From an uncultured Lachnospiraceae bacterium (GTDB lineage: Bacteria; Bacillota; Clostridia; Lachnospirales; Lachnospiraceae): 64,000 nucleotides of DNA. The notes under the pieces were generated by a model. The model worked only from the letters and a program-made list of their open reading frames with translations, made no database searches and was not told the origin of the DNA. Positions 1 through 64,000 of the stretch are shown piece after piece. How positions within the stretch are numbered: the first letter of the stretch is position 1; each line of letters starts with the position of its first letter. The position numbers were made by a program, and so were the translations under genes. Location of the stretch: NCBI GenBank assembly GCA_947178145.1, contig CAMWXE010000015.1:1-64000 (forward strand). Reading direction: 5' to 3'.

Positions 1-122
1 TCTCGAAGAAATATCCTGCGCAATCTGTATCACTTATTTTCCTACAGTTCCTTACTTGTTGGATTCGATAGGGGTAACGACAGGTTTTCAGGTACGGTTG
101 GGGGTGAAAGCAGTATAAAATT

Positions 123-165
123 CGCATGGATTTTTACTTGTTACTGCGCGGAGCAAGCAGTAACG
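123..165 (+). repeat. Partial copy of dispersed repeat family A
   Basis: The stretch GCATGGATTTTT followed by GTTACTG and then CAGTAACG has the same order and spacing as 26043-26084. The GTTACTG/CAGTAACG pair forms a hairpin. The rest of positions 1-205 shows no convincing gene; only this right-hand part of the repeat is recognisable. Full-length relatives lie at 25925-26092 and 36488-36656. Confidence 0.55.
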
Positions 166-205
166 TGCAGGAAAATAAAAAGTATAAAAAATATTAAAAA
201 AGTAC

Positions 206-234
206 TTGCATTTTTTACGGACATGGTATATACT
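206..234 (+). promoter_or_regulatory. Promoter of tRNA-Gln
   Basis: A -35 box TTGCAT (206-211) and a -10 box TATACT (229-234) are separated by exactly 17 bp. They lie about 42 bp upstream of the tRNA, in an AT-rich stretch. This fits a housekeeping sigma-A promoter driving the tRNA as a single-gene unit. Confidence 0.65.
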
Positions 235-275
235 AAATAACGTGCTACAGAGCAGAGCACAAATTGAATAGAGAT

Positions 276-347
276 AGCGCTATCGCCAAACGGTAAGGCA
301 ACGGACTCTGACTCCGTCATTTCAAGGTTCGAATCCTTGTAGCGCTG
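276..347 (+). tRNA. tRNA-Gln (anticodon CUG)
   Basis: A full cloverleaf can be drawn. The acceptor arms AGCGCTA (276-282) and TAGCGCT (340-346) pair perfectly, with G347 as discriminator. The D-arm has GCC/GGC. The anticodon stem ACGGA/TCCGT encloses the loop CTCTGAC, giving anticodon CTG. The T-arm contains GGTTCGAATCC. CCA is not encoded. The anticodon reads CAG glutamine codons. The gene has its own promoter and terminator. Confidence 0.93.
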
Positions 348-352
348 CTAGA

Positions 353-383
353 GCCTTGACAGTTTGAGTTGTCAGGGCTTTTT
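353..383 (+). terminator. Terminator after tRNA-Gln
   Basis: GCCTTGACA (353-361) pairs with TGTCAGGGC (370-378) with one G-T wobble and is followed directly by TTTTT. This is a standard intrinsic terminator. The 140 bases between it and the erm remnant show no gene. Confidence 0.8.
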
Positions 384-525
384 AAATAGTAACATACATC
401 CTGCGCGGCGGACAGGAAAATATATGGGTCAAACGAGTTGACAGCGCAGTGTATGGAGATTCAGACAAGTCAGATGCATTCGTCCGTTATCGCCAGTTCC
501 ATAGGATGTTGTCCGACCGCATTGT

Positions 526-963
526 TTGTCGCAGGGAAATTCCGTTTATAGAATGATTGCCTGCTTTTTTATTGCCTTTTTCCTGAAATACAGCCTTCCC
601 GCCAGGGGAGTGTATAAAGTCTTTTCCAATATCCCCTATTTTATCACGACACAGATTGTTGAAAAACTGACACGCGTGTCAAATGCACCCGCGGATATCT
701 GGCTTGTCATGGAAAAGGGGGCAGCAAAACGGTTTATGGGAGTACCAAAAGAGACGAAAAAGTCCTTGCTGCTCAAAGTAAACTGGACTGTGGCGATCGT
801 GTATCACTAATATGGTATCTGTGGAAACAAAGGGCTGCTGACCAGGCGGCAGGGGACAGTTGCGCTAAGACAGGCAGGGCTGCCGCATGCACATGAGGAC
901 GGAGTCACGCTGTACATTCAGCGGCTGTGTTTATTTCGATGCTGCCAACAGAAGAGGCGGTGA
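526..963 (+). pseudogene. Decayed erm-type 23S rRNA adenine-N6 methyltransferase
   Basis: The readable frame contains SNIPYFITTQIVEKLT and LVMEKGAAKRFMGVPKET, which match the catalytic NIPY motif (motif IV) and following region of the Erm/KsgA methyltransferase family. After a TAA at 808-810 the same frame continues with KGLLTRRQ and VALRQAGL, resembling the Erm C-terminal helix region (family pattern LFTKKQLxxALKxAG). The SAM-binding N-terminus (GxGKGxLT) is absent, and an in-frame TAG lies at 502-504. The C-terminal linker is shortened. Full Erm proteins are about 245-285 residues; fewer than 150 recognisable residues remain. A working gene would dimethylate A2058 and confer MLS resistance, but this copy cannot bind SAM. 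Assignment to Erm rather than KsgA is based on recalled motif similarity. Confidence 0.75.
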
Positions 964-1111
964 TAAGAGCCGTGTTTGTTGATGCGTTCCCTACAGGATG
1001 ACGGGGCAGAGAATAGGAAAGTCTGGTTGTGCTTGTTGGAATGATATGGTAGTATAAATATAACTGTTTTTTATGGAAATATGACAGGAAGGTAAAAGGA
1101 GGAAGATGCAG

Positions 1112-2338
1112 ATGTTGGATATGGAGCGGCTGCTTGCGGATGCAGAACAGGGTGTTTTGCCGGCACTAAAGTTTATGGGGGACATTTATCTAAACGGATA
1201 TGAGGAAAACGATATCAGGCCGGATTTGAATCAGGCGGTTGAATATTATGAAAAAGCGGCGCAGGGCGGCATGGAGGATGCACTCCTGGACCTGGGTTAC
1301 ATCTATTGTTCCGGCAAATATATGGAACCGGATTACCAGAAAGGGATTGCGTACTACAGGCAGGCGGCCGATTTGGGAAATACGACCGCACTTGGCAATC
1401 TTGGGATGTCATACATAAGAGGATGCGGCGTTGAAAAGGACGAGGAGAAAGGGTTTGCATATTTCATGAAAGCGGCCGAGGGAGGACATCCAATGGCAAT
1501 GCATCAGGTTGCGGCCATGTATCGCGACGGAATCGGCGTAGCGCCGGACGAGGCAAAATCCCGGTATTGGGAAGAGCGCGCCAAAGAGCAGGAGGAGCGG
1601 GACAAAGAGCAGGAAAATGCTGAAAAGCCGCCTGTGCAGCTGGCATTTGAGAAAAATCTGAAATTTATCAGCAAAGATACGCTGGATGTGGAACTTGTAC
1701 AGTATGTTTTTGGAGATACCAAAGATCTGAGACAGTTTACAATGGGCGAGTGTGCGTTTCCGTCGGGCAGGATTTTAACTGCGGATCCGCTGTGCTACCT
1801 GCAAAGTCCAAAGGATGTGCTGATAAAAGCAAAGAGCATCACTCCAGGCACTTATCCAGTGCAGCTTGCCATTATGGACTGTGGTACGGCAGGGCTTAGG
1901 ATTGTCGGAGCGCGTCTGAAAATCAGTGATAAGGAGGCCGTTTCCTATGAATTGGCAAACTGTGAAAAGGAGGATCACAAGACCACTTTTGCGGGATTTC
2001 CGGTAGAGTGCGGCATGGCATGCTTCTGTGATGAGCAGGCAGCAAGGAGCTACTGGCGATTCCTGGACGGCTGGTATCGGGAGCATAAAGGCGGAAATAT
2101 TTATGACGATTATTTTGCTGCTCTGTTTGCCCGGAGTTATCAGGAGAATCCGGAAGTACAGCGGGAAGGCGGGGATCTGCTGATGTGGAGCAATCCGCTG
2201 GACGGCTCTGTGATACCGATGTTTGCGTCTGGCATGGGAGATGGATATTATACGGATTACTGGGGAGTTGATGCAGCAGGTGCGTTGTGTGAGCTGGTGA
2301 TTGTCTTTATGAATCCCCGGTTATTTCAGGATTGTTAA
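1112..2338 (+). CDS. Sel1-repeat protein with C-terminal DUF4241-like domain
   Basis: A 408-residue protein. Residues of roughly 5-155 carry four Sel1-like (SLR) helical repeats with the pattern AxxxYxxAAxxGxxxAxxxLGxxY. A charged linker rich in Glu/Lys follows. The C-terminal half has features of DUF4241: a DP motif after GRILTA, GTYPVQLAI, and GMGDGYYTDYWGVD near the end. Sel1 repeats mediate protein contacts; DUF4241 has no proven function but is seen in toxin-immunity settings, so an immunity role is only an inference. ATG1112 is chosen because GGAGG at 1098-1102 sits 9 bases upstream; ATG1106 would be only 3 bases away. No neighbouring toxin was recognised. Confidence 0.8.
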   Translation: MLDMERLLADAEQGVLPALKFMGDIYLNGYEENDIRPDLNQAVEYYEKAAQGGMEDALLDLGYIYCSGKYMEPDYQKGIAYYRQAADLGNTTALGNLGMSYIRGCGVEKDEEKGFAYFMKAAEGGHPMAMHQVAAMYRDGIGVAPDEAKSRYWEERAKEQEERDKEQENAEKPPVQLAFEKNLKFISKDTLDVELVQYVFGDTKDLRQFTMGECAFPSGRILTADPLCYLQSPKDVLIKAKSITPGTYPVQLAIMDCGTAGLRIVGARLKISDKEAVSYELANCEKEDHKTTFAGFPVECGMACFCDEQAARSYWRFLDGWYREHKGGNIYDDYFAALFARSYQENPEVQREGGDLLMWSNPLDGSVIPMFASGMGDGYYTDYWGVDAAGALCELVIVFMNPRLFQDC

Positions 2339-2384
2339 ACGTAATTTTTGGACATGTATTGAAAAACATGTTCCTTAGAAAAGT

Positions 2385-2475
2385 GTGAAAAGAAATTCTA
2401 AGCGGCCAAAGCACGCTCTGTGAACAGGCATCCTTCTCACGGATTGTTTGTGTCGGCTGTGCCGACATGACGGGA
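2385..2475 (+). repeat. Dispersed repeat family B, copy 1
   Basis: The sequence runs from GTGTGAAAAGA through TTCTAAGCGGCCAAA and TTCTCACGGATTGT to a small hairpin GTCGGC/GCCGAC. The same order of blocks occurs at 13611-13760, between jetA and jetB. It occupies the gap between the DUF4241 protein and the next small gene and probably supplies none of their coding sequence. Confidence 0.6.
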
Positions 2476-2501
2476 AGTTTGGAATATATGGGGGGATCTC
2501 A

Positions 2502-2909
2502 TTGAAGAATCGTGGGAAACTAAGGCATATTGCTGTTAATGATAAGGAATATTTATGGAACTATTATTATGACGATATGGATTTTTCAAACTATCCATAT
2601 TCCTATTACCTGTTTGTTCCGAAAAGAAATCCGCGGTTAAAGGTGCGGGTATATTTTACAAAATATGCGCCGCAGATGAATTTGGACATTTATGCAAGCG
2701 AAGGAACTGTCTGTCAATATCAGGGAAAACAGATAGTACTAAATCTGTGCAGACCAGTGTTTGCAAGGCAAATGATAGAATATGTCTTTCAAAACTGTTG
2801 TCATGACGCAGATGTCGGGGAGTTTGCAATCAAGAACGGAGAGGCTGTATTGGAGCGTTTAGGGTACACAGATTTTTATGAGGGGTTTTGGGAAAATCAT
2901 TTGAAATGA
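2502..2909 (+). CDS. Hypothetical protein, about 135 residues
   Basis: No family was recognised. The product is basic and rich in Tyr and aromatic residues (NYYYDDMDF, PYSYYLF), lacks a signal peptide or membrane segment, and looks like a small soluble alpha/beta protein. TTG2502 is preferred because GGGGG at 2491-2495 lies 6 bases upstream, and a start further upstream would have to begin inside the repeat at 2385-2475. It sits between a DUF4241 protein and a macrodomain gene. Size and context would also suit a small immunity-type protein, but nothing in the sequence proves this. Confidence 0.55.
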   Translation: MKNRGKLRHIAVNDKEYLWNYYYDDMDFSNYPYSYYLFVPKRNPRLKVRVYFTKYAPQMNLDIYASEGTVCQYQGKQIVLNLCRPVFARQMIEYVFQNCCHDADVGEFAIKNGEAVLERLGYTDFYEGFWENHLK

Positions 2910-3038
2910 ACGAGATTCTGGCAGGATATCAGTGTGCAGAGAAGATAAACAGGTATATTTGCGGCTTTTAATAGCCGAAGTAAGAGTTTCTTCGCCATAG
3001 AATATTGATTCGACAAAATTAGTTGGGAGAGTGCGTAT

Positions 3039-3566
3039 ATGATCAGGTTATTAAAAGGAGACATAACAAAAATTGATAACGTGGATGCCATCGTCAACGC
3101 GGCAAACAGCAGTCTGCTGGGAGGCGGGGGTGTCGACGGCGCTATCCACAGGGCGGCGGGACCGGAGCTGTTGTCTGAGTGCCGTCTGCTGGGCGGCTGC
3201 AAGACAGGGCAGGCAAAGATCACGAAGGCATATCAGCTTCCGTGCAAACATATCATCCACACGGTTGGTCCGGTCTGGAATGGCGGGAGCCACAATGAGG
3301 ACCAGCTGCTGGCGGACTGCTACCGAAATTCGCTCAGACTGGCAGCAGAGCACAACATCAGAACGATCGCCTTTCCTTCCATATCGACAGGAATCTATGC
3401 GTTTCCGGTGGAGCGCGCGGCGAAGATTGCGGTTGGAACAGCCGACAGATTTTTACAACAAAATACAGGAGTATTTGACATGGTTTTGTGGGTGCTGTTC
3501 GATGACAGGACTGAGGCGGCGTACAGAGAAGCAGTGCAGATGATAAAAAACGGGAATCACATATGA
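3039..3566 (+). CDS. Macrodomain protein (O-acetyl-ADP-ribose deacetylase-like)
   Basis: A 175-residue protein made of a single macrodomain. It has the family signatures [19 protein letters not shown] and [14 protein letters not shown], where the Asn and the following glycine-rich loop position ADP-ribose in MacroD-type enzymes, and [10 protein letters not shown] forming the second phosphate loop. The expected activity is hydrolysis of O-acetyl-ADP-ribose or removal of mono-ADP-ribose from proteins. ATG3039 follows GGGAG at an acceptable distance. The stop overlaps the next start (ATGA at 3563), so the two genes are translationally coupled. Length agrees with YmdB-type enzymes. Confidence 0.92.
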
Positions 3567-4192
3567 ATTTAGGTAATGCTGCAGGGATTGTATTTTCAAT
3601 TATTGGCGCAGCAAGCATGGTGTTATTGATTGCTTTGCCGATCGGGTTGGTCGGGCTGAATCTATATGACAGTATCAAAGAAAAAAGCTATATGGAGGAG
3701 CAGCGGCAGACTGGCAGGGACAAACAGCGCATGCTGGATTTTATGCAGATCGTGATGAAAGAATACTACCATGATTACATGTATGCTGTCGGGAATAACA
3801 AAATTCTGGCCGGGCGCTGTCTTTGGTACTTTTATCCGTATATTGTGTGTTTTAATGAGACCGACATCGTTGTCATTTCTTATGTAATGCGGGGCGATGG
3901 CACATTGATCTGCAGGAATGTTCTTCCGATCGACTGGAGCTGTATGCGCTTAAAATACCGCATACAAAGCAGTGGCGTAAAGCTGGTATTTCAGTTAGGA
4001 AAAACGAAAATGCGTATTAATGTCAATAGGATTGTGGGAGCAATGGGGGCAAAGCCATCATATGATGAAACCGGGGACACACCGCTTGGGGTTTATCAGG
4101 AACAGGAGGTGGACCAGCTGATTCGCTGTCTGCCCAATTATATGCCGCTGCCTCCTATGCGTCCTTCATTCGGCGAGTCATCTGTAAGATGA
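3563..4192 (+). CDS. Hypothetical single-pass membrane protein
   Basis: A 209-residue protein of no recognised family. An N-terminal hydrophobic segment (about residues 8-35) is followed by a basic, charged region and a cytosolic-looking domain of about 165 residues. That domain has beta-rich stretches ([19 protein letters not shown]) resembling a pleckstrin-like or YcxB-like fold, but this is a loose impression. It overlaps the macrodomain gene by 4 bases and probably depends on it for translation. Its C-terminus is proline-rich. No catalytic motif is seen. Confidence 0.65.
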
Positions 4193-4233
4193 CGGAATCT
4201 CCTACAAACTGTGACGCACATTTGGTTGAAAGC

Positions 4234-4253
4234 ATTTTTCAAACACGCTCTAG
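4234..4253 (+). repeat. Left arm of inverted repeat flanking the MerR gene
   Basis: ATTTTTCAAACACGCTCTAG is the reverse complement of 5780-5799 with one mismatch in 20. The arms enclose the MerR regulator and its promoter (about 1.5 kb between them). No transposase lies between them, so they may be remnants of a small mobile cassette or two copies of a regulatory hairpin arm. Confidence 0.6.
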
Positions 4254-4255
4254 GG

Positions 4256-4306
4256 TTGACTCTAAACCATACATTAGGTTTATACTACTTTCATGAAGCG
4301 CTTCAT
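4256..4306 (+). promoter_or_regulatory. MerR-type promoter with 19-bp spacer and dyad, plus second palindrome
   Basis: The -35 TTGACT (4256-4261) and -10 TATACT (4281-4286) are separated by 19 bp instead of 17. The spacer holds the dyad TAAACC (4263-4268) / GGTTTA (4277-4282). This is the hallmark of MerR-family promoters, where the activator twists an over-long spacer into a productive form, and it predicts autoregulation of the gene that follows. A separate perfect 14-bp palindrome ATGAAGCGCTTCAT (4293-4306) covers the probable transcription start and may bind a second regulator. Confidence 0.85.
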
Positions 4307-4343
4307 AAGTAATTGAAAATAGATTTAAGAAAGAGGTACAGGC

Positions 4344-5681
4344 ATGAAAATAGGTGAATTTTCAAAAATGACGGGAATGCCCATATCGGTGCTCAGGCAT
4401 TATGATAAAGAGGGGCTGTTATGTCCGGACTATGTTGACCATTTTTCCGGTTACCGTTATTATTCGGCTGACCAGATAAGGCAGGTGCATAAAATTGAGC
4501 TTTTAAAGGGCGGCGGTCTTTCTCTGAAAGAAATAAAGGATATTCTGAGAAATGCCGACGATAATAAGTTCATAAAGGACATTCTTGAACATCGGGAGTC
4601 GGTATATAAAGACATGCTTGTTGCCATTGCGGAGGTGAAGCGTATGGTGTTTGAGAAAGAAGAGAAAAGTACGAAGGCTGAACAGGAAAAACTGTCAGTA
4701 GTAGAAAAAAATGAATTGGGTGAAATGATTATAAAGGGAATATCCCTGTCATCGCCGTTGAATCAAAAAGCTTTTCTGGCTGCATGCCGCAGTTTGGACG
4801 AGGAGATTCAAAAAAGGAATTTTCAGCGTATCTCAGGATTCCTGACTTATGGTGGTATGGATCAAAATGAGATTCAGGTTGCTGCCAAAGTGGTCAAACT
4901 CAGAGATGAAATAGGGGAACTGCATGAAGATATAAACCTTCTTTTTGAGGATGACGAGCCGGTGATCGGCAAATGGAAGGTTGTGGGCGAATATGCTGTA
5001 AAGGAAGATTTTTATTCCGATGCAGGTGAACGGAGGGAATCTGTTCAGGGAAATAAGGACAGGGAAATTTATTTCCTGCCGGATGGAGAAAGTTACTGGA
5101 TTTACAGCTGGACAAAAGGATATCTGAAATTGGACGGCGGCGACCAGTCTTGTCTGTGCAGATATCAGATTGAGGATTATCAAGGCAGCCGTTATATGTT
5201 TGTGGAAAATAAGTCCTATGAATATCTTCGCGGTGGAATGCCTACTGTATTGGTGCTGGAACAGATTGACAAAAAAAGGTATAACAGACGTGAGATTGCC
5301 AGAGAAGATGACTTGGATATTCCTTTTGTGAATGATGAGCGCGTTTTGGGAGATTGGAAGGCATTTGACTTTATCCGCAATAAAGAGGAGTTTGCTCCGG
5401 ATGGGAATCATATCCCTCAGGAAAGACTATTTTTTAAGCATATGCATTTTGGAGAAGAGGGATTTCTAACCAGTGTTTATCTGGATGAAACCACATTGGG
5501 TAAAGAGATTCAGAGCTGGACAAAGGGTTATGTGCTCAGGCATTATAATCATACCGCCTGTGCATATGAAATTGTGACAGTTGATGACACAGATTATATG
5601 ATTATAGAGTGGAAGAGCGGGGATTACCGTTGGGGCGGTTATGATACGGACTATTATGTCTTTATAAGAGATGATGTGTGA
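4344..5681 (+). CDS. MerR-family regulator with tandem sensor-like C-terminal domains
   Basis: A 445-residue protein, much longer than typical MerR proteins (about 110-280). Residues 1-70 form the winged helix-turn-helix (MKIGEFSKMTGMPISVLRHYDKEGLL, split here by family pattern), followed by a coiled dimerisation helix to about residue 120. The rest contains two copies of one domain, at about 205-325 and 333-445. Each has a Gly-x-Trp-Lys start (GKWKVVGE, GDWKAFDF), a WTKGY motif, and a C-terminal pattern ending in Tyr-aromatic residues (KSGDYRWGGYDTDYYVF in copy 2). In copy 1 the terminal EWKSGDY pattern has degenerated to ENKSYEY. The repeats look like beta-barrel ligand-binding modules, but the ligand is unknown. 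The promoter has a MerR operator, so it likely regulates itself. Confidence 0.88.
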   Translation: MKIGEFSKMTGMPISVLRHYDKEGLLCPDYVDHFSGYRYYSADQIRQVHKIELLKGGGLSLKEIKDILRNADDNKFIKDILEHRESVYKDMLVAIAEVKRMVFEKEEKSTKAEQEKLSVVEKNELGEMIIKGISLSSPLNQKAFLAACRSLDEEIQKRNFQRISGFLTYGGMDQNEIQVAAKVVKLRDEIGELHEDINLLFEDDEPVIGKWKVVGEYAVKEDFYSDAGERRESVQGNKDREIYFLPDGESYWIYSWTKGYLKLDGGDQSCLCRYQIEDYQGSRYMFVENKSYEYLRGGMPTVLVLEQIDKKRYNRREIAREDDLDIPFVNDERVLGDWKAFDFIRNKEEFAPDGNHIPQERLFFKHMHFGEEGFLTSVYLDETTLGKEIQSWTKGYVLRHYNHTACAYEIVTVDDTDYMIIEWKSGDYRWGGYDTDYYVFIRDDV

Positions 5682-5737
5682 GTTACAGAGACAGAGGTAT
5701 AAATAACTGGAGAAGTATGGTATTGAGCTGTCTTCCT

Positions 5738-5778
5738 GACAAAAATACAGGCAATTAATGATTGTCTGCATTTTTGTC
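5738..5778 (+). terminator. Stem-loop after MerR gene
   Basis: GACAAAAAT (5738-5746) pairs with ATTTTTGTC (5770-5778), and inside it CAGGCAAT pairs with ATTGTCTG. The stem is long, and its 3' arm supplies the T-run. It probably ends the MerR transcript. Confidence 0.6.
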
Positions 5779-5779
5779 T

Positions 5780-5799
5780 CTAGAGCGTGCTTGAAAAAT
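5780..5799 (-). repeat. Right arm of inverted repeat flanking the MerR gene
   Basis: CTAGAGCGTGCTTGAAAAAT matches the reverse complement of 4234-4253 with one mismatch. Part of it (GAGCGT) can also pair with ACGCTC about 25 bases on, giving a hairpin in the leader of the next gene. Confidence 0.6.
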
Positions 5800-5838
5800 C
5801 TCTAGTGTAAAAACGCTCCAGGAAAGGATAAGGACAAG

Positions 5839-6720
5839 ATGTGGAACAGATTAAAGGTTGTGCTTGCGATCTGCGCGATCAGTGCAGGGGGCAGTATCTT
5901 ACTTATGGAGGTATTTTTGATCGGCTCCGATATATGGAATGTGCGCTTCGCGGCGCTGCGCGAACCGGTTGATCTGTTTTCGGAATCGTGTGATGTGTCG
6001 CTGCTTGAGGAAATGGATATTGTCAGTGGTACTGTCTGTGAGCTGTATGGGAGATATGATTATACATATGACGATTATGTCAGTGATATTGCATACTATT
6101 ATGTACTTCCGATTGATATGGGCGGCCGCACCTATTACATGGGAATCAGAGAGACAAAGGGCAGGAAAGAGCTGTTTCGGAAATTGTCTGTAAAGACAGA
6201 GTTTGATGTCGGGGAACGGGGGCTCAATGTAAAACCATTTCAGGATGCCGCAGGCGTATCATCGGGGCAGGCAGATGCAGAAAGAGAATCTGTTTTTGTA
6301 GAGGGACTTCTGTTCAGAATGAATGAGCAGCAGTATAAGAGATTTCAGACATGGCTTGATAAGGCGGGTTATCTTGACGAGATAGAAGGTGACGGACAGG
6401 TTCTTCCGTATTACATAGAGGAGCGGAATATTGCGAAATATAAGAGGTATTGTATCGGCGGTCTGATCTGGACCGCGGCGGGCATTGTCATGATCGCAGG
6501 CAGTATAGCAGTGCTGGTTCGCTCGAGGAACAGGCGCAGAAGTCAGACACAGATAACGATAGGGGATGTCGTTTATGAGAAATTGCAGCTGACGCGGGTA
6601 AATCAACTGATTGAGCATCTCGAAATGATGCAGGCGGTGCAGGAGTTAAGCCGGATAACCGGTCTGGATATGATTCAGGCGGAGAAGATTGTCAGACGCT
6701 GGTATCGTTATTGGTATTAG
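5839..6720 (+). CDS. Hypothetical membrane protein with two transmembrane segments
   Basis: A 293-residue protein with a hydrophobic segment at about residues 5-28 and another at about 207-230, followed by the basic stop-transfer stretch RSRNRRR. The loop between them (about 180 residues, acidic, Tyr-rich) is expected to face outside. The C-terminal cytosolic tail of about 60 residues is helical (QLTRVNQLIEHLEMMQAVQELSR). No enzyme motif or known family was recognised. ATG5839 follows GGAAAGGATAAGGA. It ends about 95 bases before the HD gene. Confidence 0.65.
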   Translation: MWNRLKVVLAICAISAGGSILLMEVFLIGSDIWNVRFAALREPVDLFSESCDVSLLEEMDIVSGTVCELYGRYDYTYDDYVSDIAYYYVLPIDMGGRTYYMGIRETKGRKELFRKLSVKTEFDVGERGLNVKPFQDAAGVSSGQADAERESVFVEGLLFRMNEQQYKRFQTWLDKAGYLDEIEGDGQVLPYYIEERNIAKYKRYCIGGLIWTAAGIVMIAGSIAVLVRSRNRRRSQTQITIGDVVYEKLQLTRVNQLIEHLEMMQAVQELSRITGLDMIQAEKIVRRWYRYWY

Positions 6721-6814
6721 ACGCTTTACGAAGAAATCTTGTGCAAAGAGGCAAAATATTGGTTCTGGCCTGTTCAAGTTGGGGACGGTCAAAAAAGTGA
6801 GGAGAATTGGAAAA

Positions 6815-7597
6815 ATGGTCATCGAAAGACAGAAAGCTTTGGCGGCATTTGAGGAGTATACGCAAAAGTATGATAGTTCTGACGAGAAAGTAAAGTTGAA
6901 AATCGATCATACATACAGAGTATGTGCACTGTGTGAGCAGATTGCCGCGCAGTCAGGTTTTGACGAAAATGAGACAGCAATAGTGTGGCTGACCGGACTG
7001 CTGCACGACGTGGGGCGGTTTGAGCAGCTGAGGAGATACGGCACCTTTATCGACGCGCAGTCCATCGATCATGCGGAGTTTGGTGCGGATATCTTATTCA
7101 AAGAGGGAAAAATCAGGGACTATGTGGAGGATGACTCGGAAGATGAACTGCTCGAAAAAGCAGTGCGCTGCCACAGTGCGTACCGCGTTCCCGATAACTA
7201 TTCACAGCGCGAGAAAAAATTTGCAGATCTGCTCCGCGATGCGGACAAGATTGATATTCTGAAAGTGAATGTCATTGTTCCGATAGAGGAAATCTACAAT
7301 GTGACCACCTACGACCTAAAGCACTGCAGAGTGACAGAGGAGGTCATGCAGGCATTTTATGAGGAACATGCAGTGCTCAGAAGCTTGAAAAAAACACCTG
7401 TTGACAATGTAGTCGGACATATCTCGCTGGTGTATGAGCTGGCGTATCCTGTAAGCTGCAAACTGGTGTGCGAGCAGAGATATCTGGATAAGCTGATGGA
7501 TTTCCAGTCAGAGCTGCCGGAGACAAATGCGCAGTTTGCACGGATACGAGAGAAAATGGATGCGTATATGAGAAACAAAATGACAATCGTGTCATAA
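6815..7597 (+). CDS. HD-domain phosphohydrolase
   Basis: A 260-residue protein of the HD superfamily. The metal ligands are visible as H in KIDHTYRV (about residue 32), the HD pair in GLLHDVGRF (about 64-65), the H in RCHSAYR, and a late Asp in LLRDADKIDIL. This H...HD...H...D pattern is typical of metal-dependent phosphohydrolases acting on nucleotides or (p)ppGpp-like substrates; the actual substrate cannot be read from the sequence. ATG6815 is preferred over a start near 6689 because GAGGAG at 6799-6804 precedes it by about 10 bases, and the HD fold begins right after. Its stop codon lies inside the first of five iterated palindromes. Confidence 0.85.
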   Translation: MVIERQKALAAFEEYTQKYDSSDEKVKLKIDHTYRVCALCEQIAAQSGFDENETAIVWLTGLLHDVGRFEQLRRYGTFIDAQSIDHAEFGADILFKEGKIRDYVEDDSEDELLEKAVRCHSAYRVPDNYSQREKKFADLLRDADKIDILKVNVIVPIEEIYNVTTYDLKHCRVTEEVMQAFYEEHAVLRSLKKTPVDNVVGHISLVYELAYPVSCKLVCEQRYLDKLMDFQSELPETNAQFARIREKMDAYMRNKMTIVS

Positions 7598-7828
7598 ATA
7601 AGGGGAATAAACGTGGTATGTGCAGCAGCAAAGATGCATAAAAATGACAGTGATGTCACAAATGAAAGAGAAAACCAACAGTGGCATTATATACATGCAT
7701 GAGAAATAACAATATGTCATAAGAAATGCAATAAAACTGATTTGTGAAGCTGTGCACACACATGGAAAGATGACATTAGTGTCATAAATAACTGTGCATT
7801 TGGCATGAGAAAATGACAGGAACGTCAT
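7580..7828 (+). repeat. Five iterated palindromes upstream of jetD
   Basis: Five copies of ATGACA-N4-TGTCAT followed by AAAT occur at 7580-7595, 7644-7659, 7706-7720 (N3 spacer, one change), 7770-7785 and 7813-7828. Start-to-start distances are 64, 62, 64 and 43 bp. Copy 1 overlaps the stop of the HD gene and copy 5 lies 35 bp before the jetD start. The spacer bases differ while the arms are conserved, as expected of protein-binding dyads. They could be multiple operators for jetD. They are too divergent and lack cas genes, so they are not a CRISPR array. Confidence 0.8.
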
Positions 7829-7863
7829 AAATGAAAATATGAAAAGAATTTTTGGGGATTGAT

Positions 7864-8985
7864 ATGAAGAAAACGAATCTGGATGCCTTGTCAGCAAAAT
7901 ACAGGATATCCGACTACAAGGAACTACACGCAAAAGTAATTGCGCTGATCGACAGTCAGAAGATAAAACCGGTGAAGGCGTCGGGAAAGAACGGGAAGTC
8001 GCCGGCCCTTTACAGGGAATACTGGGTGATCGAGGAGAAACAGGATGTATCTCAATATATCAATGAGCTAAACTACGAGATCGCTCCTGTCATTTCCACG
8101 GACTATTATCAGGCGCACATCGAGCAGTATATTCAGGACAGGCAGTGGGTATTGCTGTTAAATGATTATATCAAGAACCATGATTTTATGACACTCATGT
8201 CAGAAAATGAGCGCAGCTTTGACATCTGGCACAGGGAGAAATTTCTGAAACAAGAGCAGGGAAAGAAGATTTTGAAGCGCTGCGGGCTGGAGACGGATTT
8301 TCTGAATTATTATCGGACGACAGAACCGATTGCGTATTATTCCGCGACAAGACAGACGCCGCAGAATTTGCTGATAGTTGAAAATAAGGACACATTTTAC
8401 AGTATGCGCAAGTGTCTGATGAATACCGGACAAAGGGAGAAAAGCGGCATGAGGGGAAGCGTGATCAATTGTCCGGAATTGAGCAGACAAACTGAGCCAA
8501 TATGCCAGATAAATAACAGTAAAAATTTGCCTGAAAATGCTGCGCATCCAATATGCGGTGAGCAGATTGGTACTTTGATTTATGGAGCGGGAAAGGGAAT
8601 TATCGCGGCATTTTCCGATTTTGCTATCAGCGGCGAGCCTTATATGACAGCGCAGGGCAACAAAATCCTCTATTTTGGCGATCTGGATTATGAGGGAATC
8701 GGAATCTATCAAAATTTTGCATCCGCATATGGGAGTCAGTATGATATTCAGCTTTTGAAAAGTGCCTATGAGTTGTTGCTTGCAAAAGCAGACCGCATCG
8801 GTATTGAAAACCTTCCACTTACTAAGGAAGGGCAGAACCGGAAAATTGAAAACCTTTTTCTATGTCAGTTTTCCCAAGAGCAGCAGGCAAAAATAAAAGA
8901 AATCCTCGAGCAGGACAGATATGTGCCGCAGGAGATATTGAATATAGCGGATATCATGGCAGTTCCTAAGTTTTACGGGGAATAG
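7864..8985 (+). CDS. Wadjet nuclease subunit JetD (DUF2220/Toprim)
   Basis: A 373-residue protein. The C-terminal half carries a Toprim-like catalytic core: the acidic residue in LLIVENKDTF (E173), the IYGAGKGI loop, and DLDYEG (273-278), matching the ENxxT/GxG/DxDxEG pattern of JetD. In Wadjet systems JetD cleaves DNA after the JetABC complex has extruded a loop on small circular plasmids. Between ENK and YGAGKG lies a long hydrophilic stretch of about 45 residues with little family resemblance, probably a surface insertion. ATG7864 is chosen because GGGG at 7854-7857 lies 6 bases upstream. Unusually, jetD is about 3 kb upstream of jetABC, behind its own terminator, with an ABC exporter between. 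Topoisomerase VI subunit A-like folds are related alternatives, but the jetABC genes nearby settle the call. Confidence 0.85.
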   Translation: MKKTNLDALSAKYRISDYKELHAKVIALIDSQKIKPVKASGKNGKSPALYREYWVIEEKQDVSQYINELNYEIAPVISTDYYQAHIEQYIQDRQWVLLLNDYIKNHDFMTLMSENERSFDIWHREKFLKQEQGKKILKRCGLETDFLNYYRTTEPIAYYSATRQTPQNLLIVENKDTFYSMRKCLMNTGQREKSGMRGSVINCPELSRQTEPICQINNSKNLPENAAHPICGEQIGTLIYGAGKGIIAAFSDFAISGEPYMTAQGNKILYFGDLDYEGIGIYQNFASAYGSQYDIQLLKSAYELLLAKADRIGIENLPLTKEGQNRKIENLFLCQFSQEQQAKIKEILEQDRYVPQEILNIADIMAVPKFYGE

Positions 8986-9025
8986 ATTAGAGAGGCTGAT
9001 GGGGATCGGATATAGAATAAAAAAG

Positions 9026-9057
9026 ACCGGGAGGCTCGAAAAAGCCTCCCGGTTTAT
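9026..9057 (+). terminator. Terminator after jetD
   Basis: ACCGGGAGGCT (9026-9036) and AGCCTCCCGGT (9043-9053) form a perfect 11-bp stem with a 6-base loop and then TTTATT. It makes jetD a separate transcription unit from the ABC genes downstream. Confidence 0.85.
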
Positions 9058-9158
9058 TATATAAAATACATTTCAATTTATAGGCGTTGTACATTATATA
9101 GCTTACCACAAATCAAATTACAAGTCTACTCTTTTTTTGTTTTTCTGCTAAAATTTTC

Positions 9159-9300
9159 TTATCAGCTGATAAAACTAATCAATATTCCTGCAGCGAGTGC
9201 ATCGAATATTCAGTTTTGGATAGTTTGACGCAGAATATTTTTCTGAGAGTGCTGCTTCCCAAACGCAGGCGCAGCGGTGGCTGCGTCGAGGCTTGGGGAG
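9159..9300 (+). promoter_or_regulatory. Palindrome and structured leader before the ABC exporter
   Basis: A perfect 14-bp palindrome TTATCAGCTGATAA (9159-9172) is a candidate operator. Further on, CGCAGC (9270-9275) pairs with GCTGCG (9280-9285), and TCCCAAA-side bases at about 9256-9263 pair with TTGGGGA at 9293-9299. This gives a two-tier hairpin about 75 bases before the TTG start. No known riboswitch was recognised and no confident -35/-10 pair was found in the 310-base gap. Confidence 0.45.
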
Positions 9301-9375
9301 TAGTGCTATCAGGAAAATAGGCAAGTCAAACTGCCAATTGATCCGACTTTTGCTGCAGGACAGGAGGGATTTATT

Positions 9376-10200
9376 TTGATAGAATTGAAAGATATTTGTA
9401 AAAGCTATCGGACAGTCAGACGCGGAGCTGGTTTTGGCAATGCAGCGAGATCGCTTTTTAAAAGAGAGTACTGTACGATTCATGCCATAAACCAAATTAG
9501 TTTTGCCATAAACGATGGCGAAATGGTCGGGTTACTGGGGCCGAACGGAGCAGGTAAAAGTACCACAATCAAAATATTGAGCGGGATATTGACCCCGGAT
9601 AGCGGAACATGTCTGGTAAACGGACAGATACCGTGGAAAAACAGAAAAAACTATGTCCGGCAGATCGGTGTGGTTTTTGGTCAGCGCTCACAATTATGGT
9701 GGGACATTCCGGTGATTGATTCGTTTGAGCTGCTGCAGGCCATTTATTCCATACCGGTATCAAAGTACCGCAGGAAGCTGGACGAACTGACACAGCTTCT
9801 GCATTTGGAAGATCTGTTAAAAACACCGACAAGGCAGCTGTCATTAGGACAGCGCATGCGCTGTGAGATTGCTGCATCTTTGCTGCATGAACCCCGGCTG
9901 CTGTTTCTGGACGAACCGACGATTGGATTAGACGCAGTCTCTAAGATTGCAGTTCGCGATTTTATAAAAAAGGTGAATGAAGAACATAGGACGACAGTAA
10001 TCCTGACAACTCACGATATGCAGGATATTGAAGCAATCGCCAAACGTGTGATTTTGATTGGCAAAGGGCAGAAACTGATGGATGGTACGCTGGAAGCTCT
10101 GCGCCTTGAAGCAGCATCTGCAGGATTGGGGAACGAAAGCTCTGAAATGGACATAGACCACATGATAGCCCATCTTTATACGAAATTTAACATTATATAG
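9376..10200 (+). CDS. ABC-2 type exporter ATP-binding protein
   Basis: A 274-residue ATPase. Walker A GPNGAGKST lies near residue 57, the signature is SLGQRMRCEIAAS, Walker B LLFLDEPTIGLD follows, and the switch histidine is in LTTHDMQD. It resembles the COG4586 ATPases that pair with DUF990-type permeases, a group that includes exporters of viologens and other toxic organic compounds; the substrate here is unknown. The start is TTG9376, seven bases after AGGAGG (9363-9368). It is followed at 9 bases by the first permease and forms a three-gene operon that separates jetD from jetABC. Confidence 0.9.
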   Translation: MIELKDICKSYRTVRRGAGFGNAARSLFKREYCTIHAINQISFAINDGEMVGLLGPNGAGKSTTIKILSGILTPDSGTCLVNGQIPWKNRKNYVRQIGVVFGQRSQLWWDIPVIDSFELLQAIYSIPVSKYRRKLDELTQLLHLEDLLKTPTRQLSLGQRMRCEIAASLLHEPRLLFLDEPTIGLDAVSKIAVRDFIKKVNEEHRTTVILTTHDMQDIEAIAKRVILIGKGQKLMDGTLEALRLEAASAGLGNESSEMDIDHMIAHLYTKFNII

Positions 10201-10209
10201 GAGGCGGTT

Positions 10210-11013
10210 ATGAGAAAATATTACAGTTTTTTTAAACTTCGGTTTGCCACTGGAATGCAGTATCGCATGGCATCTGTCACGGCACTCACAACGCAGCTGA
10301 TATGGGGATTGATGGAGTGTCTGGCATACAAAGCAATCGCGGAAGCTTCCGATGGCAGCCTGCCGATGAACTATGCTTCCATCGTGACTTATATCTGGCT
10401 GAAAGAAGCACTGCTCGCTCTTTTTAACACATGGGCGGCAGATAATGATCTTTTTGCAATGATAACAAATGGCGATATTGCGTATGAACTGTGCCGTCCG
10501 GTGTCGATCTATTCCATGTGGTTTTCAAGAACGATCGGGGCAAGAATCGCTGAGGCGGTCATGAGATGTATTCCCGTATTACTGTGTGCGTTTCTGATGC
10601 CAAAGCCGTATAGAATGACTTTGCCAGTCAGCGGCATGTCCTTTTTGCTGTTTCTGTTAACGCTCTTTTTGGCACTTGGGATTACAGTCACATTTTGTAT
10701 GATTGTCTATATGCTGTGTTTTTTTACGATTTCGCCGCAGGGATGGAGAATGGTTTTGACAGGAGCGGTGGATTTTCTGTCAGGAAATATCATTCCGCTG
10801 CCGTTTTTTCCGAAAAAGTATCTGTTCCTGTTGGAGCTGTCTCCGTTTGCCTATATGCAGAATGTTCCGTTTCGGATATACAGCGGAGATCTCGCTGGCG
10901 CAGAAATATATCCGTGCATCGCAAAACAGATATTCTGGTTCGCAGCACTCCTGTTTTTGGGGATTGTCATATGGAAACAGGCGGAAAAAAGAGTTGTCGT
11001 ACAAGGAGGCTGA
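10210..11013 (+). CDS. ABC-2 type permease, first subunit
   Basis: A 267-residue integral membrane protein with about six hydrophobic segments (for example AIAEASDGS-flanking helices, LLFLLTLFLALGITVTFCMIV and FWFAALLFLGIVIW, quoted in parts). It fits the DUF990/COG4587-type permeases that accompany COG4586 ATPases. AGGAGG at 10200-10205 precedes ATG10210 closely. It forms the channel together with the next gene. No substrate-binding protein is present, in agreement with an export role. Confidence 0.82.
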   Translation: MRKYYSFFKLRFATGMQYRMASVTALTTQLIWGLMECLAYKAIAEASDGSLPMNYASIVTYIWLKEALLALFNTWAADNDLFAMITNGDIAYELCRPVSIYSMWFSRTIGARIAEAVMRCIPVLLCAFLMPKPYRMTLPVSGMSFLLFLLTLFLALGITVTFCMIVYMLCFFTISPQGWRMVLTGAVDFLSGNIIPLPFFPKKYLFLLELSPFAYMQNVPFRIYSGDLAGAEIYPCIAKQIFWFAALLFLGIVIWKQAEKRVVVQGG

Positions 11014-11017
11014 TACC

Positions 11018-11812
11018 ATGGAGATAAAGAAAAATATAAAATTGTACATGAAGTATGCCTCAGTCTGTACGCAGAGCGTGATGCAGTATAAGGTTTCTTT
11101 TTTGCTGATGATTATTGGTCGGTTTCTGCTGGCATTTTGTGAGCTGATTGCGATAAAGTTCTTATTCTACGGTTTTACGCAGATAAAGGGGTACACCTAT
11201 GGAGATATTCTGCTGTGTTTTGCTGTCATTCAGATGTCCTTCACGTTTGCGGAGCTGTTTGGCAATGGATTCAAGGTGTTTTCGGGAATGGTGCGGAGCG
11301 GGGAATTTGACCGGATGATGCTCAGGCCATGCAGTCTGATTCTTCAGGTGATGGGAAGCAGATTTGAAGTGGGCAGAACGGGTCCGTTATTGACGGCTTT
11401 TATCACGCTGGTGCTGGGAATCCGGCATAGTCAGGTGACATGGAATCTGTTGACGGTTTGGACGATGGCGGCAATGACGATAGGGGGCACGCTGCTGTTT
11501 ATAGGGCTGTTTGTGCTGGAGGCGAGCTTTTGCTTCTTTTCCATCGAAGATACGTCGCTGATCAATGTGCTCACATACGGGGCAAAAACCCATGGCAAGT
11601 ATCCAATAGACATTTACGGGAAAGGAATCCTGCGGTTCTGCACTTATGTGATTCCTTATACATTGATTCAGTATTATCCCCTGCAGTATCTGCTGGGGAA
11701 ATCACGCAGTTGGCATCTGGCATTCTGCCCGCTTGGAATCGTTGTGTTTTTGCTGTTCTGCTATTTGATCTGGCGGTTTGGGGTAAAAAATTATAAATCG
11801 TGCGGGTCGTGA
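11018..11812 (+). CDS. ABC-2 type permease, second subunit
   Basis: A 264-residue membrane protein with about six hydrophobic segments, a relative of the DUF990/COG3694 permeases. AAGGAGG (11003-11009) lies 8 bases before ATG11018, just after the stop of the first permease at 11011-11013, so the earlier in-frame start near 10847 is unlikely. It contains the family-typical mid-region YPIDIYGKGILRF and ends with a basic tail. Its stop is 177 bases before jetA. Confidence 0.85.
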   Translation: MEIKKNIKLYMKYASVCTQSVMQYKVSFLLMIIGRFLLAFCELIAIKFLFYGFTQIKGYTYGDILLCFAVIQMSFTFAELFGNGFKVFSGMVRSGEFDRMMLRPCSLILQVMGSRFEVGRTGPLLTAFITLVLGIRHSQVTWNLLTVWTMAAMTIGGTLLFIGLFVLEASFCFFSIEDTSLINVLTYGAKTHGKYPIDIYGKGILRFCTYVIPYTLIQYYPLQYLLGKSRSWHLAFCPLGIVVFLLFCYLIWRFGVKNYKSCGS

Positions 11813-11859
11813 AACAGTCCGGTTTTTATAAAACTTATGATGTAAAATCCGCTGTTATA

Positions 11860-11978
11860 TGTTATAATGTCGCCATACATTATAAGCGCCCGAATGGGCA
11901 TTCCCTTGTATCATGGTACAATGTGTTTTAAAAGCGGAGCAAAACTTTTTGACAGAAAATGAAGTCAGAGTGTATAGA
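11860..11978 (+). promoter_or_regulatory. Candidate promoters of jetA
   Basis: An extended -10 TGTTATAAT lies at 11860-11868 without a good -35. A second pair, TTGACA (11949-11954) and TATAGA (11973-11978) with an 18-bp spacer, lies so close to ATG11990 that its transcript would begin within or after the GGAG ribosome site. The first is therefore the more plausible main promoter. Confidence 0.4.
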
Positions 11979-11989
11979 ATGGAGTAAAA

Positions 11990-13615
11990 ATGCAGTATGA
12001 ATTTTTAAAGCAGTTTTCCAAAAGAATGAAGCATGTGGGGATGTACGCCCTTCTTTTGCAGAACAGCATGGCGAAACAGACCTGGAAGCAGTATGGTTTT
12101 ATGAAAGCAGACGAACAGATCAACATGATTTTTACCGTGATGCTGTATATCATGGAGCAGTCGCTGCGGGAGGAGAGCTGTACGATGGACGATATCGGGG
12201 CGTACATCGACAATCTCAACTCGGGTTGCTTTCAGAAGAACATGTCCTATGATGACTGCAAAAAACTGGGGGATTTTATCGTCAATGTCATTCTGTCCAA
12301 CGAGGGCAGGGCAATGTATTTTGACGGGTATGACTATGACAGCATGGCGTATCGGAGCATGAACATCAGCTATATCGCAAACCGTGTCATTTATGTGGAC
12401 GAGGGGGTAAAACGAACGTCCTACTATCTGACGGAGGACGGCTATAACCTGATGCTCTCCACGCTCGAGATTGAAAACAACATGAAGCTCACAATCCATG
12501 AGATGATTTTCAAGCTGCATCTGGAAAAGCAGAGCTATGATAAGGCCGTCGACGAGATCAAAAACGTCTTTAATTTCATGCGCATACAGCTGCAGAAAAT
12601 CGAGGAGGCGATGCTTCGCGTGCGGCGCAATGCGCTGAGCTATTCCGTCGCAGACTACGAGGCGCTCATGCATGAAAACATGGAGACCATCGGAGACACC
12701 AAGGAGAAGTTTACAGGCTACCGCGAGATGGTAAAGCTCAGGGCATCGGAACTGGAACAGCAGAATATCAATGTGCAAAAACTCGATGCAAAGGAGGAGG
12801 AAAAGCTGGAGAATCTCCGCATCATTGAAGGGTATCTGAACAGGACGCTCGATGAACATCAGAAGATCCTGAACCTGCATTTTGACTTGAAGCTGCTGTA
12901 TGACAGGGAGCTGCAGTCGCTTGCGCAGATGTCGCTGATTCAGCGGTTCTCCATTCGGACAGAGCTCTACGACAAGGTGCTTGACAATCCGCGGTATCTC
13001 GAAAATCTGGACATATTTTTAAGGCCGCTGTTTCATCAGCAGATTCCCAAAATCTACAATCTGAATAAGTGTATGGAGCTGCAGCGTCCGGTCAGAAAAA
13101 AGGCGGAGGAAGATGTGGATGAACTGCTGGACTTTGACGAAAAGCAATGGCAGGACGAGCTGGAGCGCAGGAAGAAAGAGAAACTCAAAAAGTATGAGGA
13201 CAGTCTGGCGTTTATTATTGATGCAGTGCTCAAAAAGGGGCGTCTGTCATTGATGGAGCTGAAAGATATTTTGGAGGAGGACGCGGCGGCGCGGGATACC
13301 TGCATTCCGTCCATCGACGTGTTTAAGGAGATTATGGTGGAGCTCATCAGAAACCGCGAGATTTCCATGGAGACGCTGCGGAAGGAAAAGAGCGAATTTA
13401 TAACCGAGCAGGCCAATGATTTTCAGTTAAACGACATGCTGCTTGGCCTGACTGAGAAGGGAGCGGCCAGTCACGCAAAGCGGAAGAAGATAAAGAAAAT
13501 TTGCACGATGCGGTCAGAGGACGGAACGGTTGTGGAGTTTGCGAATGTGAAGGACGAAAGCGGCGGCGAGAAGACGATTCGATGCACAAATGTGATTATT
13601 ACGGCAGAAGTGTGA
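11990..13615 (+). CDS. Wadjet subunit JetA (DUF5716, kleisin-like)
   Basis: A 541-residue protein of the DUF5716 type that defines type II Wadjet operons. It has an N-terminal helical domain (about 1-180), long coiled-coil stretches (about 185-320, for example ELEQQNINVQKLDAKEEEKL) and a charged C-terminal region. In Wadjet complexes JetA is the MukF-like kleisin that bridges the SMC heads. GGAG and ATG11990 are 5 bases apart. The stop codon lies inside a 25-bp direct repeat (13611-13635), and about 210 bases of repeat sequence follow before jetB, unlike the tight spacing usual in these operons. Confidence 0.85.
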   Translation: MQYEFLKQFSKRMKHVGMYALLLQNSMAKQTWKQYGFMKADEQINMIFTVMLYIMEQSLREESCTMDDIGAYIDNLNSGCFQKNMSYDDCKKLGDFIVNVILSNEGRAMYFDGYDYDSMAYRSMNISYIANRVIYVDEGVKRTSYYLTEDGYNLMLSTLEIENNMKLTIHEMIFKLHLEKQSYDKAVDEIKNVFNFMRIQLQKIEEAMLRVRRNALSYSVADYEALMHENMETIGDTKEKFTGYREMVKLRASELEQQNINVQKLDAKEEEKLENLRIIEGYLNRTLDEHQKILNLHFDLKLLYDRELQSLAQMSLIQRFSIRTELYDKVLDNPRYLENLDIFLRPLFHQQIPKIYNLNKCMELQRPVRKKAEEDVDELLDFDEKQWQDELERRKKEKLKKYEDSLAFIIDAVLKKGRLSLMELKDILEEDAAARDTCIPSIDVFKEIMVELIRNREISMETLRKEKSEFITEQANDFQLNDMLLGLTEKGAASHAKRKKIKKICTMRSEDGTVVEFANVKDESGGEKTIRCTNVIITAEV

Positions 13616-13760
13616 AGTGTGAAGAGATTTTCTAAGCGGCCAAAAGACGCCCGCTAAGAAAATCTAAAGCTTCACACCGAAGAACGCAGGGGCAGCGTTC
13701 TTCACGGATTGTCTGCGCTGCTGATGGCAGCATGATGTGAAGTGTGAAGAGATTTTCTAA
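13611..13760 (+). repeat. Family B repeat with 25-bp direct repeats between jetA and jetB
   Basis: The 25 bases beginning TGTGAAGTGTGAAGAG occur exactly at 13611-13635 and again at 13736-13760. Between them, AGATTTTCTTAG-type arms pair (ATTTTCTAAGCGG near 13627 with CCGCTAAGAAAAT near 13650), and GAACGC/GCGTTC forms a second hairpin. Blocks TTCTAAGCGGCCAAA and TTCACGGATTGT are shared with 2385-2475. The first direct repeat contains the jetA stop codon. Confidence 0.8.
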
Positions 13761-13825
13761 GGCCGCAGACGGGCATTTTTAGTATATAGGAATGAAATAG
13801 TTTATTTCAGTGGGAGAGGTTTCAC

Positions 13826-14539
13826 ATGGCATATGAAATGGAAGAAATACGCCTGAGCCAGCAGATTTTTTATTATCTTTTGGAGCATTTTGAGCTGAAA
13901 GAGGACGAGGCGGCCGGGCTGTACAGGGCGTATGTGGAGAATGAGCAGGTGCAGCTGCTGGTCAAGAGCCAGGGCGATGAGGCACAGAGCAATATTGAGC
14001 GGTACGGGGAGGTCATCTACCTGATTCCAAAGGAGGAGAATGTCTTTCTGGGATTTTCCAAGGCGAAGCTCAAGGAGATCCTCTGCAAATCCGGGGGCAC
14101 GGACAAGGATTTTTACCTGTCACAGTTTGTGATACTGACACTGCTGTCAGAATTTTATGACGGACAGGGGGCGAGCGCAAAGTCGAGGGACTATATCCGC
14201 GTGGGCGAGCTGCAAAACTGCGTGACAGACCGGTTAAAGAACGGAGTCGAGAACACCACGGCGGAGGAGGAAGAAAAGAACGGTCTGGCTTTTCGGAACA
14301 TGCAGGAGGCATATGAGGCGCTAAAGTCGGATGAGCGCGGTTCGAGGGCAAGGACGACGAAGGAAGGCTTCCTCCACCATATTTTTATGTTCCTCGAAAA
14401 CCAGGGATTAATTGAATATGTGCAGGAAGACGAGATGATCAAGACGACGAAAAAGCTGGACAACCTGATGGACTGGAATCTGCTCAACCAGAATAATTTC
14501 CAGCGCATACACAAGGTGTTCCAGGGGGGATTAACATGA
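13826..14539 (+). CDS. Wadjet subunit JetB (DUF4194, KITE/MukE-like)
   Basis: A 237-residue protein with the DUF4194 pattern: a winged-helix start (LSQQIFYYLLEHFELKEDEA, at the length limit), the centre LSQFVILTLLSEFYD, and a C-terminal motif FLENQGLIEYVQEDEMIKTT leading into DNLMDWNLLNQ. JetB is the KITE subunit that dimerises on the JetA kleisin. GGGAGAGG precedes ATG13826 at about 8 bases. It overlaps jetC by 4 bases (ATGA at 14536), so the two are coupled. Confidence 0.87.
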   Translation: MAYEMEEIRLSQQIFYYLLEHFELKEDEAAGLYRAYVENEQVQLLVKSQGDEAQSNIERYGEVIYLIPKEENVFLGFSKAKLKEILCKSGGTDKDFYLSQFVILTLLSEFYDGQGASAKSRDYIRVGELQNCVTDRLKNGVENTTAEEEEKNGLAFRNMQEAYEALKSDERGSRARTTKEGFLHHIFMFLENQGLIEYVQEDEMIKTTKKLDNLMDWNLLNQNNFQRIHKVFQGGLT

Positions 14540-17500
14540 GTAAAATAAACGCAGTGCGTTTTATCAATCTGAACTATAACAACAATTCAATGCGCATCAG
14601 TGACGACACGTTTCAGATGCAGGGACGGAGCACGCTGATGTCGCTGCAGAACGGGGGCGGAAAGTCGGTTCTGGTGCAGATGATGACCGCCCCGTTTGTG
14701 CACAGGCGCTACAGGGACGCGAAGGACAGACCGTTTGAGAGCTACTTTACGACCAGCAGGCCCACCTTTATCATGGTGGAGTGGAAGCTTGACCGCGGGG
14801 CGGGTTACTGCCTTGTCGGAATGATGGTGCGCAAAAGCCAGCTGACGGAAGATGACGCAGAGAATCAGCTTGAGATGATTAATTTTATCTGCGAATATCC
14901 GAACAGGTGCGCTCAAGATATCTATCATCTTCCGGTGGTCGAGAAGCGGAACAAGGAAATCGTGCTCAAAAACTACCGCGAGTGCAGGCAGCTTTTTGAA
15001 TCCTACAAAAAAGACCACACAGTGAAATTCAACTGCTACGACATGAACAACAGCGCCCAGTCAAAGCAGTATTTTGACAAGCTTGCCGAGTATCAGATTT
15101 ATTATAAGGAGTGGGAGAATATTGTCCGCAAGATCAACCTCGAGGAGTCAGGTCTCTCGAAGCTTTTTGCAGACTGCAGGGACGAGAAGGGGCTGATTGA
15201 AAAGTGGTTTCTGGACGCGGTGGAGAGCAAGCTCAACAAGGAAAAAGACCGCATGAAGGAATTTCAGAATATCATAGAAAAATATGTGATCTCCTACAAG
15301 GCGAACCAGTCAAAGATCGAGCGCAGGAACACAATCCGCCAGTTCAAGGAAGATGCGTCAGAGATTGCCGCGTCAGCCGGCGAATATAAGCTTGTGACGG
15401 ACAAGGTGGAGGAGCAGGAGAACAGTATTGCAGGCTTTCGGGCTTTGCTGACGCAGATGGAGGCAGCGGAAAATGCTGCAAGAGACCAGCTTCTTGCGGA
15501 CAAGGCAGGATGCGGTCAGGAGCTTGCGCGCATCGAGTACGAAAGGTATTCTTATGAGATCGTAAACCTGACGGACCAGCTGCGTTTCCATGTGAGCAAC
15601 CGCGATATGATCGGCGTGGAGCGGGATGCGCTGGAGGGAGAGATCGCGCAGATCGAAACACTGCTTCACAAGATGGAACTCGCAAAGCAGGGCGAGCAGG
15701 TGGAGGACGTCAGGCAGGATGAAAGTCTGCTCAAAGAACGCCTCAAGGTTCTGCATGAGGGGGAGAGCAGGCTGGAGCCTGAGCGCAGGGCACTTGGGAA
15801 AGCGCTTGGCGAATATTATGAAAAGCTTGTGAAGGATGCGGCAGATCAGATTGATCAGAATGAGACCGCGTATCAGGAGGAAACGCAAAAGTTTCGTGAG
15901 CTGGAGGACAAGCAGCAGTGGCTTGACGAGAACATCATCAAAGTCATAACAAACATCAGCACTTACAAAGAGCGGATGAACAGTTTTAACCGCATCGAGG
16001 ACAGCTTTAACGAGGATTTTCAGGAGACATTTGTCAGAAATATCATCGGTGAGTATGAGCCGGGATTTCTGGATATCAAAGGGGAGCAGTACCAAAAAGA
16101 ACTCGGGGAGTGCACAAGGAGCTGTACAGCGCACAAAAAACTGCTCGAGGAGGCAAACGAACGGCAGAAATCACTGCTCCGCGACGTGGAGGACAAACAG
16201 CAGGAGCGCATCAGGCAGGAGTACCGGACAGCGGATTTGGAGCGGGAAAAAGCCGATTACGAGCGGGAGTTATCCGAGCGGCTTGTCATGATGCGCTATT
16301 TTGGCATTGACTTGAAGGAGCAGTGGAATATGGACAAAATTCTTGCCGCTGCAGACCGCAAGCTTACGGAGTGCGAGCAGATGAAGCGTATGCTGGAAAA
16401 GGAAGAGGACGCATTGCAGAAGGAATTTGTGCGCCTAACGCAGGGAAAAGTGCTGGAGCTTCCGGAGGAGACGTCAGCGCTGTTTGGCAGACTCAACATC
16501 AATATTGTGTATGGCATGGACTGGCTGAAGAAAAACGGTTACTCCCGTCAGCGAAACGAAGAAATTGTGCGCAGACAGCCGTTTCTTCCGTATGCGCTGA
16601 TTATGTCAAAACATGACATCAAGATACTTTCGGAGCATGACAGGGAGGTCTACACCTCATTTCCGATTCCCATCATACTGCGCGAGCGGCTCGAGGAGAC
16701 CGTGGCGGCGCAGGAGAGCGGACTTCTGGAGCTGTCAGGAGTCAGCTTCTTCATGTGGTTTAACGAAAAGCTGTTGGACGAGGAAGCGCTGCGCCTGCTC
16801 GTGCAGGAAAAAGAAAAGCAGATTCGGGAAAAGAAGGAACAGACAGCGGTGCGCAAAAAGGAGTACGAGGAATATTTTGAGAAGAGGGAACGGCTGAAAA
16901 ACCAAAGACTAACAAAAGATGCCTACGACAAAAATAGGACACAAATGTCAGAAATGGAGACGGAAGCGGAGGCGCTTCTCAGAACGATACAGACATTAAA
17001 AAGTGATGCGCAGAAAAATGAGGAGCACATCGGTAAGCTCTCGGAGGATATCACAAAGGAGCAGCATTTGTTAGAAAAGATGCGAAAGCGCGAGAAGCAT
17101 TTTGCACTGTTTTGCAAGGAGTATGAGACCTACATGGAATGCATGGCAAATGTGAACCGCTGTCAGAAAGAACAGGAGCGTTACGAGCAGAACCGAAAAA
17201 TGGTCAGGGACGCTCTGGAAACGTGCAGGGAACGGCTCAAAAGCATCGAGAGCGCGCACGCGGAGCTGGACAGGATGGCATTGGAATACCGAAACAAATA
17301 CAGCATATATGAGACATACCGGTTGACGGAAACAGAGGAGACTGCAAGGGAAATCCAGCTTCCGGCGACTGCGCAGGAGCAGGAGGCAAGATACGAGGCG
17401 ATCACCTCCAGAATGTCCATGCAGGTGCAGGATCTGGAAAAACAGCTGCAAAAGACTTCCGCAAACCGCATCAAACTGCAGAAAGAGCTGGAACGGCTGT

Positions 17501-18954
17501 CTAAAAAATACGGATTCGAAGAAAGTGACTGGACCGGAATCACATACAGCGGGAAAGAGGAGACGCATCAGGAAATTCTGCTCGAGGACAAGAGAAACAA
17601 AATGAAGATCAAGGACAGGCAGTGGAACGACGAGGACAAAGAAACTGCAGTCTGCCAGAGCCGCATCAACACAAAGAAGAAAGATATGCTTGAAAAATGC
17701 GGCATGGAGGAGCCGCTCGCAAAGGAAGAGATCACAACGACAGAATTTGATGCGGCAATCAATCAGATTCAGTTCCGAATCAGCAGTATCGAGGCAGATA
17801 TCAAAAAGGTAGAACAGAAGCTGAAAGGTCTGGGCGAGAATCTGAGCACACTCGCAGAGTACGAGGATTTCGTGTGCAGGCACGAACCGCAGTGGGAGAC
17901 AGATATCACACTGCTGGACGCAAAAGGGCTCCGCGATTTTCAGGGGAGACTGCTGCGCGATTACAGGAATCTGAAGGAGGAGCGCGGGCGCAGGAAGAGC
18001 AAACTGACCGCATATCTGTACAAAATGATTCAGAAGGAAATCTATCAGGAGGACTATTACAGAAAGCCGCTCGAGTCCATGATATCGCTGACGGACAGTG
18101 CGTCGCTGATATTGGCACAGCTGGATACAACGCTGCAGTCCTACGACAGTCAGATGGAGAAGCTTGCGGTGGATATTTCGCTTGTCGAAAAGGAAAAGAG
18201 CCGGATTACAGAGCTTTTGAGTGACTACTGCCAGGATGTGCACAACAATCTGGGGCAGATTGACAGCAACTCGACCATCACCATCAGGGAAAAGTCCGTG
18301 AAGATGTTAAAACTGCAGCTTCCCGACTGGACAGAGCAGGAGGGAATGTATCAGCTGAAACTCAGCGATTTTCTCGATGAGCTGACGACAAAGGGCGTGG
18401 AAATCCTCGAGAAGAATGAAAATCCGCAGGAGTATTTCGGGACGAGGATCACGACCAGAAATCTATATGACAGTGTTGTCGGAATTGGGAATGTGCAGAT
18501 CAAACTGTACAAGGTGGAGGCGCAGCGGGAGTATCCCATCACATGGGCGCAGGCTGCCAAAAATTCCGGCGGCGAGGGATTCCTGACGGCATTTGTCATC
18601 CTTTCCAGCCTGCTGTACTATATGCGCCGCGATGAGACAGATCTATTTGCCGACCGGAACGAGGGCAAAGTGCTGGTAATGGACAATCCCTTTGCGCAGA
18701 CGAACGCAGCGCATCTGCTCAAGCCGCTGATGGATATGGCGGACAAAATGAACACGCAGCTGATCTGCTTCTCGGGACTTGGCGGGGATTCGATCTATGG
18801 ACGGTTTGACAACATCTATGTGCTGAACCTTGTTGCGTCGAATCTGCGCGGCGGCATGCAGTATCTAAGAGGCGAGCACCTGCGCGGCGCGGAGGAGGAG
18901 ACGATAGTGAGCTCGCAGATTGAGGTGATTGGGCAGCAGAGTTTGTTGTTTTGA
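14536..18954 (+). CDS. Wadjet SMC-like ATPase JetC
   Basis: A 1472-residue SMC-type ATPase. Walker A NGGGKS is at residues 39-44, the ABC signature NSGGEGF at about 1343, and Walker B VLVMDNPFAQTNA at about 1379-1391. Between these lie two long coiled coils (about 190-640 and 760-1290) around a hinge-like segment near 650-750 that contains a MukB-like globular part. In Wadjet, JetC with JetA and JetB extrudes plasmid DNA loops and hands them to JetD for cleavage. The ATP motifs are all intact, so the subunit should be active. It is coupled to jetB. No jetD follows; instead a short gene remnant and an inverted-repeat element come next. Confidence 0.9.
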   Translation: MSKINAVRFINLNYNNNSMRISDDTFQMQGRSTLMSLQNGGGKSVLVQMMTAPFVHRRYRDAKDRPFESYFTTSRPTFIMVEWKLDRGAGYCLVGMMVRKSQLTEDDAENQLEMINFICEYPNRCAQDIYHLPVVEKRNKEIVLKNYRECRQLFESYKKDHTVKFNCYDMNNSAQSKQYFDKLAEYQIYYKEWENIVRKINLEESGLSKLFADCRDEKGLIEKWFLDAVESKLNKEKDRMKEFQNIIEKYVISYKANQSKIERRNTIRQFKEDASEIAASAGEYKLVTDKVEEQENSIAGFRALLTQMEAAENAARDQLLADKAGCGQELARIEYERYSYEIVNLTDQLRFHVSNRDMIGVERDALEGEIAQIETLLHKMELAKQGEQVEDVRQDESLLKERLKVLHEGESRLEPERRALGKALGEYYEKLVKDAADQIDQNETAYQEETQKFRELEDKQQWLDENIIKVITNISTYKERMNSFNRIEDSFNEDFQETFVRNIIGEYEPGFLDIKGEQYQKELGECTRSCTAHKKLLEEANERQKSLLRDVEDKQQERIRQEYRTADLEREKADYERELSERLVMMRYFGIDLKEQWNMDKILAAADRKLTECEQMKRMLEKEEDALQKEFVRLTQGKVLELPEETSALFGRLNINIVYGMDWLKKNGYSRQRNEEIVRRQPFLPYALIMSKHDIKILSEHDREVYTSFPIPIILRERLEETVAAQESGLLELSGVSFFMWFNEKLLDEEALRLLVQEKEKQIREKKEQTAVRKKEYEEYFEKRERLKNQRLTKDAYDKNRTQMSEMETEAEALLRTIQTLKSDAQKNEEHIGKLSEDITKEQHLLEKMRKREKHFALFCKEYETYMECMANVNRCQKEQERYEQNRKMVRDALETCRERLKSIESAHAELDRMALEYRNKYSIYETYRLTETEETAREIQLPATAQEQEARYEAITSRMSMQVQDLEKQLQKTSANRIKLQKELERLSKKYGFEESDWTGITYSGKEETHQEILLEDKRNKMKIKDRQWNDEDKETAVCQSRINTKKKDMLEKCGMEEPLAKEEITTTEFDAAINQIQFRISSIEADIKKVEQKLKGLGENLSTLAEYEDFVCRHEPQWETDITLLDAKGLRDFQGRLLRDYRNLKEERGRRKSKLTAYLYKMIQKEIYQEDYYRKPLESMISLTDSASLILAQLDTTLQSYDSQMEKLAVDISLVEKEKSRITELLSDYCQDVHNNLGQIDSNSTITIREKSVKMLKLQLPDWTEQEGMYQLKLSDFLDELTTKGVEILEKNENPQEYFGTRITTRNLYDSVVGIGNVQIKLYKVEAQREYPITWAQAAKNSGGEGFLTAFVILSSLLYYMRRDETDLFADRNEGKVLVMDNPFAQTNAAHLLKPLMDMADKMNTQLICFSGLGGDSIYGRFDNIYVLNLVASNLRGGMQYLRGEHLRGAEEETIVSSQIEVIGQQSLLF

Positions 18955-18966
18955 GGGGGATGTGGA

Positions 18967-19074
18967 ATGGGGGCTGCTATAACATTGCAGCAAGCGAAGG
19001 ATACTTTGCAGAGTAAAGAATTTTATGAGTATGTAAAGTCGTGTGGTACGCCGACAACACCGACTTCATATTGA
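18967..19074 (+). other. Short open frame, possible gene remnant
   Basis: A 35-codon frame (MGAAITLQQAKDTLQSK, then EFYEYVKSCG) begins 12 bases after jetC stops. It has no good ribosome site and no recognised family. It reads like the N-terminus of a protein cut short by a frame change before the element at 19101. Treated as a remnant rather than a real gene. Confidence 0.25.
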
Positions 19075-19100
19075 GTATCAGTAGACGATATAAAAGAGTA

Positions 19101-19419
19101 AGGAACTGTCAATAAATAACTCATCAATTTGACTTGTCAGGTACTGACATGGTTAAATGTTCATCTGCGTCATCAGATAATCTTGACGTAAGGCATTGCC
19201 CTTTATGCCTTTGCCTCCTACGCCTGCGATTATCTTCTTTGCAGCTGAACATTTATACGGCGTCAAATTAACAAGTTATACTGGCGGTCGAAAAGACTGA
19301 CCGCTCAGTATAAAGTTATGCACACAGCCGCATAAGGAAATATGCCGCTTCGCGGCTGCGGCTGGCGCGATACTCACGGCAGATTTCATCTGTCGTGAGT
19401 ATATTTCTTGACAATTCCT
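19101..19419. mobile_element. MITE-like element with imperfect inverted termini
   Basis: AGGAACTGTCAATAAATA (19101-19118) and TATTTCTTGACAATTCCT (19402-19419) are inverted copies with 16 of 18 matches. The 319-bp interior codes for nothing and is packed with hairpins: TATACTG-GCGGTC/GACCGC-CAGTATA around 19274-19314, and ATACTCACGGCAGAT/ATCTGTCGTGAGTAT around 19370-19403. No clear target duplication could be fixed. It resembles a miniature inverted-repeat element, or a compound RNA structure, inserted between jetC and the GHKL/helicase gene. Confidence 0.6.
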
Positions 19420-19445
19420 AAAGATTTTGATAAGGAGACAAAGAG

Positions 19446-22256
19446 ATGGCAAAAGTATCATTTAACGTAGATGCTTATACAGCAAGACTAATTGGAAGAG
19501 AGAATGTTTCTAAATTGGAAGGTGCTGTTATAGAGTTGATAAAGAATACATATGATGCTGATGCATCAATTTGTCTCTTATATTATGATGAGATTGCAGA
19601 CATATTGTACATTGCTGATAATGGAACCGGAATGACAAAAGATGTTATTATGAAGCATTGGATGACGATCGGGAGATCTTCTAAAAAGAGAACGTATGTT
19701 ACAGGAACAGGAAGGATTCAAACAGGTGCAAAAGGTATAGGCAGATTTGCACTTAACAGAATTGCAGAGAAGTGTACAATGCTCACCGGAACGAAAGAAA
19801 AAAAAGAAAACATTATATGGACAGTTGATTGGTCTGATTTTACGGGTAATAGGAATATTACAGAGATAACAGCAGATATCGAGAGTACGAATATATCATT
19901 TGAACAGTTTATGAGTCATTGTAATAATCATGAAGTAGTCGAATTAATCAATCAGAAGTGGGAAAATAATGGTACAATATTTAAGCTGTCTAATTTGCAT
20001 GAGGTATGGGATGATATTTTAATTCATAACATTCGTGAAAATTTATCCAGCCTTATTCCATACGAATTAGAAGATCTATATAAAATATATTGTTTTGATA
20101 ATAAGACAAAAATACAAGATGCCCAAATATTCAGTAATATAGATGCATTTTCATATGATTACAAAATTGAATATGAGGTAGGAAAAGATAAAGGACAACA
20201 GGATGTGTGCTATAAAATTTGGAGAGAGGAATTTGATTTTGGCAGTGAGGAGGATGAAGTTTTATCAGGTGCGGGGTTGTTAGAAGAAAAGAGACTTTTT
20301 CATGGTAAGCCAATAGAAAAGAAATGCGTCTTTAGAGATATTATCATTGATGAAGCACACCACAGTTCTGCAAATAGTTATCAAAAGATAATGAATTATT
20401 TTGAGCCTGATTTTTGGCTGGGTATGACCGCAACACCCGACAAGAGGGATGACAATATAGATGGAAGAAATATCTATGAGATTTTCGATCACAATATTGT
20501 ATACGAGATTAGACTGCAGCAGGCAATGGAAGAAGATCTGCTCTGTCCGTTTCACTATTTTGGGATTACAGATTTGCAGATGATATCTGATACTGGAAAC
20601 TCCAAGGAAGAACGACTTGAAAATTTCCGGTATCTGACTTCTGATGAACGGGTAAACTATGTGATGAATCAGGCGGATTATTATGGGTATAGCGGGGATT
20701 GCGTGAAGGGATTGATATTTTGCAGCCGCATAGATGAGGCCAAAGAATTGTCAGCAAAGTTTAATCACAGAGGCTGGCGGACGATGGTACTTAGCGGAGA
20801 AGACTCAGAGGAAGTGAGAGCAGATGCGATAGAGAGGCTTGCGGGAGATGAATGTGAAAATGCACTGGATTATATATTATCTGTTGATATTTTTTCAGAG
20901 GGTGTTGACGTGGTTGAAATCAATCAGGTCATTATGCTTCGACCGACACAGTCGCCCATTGTATTTGTTCAGCAGTTGGGACGTGGTCTCCGCAAAGCGG
21001 ATGGAAAAGAATACGTTGTTATTTTGGATTTTATAGGAAATTACAAAAATAACTTTATGATACCAATTGCATTGTCTGGTGACAGAAGCTACAACAAGGA
21101 TACGATACGAAGATATGTCATGGAGGGAAGCCGGGTGATTCCGGGGAGCTCTACCATTCATTTTGACGAAATCAGCAAAAGTAAGATTTACGCAGCGATT
21201 GACAGACTATCAACGCCGAGAAAAATGTTGATAGAGAAATATACGCTGCTGAAAGATAAGCTTGGAAAAATCCCTTCTATGATTGATTTTTACGATTATG
21301 GAGAGATTGATCCGCTGTTATTTATAAACTATGCAGGGACGTACCATGCATTCCTGCAAATAGCAGATAAAGAGTATCAAACACAGCTTACGGAGAATGA
21401 GAATGTAACGTTGGAGTTTCTTTCGCAGAATGTAGCAAGCGGAAAGCGAATATATGAGCTTTTGATGTTGAAGCAGTTTTTGAATTATGGTGAGCTTCGC
21501 AAAGGGGAGATAGAAGCGCTTCTAAGAGAGGAATATCATAAAGACTTTTCTGAGGAATCCTATGAGTCATCTCTGAATGTACTTAGTGGTGGATTCATGA
21601 ATACGCAGAGTGAAAAGAAGAAGTATGCGGATATCAACATTGTGGAATATAGTCCAAGTCGTACATATTCAAGATTGTACTCTTATAACCAAGGAGTTAA
21701 GCAGCTGCCGCTTTATCAGCAGCTCAGCGATTTGATCCAATTAGGGCTATGCAGGTATCGCGATATCTATTCTGAAAATCAGGATGAAATGGGACTGGCT
21801 CTTTATCAAAAATACTCAAGAAAAGATGTATGCCGTATTTTAAATTGGGAGCGCGACGACAGTTCTACCGTGTATGGATATAAGATTAAAAACGGAAGCT
21901 GCCCTATATTCGTCACATATGAAAAGAAGGACAATATTGCCAGCAGTACAAAATATGAGGATGTTTTTCTTGCGAACAATCTGTTTAGCTGGATGACAAG
22001 AAGCCGTGTCTCACTTGACAGTGATGAGACACAGAAATTGATTCATTACAAAGAAAACGGATTGAAGATATTGCTGTTCATCAAGAAGAGTGATGGCGAA
22101 GGCAGCGACTTTTATTATATGGGACTGGCAGAACCGATTCGTTGGAAACAGACAGAGATCAGCAATGATGATGGGAAGAAGCTTCCGATTATGAATTTTC
22201 AGCTGCAGCTTGCGTATAGTGTCAGGGATGATATTTATCAATATTTCGTAGAGTAA
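19446..22256 (+). CDS. Chimera: GHKL ATPase N-terminus fused to DEAH helicase/DUF3427 C-terminus
   Basis: A 936-residue protein in one unbroken frame. Residues 1 to about 295 are a GHKL (Hsp90/MutL/paraMORC-like) ATPase: the N-box has E30, N34 and D37, the G1 box is DNGTGM (58-63) and the G2 box is GAKGIGRF (94-101). From about residue 297 it is the second part of a superfamily 2 helicase: motif II DEAH (302-305), GMTATPDKR (about 326), QQLGRGLRK (509-517), then a DUF3427-type C-terminus. The helicase lacks motif I (Walker A) and everything upstream of motif II, so it should not hydrolyse ATP by itself. The simplest reading is an in-frame deletion that joined two neighbouring defence genes. 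It may be a non-functional remnant or a new fusion. Start ATG19446 follows AAGGAGACAAAGAG. Confidence 0.85.
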   Translation: MAKVSFNVDAYTARLIGRENVSKLEGAVIELIKNTYDADASICLLYYDEIADILYIADNGTGMTKDVIMKHWMTIGRSSKKRTYVTGTGRIQTGAKGIGRFALNRIAEKCTMLTGTKEKKENIIWTVDWSDFTGNRNITEITADIESTNISFEQFMSHCNNHEVVELINQKWENNGTIFKLSNLHEVWDDILIHNIRENLSSLIPYELEDLYKIYCFDNKTKIQDAQIFSNIDAFSYDYKIEYEVGKDKGQQDVCYKIWREEFDFGSEEDEVLSGAGLLEEKRLFHGKPIEKKCVFRDIIIDEAHHSSANSYQKIMNYFEPDFWLGMTATPDKRDDNIDGRNIYEIFDHNIVYEIRLQQAMEEDLLCPFHYFGITDLQMISDTGNSKEERLENFRYLTSDERVNYVMNQADYYGYSGDCVKGLIFCSRIDEAKELSAKFNHRGWRTMVLSGEDSEEVRADAIERLAGDECENALDYILSVDIFSEGVDVVEINQVIMLRPTQSPIVFVQQLGRGLRKADGKEYVVILDFIGNYKNNFMIPIALSGDRSYNKDTIRRYVMEGSRVIPGSSTIHFDEISKSKIYAAIDRLSTPRKMLIEKYTLLKDKLGKIPSMIDFYDYGEIDPLLFINYAGTYHAFLQIADKEYQTQLTENENVTLEFLSQNVASGKRIYELLMLKQFLNYGELRKGEIEALLREEYHKDFSEESYESSLNVLSGGFMNTQSEKKKYADINIVEYSPSRTYSRLYSYNQGVKQLPLYQQLSDLIQLGLCRYRDIYSENQDEMGLALYQKYSRKDVCRILNWERDDSSTVYGYKIKNGSCPIFVTYEKKDNIASSTKYEDVFLANNLFSWMTRSRVSLDSDETQKLIHYKENGLKILLFIKKSDGEGSDFYYMGLAEPIRWKQTEISNDDGKKLPIMNFQLQLAYSVRDDIYQYFVE

Positions 22257-22331
22257 AATATTATTATGATTGGATAAAAGATTATTGTATGAGCGTACAC
22301 AAAAGTAATGAAAAAATAGGAGATTGAATCA

Positions 22332-22718
22332 ATGAAAACAATAAAAGTAGCAGCCGCGATTATCGTGGATAACAACAAACTTTTTGCCACGCAGCGCGGA
22401 TATGGAGAGTTTAAGGACGGCTGGGAATTTCCGGGCGGAAAGATTGAGGAAGGAGAGACACCGCAGCAGGCTCTTAAGCGGGAGATTCGTGAGGAGCTTG
22501 ACACAGAGATCGAAGTGGGGGAACTGGTGGATACAATCGAGTACGATTATCCCAATTTTCATTTGTCAATGGATTGTTTTGCCTGTACCATCAAGTCTGG
22601 CGATTTGATTTTGAAGGAGCATGAATCTGCAAAGTGGCTTGGAAAGGACGAATTATATAGCGTGGACTGGCTTCCGGCTGACATAGGGATACTTGAACAG
22701 TGTGCAGGATTGCTATAG
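22332..22718 (+). CDS. Nudix hydrolase (MutT-like)
   Basis: A 128-residue protein with a complete Nudix box GGKIEEGETP...REIREEL (consensus GX5EX7REUXEEXGU) at about residues 37-59. The N-terminus VAAAIIVDNNKLFATQRG is typical of MutT/NudG enzymes that hydrolyse oxidised or modified nucleoside triphosphates. AGGAG lies about 8 bases before ATG22332. It starts 75 bases after the chimeric helicase gene. Nudix genes are often neighbours of DUF3427 helicases, so the pair may be an inherited unit; this is recalled context, not shown here. Confidence 0.92.
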   Translation: MKTIKVAAAIIVDNNKLFATQRGYGEFKDGWEFPGGKIEEGETPQQALKREIREELDTEIEVGELVDTIEYDYPNFHLSMDCFACTIKSGDLILKEHESAKWLGKDELYSVDWLPADIGILEQCAGLL

Positions 22719-22795
22719 CTCTGCTTCTGGGACTATCATGATGGATGGTGTTATTTTGAGGAGGACACTGGGGCTGCTGAATTTTCCTGTTTTAT

Positions 22796-22839
22796 GATGC
22801 AACTTTGATGCAATTTTGATACAAACATGATGCATTTCC
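22796..22839 (+). repeat. Four 11-bp direct repeats upstream of lipoprotein gene
   Basis: GATGCAACTTT, GATGCAATTTT, GATACAAACAT and GATGCATTTCC follow one another without gaps, an exact 11-bp period close to one helical turn. They end 46 bp before the lipoprotein start, where they could place regulator molecules on one face of the DNA. Confidence 0.65.
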
Positions 22840-22885
22840 AACGTAAAATTGATATTAGTGAAAGTGTGCGTAGGAGGAAACAGGA

Positions 22886-23929
22886 ATGAGAAAACGTGTC
22901 AGCAGGGTTGAATATATAATTTTATTATCGATATGTATGGGAGTTAGTTTCGGGTGTGCATCTGATCAGAGCGCGGAGTATGCTGCGGCAACGCAGGAGA
23001 TAACGCAGAATCCTTCCCAAGAGGAGCAGGAGACGGCAGGAGAAACGATAGAGGAAAGAAAAGAGGAGACATCCGTACAGGAATCAGACAGTCAGGAGGA
23101 ATCGACAGAAGCGTATTTCCCAGAGGATCAGCTCAGGAAAAACGAGGAGCGCTTTTTTGAGGAGGCAGAGAAACAGGGGATCGACCGGCAGACTGCAGAT
23201 ACATACTTACAGATTTTGACAGATAACAATATTTTCCAGGATGGGGCGATGGCGCTCACTGGGTTAATGATAGACGATATTGACAATAACGGACAGGAGG
23301 ACATGCTGGTCATGGTGCTCGATGCACAGGAAACGCCTATTTACGGCTCTGGCAGCCTGTGGTTTTACATGAATGAGGATGAGCCCTATTGCTTTTCCGA
23401 GGAGGACTGCTCGTATTATGGCTGGTTTGATGTCTTCTGGTATGACATTGACAATGATGAAAATGTGGAGATTGTGTTCAGCGCGCAGGGGACTGGCTGT
23501 GGTGCGGTGGGGGATTCCTACAAGGCTGTGTTCAAGTACAGAAATCATGCGATGGAGCGGATGAGGCTGCCGACGGACTTCGAGGAGGATTATGATTGCG
23601 GGCTTGGGATCAACGTGTTCCAGGAGCCGCATCCGGATAGCTACAGTGCCTACTGTGATTACATGAAGGAGCAGATTTATTTTCAGGCGGAGAATTCCAG
23701 GGTATGGGAGCTGTCGGATACCGAAAAAACTGTCGGCGGTAATGTGCGTGGTTTTTATAACTTGTGTGTGGTGGAGTATGAGGGAAAAAATGCGCTGCAG
23801 GCATCTGAATATCTTTCAGCGGAGGGAGGAATCGTACACTGCGTCGGTATCGCAAAATTCATAATCACATGGGAGGCAGACGGCACTCCCAAAGTGGCCG
23901 ATTGGTGGATTGAGACGGATAACGGTTAA
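22886..23929 (+). CDS. Secreted lipoprotein with FG-GAP-like Asp-rich motifs
   Basis: A 347-residue protein with a lipoprotein signal peptide ending in the lipobox SFGC (Cys about residue 24). A long Glu/Gln-rich linker (about 30-75) should span the cell wall. The folded part has calcium-loop-like repeats DDIDNNGQEDMLV and YDIDNDENVEIVF, as in VCBS/FG-GAP beta-propeller proteins. No enzymatic motif was found. AGGAGG precedes ATG22886. Two more lipoprotein genes follow, one of which is broken, suggesting local duplication and decay. Confidence 0.82.
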   Translation: MRKRVSRVEYIILLSICMGVSFGCASDQSAEYAAATQEITQNPSQEEQETAGETIEERKEETSVQESDSQEESTEAYFPEDQLRKNEERFFEEAEKQGIDRQTADTYLQILTDNNIFQDGAMALTGLMIDDIDNNGQEDMLVMVLDAQETPIYGSGSLWFYMNEDEPYCFSEEDCSYYGWFDVFWYDIDNDENVEIVFSAQGTGCGAVGDSYKAVFKYRNHAMERMRLPTDFEEDYDCGLGINVFQEPHPDSYSAYCDYMKEQIYFQAENSRVWELSDTEKTVGGNVRGFYNLCVVEYEGKNALQASEYLSAEGGIVHCVGIAKFIITWEADGTPKVADWWIETDNG

Positions 23930-23963
23930 TTAAAAGGTACTGCCAGTTGCACGGGAGGAATCA

Positions 23964-24662
23964 GTGATGAAAAGAGAAGCCGTTAGGGCTGGAATGACAG
24001 CTCTGATAATGTTATGCGTGGGCGGAAGCTTTGGCTGTGCATCAGGTCGGAGGCCGGACGGGCAGATAGAAGCCAATTCCGATGACTGTTTTGTCTGTCA
24101 TGACGCAGGCAGACCGCGTGTGTATTTTGAGGATTGCGCGGAGATTGGCTTCTCCGGAAAAACAAGTGTGTGGGATTTGGAGACAAATACCATATTTCCA
24201 TCCGATTTTCCGCCGGAGCTGGTAGAGAAAGCACAGTAGATCTATGGATTTCCCTACTGCTATCAGGGGCAGCCTGCCCGCGGTGTTCTATGCGAGTGGA
24301 ACCAAGATATCTATGCCCTTTTGGTCGATTCCAACACGATTGTCAGGGTCGCGGCACAGATTGGCAGTGATATTGAACAGCGAGGCAGCGGGGAAGTCGA
24401 TGAGGCCACGTATGATCATTTGTACTATGCAGATGGTTATCTGTACTTTGAGGTAACATTCAGCGTCTGCGATAAGGAATACGCGACCAGATGGGGCGAC
24501 GGCTATCGCGGGCTTGAGACAGATGTGTACCGCCGAAAACTGGACGACTTACAATGGAATTGCTTGGTTCCTATTAGTGCGTGTGAAGGAGTGTTATGCT
24601 GGTTAGAGGAAATCAACAGTAATTTTTCTCTCAATTTTTCACATGATGAAAAAATGTCTTAA
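23964..24662 (+). pseudogene. Lipoprotein gene interrupted by one in-frame amber codon
   Basis: The frame runs from ATG23964 for 91 codons to TAG at 24237-24239, then continues open in the same frame for another 140 codons to TAA at 24660-24662. The first part has a lipoprotein signal (lipobox SFGC, like the gene before it) and ends LVEKAQ; the second begins IYGFPYCYQG and is a plausible secreted domain. No frameshift is needed. Without the stop the product would be 232 residues. It is best read as a young nonsense pseudogene; readthrough or a base-calling error are alternatives. Confidence 0.75.
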
Positions 24663-24700
24663 CGCAAAATTGGACAGGAATGTCTGTTGGAGGGGATCGT

Positions 24701-25894
24701 ATGGTTCGAACACATAAAAAATACATGATGAAGTGCGCAGCACCCATACTTGCACTGAGCACGCTCACAGGCTGTAAAAAGGATATGTATGTGGAATTTT
24801 CAGAGATTGCGGAGACGGCAGCGTATGATGAGGCAAACATGCAGGAATCCGAGGAGCAGCATGATTTGCCAGGCGCAGATACGGCGGAGATCTATGAGCA
24901 TTTTTTAGATGGTAAGCTTACAGTAGAATGGAGGGAACAGCAGGTACGAATCAGTGATTTGTTTTGGGGGAATGATATCGAATATTGTTTTGGGGATATA
25001 GACGGTGACGGTGCGGAGGAGCTGCATATCAGGGATAATTTTGTGTATTATGTGATAAAGCTACAGAATAAAACACCTCAGATTCTTTTTGAAGGCTGGG
25101 GAGGATATGAGCCAGTTGTCACGGACAAGTTCTGCGGAATATTCTACAATTGGCACAAGTATGGACGTGAAGAAATTAAATGGATTCAGATTAATGCGGA
25201 TGGCAGTGAAAAGAGTGAAGAAACAGCTTACTGGCGCGATCACAATAAAGACGGAAATATGGACGAGGGAGATTCCTTTTATAGATGCGAAGATATCGAC
25301 ATGGAGCAGTATGTCCGATACAGACAGGAACAGATCGCAAAGCAGGCGGAAAATACATTGGAATGGACAGGCAGACGGCTAAAGCATTTTGAGACATGGA
25401 AGGAAGCATATATTGATTTTATCGATAAGATGCACGTTGCGGAAACGGTGACGGACAACTGGGATTATTCGTTGATTTATGTAGATGATGATGAGATTCC
25501 TGAACTTTTTATTTATACGGGAAGCATGGCTGGCGGAGAGACGATCGTTTCCTTTTATGATGGGACGATCGGAACCATGAACCGTGAGAGATGTGGAATG
25601 CAATATATTGAATATGGCGGGCTGCTGTATAATGGAAATGGTAACATGGGATTTTATCCCTGCAATGTTTATTCGCTTGAGAAGGGCGTGTTTTCGGAAA
25701 TTGGAACGGGGTGGATTTCTGAGCATTTTGATGAGCAGGGAAATTTTGATGATTATGTTTATTTTTGGGAAGACAGCGCAGTGACAGAGGCTGAGTTTGA
25801 GGCATCTGTCGATGAGCTGATTGACCGGTCGAAATGTGTCGAACCTTCTGTGCTGTATTCAGAAAATGAAATTTTGGAAATATTGAACGCTTAA
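24701..25894 (+). CDS. Secreted lipoprotein with Asp-rich repeat motifs
   Basis: A 397-residue protein with the lipobox STLTGC (Cys about residue 25). It contains EF-hand-like loops FGDIDGDGAEELHI and YVDDDEIPELFIYTG, plus DHNKDGNMDEGD, which probably bind calcium or build a propeller-like fold. ATG24701 is chosen because GGAGGGG at 24689-24694 lies 6 bases upstream; an in-frame ATG at 24680 has no such site. It is the third lipoprotein in a row, and its ligand is unknown. A hairpin/repeat region follows. Confidence 0.82.
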   Translation: MVRTHKKYMMKCAAPILALSTLTGCKKDMYVEFSEIAETAAYDEANMQESEEQHDLPGADTAEIYEHFLDGKLTVEWREQQVRISDLFWGNDIEYCFGDIDGDGAEELHIRDNFVYYVIKLQNKTPQILFEGWGGYEPVVTDKFCGIFYNWHKYGREEIKWIQINADGSEKSEETAYWRDHNKDGNMDEGDSFYRCEDIDMEQYVRYRQEQIAKQAENTLEWTGRRLKHFETWKEAYIDFIDKMHVAETVTDNWDYSLIYVDDDEIPELFIYTGSMAGGETIVSFYDGTIGTMNRERCGMQYIEYGGLLYNGNGNMGFYPCNVYSLEKGVFSEIGTGWISEHFDEQGNFDDYVYFWEDSAVTEAEFEASVDELIDRSKCVEPSVLYSENEILEILNA

Positions 25895-25924
25895 ATCGTT
25901 CCCAATATTTTCGATAATATCAGA

Positions 25925-26092
25925 TATTGGGCTGCTGTTCACAGGTCAGGAATGCGCTGAACTGCGCATTCCGTGAGAAAACGTATAACTTGAAATGCAA
26001 AAATCCATTTGAATAACGAACCTTGTTCGTATTGCAATTTTTGCATGGATTTTTGCCCGTTACTGGAACGGGGTGAACAGTAACGATATTGG
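25925..26092 (-). repeat. Dispersed repeat family A, full copy
   Basis: This 168-bp noncoding unit is bounded by TATTGG on both sides. Its left part, CTGTTCAC-GGTCAGGAATGCGC with the hairpin GGAATGCGC/GCGCATTCC, matches the reverse complement of 36605-36650 almost base for base. The right part ends GTGAACAGTAACG. The middle holds a second hairpin, GCAAAAATCCAT/ATGGATTTTTGC, and differs from the other copy. Confidence 0.8.
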
Positions 26093-26129
26093 TTTGCCGG
26101 AACCGCTATAACTAGAAATAGAAAGATAC

Positions 26130-26158
26130 TTGACAAATAATTATTACAATTGTAATAT
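26130..26158 (+). promoter_or_regulatory. PBP promoter with BlaI/MecI-type operator
   Basis: TTGACA (26130-26135) and TAATAT (26153-26158) are 17 bp apart. A perfect 16-bp palindrome TATTACAATTGTAATA (26142-26157) covers the spacer and -10. It matches the TACA/TGTA core of operators bound by BlaI and MecI. The blaI promoter at 31468-31477 carries the same core, so BlaI should repress this promoter until a beta-lactam activates BlaR1. Confidence 0.82.
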
Positions 26159-26288
26159 TATAGTGATAAGTTTCACAATAGAAAAGTAAAGACGAAGTTC
26201 ATATGTCAGGAAATAAGGAGCTGCAGGTAAATAATTACAAATTTTTTTACCAACAAATCCTACGAATGTAAGAAAAGAGGTGGCAGGG

Positions 26289-29186
26289 ATGCTTGGTTCG
26301 ACACTGCAAAATATCAGAGAATCAATAAAAGAAAACAATCAGCCCAGAATTATCATTCTGCAAATCCTGCTTATGCTTCTGTGTTTTATATTGCTCCGGC
26401 AGCTCTGGAAACTCCAGATTGTGGAGGGGGAAGCATACGCGGAGAATTTTGAACTGAAAATCACAAAAACAATCGTGGAAAAAGGCGCAAGAGGGAACAT
26501 TTACGACTGTAACGGCAGTATCCTTGCATCGAATCAGTTGGTTTATACGATTACCATGACTGACGACGGCGTGTACGAGTCAGACCGCGAGAGGCAGCTT
26601 ACGTTAAACAGTATCATCTACCGCCTGCGGAAAAAGCTGCACCAGAATGGAGACCGGCTTTACAATGAGTTCAAAATCATGGTCAACGCGGACGGAGAAT
26701 ATGAATACACTGCAGACGGCGCTGCATTGTTAAGGTTCAAGGCAGACATCTTTGGCGTGAGAAATCCCGATGAGATGTCGGAAGAACAGTCTGCCATGAG
26801 CGCATCAGAAATGATACAGTATCTGTCCGGCGAGGATCAGTTCGCACTGTATGGAACCAAAGGAGATACTTACACGGCTGATGAGTTGGCGCGGTGTGGT
26901 CTGCCGGAAAAATTTGCAGAGGAAGTATCAAAAGAAGAAATACTTGATATCGTAGGAATCCGTTATATGCTCTCCCTGTATTCTTATCGTCAGTATCAGG
27001 CTGTCACCATAGCCAGAAACATTTCTCCCGAGACGATGGCTTATGTGCTTGAAAATAAGGCTGTCTTTCCGGGAATCGAGGTGGAGGAGGACTGGGAGCG
27101 GGTGTATCAGGGAGGGGAGGCCTTTGCCCATATCCTTGGCTATATCGGAAGCATTTCAGCGGAGGAGCTGGAAACGCTCAAACTGGAAAATGCAGCGTAT
27201 TCAATGGACTCGGTCGTCGGGAAAGCCGGCATTGAGCAGTACTTTGAGGCAGAGCTGCAGGGAACGGACGGAGAGAGAACCGTCATCGTAAATAATGTGG
27301 GGCGGATTGTGGAAGAGGGAGAAGTTCTGCAGAAAGCATCTGTGGGAAATGACGTCTATCTCAGTATTGATAAGGATCTGCAGACAGCGACGTATCAGAT
27401 TCTGGAGCAGACGCTTGCCGGCATCCTTTCGAGCAACTTAATCGATGCAAAGTATTTTGACAAAACAAAAATTGCGGATTCTGTGCAGATCAGGATTCCG
27501 GTCTTTGATGTATATATGGCACTCATTGAAAATAATATCATCAGTATCCCAGAGATGAAACAGGAAAATGTCTCGGACCTGGAGAAGGAAGTGGCAGAAA
27601 AGATAATTCTTAAAAAGCAAGCGGTGCAGGAGCAGCTTTTATCAGAACTCACAGATGCACCGCACGCTTATGGGACACTCTCGGAGGAAATGAAGGAGTA
27701 CCTGTCGTTTGTTGTGCAGGATAGCGGGCTAATTTCCGAGGAAGCGCCAGCGGAGGCAGATTCTGCAGAGATTGTATGGGATAAGGCAGAAAATAGCAGT
27801 TTAAAGGATTTTTTGTATGAATGCCTGGGAAATGGCTGGATTGATTTGCACAGATTAGAGCACCGGACAAAGTATTCCACGGCGGAAGAGACTTATGCCC
27901 TGGCGGTTGACTATATTTTGCAGTGGTTTCGGGAAAGTCAGTCTGTTGAGAAAATCTTGTTAAAGAATATGCTCTACAATGGCGAACTCTCGGAACGCGA
28001 TTTTTGCAGGCTTCTATACGAACAGGAAATTCTTGCGATTGACGACGATTATGAGGCATTCTTAAAAGGAGAGATCAGGCCGTTTGCGCTGATTAAGAAG
28101 AAAATTGACAATGTGGAGCTGACTCCGGCACAGCTTGCGCTCGATCCCTGCTCGGCGTCAGCGGTGGTGGTTCAGGCGGACACGGGAAAAATACTGGCCT
28201 GCGTGACGTATCCGGGATACGACAACAATCGTCTGACAAACAAGATTGACAGCGAATATTACAATCGGCTCCTGCAGGACAAAGCACTGCCATTATATAA
28301 TCGCGCAACGCAGCAGTTGACCGCGCCCGGTTCCACGCTAAAGCCGGTTACGGTCATTGCCGGACTGCAGGAAGGGGTTATTGAGCCCAATACCGCTGTG
28401 GTATGTGACGGTGTTTTCGACAAGGTTACGCCGTCGCTGCGGTGCTGGAGACACAGCGGACACGGAACGGTCAGCAATGCTGCCGCAGCGATTCAGAATT
28501 CGTGCAATGACTATCTGTGTGACATTTCCTATCGGTTAGGGCAGCAGGAAACGGGAGTTTACGATGACGGACAGGCATTGGCTTATCTGCAGAAATATGC
28601 AGTTTTGTTTGACCTGGATAAAAAGTCGGGGGTGGAGATTGTGGAGAGCAGTCCGCATGTCACGCAAAAATATGGGATTCCGTCTGCGATTGGCCAGGGA
28701 ACGCATAACTATACGACGGTTCAGCTCGCACGGTATATGAATACACTTGCCGCCCGCGGAACGAGTTTTCAGTTGTCGGTGGTAAAGGGGATTGGCGGCA
28801 GGAACGAAAGCGGCAATGTGATTGAATGCGAACCAGTAATACAGAGCACAGTGCATCTGGACGAGGAAACCTGGGATACCGTCTGGCAGGGAATGAATCA
28901 GTTTGCGCAGAATAACAGCGTGCTAAAAGACATGAAAATCAGTGTCGCGGGGAAGACGGGAACGGCGCAGGAATCAAAGACAAGGCCAGATCACGCTCTC
29001 TTTATCGGGTGTGCACCGGCAGAGAACCCGGAAATAGCAATCGCTGTGAGAATTGCAAATGGGTATGGGTCGTCAAATGCAACACATGCAGGAAGGGACA
29101 TTATTAATTATTATTTCGGGTTGGAGAGCAGGGAGACAATTTTAAGCGGAAAGGCATCGGAGGCGAACAATTCCAGAAGCGATTGA
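26289..29186 (+). CDS. Class B penicillin-binding protein (transpeptidase)
   Basis: A 965-residue protein with an N-terminal membrane anchor (about residues 22-42), a dimerisation/pedestal domain starting KGARGNIYDCNG, and a C-terminal transpeptidase with STLK (682-685, acyl-enzyme serine), SCN (738-740) and KTG (889-891). It cross-links peptidoglycan. The length exceeds classical PBP2 (about 650-700) because of a roughly 200-residue insertion before the catalytic domain. ATG26289 is used because AGAGG at 26276-26280 lies 8 bases upstream and would overlap the alternative GTG. The promoter carries a BlaI operator and blaI-blaR1 lie convergently downstream, so it is probably an inducible, low-affinity PBP, analogous in logic to mecA with mecR1-mecI. 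Confidence 0.9.
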   Translation: MLGSTLQNIRESIKENNQPRIIILQILLMLLCFILLRQLWKLQIVEGEAYAENFELKITKTIVEKGARGNIYDCNGSILASNQLVYTITMTDDGVYESDRERQLTLNSIIYRLRKKLHQNGDRLYNEFKIMVNADGEYEYTADGAALLRFKADIFGVRNPDEMSEEQSAMSASEMIQYLSGEDQFALYGTKGDTYTADELARCGLPEKFAEEVSKEEILDIVGIRYMLSLYSYRQYQAVTIARNISPETMAYVLENKAVFPGIEVEEDWERVYQGGEAFAHILGYIGSISAEELETLKLENAAYSMDSVVGKAGIEQYFEAELQGTDGERTVIVNNVGRIVEEGEVLQKASVGNDVYLSIDKDLQTATYQILEQTLAGILSSNLIDAKYFDKTKIADSVQIRIPVFDVYMALIENNIISIPEMKQENVSDLEKEVAEKIILKKQAVQEQLLSELTDAPHAYGTLSEEMKEYLSFVVQDSGLISEEAPAEADSAEIVWDKAENSSLKDFLYECLGNGWIDLHRLEHRTKYSTAEETYALAVDYILQWFRESQSVEKILLKNMLYNGELSERDFCRLLYEQEILAIDDDYEAFLKGEIRPFALIKKKIDNVELTPAQLALDPCSASAVVVQADTGKILACVTYPGYDNNRLTNKIDSEYYNRLLQDKALPLYNRATQQLTAPGSTLKPVTVIAGLQEGVIEPNTAVVCDGVFDKVTPSLRCWRHSGHGTVSNAAAAIQNSCNDYLCDISYRLGQQETGVYDDGQALAYLQKYAVLFDLDKKSGVEIVESSPHVTQKYGIPSAIGQGTHNYTTVQLARYMNTLAARGTSFQLSVVKGIGGRNESGNVIECEPVIQSTVHLDEETWDTVWQGMNQFAQNNSVLKDMKISVAGKTGTAQESKTRPDHALFIGCAPAENPEIAIAVRIANGYGSSNATHAGRDIINYYFGLESRETILSGKASEANNSRSD

Positions 29187-29205
29187 CAATTTTTCCTTAT
29201 GCGGG

Positions 29206-29256
29206 AAGAACTTCTGACACGCACAGCAAAGACTGTTTCGTGCAGAAGTTCTTTTT
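29206..29256 (+). terminator. Terminator after PBP gene
   Basis: AAGAACTTCTG (29206-29216) and CAGAAGTTCTT (29243-29253) form a perfect 11-bp stem and run into TTTTT. It ends the PBP transcript just before the convergent blaR1 stop. The loop and left arm resemble 46841-46888. Confidence 0.8.
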
Positions 29257-29259
29257 CCG

Positions 29260-31056
29260 TTACTCCGTTTCCGTATAAATATGTTTTGCAGCCAATATGT
29301 TCCGCGTGATCTCACCTGCTGTCAGGCTGTCGGCATGGTTGGCGCCCTGGATATTTGTGGCAAAGAACCATGTGTTGTCGTCCGATTCCACATAGCCGAT
29401 AAACCAGCCGTTGATGCTCTCGCCGTTGATGATGCCGGTGCCTGTTTTCCCGGACAGAACAGCCTGACCGGAGGCGGATAGTCTGAGGGAATCTTTTACA
29501 GCCTGTATATTGGCACTGTCGAAACAAAACGCATTTGCGTAAAGCTTTTTCAGCAGTTCCACCTGCTCTACCGCAGAGATTTTGAGGGAGGATTCCATCC
29601 AGAATTCAGCTGCGCCGCCGGACAAATCCTGATTGCCGTAACCAATGGTATGGTAAAAGGTTTTCAGCGCATTCCAGTCAGCTCTCTGGTCGAGTTCCTG
29701 AAAGTACCAGTTGACTGAGTTTCGCATCGCCGATGCCAGTGTCTGGTCCTGGTTCCACGCCGGATAGGAGTACGATTGTCCGTTCCATTTCAAGGTTGAT
29801 GCGGTCGGACGAATCAGTTGGTTTTCCAGGGCGAATAGCGCGCTGTAGATCTTGTAGGTCGAATTTGGCGGGAAGCGCTTTGTGGCAAGGGGTTCGTTAT
29901 AGATGTCCCAAATGTCTGTATTGGTATCATATAGGACAAAACAGCCTTCGTAGTCCGCAAAGAAGCCGGACAAATCCTCTGTCTGTATGAGCGCATTTTC
30001 CGGAAGGGGAGCCCTTGTGTCTGACGCCAAGACCGGAATCAGGGTGGTGGACTCCAAAATCAGGACGATCAGAACTGCAAGCACAATCCGCTCCCTGATT
30101 TTCAGCCATTTGGTTTGCGGTTTGTACGAAGCAATATTCAGAATTCTCTTTTTGATTTGCTTTGCGCTTCCGCCGATTCCTGTCGCTAGGGAAAACGGGA
30201 ACAGCGATATTTTATGCGCAAAGTTGAGCAGGGTGTTCCCATAGGCAGTATATTCCGCGGAATCCAGTACCTGCAGGACAAACGTGTCGCAGGCAATTTC
30301 GCGGTCAGTGCGGACTTCCCGGACTGCATACCAGACAACAGGGTTAAACCAGTACAAAATGGTAATAAGGTTCATCAGGCAGTTGACGAAAGCATCTTTG
30401 TGTTTGTAGTGCTGCAATTCATGCAGGAGCATATATCGGATATCGCTTTCCTTAAAATCCGAAATCAGATGGATTGGAAGATAAATGCGGGGGCGGAACA
30501 CGCCAACCATAATCGGTGATTTCAGGAATGCGGTGCTGTAGACTGGAATCTCCCGTTTCACGTGCAGCTCCGCCCTGCAGTTCTGATACAGCAGTTGGGT
30601 TCTGGTGCTCTGAAGCGGGAGAGCAGACTGTTCCAGGCGATACAGATGGATCCTGGAATTTACCATAAATACAGTCATTGCAATCATTCCTCCCACCCAT
30701 ATGACAAGTGGAATATAGCCCGCAACGGGGGCAGGATTTCCAGCCGCATATATGCGAAAGTCATAGAGCCAGTCTGTGGCAGGAGTCTGGTTTGCCACAG
30801 CAAGCGAAGCTTGTGTGGGCGTTTCGGGCAAAAGGCCGGCCTGCATGGAACGGAGCCAGGTTATCATTTGGGACAGCCCGGCTGGACGGATGGATAGAAA
30901 GGGAACGGCCAGCACAACCGGCAGCAGAAACCAGATATGGTATTGGGTGCAGCCGGATAGACAGTTTCCTGAAATTTTTTTGAGCAGCAGGATAGCGCCA
31001 ATGATGGCGCTGATCAAAATATTGCAGAATAAAAAGTGCATGCTGAATGCAATCAT
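29260..31056 (-). CDS. Beta-lactam sensor-transducer BlaR1/MecR1
   Basis: A 598-residue membrane protein. The N-terminal half has four hydrophobic segments and an M56 zinc-protease motif LLHELQHYKHKD (HExxH, about 210-222). The C-terminal extracellular sensor (about 350-598) is a penicillin-recognising domain with STYK (about 398), SVN and GKTGTG (about 537). Beta-lactam acylation of the serine triggers the cytoplasmic protease, leading to loss of BlaI. All key residues are present, so signalling should work. It lies 20 bases behind blaI and is expected to share its promoter. No beta-lactamase gene is nearby; the obvious target is the convergent PBP. Confidence 0.93.
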   Translation of the reverse strand: MIAFSMHFLFCNILISAIIGAILLLKKISGNCLSGCTQYHIWFLLPVVLAVPFLSIRPAGLSQMITWLRSMQAGLLPETPTQASLAVANQTPATDWLYDFRIYAAGNPAPVAGYIPLVIWVGGMIAMTVFMVNSRIHLYRLEQSALPLQSTRTQLLYQNCRAELHVKREIPVYSTAFLKSPIMVGVFRPRIYLPIHLISDFKESDIRYMLLHELQHYKHKDAFVNCLMNLITILYWFNPVVWYAVREVRTDREIACDTFVLQVLDSAEYTAYGNTLLNFAHKISLFPFSLATGIGGSAKQIKKRILNIASYKPQTKWLKIRERIVLAVLIVLILESTTLIPVLASDTRAPLPENALIQTEDLSGFFADYEGCFVLYDTNTDIWDIYNEPLATKRFPPNSTYKIYSALFALENQLIRPTASTLKWNGQSYSYPAWNQDQTLASAMRNSVNWYFQELDQRADWNALKTFYHTIGYGNQDLSGGAAEFWMESSLKISAVEQVELLKKLYANAFCFDSANIQAVKDSLRLSASGQAVLSGKTGTGIINGESINGWFIGYVESDDNTWFFATNIQGANHADSLTAGEITRNILAAKHIYTETE

Positions 31057-31076
31057 GGCAAATACTCCTGTTGTAA

Positions 31077-31448
31077 TTATTTTTTTCTTTCGAGAAGCCT
31101 GCGCAGGTCATCTATTTCTGATTCAGACAGTCTGTCATGGTCCAGATATGCGGACAGCATGGTCGAGATGTTTCCACCATAATATTTTTTTAAGAAATGA
31201 TTGCTCTCCTGGCTGATGTATTCGCTCTCCTCCACTAATGGCGTGTAGACAAACATGCGGCTCTCCTTCTCGTAAGTGATGGCATGTTTTGTCACCAGGC
31301 GCTTGATTAAGGTCTGGATTGTCTTTGGATTCCAGGATGTCACAGCCTCCAGCTTCTCGACGATTTCATTGGTGCTGATTGGCGCATATTTCCAGATGAT
31401 TCGCATAACCTCATACTCGGCTTCCGATATTTGCGGCAATGGTTTCAT
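31077..31448 (-). CDS. BlaI/MecI-family repressor
   Basis: A 123-residue winged-helix repressor beginning LPQISEAEYEVMRIIWKYAP and containing TIQTLIKRLVTKHAI, the recognition-helix region typical of the Penicillinase_R family. The BlaR1-linked cleavage region near FLKKYYGGN is present. It binds TACA/TGTA dyads as a dimer. It has a consensus promoter with its own operator (31468-31514) and AGGAGG upstream, so it is autoregulated. The blaI-blaR1 order matches autoregulated resistance operons. Confidence 0.93.
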   Translation of the reverse strand: MKPLPQISEAEYEVMRIIWKYAPISTNEIVEKLEAVTSWNPKTIQTLIKRLVTKHAITYEKESRMFVYTPLVEESEYISQESNHFLKKYYGGNISTMLSAYLDHDRLSESEIDDLRRLLERKK

Positions 31449-31467
31449 GATTTCCCTCCTTAAGTAC

Positions 31468-31514
31468 TACATATGTAATAAAAATATTATAGTATGCTTT
31501 CAAAACACTGTCAA
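31468..31514 (-). promoter_or_regulatory. blaI promoter and operator
   Basis: On the minus strand TTGACA (31509-31514) and TATAAT (31486-31491) are separated by 17 bp, a perfect consensus promoter. The palindrome TACATATGTA (31468-31477) lies just past the -10, about where transcription starts, and equals the MecI/BlaI operator core. Confidence 0.88.
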
Positions 31515-31525
31515 TGAAAAACTGC

Positions 31526-31556
31526 TTGACTTAGAGTTCACTCCAGCCTGTATAAT
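31526..31556 (+). promoter_or_regulatory. MerR-type promoter of the regulator/aldo-keto reductase operon
   Basis: TTGACT (31526-31531) and TATAAT (31551-31556) are separated by 19 bp. The spacer carries the dyad AGAGT-TC-ACTC. This over-long spacer with a central dyad is diagnostic of MerR-family control, so the gene downstream most likely activates its own operon. Confidence 0.82.
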
Positions 31557-31608
31557 GGAAATATTCCAGAGCATGACAGAATGATACGGTGGTTTGGAGG
31601 TGACAGAC

Positions 31609-32040
31609 ATGACAATTAAAGAAGTGTGTGAGAAGTATTCGATTTCCCCGGATACACTCAGATACTATGAGCGGGTGGGGGTCATACCGGCGGTTCACCG
31701 GACGAAAAACAATATTCGGGATTATACAGAGAAAGATATTGGCTGTGTGGAGAATGCCATATGTATGCGCAACGCCGGCGTCCCTGTGGAGATGGTCGTC
31801 AGATATATGGAACTGTGCCAGCAGGGAGACGAAACTTTTATGGCGCGGCGCGATCTGTTGAGAGAGGTCCGCGAGGACATAGTGAAGCAAATTGAAAAAT
31901 GTCAGAGGGAACTCGAGCGTCTGGAATATAAGATTGAGCGGTATGAGGCTGCTGTGGAGACAGGGGAACTTGTCTGGGATCGAACATTTTCTTTGGAACC
32001 GGAGACAGACAGCGCTCTGTGCCGGGAGAACACCCCATAA
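31609..32040 (+). CDS. MerR-family transcriptional regulator
   Basis: A 143-residue protein with an N-terminal winged helix-turn-helix (TIKEVCEKYSISPDTLRYYE) and a C-terminal coiled coil (about 85-120). No metal-binding Cys pair is seen, so it belongs with the YraB/AdhR-type regulators that sense aldehydes or electrophiles rather than metals; this is an inference. ATG31609 follows GGAGG (31596-31600) at 8 bases. It lies 38 bases before the aldo/keto reductase that it probably controls. Confidence 0.88.
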   Translation: MTIKEVCEKYSISPDTLRYYERVGVIPAVHRTKNNIRDYTEKDIGCVENAICMRNAGVPVEMVVRYMELCQQGDETFMARRDLLREVREDIVKQIEKCQRELERLEYKIERYEAAVETGELVWDRTFSLEPETDSALCRENTP

Positions 32041-32078
32041 GAAACCATATAATGTTTATCAAAAAGGAGGACTTAACT

Positions 32079-33212
32079 ATGATCTACAGAAAATTTCAGG
32101 ATTTACAGCTTTCCGGCTTGGGGCTTGGCATGATGCGTCTGCCGGTGCTTGGAGGTGATGACGGCGCAGTTGACGAGGCCGCGGCTGCAGAGATGATCGA
32201 CTATGCATATCAGAATGGAATCAACTATTTTGACACAGCCTGGGGATACCACGATGGCAATTCCGAGCTTGTAGCCGGAAAATATCTTGGCAGATATCCA
32301 AGAGAAAGCTATTATCTTGCGAGCAAATTTCCGGGGTATGATCTCTCCAATATGGACAAAGTGGAGGAAATCTTTGAGAAGCAGCTTGCGAAATGTCAGA
32401 CGCCGCATTTTGATTTTTATCTGTTTCACAACGTCTATGAAGGGAATATTGATGCGTACCTGAATCCGGAGTATGGCATTTTGGAATATCTGTTAAAGCA
32501 GAAGGAAAACGGGCGAATCCGCCATCTCGGATTTTCGGCGCACGGCAGTGTGGAGGTGATTCAGCGTTTTCTGGACGCGTATGGACAGCATATGGAGTTC
32601 TGCCAGCTCCAGCTCAACTATATGGACTGGCATTTCCAGAATGCACAGGAGAAGGTGGAGCTGCTCAATAAGGCGGATATCCCTGTGTGGGTCATGGAGC
32701 CGCTGCGGGGCGGCAGACTGGCAAGTGCTTCTGAGGAACTGACCGCTGCGATGCAGAAAATGCGGCCGGAAGAGACAGTTCCCGGCTGGGCATTCCGCTT
32801 TCTGCAGAGCATTCCCGGTGTGACGATGGTTCTGTCCGGAATGTCCACGATGGAGCAGCTCAAAGCCAACATTGCTACATACCAGACAGACGCGCCTCTG
32901 GGCGAAGAGGAATTCAATACCCTGATAGAGCATGTGGACACGGAGACCAGAAAGGGAGGACTGCCCTGCACCGCCTGTCATTACTGCACCAGCCATTGTC
33001 CGAGGAAGCTGCCCATTCCGGAGCTGATCGCCCTGTATAATGAACACAAGCTTTCCGGCGGCGGGTTTATAGCGCCCATGGCGGTCGGCAGCATGCCGGA
33101 GGAAAAGCGCCCGGCAAACTGCATTGGCTGTAAGGGGTGTGAACAGGTCTGCCCGCAGCAGATTAAAATTTCCGGGATGATGGCGGAGTTTACGGCCATG
33201 ATTGGAATGTGA
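32079..33212 (+). CDS. Aldo/keto reductase with C-terminal 4Fe-4S domain
   Basis: A 377-residue protein. The TIM-barrel part (1 to about 280) has GMMRLPVLGG, the catalytic Asp-Tyr region NYFDTAWGYHDG, and NGRIRHLGFSAHG. The C-terminus holds ferredoxin-type clusters CTACHYCTSHCP and CIGCKGCEQVCP, enough for two 4Fe-4S centres. Such proteins reduce small carbonyls using iron-sulphur electron transfer and are common in anaerobes. ATG32079 is chosen from AAGGAGG at 32064-32070 (8 bases). It is co-transcribed with the MerR regulator, suggesting induction by reactive carbonyls. Confidence 0.92.
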   Translation: MIYRKFQDLQLSGLGLGMMRLPVLGGDDGAVDEAAAAEMIDYAYQNGINYFDTAWGYHDGNSELVAGKYLGRYPRESYYLASKFPGYDLSNMDKVEEIFEKQLAKCQTPHFDFYLFHNVYEGNIDAYLNPEYGILEYLLKQKENGRIRHLGFSAHGSVEVIQRFLDAYGQHMEFCQLQLNYMDWHFQNAQEKVELLNKADIPVWVMEPLRGGRLASASEELTAAMQKMRPEETVPGWAFRFLQSIPGVTMVLSGMSTMEQLKANIATYQTDAPLGEEEFNTLIEHVDTETRKGGLPCTACHYCTSHCPRKLPIPELIALYNEHKLSGGGFIAPMAVGSMPEEKRPANCIGCKGCEQVCPQQIKISGMMAEFTAMIGM

Positions 33213-33253
33213 TGAAAATGCAATAAAATGCGATAACAATGCGATTAAAGGGA

Positions 33254-33309
33254 ACCAGGATAAACACATATTCCCCGACAAGGGAAAAGATGTTTATCCT
33301 GGTATTTTT
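33254..33309 (+). terminator. Terminator after aldo/keto reductase
   Basis: ACCAGGATAAACA (33254-33266) and TGTTTATCCTGGT (33291-33303) make a perfect 13-bp stem followed by ATTTTTA. Just upstream, 33215-33245 holds three roughly 10-bp repeats of AAAATGCGAT. Confidence 0.85.
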
Positions 33310-33344
33310 ATTTCAGATTTGGAGCAGATGATTTTGAATTAAAA

Positions 33345-33373
33345 TTGCATTTTCTCCTCCATGGTGATACAAT
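33345..33373 (+). promoter_or_regulatory. Promoter of aminotransferase gene
   Basis: TTGCAT (33345-33350) and TACAAT (33368-33373) are 17 bp apart, giving a leader of about 75 bases with a small hairpin around CAACGTTG. The downstream gene has GGAGGAG at 33445-33451. Confidence 0.6.
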
Positions 33374-33455
33374 GAGTTGACGAAACACAGTGGTGTTGGA
33401 ACAACGTTGTGCATGAGCGGTACCGTGAAAGCACACGATCGAATGGAGGAGTAAA

Positions 33456-34649
33456 ATGATAACACAGAAATATAAGGATATGCTTGGCGCGAAGTCGGTA
33501 ATCCGGCAGATGTCAGAGTGGGCAGCAGGAAGGGCAAAGGAGATTGGGAGTGAGAACGTATTTGATTTTAGTCTCGGGAACCCTTCGGTGGCAGTGCCGC
33601 AGGAATTTACGGACAAGATGATAGAATTACTGCGCAGCCGCGACACGATGGAGCTTCACGGCTACAGCCAGTCACAGGGGATTCCGGCAGTGCGCGCGAA
33701 GTTTGCGGAATTTTTGAATAAAACATACGGCATGGATTACACAGCGGAGCATTTGTTTATGACGACAGGCGCGGCGGGGGCGGTTGCGCATGCAGTCAGG
33801 GCCGTCACACAGCCGGGCGATGAGGTGATTGTCTTTGCGCCGTATTTTCCGGAATACGACCATTATATAGGACAAACAGGCGCGGTGTTGCGCGCAGTGC
33901 CCGCTGATACAGAGCAGTTTCAGATCAATTTTGCGGAGCTGGACAAGGCGTTGAATCCAAAGACAATGGCAGTGCTGGTCAACACGCCGAACAATCCGTC
34001 AGGAACCGTTTATTCCACCCGGACAATCAAAAAGCTTGCAGCAGTCCTGGAGGAAAAACAGAAAGAATACGGTCATGACATTTTCCTGATCTCCGACGAG
34101 CCTTACAGGGAGATTTTATTTGCGGGTGTCGATGCGCCGTATGTGTCAGAATACTATGACAATTCGCTCTCCTGCTACTCGTTTGCAAAGTCATTGTCGA
34201 TACCAGGAGAGCGTCTTGGGTACATTGCGGCGAATCCCAGGTGCACGGACAGCGTGCTGATCTCACCGATGTGTGCGCAGATTTCGCGGGGAATCGGTCA
34301 TAATTGCCCGCCTTCCATCATACAGATAGCAGTGGCGGAAGTATTGGGGATGACCTCAGACCTGTCCGTGTATGAGACCAACATGAAAATTATTTACGAC
34401 GAACTTGTGAGCCTTGGTTTTGAGGTCGTAAAGCCGGGCGGGACGTTCTATATCTTCCCGAAGGCGCTCGAGGAGGACTCCGTGGCATTCTGCAAAAAGG
34501 CTATGAACTATGATCTGGTTCTTGTTCCCGGGGATTCGTTCGGCTGTCCGGGGTACTTCCGCATGGCATACTGCGTGGAGACAGAGAAGGTGAAGCGCGC
34601 GATGCCGGCACTGCGCAGATTTGTTGAGGCGGAATATCGTGGGGAGTAG
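33456..34649 (+). CDS. PLP-dependent aminotransferase, class I/II
   Basis: A 397-residue fold-type I aminotransferase. The PLP lysine is K245 in SFAKSLSIPGERLGY. Also visible are the substrate/PLP motifs TTGAAGAVAHAV, NTPNNPSGTVY and ISDEPYREI. The N-terminus FDFSLGNPSVAVP is typical of aspartate/aromatic-type aminotransferases (AspC/PatA group). The exact amino acid cannot be decided. ATG33456 follows GGAGGAG at 4 bases. The patatin gene begins 33 bases downstream with its own strong ribosome site, so they may form one operon. Confidence 0.93.
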   Translation: MITQKYKDMLGAKSVIRQMSEWAAGRAKEIGSENVFDFSLGNPSVAVPQEFTDKMIELLRSRDTMELHGYSQSQGIPAVRAKFAEFLNKTYGMDYTAEHLFMTTGAAGAVAHAVRAVTQPGDEVIVFAPYFPEYDHYIGQTGAVLRAVPADTEQFQINFAELDKALNPKTMAVLVNTPNNPSGTVYSTRTIKKLAAVLEEKQKEYGHDIFLISDEPYREILFAGVDAPYVSEYYDNSLSCYSFAKSLSIPGERLGYIAANPRCTDSVLISPMCAQISRGIGHNCPPSIIQIAVAEVLGMTSDLSVYETNMKIIYDELVSLGFEVVKPGGTFYIFPKALEEDSVAFCKKAMNYDLVLVPGDSFGCPGYFRMAYCVETEKVKRAMPALRRFVEAEYRGE

Positions 34650-34682
34650 CGCTGCGCATGAGTAGAACGCAAGGAGGAGATT

Positions 34683-35537
34683 ATGATAGATTGTGGTCTG
34701 GTACTGGAAGGCGGCGGTATGAAGGGAATGTATACTGCGGGAGTCCTGGAGTACTTTATGGAAAAGGAGCTGTATTTCAAAAACTGTTATGGTGTGTCTG
34801 CGGGTGCATGTCATCTGTGCAGTTATATCTCAAAGCAGAGAAAGCGCGCATACAGGGTGGCGCTCGATTATCTGAATGACAAAAATTACTGCAGCATGTA
34901 CAGCCTGGTGACAACGGGCGATTTGTTCAACGCAGATATGTGCTACAATACCATTCCCAATAAGCTTGATCCCTACGACTACAAAGCCGCTGCAAAATAT
35001 GAGGGAAACGCCTATGCGGTGGTGACAAATATCCGCACAGGGGAGGCGGAGTACATGCCGCTGCGCGAGATGCATAGAGATACGATCGCGGTGAGGGCGT
35101 CGGCCTCGCTGCCGCTGGTGTCGCGAAATGTTAAAATAGGGAATGAGTACTATCTTGACGGCGGAATCGCCGATGCGATTCCGATTCGAAAGGCAATTGC
35201 CGACGGAAATGCGAAAAGTGTGGTCATTCTCACAAAGGAAGTGGGGTATGTCAGGAAACAGGCTTCGCCGGCAATGCGGAACATGGTAAAGCTCAGATAC
35301 GCGAAGTATCCCAAAGTGTATGGCCTGGTCTCGGACCGCTATGCGCGCTATAATGAGACGCTGCAGTTTCTTGAGGAGGAAAAGAAGGCCGGAAGGGCTT
35401 TTGTCATCAGACCCCAGAGACCCAACGACATCGGCAGGGTCGAGAAGGACAGGAGGAAGCTGGAGGCACTGTATCAGCTTGGTTATAACGACGCAAAAAA
35501 ATGTTATGGTGAGCTGATGGAGTTTTTGCAATTGTAA
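34683..35537 (+). CDS. Patatin-like phospholipase (RssA/YjjU type)
   Basis: A 284-residue serine hydrolase. It has the oxyanion loop LEGGGMKG (residues 8-15), the nucleophile elbow GVSAG (GxSxG, about 40-44) and the catalytic Asp in DGGIADAIP. This Ser-Asp dyad hydrolyses lipid acyl esters. No signal peptide is present, so it acts in the cytosol or at the inner membrane face. AAGGAGG precedes ATG34683 by about 7 bases. The next gene is uppP, about 100 bases on. Confidence 0.92.
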   Translation: MIDCGLVLEGGGMKGMYTAGVLEYFMEKELYFKNCYGVSAGACHLCSYISKQRKRAYRVALDYLNDKNYCSMYSLVTTGDLFNADMCYNTIPNKLDPYDYKAAAKYEGNAYAVVTNIRTGEAEYMPLREMHRDTIAVRASASLPLVSRNVKIGNEYYLDGGIADAIPIRKAIADGNAKSVVILTKEVGYVRKQASPAMRNMVKLRYAKYPKVYGLVSDRYARYNETLQFLEEEKKAGRAFVIRPQRPNDIGRVEKDRRKLEALYQLGYNDAKKCYGELMEFLQL

Positions 35538-35643
35538 TGGGGACAGAATTTATAAGGAAAGGATAGCATCATGGCAGATTTTCTGACCGCTTTTGATGAA
35601 AACAGAGAGCAGTCGGGAATCCGAAGATGCGAAGGATTAGACT

Positions 35644-36480
35644 ATGATCGAACTACTAAAGGCGATATTGTTTGGCATCGTCGAGGGAATCACAGAATGG
35701 CTTCCCGTCAGCAGTACAGGGCATATGATTATTCTGGATGAATTTATCAGGCTTGACTGCTCGCCGGAATTTCTGGAAATGTTCCTGGTTGTGATTCAGC
35801 TCGGTGCCATCATGGCGGTTGTGATTTTGTTCTGGAACAAGATTTTCCCGTTTCAGTTCCGGGATCAATCAAAGCCGGTGATCGAGATGGACAAAATCAT
35901 GCTGTGGCTCAAGATCGTGGTGGCGTGTATTCCGGCGGCGGTTGTCGGCCTGCTGTTTGACGATGTGTTTGAGGCGTTGTTTTACCATGCGATACCAGTT
36001 GCACTTGCACTGATCGTCTTCGGCGTGGCCTTTATCATTGTGGAGCGCAGGAACAAGGGAAAGAAGGCAAAGATCAGGAAGCTGAACGATATCACGTTCC
36101 AGACGGCATTTCTGATCGGAATCTTCCAGCTCATCGCGGCGATATTCCCCGGGACATCGCGCTCGGGCGCCACGATTGTGGGTGCGCTCCTGATCGGTGT
36201 CTCGCGTAGTGTGGCAGCAGAGTTTACATTCTTTCTTGCCATACCGGTTATGTTCGGTGCAAGCCTGCTGAAATTAGTGAAATTCGGGCTTTCGTTTACG
36301 ACATTGGAAGCGGGCGTGCTGATTATCGGAATGCTTGTGTCATTCTTTGTCTCTGTTTTTGTCATTAAGTTTTTGATGGATTATATCAAGAAACACGATT
36401 TTCAGATCTTTGGCTGGTACCGTATCGTGCTCGGCGCAATTGTCATTATACTTGGCTTGTGTGGTGTGATTACAGTGTGA
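35644..36480 (+). CDS. Undecaprenyl-diphosphatase UppP (BacA)
   Basis: A 278-residue membrane protein with the two family signatures: GIVEGITEWLPVSSTGHM near the N-terminus and FPGTSRSGATI near residue 175. About eight hydrophobic segments are present. UppP dephosphorylates undecaprenyl pyrophosphate to recycle the cell-wall lipid carrier, and extra copies raise bacitracin tolerance. ATG35644 is about 100 bases after the patatin gene; a 56-codon frame starting at 35571 overlaps it in another frame and is not regarded as a gene. Confidence 0.96.
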   Translation: MIELLKAILFGIVEGITEWLPVSSTGHMIILDEFIRLDCSPEFLEMFLVVIQLGAIMAVVILFWNKIFPFQFRDQSKPVIEMDKIMLWLKIVVACIPAAVVGLLFDDVFEALFYHAIPVALALIVFGVAFIIVERRNKGKKAKIRKLNDITFQTAFLIGIFQLIAAIFPGTSRSGATIVGALLIGVSRSVAAEFTFFLAIPVMFGASLLKLVKFGLSFTTLEAGVLIIGMLVSFFVSVFVIKFLMDYIKKHDFQIFGWYRIVLGAIVIILGLCGVITV

Positions 36481-36487
36481 TTAGAGA

Positions 36488-36656
36488 CAGTAACGCCAAT
36501 ACGTTACTATTCACGGCTTGGGAGCCGCTCATAGTAACGATTCGGGGCGATATTCAAAATTTTGCTTCGCAAAAATCGCCCCTCACTCCTGAATCATGTT
36601 CTCACGGAATGCGCAGTTCAGCGCATTCCTGACCCGTGAACAGTAACCGCCAATAC
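36488..36656 (+). repeat. Dispersed repeat family A, inverted copy
   Basis: CAGTAACGCCAATAC (36488-36502) recurs as CAGTAACCGCCAATAC at 36641-36656. Inside are three hairpins: CGTTACTAT/ATAGTAACG, GGGGCGAT/ATCGCCCC and GGAATGCGC/GCGCATTCC. The last hairpin with its flanks is the inverse of 25940-25980. The unit fills the gap after uppP. Confidence 0.8.
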
Positions 36657-36670
36657 AGTTCGTTTTTTAG

Positions 36671-36714
36671 GCGCTTCAAAGATTGCTTGCAAAGCGCGGG
36701 AGGTCTGATATAAT
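36671..36714 (+). promoter_or_regulatory. Promoter of the Hsp70-like operon
   Basis: TTGCAA (36687-36692), a 16-bp spacer and an extended -10 TGATATAAT (36706-36714) form a strong sigma-A promoter. The inverted repeat GCGCTT (36671-36676) / AAGCGC (36692-36697) overlaps the -35 and could bind a repressor. It does not match the CIRCE element of HrcA. Confidence 0.65.
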
Positions 36715-36776
36715 AAGGAGTATATGGAAATTACACTATAAACGGATGCAGATAGCACAGATAAGGAGACGCAGGA

Positions 36777-37394
36777 ATGATATTCAGCGGAAAAATTGGC
36801 AGTAAAAGCACACAGCGGATGAAGGATGTGATGGAAGGAGTGTTGACGGACGCGCTGCAGCGGCAGGCGCAGGAACTGGCTTCCCAGCAGACAGAACAGA
36901 CAAGACAGATGAATGAGATGATGGAAAAAAATCAGAAGGCAGTCCGGAGGCTTTCGGATACCGTGGAGGATTTCCTCGATACGCTGCAGGATCAGGATGA
37001 GGAGCAGAGACAGTCGCAGCAGAAGCAGAGAGCAGCAGAAGAACGCGAACACAGGCTGGTGGAGCTGCTAAGGCTGTATCAGGATCAGATAGAACTGTTT
37101 GAACAATGGCTCACAGGACAAAATCAGGAATGCAGTGAGGAGCTGCTGGAGGCATGGAAACAGCAGTATGCCATGTTGAAGGGGAAGATTGCGGCCGAGA
37201 GCAGGCTTTGCGCGATAGAGACGATCGGCATGGTGGGTGAGATGGTTGACTATCGCCTGCATGAGGTTCTTGAGGCAGTGGAACCGGATATAAAGGAGCA
37301 GGAGGGAAGCATTGCAAGGGTGTGCAGCCACGGCATGATTTATCAGGGAAATGTGGTTCAAAAAGCCCGTGTAGTGGCATATCGCAAAGCATAG
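36777..37394 (+). CDS. GrpE-like nucleotide exchange factor
   Basis: A 205-residue protein. It has a long N-terminal coiled coil (about 15-95, Gln/Glu rich) as in GrpE dimers, and a C-terminal beta-domain ending RVCSHGMIYQGNVVQKARVVAYRKA (quoted here as the family-like end, with VV-x-KARVV matching GrpE RPAxVxV). It is divergent, and the standard GrpE motifs are weak. Position directly before a DnaK-like gene (14-base gap) supports the call. It should promote ADP release from its partner Hsp70. Confidence 0.7.
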   Translation: MIFSGKIGSKSTQRMKDVMEGVLTDALQRQAQELASQQTEQTRQMNEMMEKNQKAVRRLSDTVEDFLDTLQDQDEEQRQSQQKQRAAEEREHRLVELLRLYQDQIELFEQWLTGQNQECSEELLEAWKQQYAMLKGKIAAESRLCAIETIGMVGEMVDYRLHEVLEAVEPDIKEQEGSIARVCSHGMIYQGNVVQKARVVAYRKA

Positions 37395-37408
37395 GAGGAA
37401 AATAGCAG

Positions 37409-39079
37409 ATGGATACAATTATAGGAATCGATTTGGGGACGTCGACTACGGAGGCAGCCATTTATCAGGAGGGAAAACCAGTTATCATACTCAATTTTGA
37501 CGGGAAAGAAGTTACGCCCTCTGTAGTGGGAATTGATGATACAGGCAATATGATTGTGGGGGAAAAAGCGGAAGCGCAGCTGCTTCTGGCACCAGAGCGA
37601 ACCGCAAGGGAGGTGAAGCGCCTGATCGGGACCGAGGCCATGGTCACATTGGGAAAGCGCAATTATTCGCCAGTCGAGATATCATCTATGATTTTGTCGT
37701 ATGTCAGAAACTACGCCGGCAGATATCTTGACAGAGACATCAGCAGGGCTGTGATCTCTGTTCCTGCGTATTTTGACGAACTGCAGCGTCAGGAGACGAT
37801 GGAAGCCGGCAGGGCAGCGGGATTTATGGTGGACCGCATTATCAATGAACCGACTGCGGCGGCGCTGAGCTATGGTCTTGAGCATATGGATGAGGAGAGC
37901 TATGTGCTGGTGTATGATCTGGGCGGCGGCACTTTTGATGTGACTTTGTTGGAAATGTTTGAAGGCGTGCTCGAGGTGAAGGCAAGCAGCGGCGACAACA
38001 AACTGGGCGGAAAAGATTTTGACGAGCGGCTGATCCAGTATCTGACAGGACAGTTTCAGGATAAGAATGGCATCGACCTGACAAAGGATACATTTGCGAT
38101 GGCCCGTGTACGCGATGAGGCACTTCACTGTAAGATTGCACTGAGTACGGAGGAGGAATACAGGGTACAGCTCCCGGTGCTGGTAACGAAGGACAATATT
38201 CCGTACGCAATGGATGAGGTCGTGACACGCGCGAAGTTCGAGGAACTGATTCAGGATTTGGTGGCGCGTACACATGAGCCCATTGATGTCGTGCTTTCCG
38301 ACAGCGGGATTTCCGCAGAGCAGCTTGACAAAATCCTGCTTGTAGGCGGTTCCACGCGTGTTCCGCTGGTGCGCAGGGACATCGAAGCATATTTTGGGAA
38401 GAAGCCGGAGGCGGCAGTCGATCCGGACTACGCAGTAGCGCAGGGAGCGGCGATTCAGGCTGCTATTATTTCGGGTCAGATTGACGAGAGCAGTGAGCTT
38501 GTGATGACAGATGTCAATCCTTATACATTAGGCGTGCGTGCGCTTAGGGGATATGACGATGAGTATATGAGTGTGATCATTCCGAGAAATAAGACGATAC
38601 CAACTACGAAGAAACGGAAATTCTATACTTCGTGGGATGGGCAGACAATGGCGGTGATCGAGGTTTACCAGGGGGAATCTTCATCGATACGGTACAATCA
38701 TTGTATCGGTGAATTTAAGCTGAAAGGCATTCCTGCAAGAGCTGCGGGTAAGGAAGAGATCGAAGTTGCCTTCTCCTATAACCAGAATGGTATGCTCCAG
38801 GTGACGGGGACCATTGTCAGCACTGGCGAGGAAGTTTCTATTGATATTGACATGCTGAAAACAAAGGAAAAACGGGTTGATGTAAGCGGCTGGAAAGAGG
38901 CAGAACTTGCAAGTGATTATCGTTCCTTTATCAGACGCGCGGAAAGGTGGCTGAAAGGGCATGAGGGGGACAAAAAGGTGGACGACCTTCTGTATCGGAT
39001 GAAAAAGGCAGTTTTGGAAGAGGATGATGAGCTGGCGGAGGACATTGAGGGGCAGCTGCGCTATTATATGGGAGAATAG
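37409..39079 (+). CDS. Short Hsp70 (DnaK-like) chaperone
   Basis: A 556-residue Hsp70, shorter than DnaK (about 610-640). The ATPase domain has [14 protein letters not shown] (phosphate 1), [12 protein letters not shown] (connect 1), [12 protein letters not shown] (phosphate 2) and [11 protein letters not shown] (adenosine). The substrate domain is short, and the C-terminal lid is reduced to about 80 charged residues. The usual GTTNS after GIDLGT is replaced by STTEA, as in specialised Hsp70s. It starts 14 bases after the GrpE-like gene and ends 2 bases before the J-like gene, making a compact three-gene chaperone module distinct from the main dnaK operon. Confidence 0.92.
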
Positions 39080-39081
39080 AC

Positions 39082-40491
39082 ATGAGAAAAGATTACGAGA
39101 TACTGGGAATTGATGAAAAAGCAGATGAGAAGGCGATAAAAAGGGCATATTTCAAATTGATCAGGACATACTCCCCAGAGAAAGACCCGGAACGTTTTCA
39201 GGAGATCCGGTCAGCGTATGAGCGGCTGATGGAGTCTGTAGATCAGCCGGAAAATAGTATTAAGCTCGAATTTCCGGCGGACGACAATTTGGCGCAGAAG
39301 ATGTTTGAACAGATACAGCAGCTGATGCAGGAGCAAAATTACGACAAGGCTGTAAAAACGGCGGAAGAGGGTATGGAGCGTTACCATGATGTGGAATGTT
39401 TTCTATACATGTATGCGAGATGCTGTATTCTCAACGGCAAAACGGGAAAGGCAGTCAAGGCATATGAGAAGCTGCTGAATCGGTATCCGGACAAGGTCTA
39501 TTACATGAGTGAGCTGGCAAAAGCGTATTTCATAAGAGGCTATATGCGGAAGGCCTATGCCATGTTTCAGAAAGCTTACGAAGAGGGGGCACGTGATACG
39601 GAGTTCCTGCTTCAGTACAGTATATGCAGTTATGAAAGAGGAGAAAGTGACGTGTCCCTCCAGGCGCTTGACAGCCTGATCGACTCCATCCCGCAGGAAA
39701 AAATGTGTGGTAAGATACCAGAACTGATAGAGGCTTATGCGGGAGTGTTTACAATTTATGTCAAGGAAGATATTTTGATAGACAAGTATGTGGACAGCTG
39801 CAGCGCATTTTTGGATTGCGTTGGAAGCCGAATTCGTGACTATGAGGATTTGCTGCTGGCGATCTATTTTCCAGTCAGGGAAGCGTCCGTGCAACATGGC
39901 GGTGACGAGATTGAAGCACTCGCGGAGAGAATCAAATTGCTGCTGCCGTGCACCATTGACGAAGAAGAGCCAAGCGAGATTCTTGAGGCGTACGCGGTTC
40001 TGGAGGATGAGCGTTTCAGCCCGTTAATGAAAATCAGCATTGGGGCATTTATGCTGCTCGATGACATGGATTATCCGGGTGAGTCATTTGATGAATATGC
40101 CAAGTTTATGCAGATGGATGCGTTTCTCTGTCAGCTTGAGGAATGGCCCCGGCAGAGAAAGGAGTTGGAGCTTTTGCGTAAAGAGTATCCCAACGTCTAT
40201 GACTGTGGGGTGGAGTTTTGGGATATGCTTGAGGAGAGCAGGGGCAGCAAGAGCAGGAAGTCTGTTATGAAGGAGGCCGTCTTTTCCGAGTATGGGAAAT
40301 TGGAGCGGAAATACCAGTGCGGACATTACTATGAGTTATACCCGGAGCGGCGTCAGACTGTAGAGCAGATTCAGTGGGACAGCCAGGAGAGCGGGACATA
40401 TGTGCGTCAGGGGAAGAAAATAGGACGCAATGATCCCTGTCCGTGCGGGAGCGGAAAGAAGTATAAGAACTGCTGCGGAAAAGGGGCATAA
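39082..40491 (+). CDS. J-domain-like/TPR protein with SEC-C zinc motif
   Basis: A 469-residue protein. Residues 1-55 have a J-domain pattern ([20 protein letters not shown]) but the essential HPD is replaced by SPEKDPE. Middle residues (about 75-230) contain TPR-like helices ([21 protein letters not shown] region). The C-terminus is a SEC-C zinc-binding motif, [16 protein letters not shown]. Without HPD it is unlikely to stimulate ATP hydrolysis in the ordinary way; it may bind the neighbouring short Hsp70 as an adaptor. SEC-C motifs often contact ribosomes or SecB-like partners. It ends in a strong terminator. Confidence 0.87.
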
Positions 40492-40543
40492 AGAATATCA
40501 TTATCATGATTCTGTGCAGGAAAGGACTGGGCAGTAGTGTTTC

Positions 40544-40600
40544 ACAAAATCCCACAGACAGTACAATGGTGCTGTTTGTGGGATTTTGTCTGCTTTTTAA
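40544..40600 (+). terminator. Terminator after the Hsp70-like operon
   Basis: A 21-bp stem (40544-40564 with 40569-40589) with two G-T wobbles is followed by CTGCTTTTT. The ArsR-type gene on the other strand ends at 40597, within the T-run. Confidence 0.85.
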
Positions 40601-41526
40601 CTCTCACTGTTTTCTTCATCATAATAAGCCTTAATGCGGATGGCCTGGTTGTGGTCGCCGAAGTCCTCGCCAAACAGAGTACAGCCGCCACAGTTTGCGG
40701 TATCCCTTGGAACCTCAAGCTTAAACGTGATGTAGCTGTTGTAGTCAAGGTTTAAAGCCTGTATCGTCACATCAGAAAGCTTATTTGTCCCGTCCATAAA
40801 GCAGCCTTCATTGTTGATGATCAGTGTTTTCAATAAACCATACTGGTTCAGCTTTTCCGGCCACCATGCGGGTGATATATAGCCGCTTCGCCCGCCGTAA
40901 TCGCCGGGACTGATCCACATGCCGATGGGAGTTCCATTGATTGCAAAATGGATGTCGGAAGGGTAATCTTCATTTGTGTTGGGACACTCTGACGAGATCT
41001 CAAAAGAGATCTGAAGTTCTGTCAGGGTCTGTCCTGCCTGTAAGTGGTTTGGCAGATTGTACTCCACATACCCGCTGGTAAACCAAAGGATTCCGGCATG
41101 AAAACGGTCCGGGAAAGAGAATACCTTGGGGTCATCTAACGAGCCGATGATTTCCTTGCTTGTGGCGAGACCACAGGTCGGCGTGGCGTGGCATGCTGTA
41201 TAATAGCCGACGCGGATATCGTCGATGTAACAGCGCCTTGCTTCCTTGACAGGAGCCAGATCAATCATCAGCCGGTCATACCGCGGGCGCACGATCTTCA
41301 TGGTTCCGCGCTTGCCGGAGGTAATTTTGATACGCACAAGTCCGGCTTCTTCCAATTTCCCGACGTGCATGGATATCGCACCGTTGGTAAGACCCAGCGC
41401 TTCAGCCAGGTCATTCATGCTCAGGGAGTCATTTTCGTATATCATTTCCATAATTTTCACGCGCATCGGTGTACTCAGTGCCTTGAAGACATTCTCAGCT
41501 TCACCGACAGAACGAAAGTACAACAT
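40597..41526 (-). CDS. ArsR-family regulator with large C-terminal sensor domain
   Basis: A 309-residue protein. Residues about 10-85 are an ArsR winged helix (VFKALSTPMRVKIMEMIYEN, then LAEALGLTNGAISMHVGKLE). The remaining 220 residues form a beta-rich domain with conserved Cys and Trp (CPNTNEDYPSDIHFAINGTP, YISPAWWPEKL), probably sugar sensing rather than metal sensing. It is transcribed away from the carbohydrate locus that begins at 42042 and very likely controls it. ATG41526 is preferred to the adjoining TTG at 41529; GGGGGG lies 8 bases upstream. Its promoter region contains AT-rich repeated motifs. Confidence 0.85.
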   Translation of the reverse strand: MLYFRSVGEAENVFKALSTPMRVKIMEMIYENDSLSMNDLAEALGLTNGAISMHVGKLEEAGLVRIKITSGKRGTMKIVRPRYDRLMIDLAPVKEARRCYIDDIRVGYYTACHATPTCGLATSKEIIGSLDDPKVFSFPDRFHAGILWFTSGYVEYNLPNHLQAGQTLTELQISFEISSECPNTNEDYPSDIHFAINGTPIGMWISPGDYGGRSGYISPAWWPEKLNQYGLLKTLIINNEGCFMDGTNKLSDVTIQALNLDYNSYITFKLEVPRDTANCGGCTLFGEDFGDHNQAIRIKAYYDEENSES

Positions 41527-41552
41527 CAAACAGTTCCCCCCTTTTTATTTGA

Positions 41553-41980
41553 TTAAATATTTTATTAAGTAGTATTGTTTTTATTGTAGTGAATACTAAA
41601 ACAAAAGTCAAGACCAAAATATAGACAGAAAAATGCAGACAGATTTGGTAAGGATTCGCAGATAATTGCCAGGAAAAAGAACGTATGGAAAAGCGAAAAA
41701 GTAACCTTGTACTAAAAGAATAAATTATTTAGTGAAATATTTAATGATTGCTAAAAACGTTTACTTTATTACGAATATTTGCGAAAAAAAGAAAAATGGT
41801 AATATTGCACAAAATTAAGCGCTAAAATTCGTCAGAAGATGCAAAGGTTCTAAAAACCTTATAAAATCAAGGAATTGCGCTATTCATAGTGCCAAACTAA
41901 TTGAGAAACTATATTGACTTTTTTGCCAATATAGCGTAAGTTTATTATATAAAGAAAAACTAAAATATTTAACTCATGAA
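41553..41980. promoter_or_regulatory. Divergent control region with three AAATATTTAA-like sites
   Basis: On the minus strand TTGACT (41606-41611) and TACAAT (41583-41588), 17 bp apart, form the regulator promoter. The motif AAATATTTAA (one strand or the other) occurs at about 41553-41565, 41735-41745 and 41963-41972, and again at 53355-53366 before the second binding protein. The first site lies between the promoter and the regulator start, as expected for autorepression. A dyad TATATTG/CAATATA around a T-loop lies at 41912-41935. The plus-strand promoter could not be fixed. The 512-base gap holds no gene. Confidence 0.6.
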
Positions 41981-42041
41981 TAAAACAAACAAATTGAGAT
42001 GAAAAAATCAGTTTGTTTGTGATCAGAAAGGTCGGGTCGTC

Positions 42042-45032
42042 ATGAAAAGAGGAAATGCAAAGAAAGTCGTGGCGCTTAGTATTGCAGTGTGTATGGCTGT
42101 CACTACGGCAGTGACAGCGCATCCGGCAATGCAGCTAAGAGCACAGGAATCAGGACAGACAACTCAGGGGACGGTGACAGAAACTTATTCAAATGAGAGA
42201 CTGGATAACGGTTACACGAAAGTTAGTGCGGGATACACGCTTGCCGCCTACACAGGTGAACCAATTCTTTACGGGATAAGCACTGTGTACCAGTCAGGAG
42301 ATGCCAGTCTGACAACAGAGTATGGATATTCGTCAGATGCAGGAGCAGAGGCGTTATCGATACCTGAGAAAGGGAAGGTGGATCTGGAAATCGATGTGCC
42401 GCAGTCGGCAGTCTATTACATGAGCTTTGATTATCTGGCAAACAGCGAGTCCATTCTCCCGGTAGAGGCAGGAATCATGATTAACGGTGCGTATCCGTTT
42501 TATGAGATGCGCCAACAGAAGCTGGAGAGCCAGTGGACAGCGAAGCTGGATAAGGTGTATGACAGCTATGGAAACGAAGTGGTCAGCATGCCGGATAAAG
42601 TCTATGACTGGCAAAACAAATATGTGCAGGATTCTACCTATCGTTACTCGCAGCCGCTCGGCATTGAGCTGCAGCAAGGGAAAAATACGGTTACCATAGA
42701 ATTAAATGAAGGAACTTTGGTTCTGGGTATGGTATCCCTGACAGCAAAGCCGCAGGTGGCGGAATACACAGGCAGTGAAGTGGCAGCAGGAGACGGTTTT
42801 ATTGAGATACAGGCGGAGGATTTTCTATATAGAAATGATTCGGCAATCCACGCAACCTGCGAGTACGATCCGGACTTGTATCCCTATCAGGCCGGGAACC
42901 GAGTGATGAATACGGTGGATGCGGCTTCTTTTAGCGAGGGCGGTCAGGAAGTGACCTACAGCTTTACAGCGGAGAAGGCAGGCAATTATTATATCGCTTT
43001 TCACTACAGTCAGGGTGATAAGGCGGATTTTCCGGTATTTATGAATGTGAAGATCGACGGAACTCTCCCAAACACAGCGTTTGAGAACCATGCGTTTGCA
43101 TATGAGAAGAAATATGAGATGTACACGATGGTTGACAGTGATGGAAACAAGATTAGCATACCGCTTGAGGCAGGGAATCACACGATTTCCATGCAGATCA
43201 GTATGGAGCCGCTCAGGGAGTCCCTTGAGACCATCGAGAAGATTATGGGCAGGGTAAATGACCTGTCGCTTGAGGTCACAAAGGTCGCTGGTACAAACAA
43301 GGATAAGTACAGGGATTTTTCATTGGAGGCGTATCTTCCTGGAATCGGCGGTACCATGACAGAGTGGGCAGATGAGCTGAATCAGGTTATGGAAAATGCA
43401 AAAGTGTACAATCCAAAGAAAAACAAGATTGCGGCCTACGCATCTGTCAAGATCGCAGAGAATCAGCTGAGAAGTCTTGCAAAGAAACCGGATGAGCTGA
43501 TCTACCGAATCGATGAGCTTGCGACGAGCACATCCTCAGTAAACCAGCATCTTGCAAATCTGATCGACAGTCTGAACGGCAACGATTTTTCCCTGGACAG
43601 TATTTATCTTTATCAGGAGGATGCAGCAAAACAGCTTCCAAAGAATAAAAATATTTTTACCAAGATGTGGCTTGGGATAGTGCGGTTTTTCACTTCGTTT
43701 GGCGAGCAGGCGTACTCTTCTTCAAACACCAATCCAGAGCATTTACAGGTATCTGTAAATCGTTCGAGACAGCATCTTGAGATTATGCAGCTTATGATCA
43801 ACGAACAGTTTACACCGCAGACAGGGATCGAGGTGGATTTGTCACTGATGCCGGACCAGACAAAGCTGGTGCTTGCCAACGCGTCAGGTGATTCGCCGGA
43901 TGTGGCGACAGGCGTTAACTACTCCATTCCGTTTGAGCTTGGCATCCGAGGTGCCTTGAAGGATTTGACGGAGTTTGACGATTTTGCAGAGATTGCGGAG
44001 CGCTACAATGCGGGCCTGATTATGCCATATGTCATCGGTGACAGGATTTACGCATTGCCTGAGACGATGAATTTCCAGGTAATGTTTTACCGAAAAGACA
44101 TTCTTGACAAACTCGGACTAGGGATTCCAGACACTTTGGAGGAAGTGGAGGCGATGCTCCCCGATTTGCAGATGAGAGGATTGAACTTCTACTATCCGAC
44201 AGCAAGAACAGTAGGTATGAAGACATTCCTCGACACGACGCCAATCTTGTTCCAGAGCGGCGGAAATTTGTACAATGGCACGGTTGACCAGGCAGTGCTT
44301 ACCAGCGAGGAAAATGTGGAAGGTTTTACGACGCTGACAAACTTGTTTACAATATACAACCTTCCAAAGGATGTGCCCAATTTCTACCAGCATTTTAGAA
44401 ACGGTGACTATCCAATCGGTATCTCGGATTTTGGAAACTACAATTTGATTTCCAATGCAGCTCCCGAAATTGAAGGTTCCTGGGGCGTGGCACTGATTCC
44501 GGGTGTGAAGAATGAAGACGGTGAGGTGATGCGCTACTCGTCAGCGGGCGCCGAGTCGACATTCCTGTTTGAGTCAACACCAGAGAGAGAGCAGATGGCG
44601 TGGGAGTTTGTGAAGTGGTGGTCAAGTGCTGAGGTACAGGCGGAATTTGGCCAGCGGCTTCAGATTACATATGGCGATGAGTACTACTGGAACACGGCAA
44701 ATGCGGAGGCGTTTGCACAGCTTCCGTGGGACAGCGACGACAAGGCGGTTATCTTAGAGCAGCTTGAGTGGACGCTGGAAGCGCCGAGAGCACTCGCAAG
44801 CTACATGGTGGAGCGCGAGCTTTCCGATGCATACAATCTTGTAGTACTTGGCGAGAAGAGTGCATCTGTGCGGGAGTCGCTCGACGATGCGCAGAAGAGT
44901 GTGAAGCGTGAGACACAGAGAAAACTAGAGGAATTTGGATACATTGAGAACGGCGTGACCGTTCAGGAATACGAAGTACCGACTGTTGAGAAGGTACGTG
45001 AGATTATAGCCAAATCGAAGGAGGCGAAGTAA
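42042..45032 (+). CDS. Extracellular solute-binding protein with N-terminal CBM-like domains
   Basis: A 996-residue secreted protein. A signal peptide (about 1-35, cut near AMQLRAQ) lacks a good lipobox. Two beta-sandwich modules follow (about 40-235 and 240-415) resembling carbohydrate-binding domains (EIQAEDFLYRND, YYIAFHYSQGDKADF). After a helical linker (420-560) with an amphipathic helix (FTKMWLGIVRFFTSFG), the C-terminal 400 residues are a family 1 sugar-binding protein (PDVATGVNYSIPFELG, WEFVKWWSS). Ordinary sugar-binding proteins are about 450 residues. It probably captures an oligosaccharide and delivers it to the permeases encoded next. Confidence 0.87.
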   Translation: MKRGNAKKVVALSIAVCMAVTTAVTAHPAMQLRAQESGQTTQGTVTETYSNERLDNGYTKVSAGYTLAAYTGEPILYGISTVYQSGDASLTTEYGYSSDAGAEALSIPEKGKVDLEIDVPQSAVYYMSFDYLANSESILPVEAGIMINGAYPFYEMRQQKLESQWTAKLDKVYDSYGNEVVSMPDKVYDWQNKYVQDSTYRYSQPLGIELQQGKNTVTIELNEGTLVLGMVSLTAKPQVAEYTGSEVAAGDGFIEIQAEDFLYRNDSAIHATCEYDPDLYPYQAGNRVMNTVDAASFSEGGQEVTYSFTAEKAGNYYIAFHYSQGDKADFPVFMNVKIDGTLPNTAFENHAFAYEKKYEMYTMVDSDGNKISIPLEAGNHTISMQISMEPLRESLETIEKIMGRVNDLSLEVTKVAGTNKDKYRDFSLEAYLPGIGGTMTEWADELNQVMENAKVYNPKKNKIAAYASVKIAENQLRSLAKKPDELIYRIDELATSTSSVNQHLANLIDSLNGNDFSLDSIYLYQEDAAKQLPKNKNIFTKMWLGIVRFFTSFGEQAYSSSNTNPEHLQVSVNRSRQHLEIMQLMINEQFTPQTGIEVDLSLMPDQTKLVLANASGDSPDVATGVNYSIPFELGIRGALKDLTEFDDFAEIAERYNAGLIMPYVIGDRIYALPETMNFQVMFYRKDILDKLGLGIPDTLEEVEAMLPDLQMRGLNFYYPTARTVGMKTFLDTTPILFQSGGNLYNGTVDQAVLTSEENVEGFTTLTNLFTIYNLPKDVPNFYQHFRNGDYPIGISDFGNYNLISNAAPEIEGSWGVALIPGVKNEDGEVMRYSSAGAESTFLFESTPEREQMAWEFVKWWSSAEVQAEFGQRLQITYGDEYYWNTANAEAFAQLPWDSDDKAVILEQLEWTLEAPRALASYMVERELSDAYNLVVLGEKSASVRESLDDAQKSVKRETQRKLEEFGYIENGVTVQEYEVPTVEKVREIIAKSKEAK

Positions 45033-45950
45033 ATGGCTGCAAAAACAAAAAAGACAAAGGCAGCGCGACGGGAACATGCTAACAAAGCTGCATATGCATT
45101 CCTGGCGCCGTATGTAATCCTGTTTACCATCTTTATCATTATACCGATGCTGGTAGCCATAGCGCTTTCCTTTACAAGCTATGACACGATACAGGCGCCA
45201 ACCTTCAAAGGGTTTCTGAACTACATCAACCTGCTGACCGCGGATGATATTTTCATGCAGAAGGTACTGCCGAACACAATCATCTATGCGGTGATCGTGG
45301 GACCGGGCGGATATGTGCTGTCGTTTCTGGTGGCGTGGTGTCTGGCGCAGCTCAGCTCAGTGCCAAGAACCATACTGACTGTTATCTTCTATTCGCCGAG
45401 TATGACAGGTGCGGTATCGATGACAGTGCTCTGGAAGATTATTTTCTCCGGCGACCAGATGGGATACCTCAACAGTTTCCTGATGCGGCTGGGTGTGATC
45501 GATGCGCCGATTATCTGGCTGGTGGATGCCAGATACCTTCTGCCAATCATCATCATCGTCGCACTGTGGTCGAGCATGGGCGTTGGCTTCCTTGCAATGC
45601 TTGCCGGAATCCTGAATGCGGATGAGGAAATTTATGAGGCGGCAGCGATTGACGGTGTGAAGAACCGTTTTCAGGAGATGATTTACATCACGATTCCAAC
45701 CATGAAGCCGCAGATGCTTTTTGGTGCGGTTATGGCAATCGTAGGCGCATTCCAGAACGGTGCGATCGGTGTACAGCTTTCCGGTACGAACCCGACGCCA
45801 AACTATGCGGGCCAGTTGATTGTAAACCACATTGAGGACTACGGTTTCCTGAGATACGAGATGGGTTATGCCGCGGCAGTTTCTGTTGTGCTGCTTCTGA
45901 TGGTATTTGTGTTCTCGAAATTCTTCGGACGTTTATTCAGGGAAGATTAG
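45033..45950 (+). CDS. Sugar ABC permease, MalF/UgpA type
   Basis: A 305-residue membrane protein with six hydrophobic segments and the EAA loop [25 protein letters not shown], which docks the ATPase. It starts directly after the stop of the binding-protein gene (45032/45033). With the next gene it forms one permease pair. No ATPase is encoded in the locus, so a shared MsmK/UgpC-type ATPase elsewhere is expected. Confidence 0.94.
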
Positions 45951-45962
45951 GGGGTGTAGAAG

Positions 45963-46835
45963 ATGGCCGGATATAAAGGATGCAACATCAATCCCAAGAA
46001 ATTTGAGATTGGTCAGTTAAAAATCATATTGATACTTTTGCCGCTTGCGGTTTTTATGGGAATTCCCATTGTGTTCATTGTCTGCCACGCGTTTAAGCCG
46101 ATGGATGAGCTCTTTGCTTTCCCGCCGCAGATTATTGTGCACAGACCGACACTCGACAATTTTGTCAAACTGTTCAAGGCATCAGCAAACAGCAATATTC
46201 CCATGAGCCGTTATGTGTTCAACAGTCTGATTGTGACAGGTTCCGTAGTGCTGCTGTCAATTCTGTTTTCCACGATGGCTGGTTTCGCGCTGTCAAAGCT
46301 CCGTTTCAAGGGGAAGTATGCGCTGCTCGAGATCAACAATACCGCACTGATGTTTGTATCTGTGGCAGTTATGATTCCCAGATACCTCGTAATTGATTTC
46401 CTTGGCATGAAGGATACGTATTTTGCACATATTTTACCGCTCCTCGCACTTCCGGTCGGACTGTTTCTGGTGAAACAGTTTATCGACCAGATACCGGACG
46501 CGCTGCTTGACGCGGCATACATGGACGGGGCGAACGATTTCAAGATTTACCGTTCCATTATTCTGCCGCTTGTAAAGCCGGCAATCGCGACGACAGCGAT
46601 TCTGTCGTTCCAGCAGGTTTGGGTCAATGTTGAGAGCTCGAATTTCTATGTCAACGATGAGAGCATGAAGACCCTGGCATTTTACCTGAATACTTTGGCG
46701 AACCAGAACAGCAACGTGGCAGGACAGGGAATTCAGGCAGCCGGTATTTTGCTGCAGTTTATACCAAACCTCGCAATATTCTTGATCCTTCGCAAGAGCT
46801 TCATGAACACGATGGCTCACTCAGGCATTAAATAG
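45963..46835 (+). CDS. Sugar ABC permease, MalG/UgpE type
   Basis: A 290-residue membrane protein with six hydrophobic segments. The EAA-type loop reads DAAYMDGANDFKIYRSIILPLVKP. It begins 12 bases after the first permease (GGGGTGTAGAAG ribosome site) and is the second half of the heterodimeric channel. A hairpin region of about 85 bases separates it from the next gene. Confidence 0.94.
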   Translation: MAGYKGCNINPKKFEIGQLKIILILLPLAVFMGIPIVFIVCHAFKPMDELFAFPPQIIVHRPTLDNFVKLFKASANSNIPMSRYVFNSLIVTGSVVLLSILFSTMAGFALSKLRFKGKYALLEINNTALMFVSVAVMIPRYLVIDFLGMKDTYFAHILPLLALPVGLFLVKQFIDQIPDALLDAAYMDGANDFKIYRSIILPLVKPAIATTAILSFQQVWVNVESSNFYVNDESMKTLAFYLNTLANQNSNVAGQGIQAAGILLQFIPNLAIFLILRKSFMNTMAHSGIK

Positions 46836-46840
46836 CAGTG

Positions 46841-46888
46841 TGCGAAGAAGTTCTGGTGCTCACAGCATGGACTGCTTCGCAAAGAGCT
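46841..46888 (+). repeat. Hairpin repeat related to the PBP terminator
   Basis: GAAGAAGTTCTG...CACAGCATGGACTGCTTCGC matches the order of GAAGAACTTCTG...CACAGCAAAGACTGTTTCGT at 29205-29241. TGCGAAG/CTTCGCA pair here. With no T-run it may act as an mRNA processing or attenuation hairpin between permease and NHL-protein genes. Confidence 0.5.
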
Positions 46889-46925
46889 TCTAAGTCGCAG
46901 GGTTTAGCGAGAATGGAGGATGAAA

Positions 46926-48959
46926 ATGAGAAAAAAAGGAAAGCTTGTGATTCTGCTGGCGCTATGCCTGAGTCTGATACTCAGCGCTACAGCCATAGCG
47001 GAAACACCATATAAAACGTATACGGTGGATGGTTACGGATATGTGCTGGAGACACAGTCGGCATACAATCCGGCCTCTGCCATCACAAAAGTCGGTGAGA
47101 CCTCTTTTGTGACACCGATGGACATGGCAATCGGAAACGATGGAAATCTGTATATAGCAGATTCCGGTGCCCATGTGGTCATGGTCAGCACGGTCAGCGG
47201 TGAGGAAGTCCGCATGATCGGAGAAGGGACGCTGCAGTCGCCGACCGGTGTGTTTGTGTCGGATGATGACAAGGTGTACATCGCTGACAAGGATGCAAAG
47301 AAAGTTTTTGTGTACGATTTGGAAGGGAAGCTTCTGAATGAGTATGGAAGGCCGGATTCTCCAATCTATGGAAATGCCATGGACTTTCGGCCAATTAAGG
47401 TTGTGGCAAACAGCACTGGTACAATGTATGTGATCTGTGAAGGCAATATGAACGGTATCGTTCAGATCAGTCCGGTGGAGGGAGGTTCTTTCTTAGGGTA
47501 TTTCGGTACAAACTATACTTCACTCAGTCCGTTCCAGATCTTACAGCGACTGATTCTGACAGATGCGCAGCGGGCGCAGATGCTGAGCAACATTCCTTCG
47601 ACACCAACCAACCTTCATATTGATGAGGACGGATTGATCTACACTGTCACACAGGGCGATAAGGATATGGCACTCAAGAAGCTGAACATCGCAGGCAGGA
47701 ATATGCTTGATTCGGATCCATACTGGGCAGATCTCCCGGCGGCGGTGACGACTGGACAGTATCACAATATGCTGGTAGCGGATTCAGACGGATACATTTA
47801 TGAGTACAACGAAGAGGGAGAGCTGCTGTTTATGTTTGGCGGACGCGATGACGGGCGTCAGCGAATCGGTCTCTGCAATAAGGTGGAAGCGATTGCAGTA
47901 GATAGCTCTGACAGGATTTATCTGCTGGATTCGGATAAGAAGCAGGTACATATTTTTACACCGACAGAGTTCACGAATCTTCTTCATGAGGCATTGTATC
48001 TGTTTTCAAAGGGAAGATACACAGAGAGTAAGGAGCCGCTCGAGAAGGTTCTGCAGATGAACAGTATGTTTGACTACGCAAACCAGGCGATGGGGCATGC
48101 ATATCTGCAGGAGGAGAATTATACAGAGGCATTGAGATACTTTAAGCTTGCCAAGTCAGCAGACGGCTACTCTGATGCATTCTGGGAAGTCAGAAATATC
48201 TGGATCAGAAATTATCTGGTGATGGCGGTGGTAATCATCGTGGCTCTCGCGGTGGCGCTCAACTTGTACAAAAGGCGGCAGCTGATTAAGTATGGAGCGG
48301 ATGGGGCACCGGCACGGCTCTCGCAGAAAGTACCGCTTATGGGCAGTCTCAAATACAGCCTGTACTTTATGAGACATCCGTTTGACGGCTGTTATGGCGT
48401 GAAGCGGGAGGGCAGGGCGAGCCTCGCCTGTGCGAACATTCTGCTCGCGGCATATATTCTTGTTTCGATTATAGAGAAATATTTCAGTGGTTTCCTTGTA
48501 AAGACAGTGCGAGAGGGACGCTATGACATCATTACGGACATTGGCACGGTGCTTGTAATATTTATTGGATTGACACTCTGCAACTATCTGGTTGTGACGA
48601 TCAACGAGGGCGAGGCATTCCTGAAAGAGCTGTACTGCGCTTATGCATACTGCCTGACACCGTTTATTATTATCAAGCCGTTTGTGGTCATTTTATCAAA
48701 TGTGCTGACTTATAATGAAGTGTTTCTGATTTCGTTTGCAAACATCATTGTACTGATATGGATGCTGGTACTTCTGTTGATATCCGTGAAGGAGATGAAT
48801 AACTTCTCCGTGAAGGAGACGGCGAAAGCACTGGCGCTCACAGCATTTACTGTCTTGATACTTTCACTGCTGATTTGTATCATTTATGTATTATTCTCAC
48901 AGGTGATTGACTTCATAAGTTCTGTATTACGAGAGGTGGTGTATAGAGTTGGAAGCTAA
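46926..48959 (+). CDS. NHL-repeat/TPR protein with C-terminal membrane domain
   Basis: A 677-residue protein. After a signal peptide (1-26) it has NHL-type propeller blades (about 60-350; PMDMAIGNDGNLYIADSG, SPTGVFVSDDDKVYIADKD), a TPR pair (about 355-425; LYLFSKGRYTESKEPLEKV), and then six or so membrane helices resembling the YIP1 family. It is conserved in style with sugar-uptake loci of Firmicutes but has no defined role; it may form a surface platform for polysaccharide handling. ATG46926 is chosen because GGAGG (46915-46919) touches the alternative ATG46920. Confidence 0.8.
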   Translation: MRKKGKLVILLALCLSLILSATAIAETPYKTYTVDGYGYVLETQSAYNPASAITKVGETSFVTPMDMAIGNDGNLYIADSGAHVVMVSTVSGEEVRMIGEGTLQSPTGVFVSDDDKVYIADKDAKKVFVYDLEGKLLNEYGRPDSPIYGNAMDFRPIKVVANSTGTMYVICEGNMNGIVQISPVEGGSFLGYFGTNYTSLSPFQILQRLILTDAQRAQMLSNIPSTPTNLHIDEDGLIYTVTQGDKDMALKKLNIAGRNMLDSDPYWADLPAAVTTGQYHNMLVADSDGYIYEYNEEGELLFMFGGRDDGRQRIGLCNKVEAIAVDSSDRIYLLDSDKKQVHIFTPTEFTNLLHEALYLFSKGRYTESKEPLEKVLQMNSMFDYANQAMGHAYLQEENYTEALRYFKLAKSADGYSDAFWEVRNIWIRNYLVMAVVIIVALAVALNLYKRRQLIKYGADGAPARLSQKVPLMGSLKYSLYFMRHPFDGCYGVKREGRASLACANILLAAYILVSIIEKYFSGFLVKTVREGRYDIITDIGTVLVIFIGLTLCNYLVVTINEGEAFLKELYCAYAYCLTPFIIIKPFVVILSNVLTYNEVFLISFANIIVLIWMLVLLLISVKEMNNFSVKETAKALALTAFTVLILSLLICIIYVLFSQVIDFISSVLREVVYRVGS

Positions 48960-51276
48960 ATTAGATATGAAGAAAATGGGCAAAAGCCTTATAAAATTTG
49001 TCATTGCTATAGTGGTCATTGTTGTGATCATTGCAATCGCAGTGATGGCTTCCAAGTCAGGAGGCAGAAACAGTCTGGATGTAAGCGATTTGCAGCCGAC
49101 GGTGAGTGCGCCCAATGCGGCGTTGAGCGATGGCACAGTTGATACCACCAAGCAGCTTGACGGCCATCACCTGGTGGCGGCAAATGACAACTATGAACTC
49201 TATCTGTATGAGCCGGCGCTTTCGATTCTTGTGAAAAACACAAAGACGGGTGCAGTGATGGAGTCCACTGTCCGCGATGAGGAACGTCTTGGAAATGTCA
49301 ATGAGACATGGAAAGGATTTCTCCAGTCGGGAATTGTTGTCGAGCTTCAGGAAGAGACCAATACCATGCAGAGAAAACTGGGAATTGAAGGAAGCGGCGC
49401 ACAGGTCAGTGTGGAACTGATACCCGGCGGATTTCACGCAAAGCTGGATTATCCTTCGCAGGAGCTTGGTTTTGAGACCGAGGTGAAGCTGTATGACGAC
49501 GGAAGCATCACAGCATGTATTCCGGAAAGTTCTATTTATGAAAATGCGGAGAACAAGAAAATTGGCAACATATATGTATTTCCCCTGCTCGGCAGCTCAA
49601 GGCTTGGCGAGAAGGAAGGGTATATGTTCGTACCCGATGGAAACGGCGCGCTGATTTACCTGGATGAAAAAGACGGACGGTTTGATTCAGGCTATGTACA
49701 GAAGGTATATGGTTCTGACATCGGTGTGGGTGAGTCCTATGTGCTCTCGCTGCTATGGGATAGATATGAGACGCACAACGATGCGGAGATGATTCTGGCA
49801 CCGGTGTATGGCATGGTTCACACGGACGATGAGATGGGTTATCTTGCGATTATCGAGAGCGGTGACGAGGAGGCTTCCATCTATGCGACACCAAACGGTG
49901 CATACTCCGATTACAACTGGATAACGGCGGCATTTCGGAAATGTACTACGTATATTCAGCCAACTTCAAACTCAGGTGGTTCGGTGACAAAGGTTACAGA
50001 CAGAATCAAATATGACATTAATGTCAGATATATGTTTGTCGACGGGGCAGATGCGAATTACACAGGGCTTGCAAAGCGCTACAGAGATTATCTTCTTGAG
50101 AAGGATGAGCTTATCAAAGTTGAGGATACCTTTAAGGTAAGGCTTGACTTCCTGGGATTGGATGTGGAGAACTGGATGCTTTGGAAAAAGGATGTACCGG
50201 TGACGACGGTTGACAATATCAGGGAAATATATGCGGATCTGGAAGGCGAGGGCGTGACAGATATCCTGTCGATTTACAAAGGCTGGCAGGACGGAGGCAT
50301 CTTTGATCTTCCTGTCACTTCATACGATGTGGACAGCAGCATCGGCGGTGCGAGGGAGCTGTCAAAGCTCATGAACGAGTGTGAGGAAAAGAACATTGAC
50401 TTTTATCTGTTCACAGACGGTGTGAGGGCCAATACAGAGACAGGCAACACAACGTTTGACACCGTTAAGAAGATGGATAAACGTCTGTATACACAGAATA
50501 CATATCAGAATGTATATCGCGAGTTTGTGTATTGGACACCACAGAAGTCGCTTGAAAATCTGAACACACTGCAGAAGAATCTCACGAAGAAGGGAATCGA
50601 TAAGATTGCACTGTCGGAGGTTGGAAATACGTTGTTTACCTACACGATGGGAGATACGATGCAGACGCGTCTGGTGTCAAAGCACTTGTACGAAGAGTCC
50701 TTGAAGCAGACAAGCGAATCGATGGATCTCATGCTGGAGGCACCGGTTCAGTGCTATTGGCAGTATGTAAAGGCGATTGTTGACATGCCGATTTCGGACT
50801 CCGACTATATTTATACGGATCAGAGCGTACCATTCCTGTCCATCGCATTAAAAGGAATTCTGCCGATGTACGGTGATTATGTGAACTTTGAGGCGAATGA
50901 GAGGGAATACTTCTTAAAGCTGGTGGAGACGGGGATTTATCCTTCGTTCTATCTGACCTATGAGAATCCTTCTGAGTTGATCTATACCAATTCCAGCGAT
51001 GTGTATACTTCGCAGTATTCGGTATATCGTGAGCAGATATTGAGTTACTACGAGGAGCTGAGACAGATTAGTGAGCTCACGCAGGACAGTATGATTGTCA
51101 ATCATGAGATGACTGACAACGGCGTTACAATTGTGACCTATGACAATGGAATCAAGCTGTATATCAATTATTCTGAGACAGAACTGAAAGCAGATAACGT
51201 GACGGTTCCAGCGCTTTCGTATGTGATAGGAGGCAGTGCGGCAGATGCAGCAGGAACGGGGGTGAAGGAAGGATGA
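48949..51276 (+). CDS. DUF5696 membrane-anchored glycoside-hydrolase-like protein
   Basis: A 775-residue protein with a TTG start overlapping the previous gene by 11 bases. An N-terminal anchor (about residues 15-38) leads into an extracellular DUF5696 region: a beta-sandwich part (60-350) and a probable TIM-barrel part (370-690) with motifs DILSIYKGWQDGG and NIDFYLFTDGVRAN. DUF5696 is related to glycoside hydrolase families but activity is unproven. Its place between two permease pairs links it to breakdown or processing of the transported glycan. Confidence 0.82.
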   Translation: MEAKLDMKKMGKSLIKFVIAIVVIVVIIAIAVMASKSGGRNSLDVSDLQPTVSAPNAALSDGTVDTTKQLDGHHLVAANDNYELYLYEPALSILVKNTKTGAVMESTVRDEERLGNVNETWKGFLQSGIVVELQEETNTMQRKLGIEGSGAQVSVELIPGGFHAKLDYPSQELGFETEVKLYDDGSITACIPESSIYENAENKKIGNIYVFPLLGSSRLGEKEGYMFVPDGNGALIYLDEKDGRFDSGYVQKVYGSDIGVGESYVLSLLWDRYETHNDAEMILAPVYGMVHTDDEMGYLAIIESGDEEASIYATPNGAYSDYNWITAAFRKCTTYIQPTSNSGGSVTKVTDRIKYDINVRYMFVDGADANYTGLAKRYRDYLLEKDELIKVEDTFKVRLDFLGLDVENWMLWKKDVPVTTVDNIREIYADLEGEGVTDILSIYKGWQDGGIFDLPVTSYDVDSSIGGARELSKLMNECEEKNIDFYLFTDGVRANTETGNTTFDTVKKMDKRLYTQNTYQNVYREFVYWTPQKSLENLNTLQKNLTKKGIDKIALSEVGNTLFTYTMGDTMQTRLVSKHLYEESLKQTSESMDLMLEAPVQCYWQYVKAIVDMPISDSDYIYTDQSVPFLSIALKGILPMYGDYVNFEANEREYFLKLVETGIYPSFYLTYENPSELIYTNSSDVYTSQYSVYREQILSYYEELRQISELTQDSMIVNHEMTDNGVTIVTYDNGIKLYINYSETELKADNVTVPALSYVIGGSAADAAGTGVKEG

Positions 51277-52295
51277 AGAACAACAGAAAAATAAAACCGG
51301 GACAGCTTGAACGCAGGGAGAATGCGATTGGCTATCTGTTCATATTACCATGGCTGATTGGAATCCTGGTGCTGGTGTTGTGGCCTATGGTGCAGTCCTT
51401 TGGATATTCGCTCAACAGGATCAGACTTTTGCCACAAGGTATGGCAAAGCTCTATGTCGGTTTTGAGAATTATAGTCAGATTTTCCTGAAAGATCCGGAC
51501 TTCATTATGGGACTGGAGTCCTACCTTCTGGAAACTTTGATTGCAGTGCCGGTTATTGTGGCATTCTCACTAATCATAGCAATGCTTTTAAACCAGAAGA
51601 TTTCCTGCAGAGGAATTTTCCGAATGGTATTTTTCCTTCCGATCATCATCGCCAGTGGCCCTGTTATGCAGCAGCTGGCAGACCAGGAGGCGGCCAGCAT
51701 TCCTATGATGAATGTGACGATGATTGAGCAGCTTCTGGATGAGTATCTTCCGCATGTGCTCGCAGTGAGTGTCACAAGTGTGTTCAGCAACATGATTACA
51801 CTGTTATGGTACTCGGGCGTACAGATTTTGATTTTCCTCGCAGCATTGCAGAAGATTGATACCTCGCTCTATGAGGCAGCGAAGATGGACGGCGGTTCTA
51901 AGTGGGAGTGTTTCTGGAAGATTACGCTTCCGACCGTCAAGCCGATGATTCTGTTAAATGTCGTCTACACAGTAATCTTTATGTCAAACAATGAGCAGAA
52001 TGCATTGATTGTGTTGATTTACGACACGATGCTCTCCGCTACAGGAGGTTATGGATACGCCTCCGCGATGGCATGGTTGTATTCGGTGATTGAGTCGGCA
52101 ATCGTTATCTTCTTTGCAGTACTGATTATGGGCCGCAAGGATGTATATGAGAGACGCGCGAAGAAATACCAGCGTGAGCTGAAGAAAGAGAAGCGTCTGG
52201 AAAAGAAGATCAGAAAGAGAGGTGAGAGGAATGAGCGCAACTACGCAAAGCAAAAAGAAAAGCAGCAGCGCAGACAACCTAAAAAGAGTGCTTAG
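51273..52295 (+). CDS. Sugar ABC permease, second system (MalF type)
   Basis: A 340-residue membrane protein with six hydrophobic segments and the EAA loop EAAKMDGGSKWECFWKITLPTVKP. It overlaps the DUF5696 gene by 4 bases (ATGA). A long, strongly basic C-terminal tail (RRAKKYQRELKKEKRLEKK) is unusual and overlaps the start of the next permease by about 65 bases. Confidence 0.92.
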   Translation: MKNNRKIKPGQLERRENAIGYLFILPWLIGILVLVLWPMVQSFGYSLNRIRLLPQGMAKLYVGFENYSQIFLKDPDFIMGLESYLLETLIAVPVIVAFSLIIAMLLNQKISCRGIFRMVFFLPIIIASGPVMQQLADQEAASIPMMNVTMIEQLLDEYLPHVLAVSVTSVFSNMITLLWYSGVQILIFLAALQKIDTSLYEAAKMDGGSKWECFWKITLPTVKPMILLNVVYTVIFMSNNEQNALIVLIYDTMLSATGGYGYASAMAWLYSVIESAIVIFFAVLIMGRKDVYERRAKKYQRELKKEKRLEKKIRKRGERNERNYAKQKEKQQRRQPKKSA

Positions 52296-53280
52296 TCCAG
52301 AAGGAATCTTAGGAAAGAAAACGCTGAACAGGGAGCAGATAAAATATAAAGTCAGAAAATTTATCTTTGGTTCCAAGGATACAGAAGGTGTAGGCAAGCT
52401 TGCAGCCGTATATCTGCTGTTGATCAGTATCGGGTTCGTCTATCTCTATCCGGTTCTCTACATGATCAGCAAGAGCTTTATGAATCTCAACGATTTGCTG
52501 GACACCTCGATCAACTGGATACCGAGCCAGATGTATCTTGAAAATTACAGACAGGCATTTAAATCCATGGATTACTGGAAGACGTTCCGCGATTCCATTG
52601 TGATTGCAGGGCTTCCGACATTGATCAATGTTGTGATTTGTGCCATTGTAGGATATGGGTTTGCGCGCTATGAGTTCAAGGGAAAGAAGCTTTGCATCGG
52701 ATTGCTTTTGTTCTCCTTTATCCTGCCGCCGCAGGCAACGATGATGCCGACATATGTATTCTATACGGATATCGGACTGATTAATTCGATTATGGCGTTT
52801 ATCGTGCCGGCGATATTGGGGCAGGGACTGAAGTCCCAGATATTTATCCTTATTTTCTTCAATTTCTTCCGCCAGATACCAAAGGTATTGATTGAGGCGG
52901 CAAAGATTGACGGGGCAGGACACTTTAAGATTTTTCGAAAGATTGCGCTTCCCTCTGCGGCACCAGCGATTCTGGTCGTGTTTCTGTTTTCGATCGTATG
53001 GTACTGGAATGAGTCATACCTGACACAGCTCTATGTAGTGGGTGCGTTTACAAGCAATGCAAATGCCTACCACTGGAGTTCACTGATTGTATCGCTCAAG
53101 AATTTTGAAAACAGCTACAACACTGCTAGAAGTGTGGCAGGAAGCGGCATGGTCGACATCAACGAATCCATCAAGATGGCTGGAACAATGCTCAGTATCT
53201 TACCGCTGCTGGTTATGTATCTCGTACTTCAGAAACAGTTTGTTGAGAGCGTTGACCGTACTGGTATCACTGGTGAATAA
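52231..53280 (+). CDS. Sugar ABC permease, second system (MalG type)
   Basis: A 349-residue permease. A basic, hydrophilic N-terminal extension of about 65 residues precedes six hydrophobic segments; the EAA loop is EAAKIDGAGHFKIFRKIALPS. ATG52231 follows GAGAGGA and is preferred over GTG52222. The gene begins inside the previous one. It pairs with that permease to form a second importer in the locus. Confidence 0.9.
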   Translation: MSATTQSKKKSSSADNLKRVLSPEGILGKKTLNREQIKYKVRKFIFGSKDTEGVGKLAAVYLLLISIGFVYLYPVLYMISKSFMNLNDLLDTSINWIPSQMYLENYRQAFKSMDYWKTFRDSIVIAGLPTLINVVICAIVGYGFARYEFKGKKLCIGLLLFSFILPPQATMMPTYVFYTDIGLINSIMAFIVPAILGQGLKSQIFILIFFNFFRQIPKVLIEAAKIDGAGHFKIFRKIALPSAAPAILVVFLFSIVWYWNESYLTQLYVVGAFTSNANAYHWSSLIVSLKNFENSYNTARSVAGSGMVDINESIKMAGTMLSILPLLVMYLVLQKQFVESVDRTGITGE

Positions 53281-53350
53281 AAAACGAAGCGTTCTCTGCG
53301 CGGAAATGAAATAAACTGAGAATGTACGCTCTCTATTTTGTATGATATGG

Positions 53351-53370
53351 TTTTAATTAAATATTAAAAT
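53351..53370 (-). promoter_or_regulatory. AAATATTTAA-like site before second binding-protein gene
   Basis: The reverse strand reads TTTTAATATTTAATTAAAA, close to the three sites in the divergent region. It lies 20 bases before ATG53390. Upstream at 53286-53330, AGCGTTCTC and GAGAATGTACGCT can pair, possibly stabilising the 3' end of the permease message. Confidence 0.5.
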
Positions 53371-53389
53371 AAACAAGGAGGAATTAAGA

Positions 53390-54994
53390 ATGAAAAAGAA
53401 AATGGTAAGCCTTATGATGGCGACAACTCTGGTGGCGGGCTTGCTTAGCGGATGCGGAGGAAATTCCGACGCTGGCCAGGCAAACGACAGCACAGGCACA
53501 AATGCAAGCGCAGATTCGAATACGGGTGATGCGGCGAGTGCTGGCGGTGACACAGCAAGCGCGGCAGGTGAACTTCCCGCAATGACAACAGATGAGATAA
53601 CACTGACCTACATGCATTTTGACAGCGAAGCACTTGTAAACGAAGTGGCAGAGGCATTTATGGCAAAGTATCCGAATATTAAAGTAGAACCGCAGGCGTT
53701 CTCCACAGACGGATACAATGATACTTTATTGAATCTGGTACAATCCGGACAGACACCTGACTGCTTTATGATTCTGGGGAACTGCGACTTTGCACTTTCC
53801 AATGCGCTGCTTGGCGATATGACTCCATACTGGGAGGCTGATCCGGAGAATCAGAATATCCTTCCGTCCATCAACAGTGCGAAGCTTGGATATTATGGCA
53901 CAGACAAGAAGCTTGCCACACCAATCAAGTTTTTCCCGGATGCAATTTATTGCGACTTGAATGTGTTTGAGACATTAAACATTGATGCGCCTTCCACAAA
54001 CTGGACATGGGATGAGATGATTGATGCTTTCAAGGCAGCGACGAACACGGATGCGGGGACATACGGATTTAACCAGTTCCACTCGCTTGTTACATACTAT
54101 CCGATTTCTAACGGAAATAACCTGATTGGTGAGTTTGGATGGGACGGCACAACCTATCATATGGATCAGTGGGCAGCAGGTGTAAACCAGTGGGCAGAAC
54201 TTGTAAATGGAAAGTATCATGCGCCGTATGGTGATACAGATGAGATGGAAGCGTGGACAGGTGACAGAACCATGTGGGCCGCTTACACAGGAAAGCTTGG
54301 CTTCCAGATCGATGCATGGTGGACTTATCTGAATCTGTTTGACACACCGGACTACAGAAACCGTGGTATGGAGTGGGTACCTTACACGACACCGGCAAGT
54401 CAGAGCGGATATGTATTTGGCGTACTTGACTTTGGTGGCATCTCCTCTGCTACAGAGCATCCAAGAGAGGCGTATGAGCTCTTGAAGTGGATGGGATGGG
54501 GCGCTGAAGGCTGGCAGGCAAAGCTTGACGCATATCAGGATGTGGAGACCTACGCAGATCTTCCACTGTACAGACAGGCATTACCCTGCCCGATCACAAC
54601 CGATGCAGAAATCTGGAAAGAGTTCCAGGAGTCCTTCTATCCGACAGCGGCAACAAGAACCTATCAGTCCGTCTATGACCCTGTAAACGGCGAGGACCTT
54701 GTCACAGCTGACGAGGATACAAAGTATGGGAAATATTTTGATGATTTCTTTGCAAACTGCAAGAATCCGATTCCGTTTGGAGACTGCCAGATTCCGGGAT
54801 TCGCAGACTTCCTTGCGACTTCTTATGTCGCGGTGGGCGATACATTAGGTGTTGAGGATCAGGTTCGTCTGGAAGGCAAGAATGCAAATGACTTCGCGGC
54901 AGAACTGGAGCAGAAGGGAACTGATGCAAATAAGGCAGCCCTGGAAGCAGCTAAGGAAGCATATGCAATGATTGGTATTGAGTTAAATTATTAG
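53390..54994 (+). CDS. Sugar-binding lipoprotein of the second ABC system
   Basis: A 534-residue family 1 solute-binding lipoprotein. The lipobox is LLSGC (Cys about 22), followed by a Ser/Thr/Ala/Gly-rich linker, then the fold starting ITLTYMHFDSEALVNEVAE with the aromatic ligand region TNWTWDEMIDAF. A strong AAGGAGG precedes ATG53390. It belongs to the permease pair just upstream. A terminator follows at 55031, so the GH43 gene may need its own promoter or readthrough. Confidence 0.93.
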   Translation: MKKKMVSLMMATTLVAGLLSGCGGNSDAGQANDSTGTNASADSNTGDAASAGGDTASAAGELPAMTTDEITLTYMHFDSEALVNEVAEAFMAKYPNIKVEPQAFSTDGYNDTLLNLVQSGQTPDCFMILGNCDFALSNALLGDMTPYWEADPENQNILPSINSAKLGYYGTDKKLATPIKFFPDAIYCDLNVFETLNIDAPSTNWTWDEMIDAFKAATNTDAGTYGFNQFHSLVTYYPISNGNNLIGEFGWDGTTYHMDQWAAGVNQWAELVNGKYHAPYGDTDEMEAWTGDRTMWAAYTGKLGFQIDAWWTYLNLFDTPDYRNRGMEWVPYTTPASQSGYVFGVLDFGGISSATEHPREAYELLKWMGWGAEGWQAKLDAYQDVETYADLPLYRQALPCPITTDAEIWKEFQESFYPTAATRTYQSVYDPVNGEDLVTADEDTKYGKYFDDFFANCKNPIPFGDCQIPGFADFLATSYVAVGDTLGVEDQVRLEGKNANDFAAELEQKGTDANKAALEAAKEAYAMIGIELNY

Positions 54995-55030
54995 TATGCA
55001 TCGTTCCGCTACGTTGGCGTGTGCATCAAT

Positions 55031-55062
55031 AAAAGGAGGGCGTTGTAATGCCCTCCTTTTAT
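55031..55062 (+). terminator. Terminator after second binding-protein gene
   Basis: AAAAGGAGGGC (55031-55041) and GCCCTCCTTTT (55050-55060) form a perfect 11-bp stem ending in T4AT. Because an in-frame ATG at 55048 lies inside its loop, that codon cannot be the real start of the GH43 gene. Confidence 0.85.
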
Positions 55063-55125
55063 AAAAATATCTTATTCGAACACTCCTTTAAGAAAAGGTA
55101 TGGGAAAGGTATGGGTGGGATAAGC

Positions 55126-56793
55126 ATGGATAAGAAATTAGTGGCCAAAATGCTGGTGATAGTCCTTCTGACAGGAATGCTCGGCGGCTGTGGAAGCGAC
55201 AGGACAGACAGCAATCATGTCAGTCAGGTGGAAAGCGGGACTGCTGTGCCAGAGGAAAGTGCTTTATCAGAAGGAGAGGCATCCTCGCCGGAAGAGCAGT
55301 CTGCGCAGCCGGATACATCATCGGCGGAAGAGGAGGAGACAGAAATGACAGAAGTGTCATATAATCGTGTGAGTGTACATGACCCTTCGGTCATTTATGA
55401 CAATGGCACATATTACATCTTTGGCACGCATATGGCATGGGCAAAAAGCACGGATCTGATGAATTGGGAAAGTTTTCAGATGAATATCAATGCAGATTAC
55501 GCGAAATTGTTTGGAAAAGAGTGGGAGGAGTATTGTGAGACAGCATCCAATCCCAACCTGAACGGGAACCTGTGGGCGCCGGATGTCATTTATAATCCCA
55601 ATATGAGCAAATACTGTTTTTATATGAGTGTCAATGGCGATGATTGGAATTCAGTCATTGTCCTTCTCACCGCAGACAGTATTGAAGGTCCATATGAATA
55701 TGTGGGACCAGTGGTGTACTCTGGTTTTAACACTGACTCGCATGACGTGAAACTCACGGATGTATATCAGGTACTTGGGGATGGCGCTGACCTGACCAGA
55801 TACCAGAATGTTAAAAATACGAAACTGAACGCAATTGATCCCTGCGTCATCTTTGACGAGGAAGGTTCTCTCTGGATGGTATTTGGTTCCTGGTTTGGCG
55901 GTCTGTATATGCTCCGGCTCGATGAGAATACAGGCCTCCGCGATTACAATACGATATATGAAACGATACCAAACGAACAGGATGCCTATTATGGGTATAA
56001 GGTGCATGGGGGATTTGGTGTGTCAGGGGAAGGCCCCTATATTATAGAGCGGGATGGATATTATTATCTGTTTGTCTCTTACGGCGGACTGGTGGCAGAC
56101 GGCGGCTATCAGATCAGGGTATTCCGATCGGAAAACATCACGGGACCTTATGTGGACGAAGCGGGAAACAATGCAGTCTACACAAAAGAATGTAATGACC
56201 TGTTTGAGAAAGTCGGCGTTCGTATCATGGGTTCTTATGACTGGACGGGAAACCGTGAGATTCGTGTCGCACAGGGACATAACTCTGCTTATGTGACAGA
56301 AGATGGTGAGATTTTTATGGTATATCATTCGCGCTTTGCAGGCGGCAAGAACGGTATTACGGAGGCTCACGAAGTGCGGGTGCAGCAGCTTTTTGTGAAT
56401 GAGGACGGATGGCTTGTCGCAGCGCCCTATGAATATGCAGGCGAGAAGATTAGCGAGACAGGATACACTATGGATGAGATGTGTGGTGATTATGAGTTTG
56501 TCATTCACACACCGACGACATATTATCAGACAGCAGGCAGCAAGACGCTGGGGATCATGCAGCCATCGAACATAACATTAAATGAGGACGGTACAGTGAC
56601 GGGGGAACTAGAGGGACAGTGGACATATGAGGACGGCACGCCTGACATGACCATCACTGTCGGTGGTGTGACCTACAAGGGCGTCTTTGTGAAAATGCCG
56701 AGTGAACAGCTCTATTTTAATCCGAATGAGCGCAAAGTTGTCATGACTTTTACAGTCCTGGGTGACAATGTGACAGCATGGGGAAGTAAATAG
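55126..56793 (+). CDS. GH43 arabinanase-like lipoprotein
   Basis: A 555-residue enzyme with lipobox MLGGC (Cys about 23) and an acidic linker. The five-bladed propeller (about 90-425) has the GH43 residues: catalytic-base Asp in VHDPSVIYDNGTYY, transition Asp in NAIDPCVIFDEEG, and acid Glu in GEGPYIIERDGYYY, plus LWAPDVIYNP. A C-terminal beta-barrel (about 455-555) resembles the GH43 C-terminal domain of endo-1,5-alpha-L-arabinanases. It likely cuts arabinan at the cell surface and supplies the adjacent importers. ATG55126 is preferred over 55048 and 55111. Xylosidase activity cannot be excluded. Confidence 0.88.
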   Translation: MDKKLVAKMLVIVLLTGMLGGCGSDRTDSNHVSQVESGTAVPEESALSEGEASSPEEQSAQPDTSSAEEEETEMTEVSYNRVSVHDPSVIYDNGTYYIFGTHMAWAKSTDLMNWESFQMNINADYAKLFGKEWEEYCETASNPNLNGNLWAPDVIYNPNMSKYCFYMSVNGDDWNSVIVLLTADSIEGPYEYVGPVVYSGFNTDSHDVKLTDVYQVLGDGADLTRYQNVKNTKLNAIDPCVIFDEEGSLWMVFGSWFGGLYMLRLDENTGLRDYNTIYETIPNEQDAYYGYKVHGGFGVSGEGPYIIERDGYYYLFVSYGGLVADGGYQIRVFRSENITGPYVDEAGNNAVYTKECNDLFEKVGVRIMGSYDWTGNREIRVAQGHNSAYVTEDGEIFMVYHSRFAGGKNGITEAHEVRVQQLFVNEDGWLVAAPYEYAGEKISETGYTMDEMCGDYEFVIHTPTTYYQTAGSKTLGIMQPSNITLNEDGTVTGELEGQWTYEDGTPDMTITVGGVTYKGVFVKMPSEQLYFNPNERKVVMTFTVLGDNVTAWGSK

Positions 56794-56803
56794 ATTTTGG
56801 TAG

Positions 56804-56835
56804 AAAAGGTACTGGAAACGGTGCCTTTTTGTTTT
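56804..56835 (+). terminator. Terminator after GH43 gene
   Basis: AAAAGGTAC and GTGCCTTTTT (56821-56830) pair with one wobble and run into TTTTTG. It closes the carbohydrate locus. Confidence 0.75.
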
Positions 56836-56836
56836 G

Positions 56837-57085
56837 CGTAAAATTTAAATTTTGTCTGTACAATTAATATACATCGTACTATAATATTATTAGTTGAGTC
56901 CCATAGAGATTTGTACAATATGTACTTGTGAGCTTGCGTATCGATGCGGGATTGTGCAATTTAATCTATGAGACTGCCAAGGAGTTGAAGATCTGGTAAG
57001 ACATGATATAACCGACATTAAATTTTTAATGCCGGTTATCGTTGATTTATCGTGTATAATAAGAAATGAAATGAGTGAGGATGAT
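56837..57085 (+). other. Gap before MoxR operon with a stem-loop
   Basis: This 250-base AT-rich gap holds no gene. ATAACCG (57008-57014) pairs with CGGTTAT (57033-57039), extended by CATTA/TAATG, giving a stem-loop just before the operon. TATAAT occurs at 57055-57060 and 56880-56885, but neither has a good -35. Confidence 0.45.
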
Positions 57086-58018
57086 ATGGAAAGCAATCGT
57101 ATCTTGTCAAAGATTGAGGAAAATGTAGCGAAGGTGATGATTGGAAAAAAGGAAGTCACAAGACTGCTTCTGGCTTCTCTGGCAGCGGGAGGCCACGTAC
57201 TGCTGGAGGATGTGCCGGGAACGGGGAAGACTGTACTTGCGCGGGCGCTTGCAAAGTCAATGGGATGTGCGTTTGAGAGAGTACAGTTTACACCAGATCT
57301 GCTTCCAAGCGATGTGACAGGACTGTCATTTTTTAGTCAGGAAAAGGGCGCGTTCACCTTCAAAGAAGGGCCTGTTTTTACCAATATACTGCTGGCGGAT
57401 GAGATTAACCGCGCTACGCCGAGGACGCAGTCAAGCCTTCTCGAGTGTATGGCGGAAGGGCAGGTGACGGTGGACGGGGAGACAAGAATCCTGGAGGTGC
57501 CGTTTTTTGTCATAGCCACACAGAATCCGGTGGAGACAATCGGGTGTTTTCCGCTGCCGGAAGCGCAGCTCGACCGTTTTATCATGAAGATACATATGGG
57601 AGCACTGAGTGAGACGGAGGAGCGCCAGATGATAGACCGGTTTATCAACGCCGAGCCGCTTGCAGGGATTGAGGCCGTATGCAGTGCAGAAGAGATCAGG
57701 AAACTGCAGGGGATGTGCCGTCAGGTGTACGTGCATGACGATCTGCGCAATTATATTGTGGCGCTGGTGCAGGCGACCAGAAAAAACAAAGCGGGTGTGA
57801 GTCCGAGAGGGACGCTGGCACTTCTGCGCGCCTCACAAGGCTATGCGCTGGTGCAGGGACGGGATTATGTCGTGCCGGAGGATATTAAGGATGTGGCGCA
57901 TAATGTGCTGTGCCACAGGCTGATTGGTGAGTTTGACGATATACAGAAGTCATCGGCGGTTACCGGGATTTTGAACAGCATCGAACTGCCGACAGAGGAT
58001 TGGAAGGCGAAGCGATGA
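57086..58018 (+). CDS. MoxR-family AAA+ ATPase
   Basis: A 310-residue AAA+ protein. Walker A GVPGTGKT-type is seen as EDVPGTGKTVLA, Walker B as ILLADEINRATP, with sensor 1 IATQNPVE and the C-terminal VSPRGTLALLRASQ. MoxR ATPases act as chaperones for metal or complex insertion and usually pair with DUF58 proteins. ATG57086 follows GTGAGG and matches the family start (ESNRILSKIEENVAKVMIG). It overlaps the DUF58 gene by 4 bases. Confidence 0.94.
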   Translation: MESNRILSKIEENVAKVMIGKKEVTRLLLASLAAGGHVLLEDVPGTGKTVLARALAKSMGCAFERVQFTPDLLPSDVTGLSFFSQEKGAFTFKEGPVFTNILLADEINRATPRTQSSLLECMAEGQVTVDGETRILEVPFFVIATQNPVETIGCFPLPEAQLDRFIMKIHMGALSETEERQMIDRFINAEPLAGIEAVCSAEEIRKLQGMCRQVYVHDDLRNYIVALVQATRKNKAGVSPRGTLALLRASQGYALVQGRDYVVPEDIKDVAHNVLCHRLIGEFDDIQKSSAVTGILNSIELPTEDWKAKR

Positions 58019-59148
58019 TTACTGTTTTTTTGCTTGGAGTGCTGCTTGTCGGCGTTCTGTGGAAATTGTACTATCAATATCAGTGGGCGAGGGAAGTCAC
58101 CGTAAAGCTGTGGTTTGAGACGGATGCGGTGTATGCCGGGCAGGAGACAAAACTCTATGAGGTGATCGAAAATAGAAAAAGGATGCCGGTTCCTGTGCTG
58201 GAGGTTGGTTTTCACACGAGGAAGGAGCTTGATTTTGCTGAGGTTGAGAATACCAATGTCAGTGATTATCTCTATAAAAGGGATGTGTTTTCGGTGCTGG
58301 GCAGACAGAAAATTACCAGGGAGATACCCGTGAAATGTACAAAACGCGGGAAGTATCTGGCAAGCGATGCGGACATCACAACACACACTTTATTATATAG
58401 GAAGCATTACAGTAAAGCGATTGCGACAGAGGCGGAAATCTATGTGTATCCCAAAATGACAGATGTGTCGGAAATAGTGACCGTGTGCGAGCGCATGCTG
58501 GGAACACTCCAGTGTGCGAAAAGACTTTATGAGGACCCGTTTGCATTCCGCACCATCCGGAATTATACCACAGACGACCCCATGAAAACAATCAACTGGA
58601 AGGCGAGTGCAAAGACTGGTTCCCTCATGGTCAACACCTTTGACTCGGCACAGTCCCAGAAAGCGATGATTTTTCTGGATGTGGAGGATACAGGTATTTT
58701 AAAATACGAGGACCTCGTGGAGGAGAGCATCGCTCTGGCGGCAACGATTATGCGCAGACTGATGCGGCAGAATATCGAGGTTGGATTTGTATACAACGGG
58801 AAAAACGGCGAGGTGTTTCTGCCGGCAAACAACAGGGGAAATCGCATTGTTTTTGAGCGTCTGCTCGCAGAGTATGACAAGGAAGACGGTGCGGGAGATT
58901 TTAGACAGCTTATCACGGATTTATTTTCTGATCTGTTTGTACAAAAACCACTCTCTGAGGACACGCTCCTTGTGTTCGTCACAAAAAACTGGAATGACCA
59001 GATGAGGACATTGATCGGGGAGTGCGTTGGCGAGTATCAGACCCTGGTCATTGTGCCGGTTTACAGGGGAGAGAGACATGGCCTGAAAGATTCTGCAAAG
59101 AGTAGAGACAATATCTGTGTACTGATTAAGGAGGTGGAGCGGACATGA
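58015..59148 (+). CDS. DUF58 (von Willebrand-like) protein
   Basis: A 377-residue protein with one N-terminal membrane helix and the DUF58 core FRTIRNYTTDDPMKTINWKASAKTG (partly quoted), then a VWA-like segment with AMIFLDVEDTG. DUF58 proteins work with MoxR ATPases; their clients are mostly unknown. Start ATG58015 overlaps the MoxR stop (ATGA) with GGAAGG 7 bases upstream. It overlaps the next gene by 4 bases as well, so all three are coupled. Confidence 0.92.
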   Translation: MITVFLLGVLLVGVLWKLYYQYQWAREVTVKLWFETDAVYAGQETKLYEVIENRKRMPVPVLEVGFHTRKELDFAEVENTNVSDYLYKRDVFSVLGRQKITREIPVKCTKRGKYLASDADITTHTLLYRKHYSKAIATEAEIYVYPKMTDVSEIVTVCERMLGTLQCAKRLYEDPFAFRTIRNYTTDDPMKTINWKASAKTGSLMVNTFDSAQSQKAMIFLDVEDTGILKYEDLVEESIALAATIMRRLMRQNIEVGFVYNGKNGEVFLPANNRGNRIVFERLLAEYDKEDGAGDFRQLITDLFSDLFVQKPLSEDTLLVFVTKNWNDQMRTLIGECVGEYQTLVIVPVYRGERHGLKDSAKSRDNICVLIKEVERT

Positions 59149-60389
59149 TCCTGGGTCGATGCCTGAAAGGGATGGAATATCTTCATTCAGCCCTCTTTTT
59201 TGCAATGTTTGTTCCATTGGTTTATGCCGTGACGGAGTGGTCTGATCCCGCAGGCACGGGTGTGTTATATCTCAAATGCCTTTTAATCATAATTTCGGTC
59301 ATTGTCACAGAGCGGGCGGCAAAGCGGCTAAAAAGTTTTGTTCTCTATGTTGTGGTCTGTGTCCTGCTTCTGGCTGGAATTGGTTGTATCACTGGATTGA
59401 TCGCGTATTTTTCAGGAGAGAAGGGGCATTTTGAATCGCATGAGGTCTGTTATTGCGCTGTAATGCTTGCAGAGACGTTTTTTATTGTCGTGAAGCGTTT
59501 TGCAGACAGAGTCAAGGCTGCAAAATGGGAGAGAGAGGAACCACTGGCGGCTAAGCGAATCAGTTTTTTAGACGCCCCGGCATGTTCGCTTGTGTGGTAT
59601 TTTGTCGTGTTTTATCTGCTGGGGATTTGCCTGAATGCAAGGCTCTTGTGCGATATTGCCCTTTTTAGCGCCATCGTATATACGTTTCTTGCGCTGGTCT
59701 ATGAATATTTTGGTGCGACCATGGCATATTTGGAGATGAACAGGCGTACCAGAGGGATTCCGCGACGGCGTCTGTACGGGGTGAGCTTTTCAATGCTTCT
59801 GATCTTTGCAGCATTTCTGTTTGCGGGAATGATGCCGGCAGTTTTTCTGTCAGGTTTGCGGCAGTACACCGATATCCGTGACTGGTTTGAGGGCGTGGAG
59901 CTGATGCCTTATGAATATGAGAGCGATGCTGCTTTTCAGCCGCCGGCTGCAGGTGGACCGGGGTGGATGGAGCTTTTGGATGACGGGGAGCCGGCCCCGG
60001 AGCCTTCCATGGTTGTAAGTGCGGTATTTTGGGCAATCGGTGCCGCGTGTGTGGCGGCTTTTTTGTATGGTGTCTTTCAGATGATCAGGCAAATACTTCG
60101 GGATTTCCGCAATAGCCGTGACGAGAATGGAGACCTCGTCGAGGAGATTGAGGATGACCAGAATATGAGACAAAGAGAGGAACTTTTTAACAGGAAAGGA
60201 CGACGCGGTGCAGAGAGTGAGGCAGAGCGTATCCGGCGCAGATACCGCAAGATGATACGAAAGCACAGGAAAGAGAGACCAGCGCCGTATGAATCGCCGT
60301 CGGAGATTGAGGAGTATGCCGGATTGAAAAGTGATGAACAGATGCAGCAGCTTCACAGGCAGTATGAGGAAGTGCGATACGGTAAATGA
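59145..60389 (+). CDS. DUF4129-like membrane protein of MoxR operon
   Basis: A 414-residue protein with about six membrane helices in residues 10-260, another near 285-305, and a cytosolic tail. The tail has RIRRRYRKMIRKHRKER followed by YESPSEIEEYAG, resembling the DUF4129 pattern (RRRYR...TPxE). In related operons this position is held by a transglutaminase-DUF4129 fusion; no Cys-His-Asp transglutaminase core is visible here. It is coupled to the DUF58 gene. The following 150-base AT-rich gap holds no further gene. Confidence 0.72.
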   Translation: MILGRCLKGMEYLHSALFFAMFVPLVYAVTEWSDPAGTGVLYLKCLLIIISVIVTERAAKRLKSFVLYVVVCVLLLAGIGCITGLIAYFSGEKGHFESHEVCYCAVMLAETFFIVVKRFADRVKAAKWEREEPLAAKRISFLDAPACSLVWYFVVFYLLGICLNARLLCDIALFSAIVYTFLALVYEYFGATMAYLEMNRRTRGIPRRRLYGVSFSMLLIFAAFLFAGMMPAVFLSGLRQYTDIRDWFEGVELMPYEYESDAAFQPPAAGGPGWMELLDDGEPAPEPSMVVSAVFWAIGAACVAAFLYGVFQMIRQILRDFRNSRDENGDLVEEIEDDQNMRQREELFNRKGRRGAESEAERIRRRYRKMIRKHRKERPAPYESPSEIEEYAGLKSDEQMQQLHRQYEEVRYGK

Positions 60390-60542
60390 TAAAAAAAGTT
60401 TTAAATTCTGTTATTAACTTGCGAAAAAGCGGAAATTGGATTAATATAGAAATAATATAGCAAAGTAGTTTTTGTAATAACAAATGGAAACGTTACAGGA
60501 ACAGAGCGAGAGACCAGACAGGATTGCGAAAGAGGTTATTGA

Positions 60543-61631
60543 ATGAATCGTAAGAAAAAAAGAGGTGGGACCGAGGTGGCATTCCGGCCGCAGACCATTA
60601 TTGAAGCCAGATACGACCTCGACAGAAGGCAGAATGATATCTTGGATATCCTGCTTGGGATTGTCGGTGAAGGGGATGACACGGAGGAGAACACGCGCTA
60701 TGAGATTAATATCGGTGATGTGAAGCACCTCTATAATCTTCAGGATGAATCCAATGCCTACAATTATCTGCAGAAGGCTGTAAAAAAATTCGAGGGGCTT
60801 GGTTTCCGTCTGAAAGAGGACGAAGGAACGGATATTTATTACCCGTGGTTCAGCAAAATTAAGTACCAGAAAAAGCGCGGCGATGAGGGCCGGAGCAAGA
60901 TTGTGCTCGATCTTCACCCCGAAGTCAAGGAAATGATTATGTCCGCAAAACAGGGGGCATACTACCGGATCGAATATCCGCTGAATCTCACCAAGAAATA
61001 CTCAAAGCGGCTCTATTATCTGCTGAAAGACAAGGAGACCTTTAACGGAGGTGTCTTTGTCATCGCGTTTGATGAGCTCCGCAAGATGATGAAGATACCG
61101 GATTCCTACGCAAACGGAAATGTCAAGCGGGAGATTCTCGATAAGCCTTATGAGGAGATCAACGGAAACACGGATATCTCTTTTGAGTACGAATTAATTC
61201 ACGAAAAGCTGCCAAGCGGGCAGAGAGGTATCAGCGCAGTCCGCTTCAAGGTAAAGCGCGTGAAGAGAAACCGCACGATTGTCGAGTATGAGACGATTGA
61301 ACAGAACGGTGAATCGGTGATAGCCACAGAGGATGAGCAGGAGATTATCGATCTTTTCGACTGCACGCTCAAGGAGGCAAAAGATATCCTGCGCACAGCA
61401 AAATCAAACGACCGCACACACGAACAATTGACGGAGATTTTAACGTATACACTCAAAAAGCAAGTCGAGAATAAAGTAGGGTATGTGCTTACCATCCTGA
61501 AAAACGGATACAATGAGCCGACAAGGCTCAGCGGGGAGAAAAAAGGTTCTGCGTGGAACAACAAGGATTTGGATACCGCTTACTCACAGATGAATTTTGC
61601 GGATCTGGAGAAGCAGATTTTATCGAATTAG
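60543..61631 (+). CDS. Rep_3-type replication initiator homologue
   Basis: A 362-residue protein with the two-winged-helix fold of plasmid initiators: RYDLDRRQNDILDILLGIV at the start, LNLTKKYSKRLYYLLKDKET in the centre, and DELRKMMKIPDSYANGNVKREILDKPYEEIN as WH2 (quoted in parts). Plasmid RepB proteins bind iterons to start replication. Here no iterons, parAB or mobilisation genes are nearby, and the gene sits among chromosomal genes, so it may be a captured plasmid gene or a host regulator. ATG60543 follows AAAGAGG at 5-7 bases. Confidence 0.78.
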   Translation: MNRKKKRGGTEVAFRPQTIIEARYDLDRRQNDILDILLGIVGEGDDTEENTRYEINIGDVKHLYNLQDESNAYNYLQKAVKKFEGLGFRLKEDEGTDIYYPWFSKIKYQKKRGDEGRSKIVLDLHPEVKEMIMSAKQGAYYRIEYPLNLTKKYSKRLYYLLKDKETFNGGVFVIAFDELRKMMKIPDSYANGNVKREILDKPYEEINGNTDISFEYELIHEKLPSGQRGISAVRFKVKRVKRNRTIVEYETIEQNGESVIATEDEQEIIDLFDCTLKEAKDILRTAKSNDRTHEQLTEILTYTLKKQVENKVGYVLTILKNGYNEPTRLSGEKKGSAWNNKDLDTAYSQMNFADLEKQILSN

Positions 61632-61648
61632 ATGGACGGAGGCTTAAA

Positions 61649-62326
61649 GTGGAGCGCTTACAGGCGGTGAATATTGCAAGCTCATATGGAAAGAAGAAGG
61701 TGCTCTGGAGTGTGAATATCACAGCTGGCGCAGGACAGTGTGTCGGTATCGTAGGGACAAACGGCTGCGGAAAATCGACGCTGTTGAATATCCTTGCCGG
61801 ATTGAGAAAAGCGGATGCCGGGGATATTTATTTTGATGGCAGTCACGCGCAGGGCAGACAGCCTTTTATCAACTATGTGGGTTATGTACCACAGGAGAGT
61901 AATCTGATACCAGAGTTGAGTGTGATGGATAACTTGCGTTTGTGGTATCAGGATGCGGGCATGCTGAGACAGTCGCTTGAGCAGGGATTTTTGAGGGCGC
62001 TTGGCGTTGAGCAGATGAGCCGCTTAAAGGCGGGAATGCTTTCGGGTGGGATGCGCAAGCGCGTGAGCATCGGATGCGCACTGGCGGGCAATCCGCCGAT
62101 TCTGCTGTTGGATGAGCCGGATGCGGCACTGGATCTCCCGGGAAAGGCAGACATCAGACAGTATCTTTGCATGTATAAGCAGATGGGGGGCACAATTCTT
62201 CTCGCCACACATGATGAGATGGATTTGGATTTATGTGACAGCGTATATGCTCTCTGCAAGGGTGTGAGCAAAGAGATTGACAGAACGTTGAGAGGACAAA
62301 ATTTGCTGAATCAAATAAAGGAGTAG
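61649..62326 (+). CDS. ABC transporter ATP-binding protein
   Basis: A 225-residue ATPase: Walker A GTNGCGKST (about residue 37), signature LSGGMRKRVSIG, Walker B LLLDEPDAALD, and His switch LATHDEMD. It starts with GTG61649, six bases after GGAGG (61638-61642), instead of an in-frame ATG inside the Rep gene. No permease is adjacent; the next gene is a single-pass membrane protein, so it may serve an incomplete or unusual exporter that continues beyond the window. Confidence 0.88.
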   Translation: MERLQAVNIASSYGKKKVLWSVNITAGAGQCVGIVGTNGCGKSTLLNILAGLRKADAGDIYFDGSHAQGRQPFINYVGYVPQESNLIPELSVMDNLRLWYQDAGMLRQSLEQGFLRALGVEQMSRLKAGMLSGGMRKRVSIGCALAGNPPILLLDEPDAALDLPGKADIRQYLCMYKQMGGTILLATHDEMDLDLCDSVYALCKGVSKEIDRTLRGQNLLNQIKE

Positions 62327-62332
62327 AGTGAA

Positions 62333-64000
62333 TTGGAAGAAAATAATAAAAATGGGACAAATGCAGAGCGTTCTGGCAGTGAAGGTCTGTTGTACGGTGC
62401 AGAGTCGCACGAGGAAGTAAAAGAGGGTGGAAATTCCCTGGCATACAGTGCTGAATCACAATCTCAGGATACTGCAGTCATCAACTCAGTGCATTTGGAC
62501 AAATCGCCAGAATCAAAGAATCAGGATATGGTGCCAGTGCAGTTAAGAAAGACATCAGAACCTGAACATCAGGATTCAGCTCCTGTACAGTTGGAGAAAT
62601 CGTCCAGCATAGAATCTCCGACTGCGCAGTCATCGCCCAGCCCGTTTTATCAGCCTGAAAACAGCCAGCCGATGGGGCAGAATCCGTATATTCAGCCGAT
62701 GGACGGAAACCTGATGAATCAAAATCCAGCGGGCTTTGGTCCGATACAGGTTCCGCCGCCAATCTTGGGTGTACCGGAATCGAAGCCAGAGAAAAAAAAG
62801 ACCGGCCTTGTGGTTGGCGTGTTGTGCGCAGTGGCAGTGCTCATTGTCATCGCAGCCGGCGGTCTTTTATTCAAATCACTTCTGGGCGGAGGAGATCCCA
62901 GGGCACAGCTCGCCAAAGGGATGGCAAACATGGCAAAGGAGATGGCGGCATATCAGAGTTCGGTGGCCAGGGATATTGATTTTGCCGCATTAAACCAGTT
63001 GAAGGATACGAGTCCGATACATACCAGGATTGATATGTCCTTTACGGATCCCAATTCTACGGGAAGTATTGACAATATTGCAGTCACGCTGGATGGAGTC
63101 ACGGACTATCAGAAAGAGATGGCAGAGTACAATGTGAGCGTTGGCGCATTTGGGTTCAAGATGAACGTCGCCAGTATTGTCGCTGCTGACAATACGTTGT
63201 ATTTGAGTGCCCCTCTGGTTTTTCAGAAGGAGGTATACAGTCTTGAACTGACAAATCTTGGAAGGGATTTTAATAAGTCTGCATGGTCCGGCCTGTTGGG
63301 CGAGACACTGCCGGAGGATTATTCGCTGACATTGTTTGGTGATAATGCGGCGTCCGTTGACAGCGGGGGATCGCTTGTGGATAGTGAGCTTGAAAAGATT
63401 TTTGGCAGACAGGGTGTAACTTTTGCGGAATCCATAACATTTGAGGCGATCGGGCAAAAGCGTGAGTTTTCGTTTGATGGCACGGTTGCGGAATATGGCG
63501 GTGTACGGGTTACGATGGATAAGGATGCATATAATGAAGCCATAGAAGCGATGAAGAATGATATTCTTGCAAGTGACTATTATATTGACATAGTGAAAGA
63601 ATACGAGACCGTATACGGCAGTGATTTTGACGAGTTTAAGGCGGAGATGGACAGTGTCATCGAGCAGATTTTCGGGATAAGATATGAGCAGGATGTCGTC
63701 ATCGATTTTTACATGGATAAAAAAGGGCGGATTGTCAATATCTCGACCCCGCAGGATATCGCGGTCTCCAGTGAGTACTCCGATGTCGACTCGTTTGCGA
63801 TCGATATCGATTTTTCGGGGCAGGAGCGCACACTGGATTCTATTGAGGGCGGTATTTATGTGCAGTCCGGAGATGAGATTCTGTTTATGGAAATATCGAG
63901 GAAGGCAGCGATTACAGATGATTTTTATGACGAAGATTTGACATTGCGCATTCAGGAGAGCAGCAGTGACGATGAGATTACTTTCTGGTATACAAACCAG
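62333..64000 (+). CDS. Membrane-anchored hypothetical protein (cut by window edge)
   Basis: The frame from TTG62333 stays open for 556 codons to the window end. AAAGGAG (62318-62323) lies upstream. The first 155 residues are hydrophilic and rich in Gln, Pro, Ser and Asn (disordered cytosolic part), followed by basic KPEKKK and one membrane helix (about 160-182), then a large extracellular domain with many Asp and Tyr residues. It starts 6 bases after the ABC ATPase and is surely in the same operon. No family was firmly recognised. Confidence 0.75.
   Translation, partial: MEENNKNGTNAERSGSEGLLYGAESHEEVKEGGNSLAYSAESQSQDTAVINSVHLDKSPESKNQDMVPVQLRKTSEPEHQDSAPVQLEKSSSIESPTAQSSPSPFYQPENSQPMGQNPYIQPMDGNLMNQNPAGFGPIQVPPPILGVPESKPEKKKTGLVVGVLCAVAVLIVIAAGGLLFKSLLGGGDPRAQLAKGMANMAKEMAAYQSSVARDIDFAALNQLKDTSPIHTRIDMSFTDPNSTGSIDNIAVTLDGVTDYQKEMAEYNVSVGAFGFKMNVASIVAADNTLYLSAPLVFQKEVYSLELTNLGRDFNKSAWSGLLGETLPEDYSLTLFGDNAASVDSGGSLVDSELEKIFGRQGVTFAESITFEAIGQKREFSFDGTVAEYGGVRVTMDKDAYNEAIEAMKNDILASDYYIDIVKEYETVYGSDFDEFKAEMDSVIEQIFGIRYEQDVVIDFYMDKKGRIVNISTPQDIAVSSEYSDVDSFAIDIDFSGQERTLDSIEGGIYVQSGDEILFMEISRKAAITDDFYDEDLTLRIQESSSDDEITFWYTNQ

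Follow-up and report, generated by a model that had tools for sequence, protein, structure and literature searches.

The locus described here raises a simple question: is a long open reading frame that joins the beginning of a GHKL ATPase to the end of a helicase a new enzyme, or the remains of two broken genes? The frame lies within the window, i.e., the whole stretch of 64,000 nucleotides analyzed from an uncultured Lachnospiraceae bacterium, in a region carrying Wadjet genes. The helicase belongs to a type that we call SauUSI-type, after SauUSI, a Staphylococcus aureus restriction enzyme of type IV that depends on modified DNA. The features on which the argument rests are the following (identities refer to G028, a genome of the same genus).

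7852..8985, + strand: Wadjet type III jetD, 377 aa (PADLOC JetD3)
11990..18954, + strand: Wadjet type III jetA, jetB, and jetC, upstream of the putative scar (PADLOC JetA3, JetB3, JetC3)
18978..19100, + strand: 3'-end remnant of a DNA methyltransferase gene, 123 bp (92.7% identity)
19101..19418, no strand assigned: 318-bp insertion absent from G028, a composite MITE-like repeat (alignment with G028)
19446..20342, + strand: 5' part of a dual-GHKL (paraMORC-like) ATPase gene, codons 1-299 (HATPase_c_3; 94.9% DNA identity)
20340..20342, + strand: deletion joint, 3-bp overlap ATT (base-by-base registers against G028)
20340..22256, + strand: SauUSI-type restriction enzyme gene reduced to its 3' part, which starts immediately ahead of motif II and runs through DUF3427, the PLD nuclease, Walker A, and all else upstream being missing (Pfam, PADLOC; 97.6% DNA identity)
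22332..22718, + strand: NUDIX hydrolase, frame intact (PF00293; PADLOC PDC-S07)

Content of the chimeric frame

The frame at 19446-22256 comprises 936 codons with no internal stop, and ahead of it a plausible ribosome-binding site was noted by eye. It is an in-frame GHKL/helicase chimera, in which codons 1-298 derive from the GHKL gene and codons 300-936 from the helicase gene, codon 299 being shared. Pfam places HATPase_c_3 at residues 24-146, a tail piece of ResIII at 297-332 (profile 127-163 of 164), Helicase_C at 421-516, and a complete DUF3427 at 658-934 (profile 1-279 of 280), and residues 296-934 align with positions 336-951 of the 953 in the PADLOC mREase_IV (modification-dependent type IV) profile. 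By regular expressions, the N-box (30), G1 (58), and G2 (94) were located in the GHKL part, and DEAH (302), TAT (328), SEGVD (484), and QQLGRGLR (509) in the helicase part, which begins just upstream of DEAH. The GxGK[TS] pattern of Walker A is absent from the whole chimera by the same kind of scan, and Pfam found neither a PLD nuclease domain (E up to 0.001) nor a C-terminal HATPase_c in it. A preliminary description of this DNA had proposed GHKL motifs in residues 1 to about 295, then a helicase starting at motif II with DUF3427 downstream and without any Walker A, and the domain and pattern searches bear out each of these points; its joint, put at residues 295-297, was a few codons off the one measured here, codon 299.

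Intact parents and the joint

Both halves were searched for in 38 genus genomes, among them that of the window. On one contig of G028 they are separate open genes, with the GHKL half at C7:87396-88313 (frame of 764 codons) and the helicase half at C7:81794-83719 (frame of 985 codons). From about 6.7 to 24.6 kb, the window aligns with this stretch of G028 in segments that are 87-98% identical and separated by several indels. The order in G028 is jetABC-matching DNA, a methyltransferase (472 aa, Eco57I family), the GHKL ATPase (760 aa, with an N-terminal HATPase_c_3 and a C-terminal HATPase_c at 646-757), a receiver-like protein (204 aa), an HNH nuclease (196 aa), a PLD-helicase-DUF3427 enzyme (979 aa, PLDc_2 at residues 60-184), and the NUDIX gene. 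Base by base, the match of the window to the G028 GHKL gene runs up to 20342 and that to the helicase gene begins at 20340, at 94.9% and 97.6% DNA identity beside the joint, respectively. The 3,712 bp of G028 that the window lacks between the two comprise codons 300-760 of the GHKL gene, two complete genes, and codons 1-341 of the helicase gene.

The best explanation is that a single deletion of 3,712 bp in the lineage of the window would have fused the dual-GHKL ATPase gene to the SauUSI-type gene, taking away the 3' part of the former, the receiver-like and HNH nuclease genes, and the 5' part of the latter. It was probably an ordinary short-homology or end-joining event, and the in-frame joint would have arisen by chance, at odds of about 1 in 3. 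When breakpoints were drawn at random within the two parents, the frame was kept in 33.8% of 20,000 draws, so that a frame-keeping deletion is not striking; the frame is open across the chimera since each half comes from an intact gene. As both genes are whole in a close relative, the chimera is most likely what is left of broken genes rather than a new enzyme. We put at about 0.88 the probability that a single deletion in this lineage made the chimera and that it is a pseudogene-like remnant, a scar in a decaying defense island. With the PLD nuclease and Walker A gone, and the GHKL part without its C-terminal 461 residues, the product should be able neither to translocate nor to cut DNA; to judge from its architecture, the GHKL parent would normally need its C-terminal GHKL domain.

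Some observations count against a scar. The open frame, the plausible ribosome-binding site, and the low dN/dS (see below) are what a selected new protein would show. The preliminary description held that many relatives with separate full-length genes at this site would speak against a fusion; the intact arrangement at the exact site was found in one genome, G028, and not in many relatives, while separate genes at other sites are common. Neighborhoods of GHKL and superfamily II (SF2) helicase genes, described in passages of PMC2292703, also count on that side.

A different origin for the joint would be the assembly or the binning, the contig misjoining two strains or read clusters of an organism that has both genes whole. 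The genome is a 200-contig assembly with an estimated contamination of 6.77%, and dS to G028 differs between the halves (0.21 vs. 0.077), as might be the case if they came from different strains. However, dS varies among intact genes too (0.129 in jetC, 0.136 in the NUDIX gene), and there is a second deletion close by (see below). Assemblers work with k-mers much longer than 3 bp. An assembly collapse is unlikely because the two sides share just 3 bp, far below such a k-mer, and because nothing else in the window's assembly matches the missing 3.7 kb (best E 0.21 over 32 bases). Altogether we consider a misjoined contig improbable.

Decay beside the joint

The joint is not the only sign of damage at this place. 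Upstream of the chimera, about 1.7 kb of G028 is absent, comprising the spacer and the first ~1.3 kb of the methyltransferase gene, and the remnant of the latter has a stop codon absent in G028 (alignment read by eye); this second deletion lies 1.4 kb from the chimera joint. The 318-bp insertion that follows carries inverted repeats at its termini, AGGAACTGTCAATAAAT and AGGAATTGTCAAGAAAT, which are imperfect; the right-hand repeat ends at 19419. The insertion has at least 26 partial matches elsewhere in its own genome at E up to 0.01, among the 40 of 85 candidates that were scored. The methyltransferase remnant and the repeat insertion show further decay beside the joint. The NUDIX gene adjoins the helicase in G028 and in a further genome, G017, too. 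With Wadjet III genes present, the methyltransferase truncated, and the parents whole in G028, the first of the two readings offered by the preliminary description, a decaying scar in a defense island, agrees well with what we found.

Two further observations concern these surroundings. The parts of the repeat at about 7-185 and 181-309 occur separately in the genome, with best identities of 90-100%. The gene jetD lies ~3 kb upstream of jetABC, with ABC-transporter-like genes between them (named by reading the frames, with no profile), and it matches its best profile in two stretches and may contain a small in-frame insertion near residues 192-242.

Search for the joint in other genomes

A single match over residues 1-936 was obtained in one of the 38 genus genomes, the window's own. 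Among 397 genomes drawn from the larger family, 22, own included, have the GHKL half (E up to 1e-10). The joint was checked at 28 GHKL loci, 24 of them from this family search plus L001 and three others from the genus, with the genus matches in G020, G013, and the second one in G000 outside the check; 26 are unjoined to a helicase and the other two are the window's own. From the opposite side, no GHKL half lies inside the helicase frame among 91 fetched helicase loci (80 kept of 153 candidates and 11 from the genus search, including duplicates, e.g., L004/L033 and L005/L034). Walker A is in the same frame as the helicase in 77 of these loci, and the 14 lacking motif I there comprise five truncated by the end of a contig (L038 and its duplicate L006, L045, L066, and L098), two with the frame broken elsewhere (L015 and L058), and seven with a break at motif I.

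None of the 432 plasmid records and none of the 1,397 phage records with a match covered 80% of the chimeric frame in one place, and nothing was found in viral contigs, either by a protein scan or with an exact 40-base pattern of the joint. The alignments for the chimera (A1) and for the intact parent (A2) contain 24 and 21 sequences, respectively, picked from larger sets. The search for the same joint in other strains, which the preliminary description had proposed, thus ended with the joint seen in no other genome searched.

Selection and age of the probable deletion

Measured between the window and G028, the dN/dS ratios of the GHKL and helicase halves are 0.087 and 0.085, respectively. When the changes in the helicase half are polarized with G017, nine synonymous and two non-synonymous fall on the branch of the window, and 10 and two on that of G028. 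Most of the divergence between window and G028 may predate the deletion and, to judge by the few changes on its branch, the window has gained little since the point at which selection could have relaxed. The low dN/dS fits a young deletion and neither shows nor excludes function, and we rejected it as a test of function since the deletion, which is probably recent, is too young to decide.

These values have to be weighed for the other reading in the preliminary description, a new protein whose GHKL domain powers the helicase scaffold. In such a protein the GHKL domain would bind or hydrolyze ATP and drive, or gate DNA binding by, the remainder made of RecA2, coupler, and SRA-like domain. The GHKL motifs, the open frame of 936 codons, the complete DUF3427, and the low dN/dS of both halves would all suit such a protein, and so would the fact that MORC-type GHKL genes adjoin superfamily II helicases in general, as stated in passages of PMC2292703. 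Nevertheless, the joint occurs in no other genome searched, both parents are cut short and occur apart in the genomes examined, and a recent event explains the dN/dS. Passages of the SauUSI paper assign residues 1-191 to the PLD nuclease, which also forms the dimer, and the binding of ATP to motif I (PMC7913695), and both are gone from the chimera. We regard a GHKL domain powering a helicase scaffold as very improbable. A related proposal, that the chimera is expressed and selected and that its GHKL module, standing in for the first half of the SF2 motor, gates a modified-cytosine reader made of coupler and SRA-like domain as a new DNA-binding switch of the defense island, would be every bit as hard to credit. 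If functional, it would be, to our knowledge, the first GHKL-driven SF2 scaffold, and no paper in the library searched contains both "GHKL" and "DUF3427".

By analogy with SauUSI, the remnant could also act as a dominant-negative or decoy protein, its SRA-like domain still binding modified DNA and interfering with or informing its neighbors. The DUF3427 region is complete, and passages of PMC7913695 describe SauUSI residues 806-953 as the SRA-fold, 5-methylcytosine-binding TRD. As none of the other genomes searched shares the joint and no partner is known, we give this role very little credence.

The reading as a deletion scar makes the chimera a case of defense island decay, in which one short-homology deletion would have removed the working parts of two neighboring systems, leaving a long and apparently sound frame that is likely to be annotated as a helicase. 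A single in-frame chimera should not be taken as domain innovation.

The parents as separate units

An Eco57I-type methyltransferase, the dual-GHKL ATPase, the receiver-like protein, and the HNH nuclease make up a four-gene cassette. It is located at L113:10811-15748 in G028, and the same order is seen in all six of the nearest GHKL relatives fetched (L156-L161), with a broken GHKL frame in L156. No PLD-helicase match is near the cassette in these six, within the 9 kb taken of each. Conversely, G017 has jetABC-matching DNA (jetA partial) and then the full PLD-helicase and NUDIX genes, with no match to the cassette within the 16 kb taken, and one of the 91 helicase loci, that of G028 (L033), has a GHKL gene in its stretch. 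In these genomes, the fused genes therefore belong to two units that are found apart and that were neighbors in one island.

PADLOC gave no match at E up to 0.001 for the GHKL and receiver-like proteins of G028, and weak ones to REase_II profiles (2.5e-6) for the GHKL half in the window. The cassette is possibly an uncatalogued defense system, either R-M-like or of a signaling kind. In passages of Iyer and colleagues (PMC2292703), MORC-type GHKL genes are said to commonly adjoin superfamily II helicases, in a few cases ones with an N-terminal HKD (PLD-type) nuclease, and since such neighborhoods have been described, a functional link between GHKL proteins and helicases is plausible in general. 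The cassette and the interruptions of SauUSI-type genes at Walker A, presented below, seem of greater interest than the chimera itself.

Interruptions at Walker A in other SauUSI-type genes

Seven of the 80 loci kept from 153 candidates have a SauUSI-type gene with an interruption at its Walker A codons (L044, L052, L060, L086, L094, L097, and L100; at 2.4 kb in L097 and near 7.7 kb in the others). The frame restarts at GTGKTYASAF, with unrelated DNA upstream. A separate N-terminal piece ending at the same codons was found in five of the seven interrupted genomes, a partial match in the sixth, and none in the seventh (pieces L162, L164, L166, L168, L169, and L171), and two of the five genomes with such a piece also hold a full-length gene. 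Genes of large serine recombinases are located upstream in three of the seven interrupted loci (L044, L052, and L086) vs. one (L046) of 27 controls, the query being the recombinase of L052, itself one of the seven, and the controls being loci not broken at motif I and hand-chosen for long flanks. The recombinases of L044 and L052 match Resolvase and Recombinase. The P-loop codons of the restriction gene look like a putative recombinase attachment site, and the two ends may belong to one element.

The joint in the window was considered as one more of these breaks and rejected, as it lies ~80 codons later, just before motif II. The breaks elsewhere are at the Walker A codons with unrelated upstream DNA, unlike the joint in the window.

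Comparison with known systems

The helicase parent in G028 aligns over residues 10 to 977 with PDB entry 7clg (E 2.4e-218), which the structure table names "Putative helicase" and which we take to be SauUSI. The string "7CLG" appears once in the text of the SauUSI paper, passages of which give the layout of this enzyme as a PLD nuclease, an SF2 ATPase, a coupler, and an SRA-like TRD (PMC7913695). Compared with it, the window keeps everything from motif II onward and has lost the nuclease, Walker A, and the beginning of RecA domain 1, so that the chimera has the C-terminal DUF3427 of such enzymes and lacks their PLD nuclease and Walker A.

In G028, the GHKL parent resembles the paraMORC/HEF_HK proteins, as it carries HATPase_c_3 at its N-terminus and HATPase_c at its C-terminus and a receiver-like gene comes next, whereas the chimera has the N-terminal HATPase_c_3 with N, G1, and G2, but no C-terminal HATPase_c. 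In the G028 proteins, HEF_HK (PF19191) and Response_reg_2 (PF19192) gave no match at E up to 1, a search in which the HMMER filters drop most weak matches, and the receiver-like partner matches PF00072 below its cut-off. The context of a methyltransferase and an HNH nuclease resembles the R-M neighborhoods described in PMC2292703 and PMC8011034, although the G028 methyltransferase matches Eco57I and not the C5 type stressed in PMC8011034. The BbrUII/HgiDII family (NCBIfam NF050001) matches the GHKL part of the chimera at 22-240 (E 6e-15), with 54.8 bits against a cut-off of 550, and hence as similarity only.

Deletion-generated chimeric pseudogenes in defense islands are fusions of neighboring genes beside remnants or repeats. 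Set against these, the chimera in the window differs in that it happens to be in frame.
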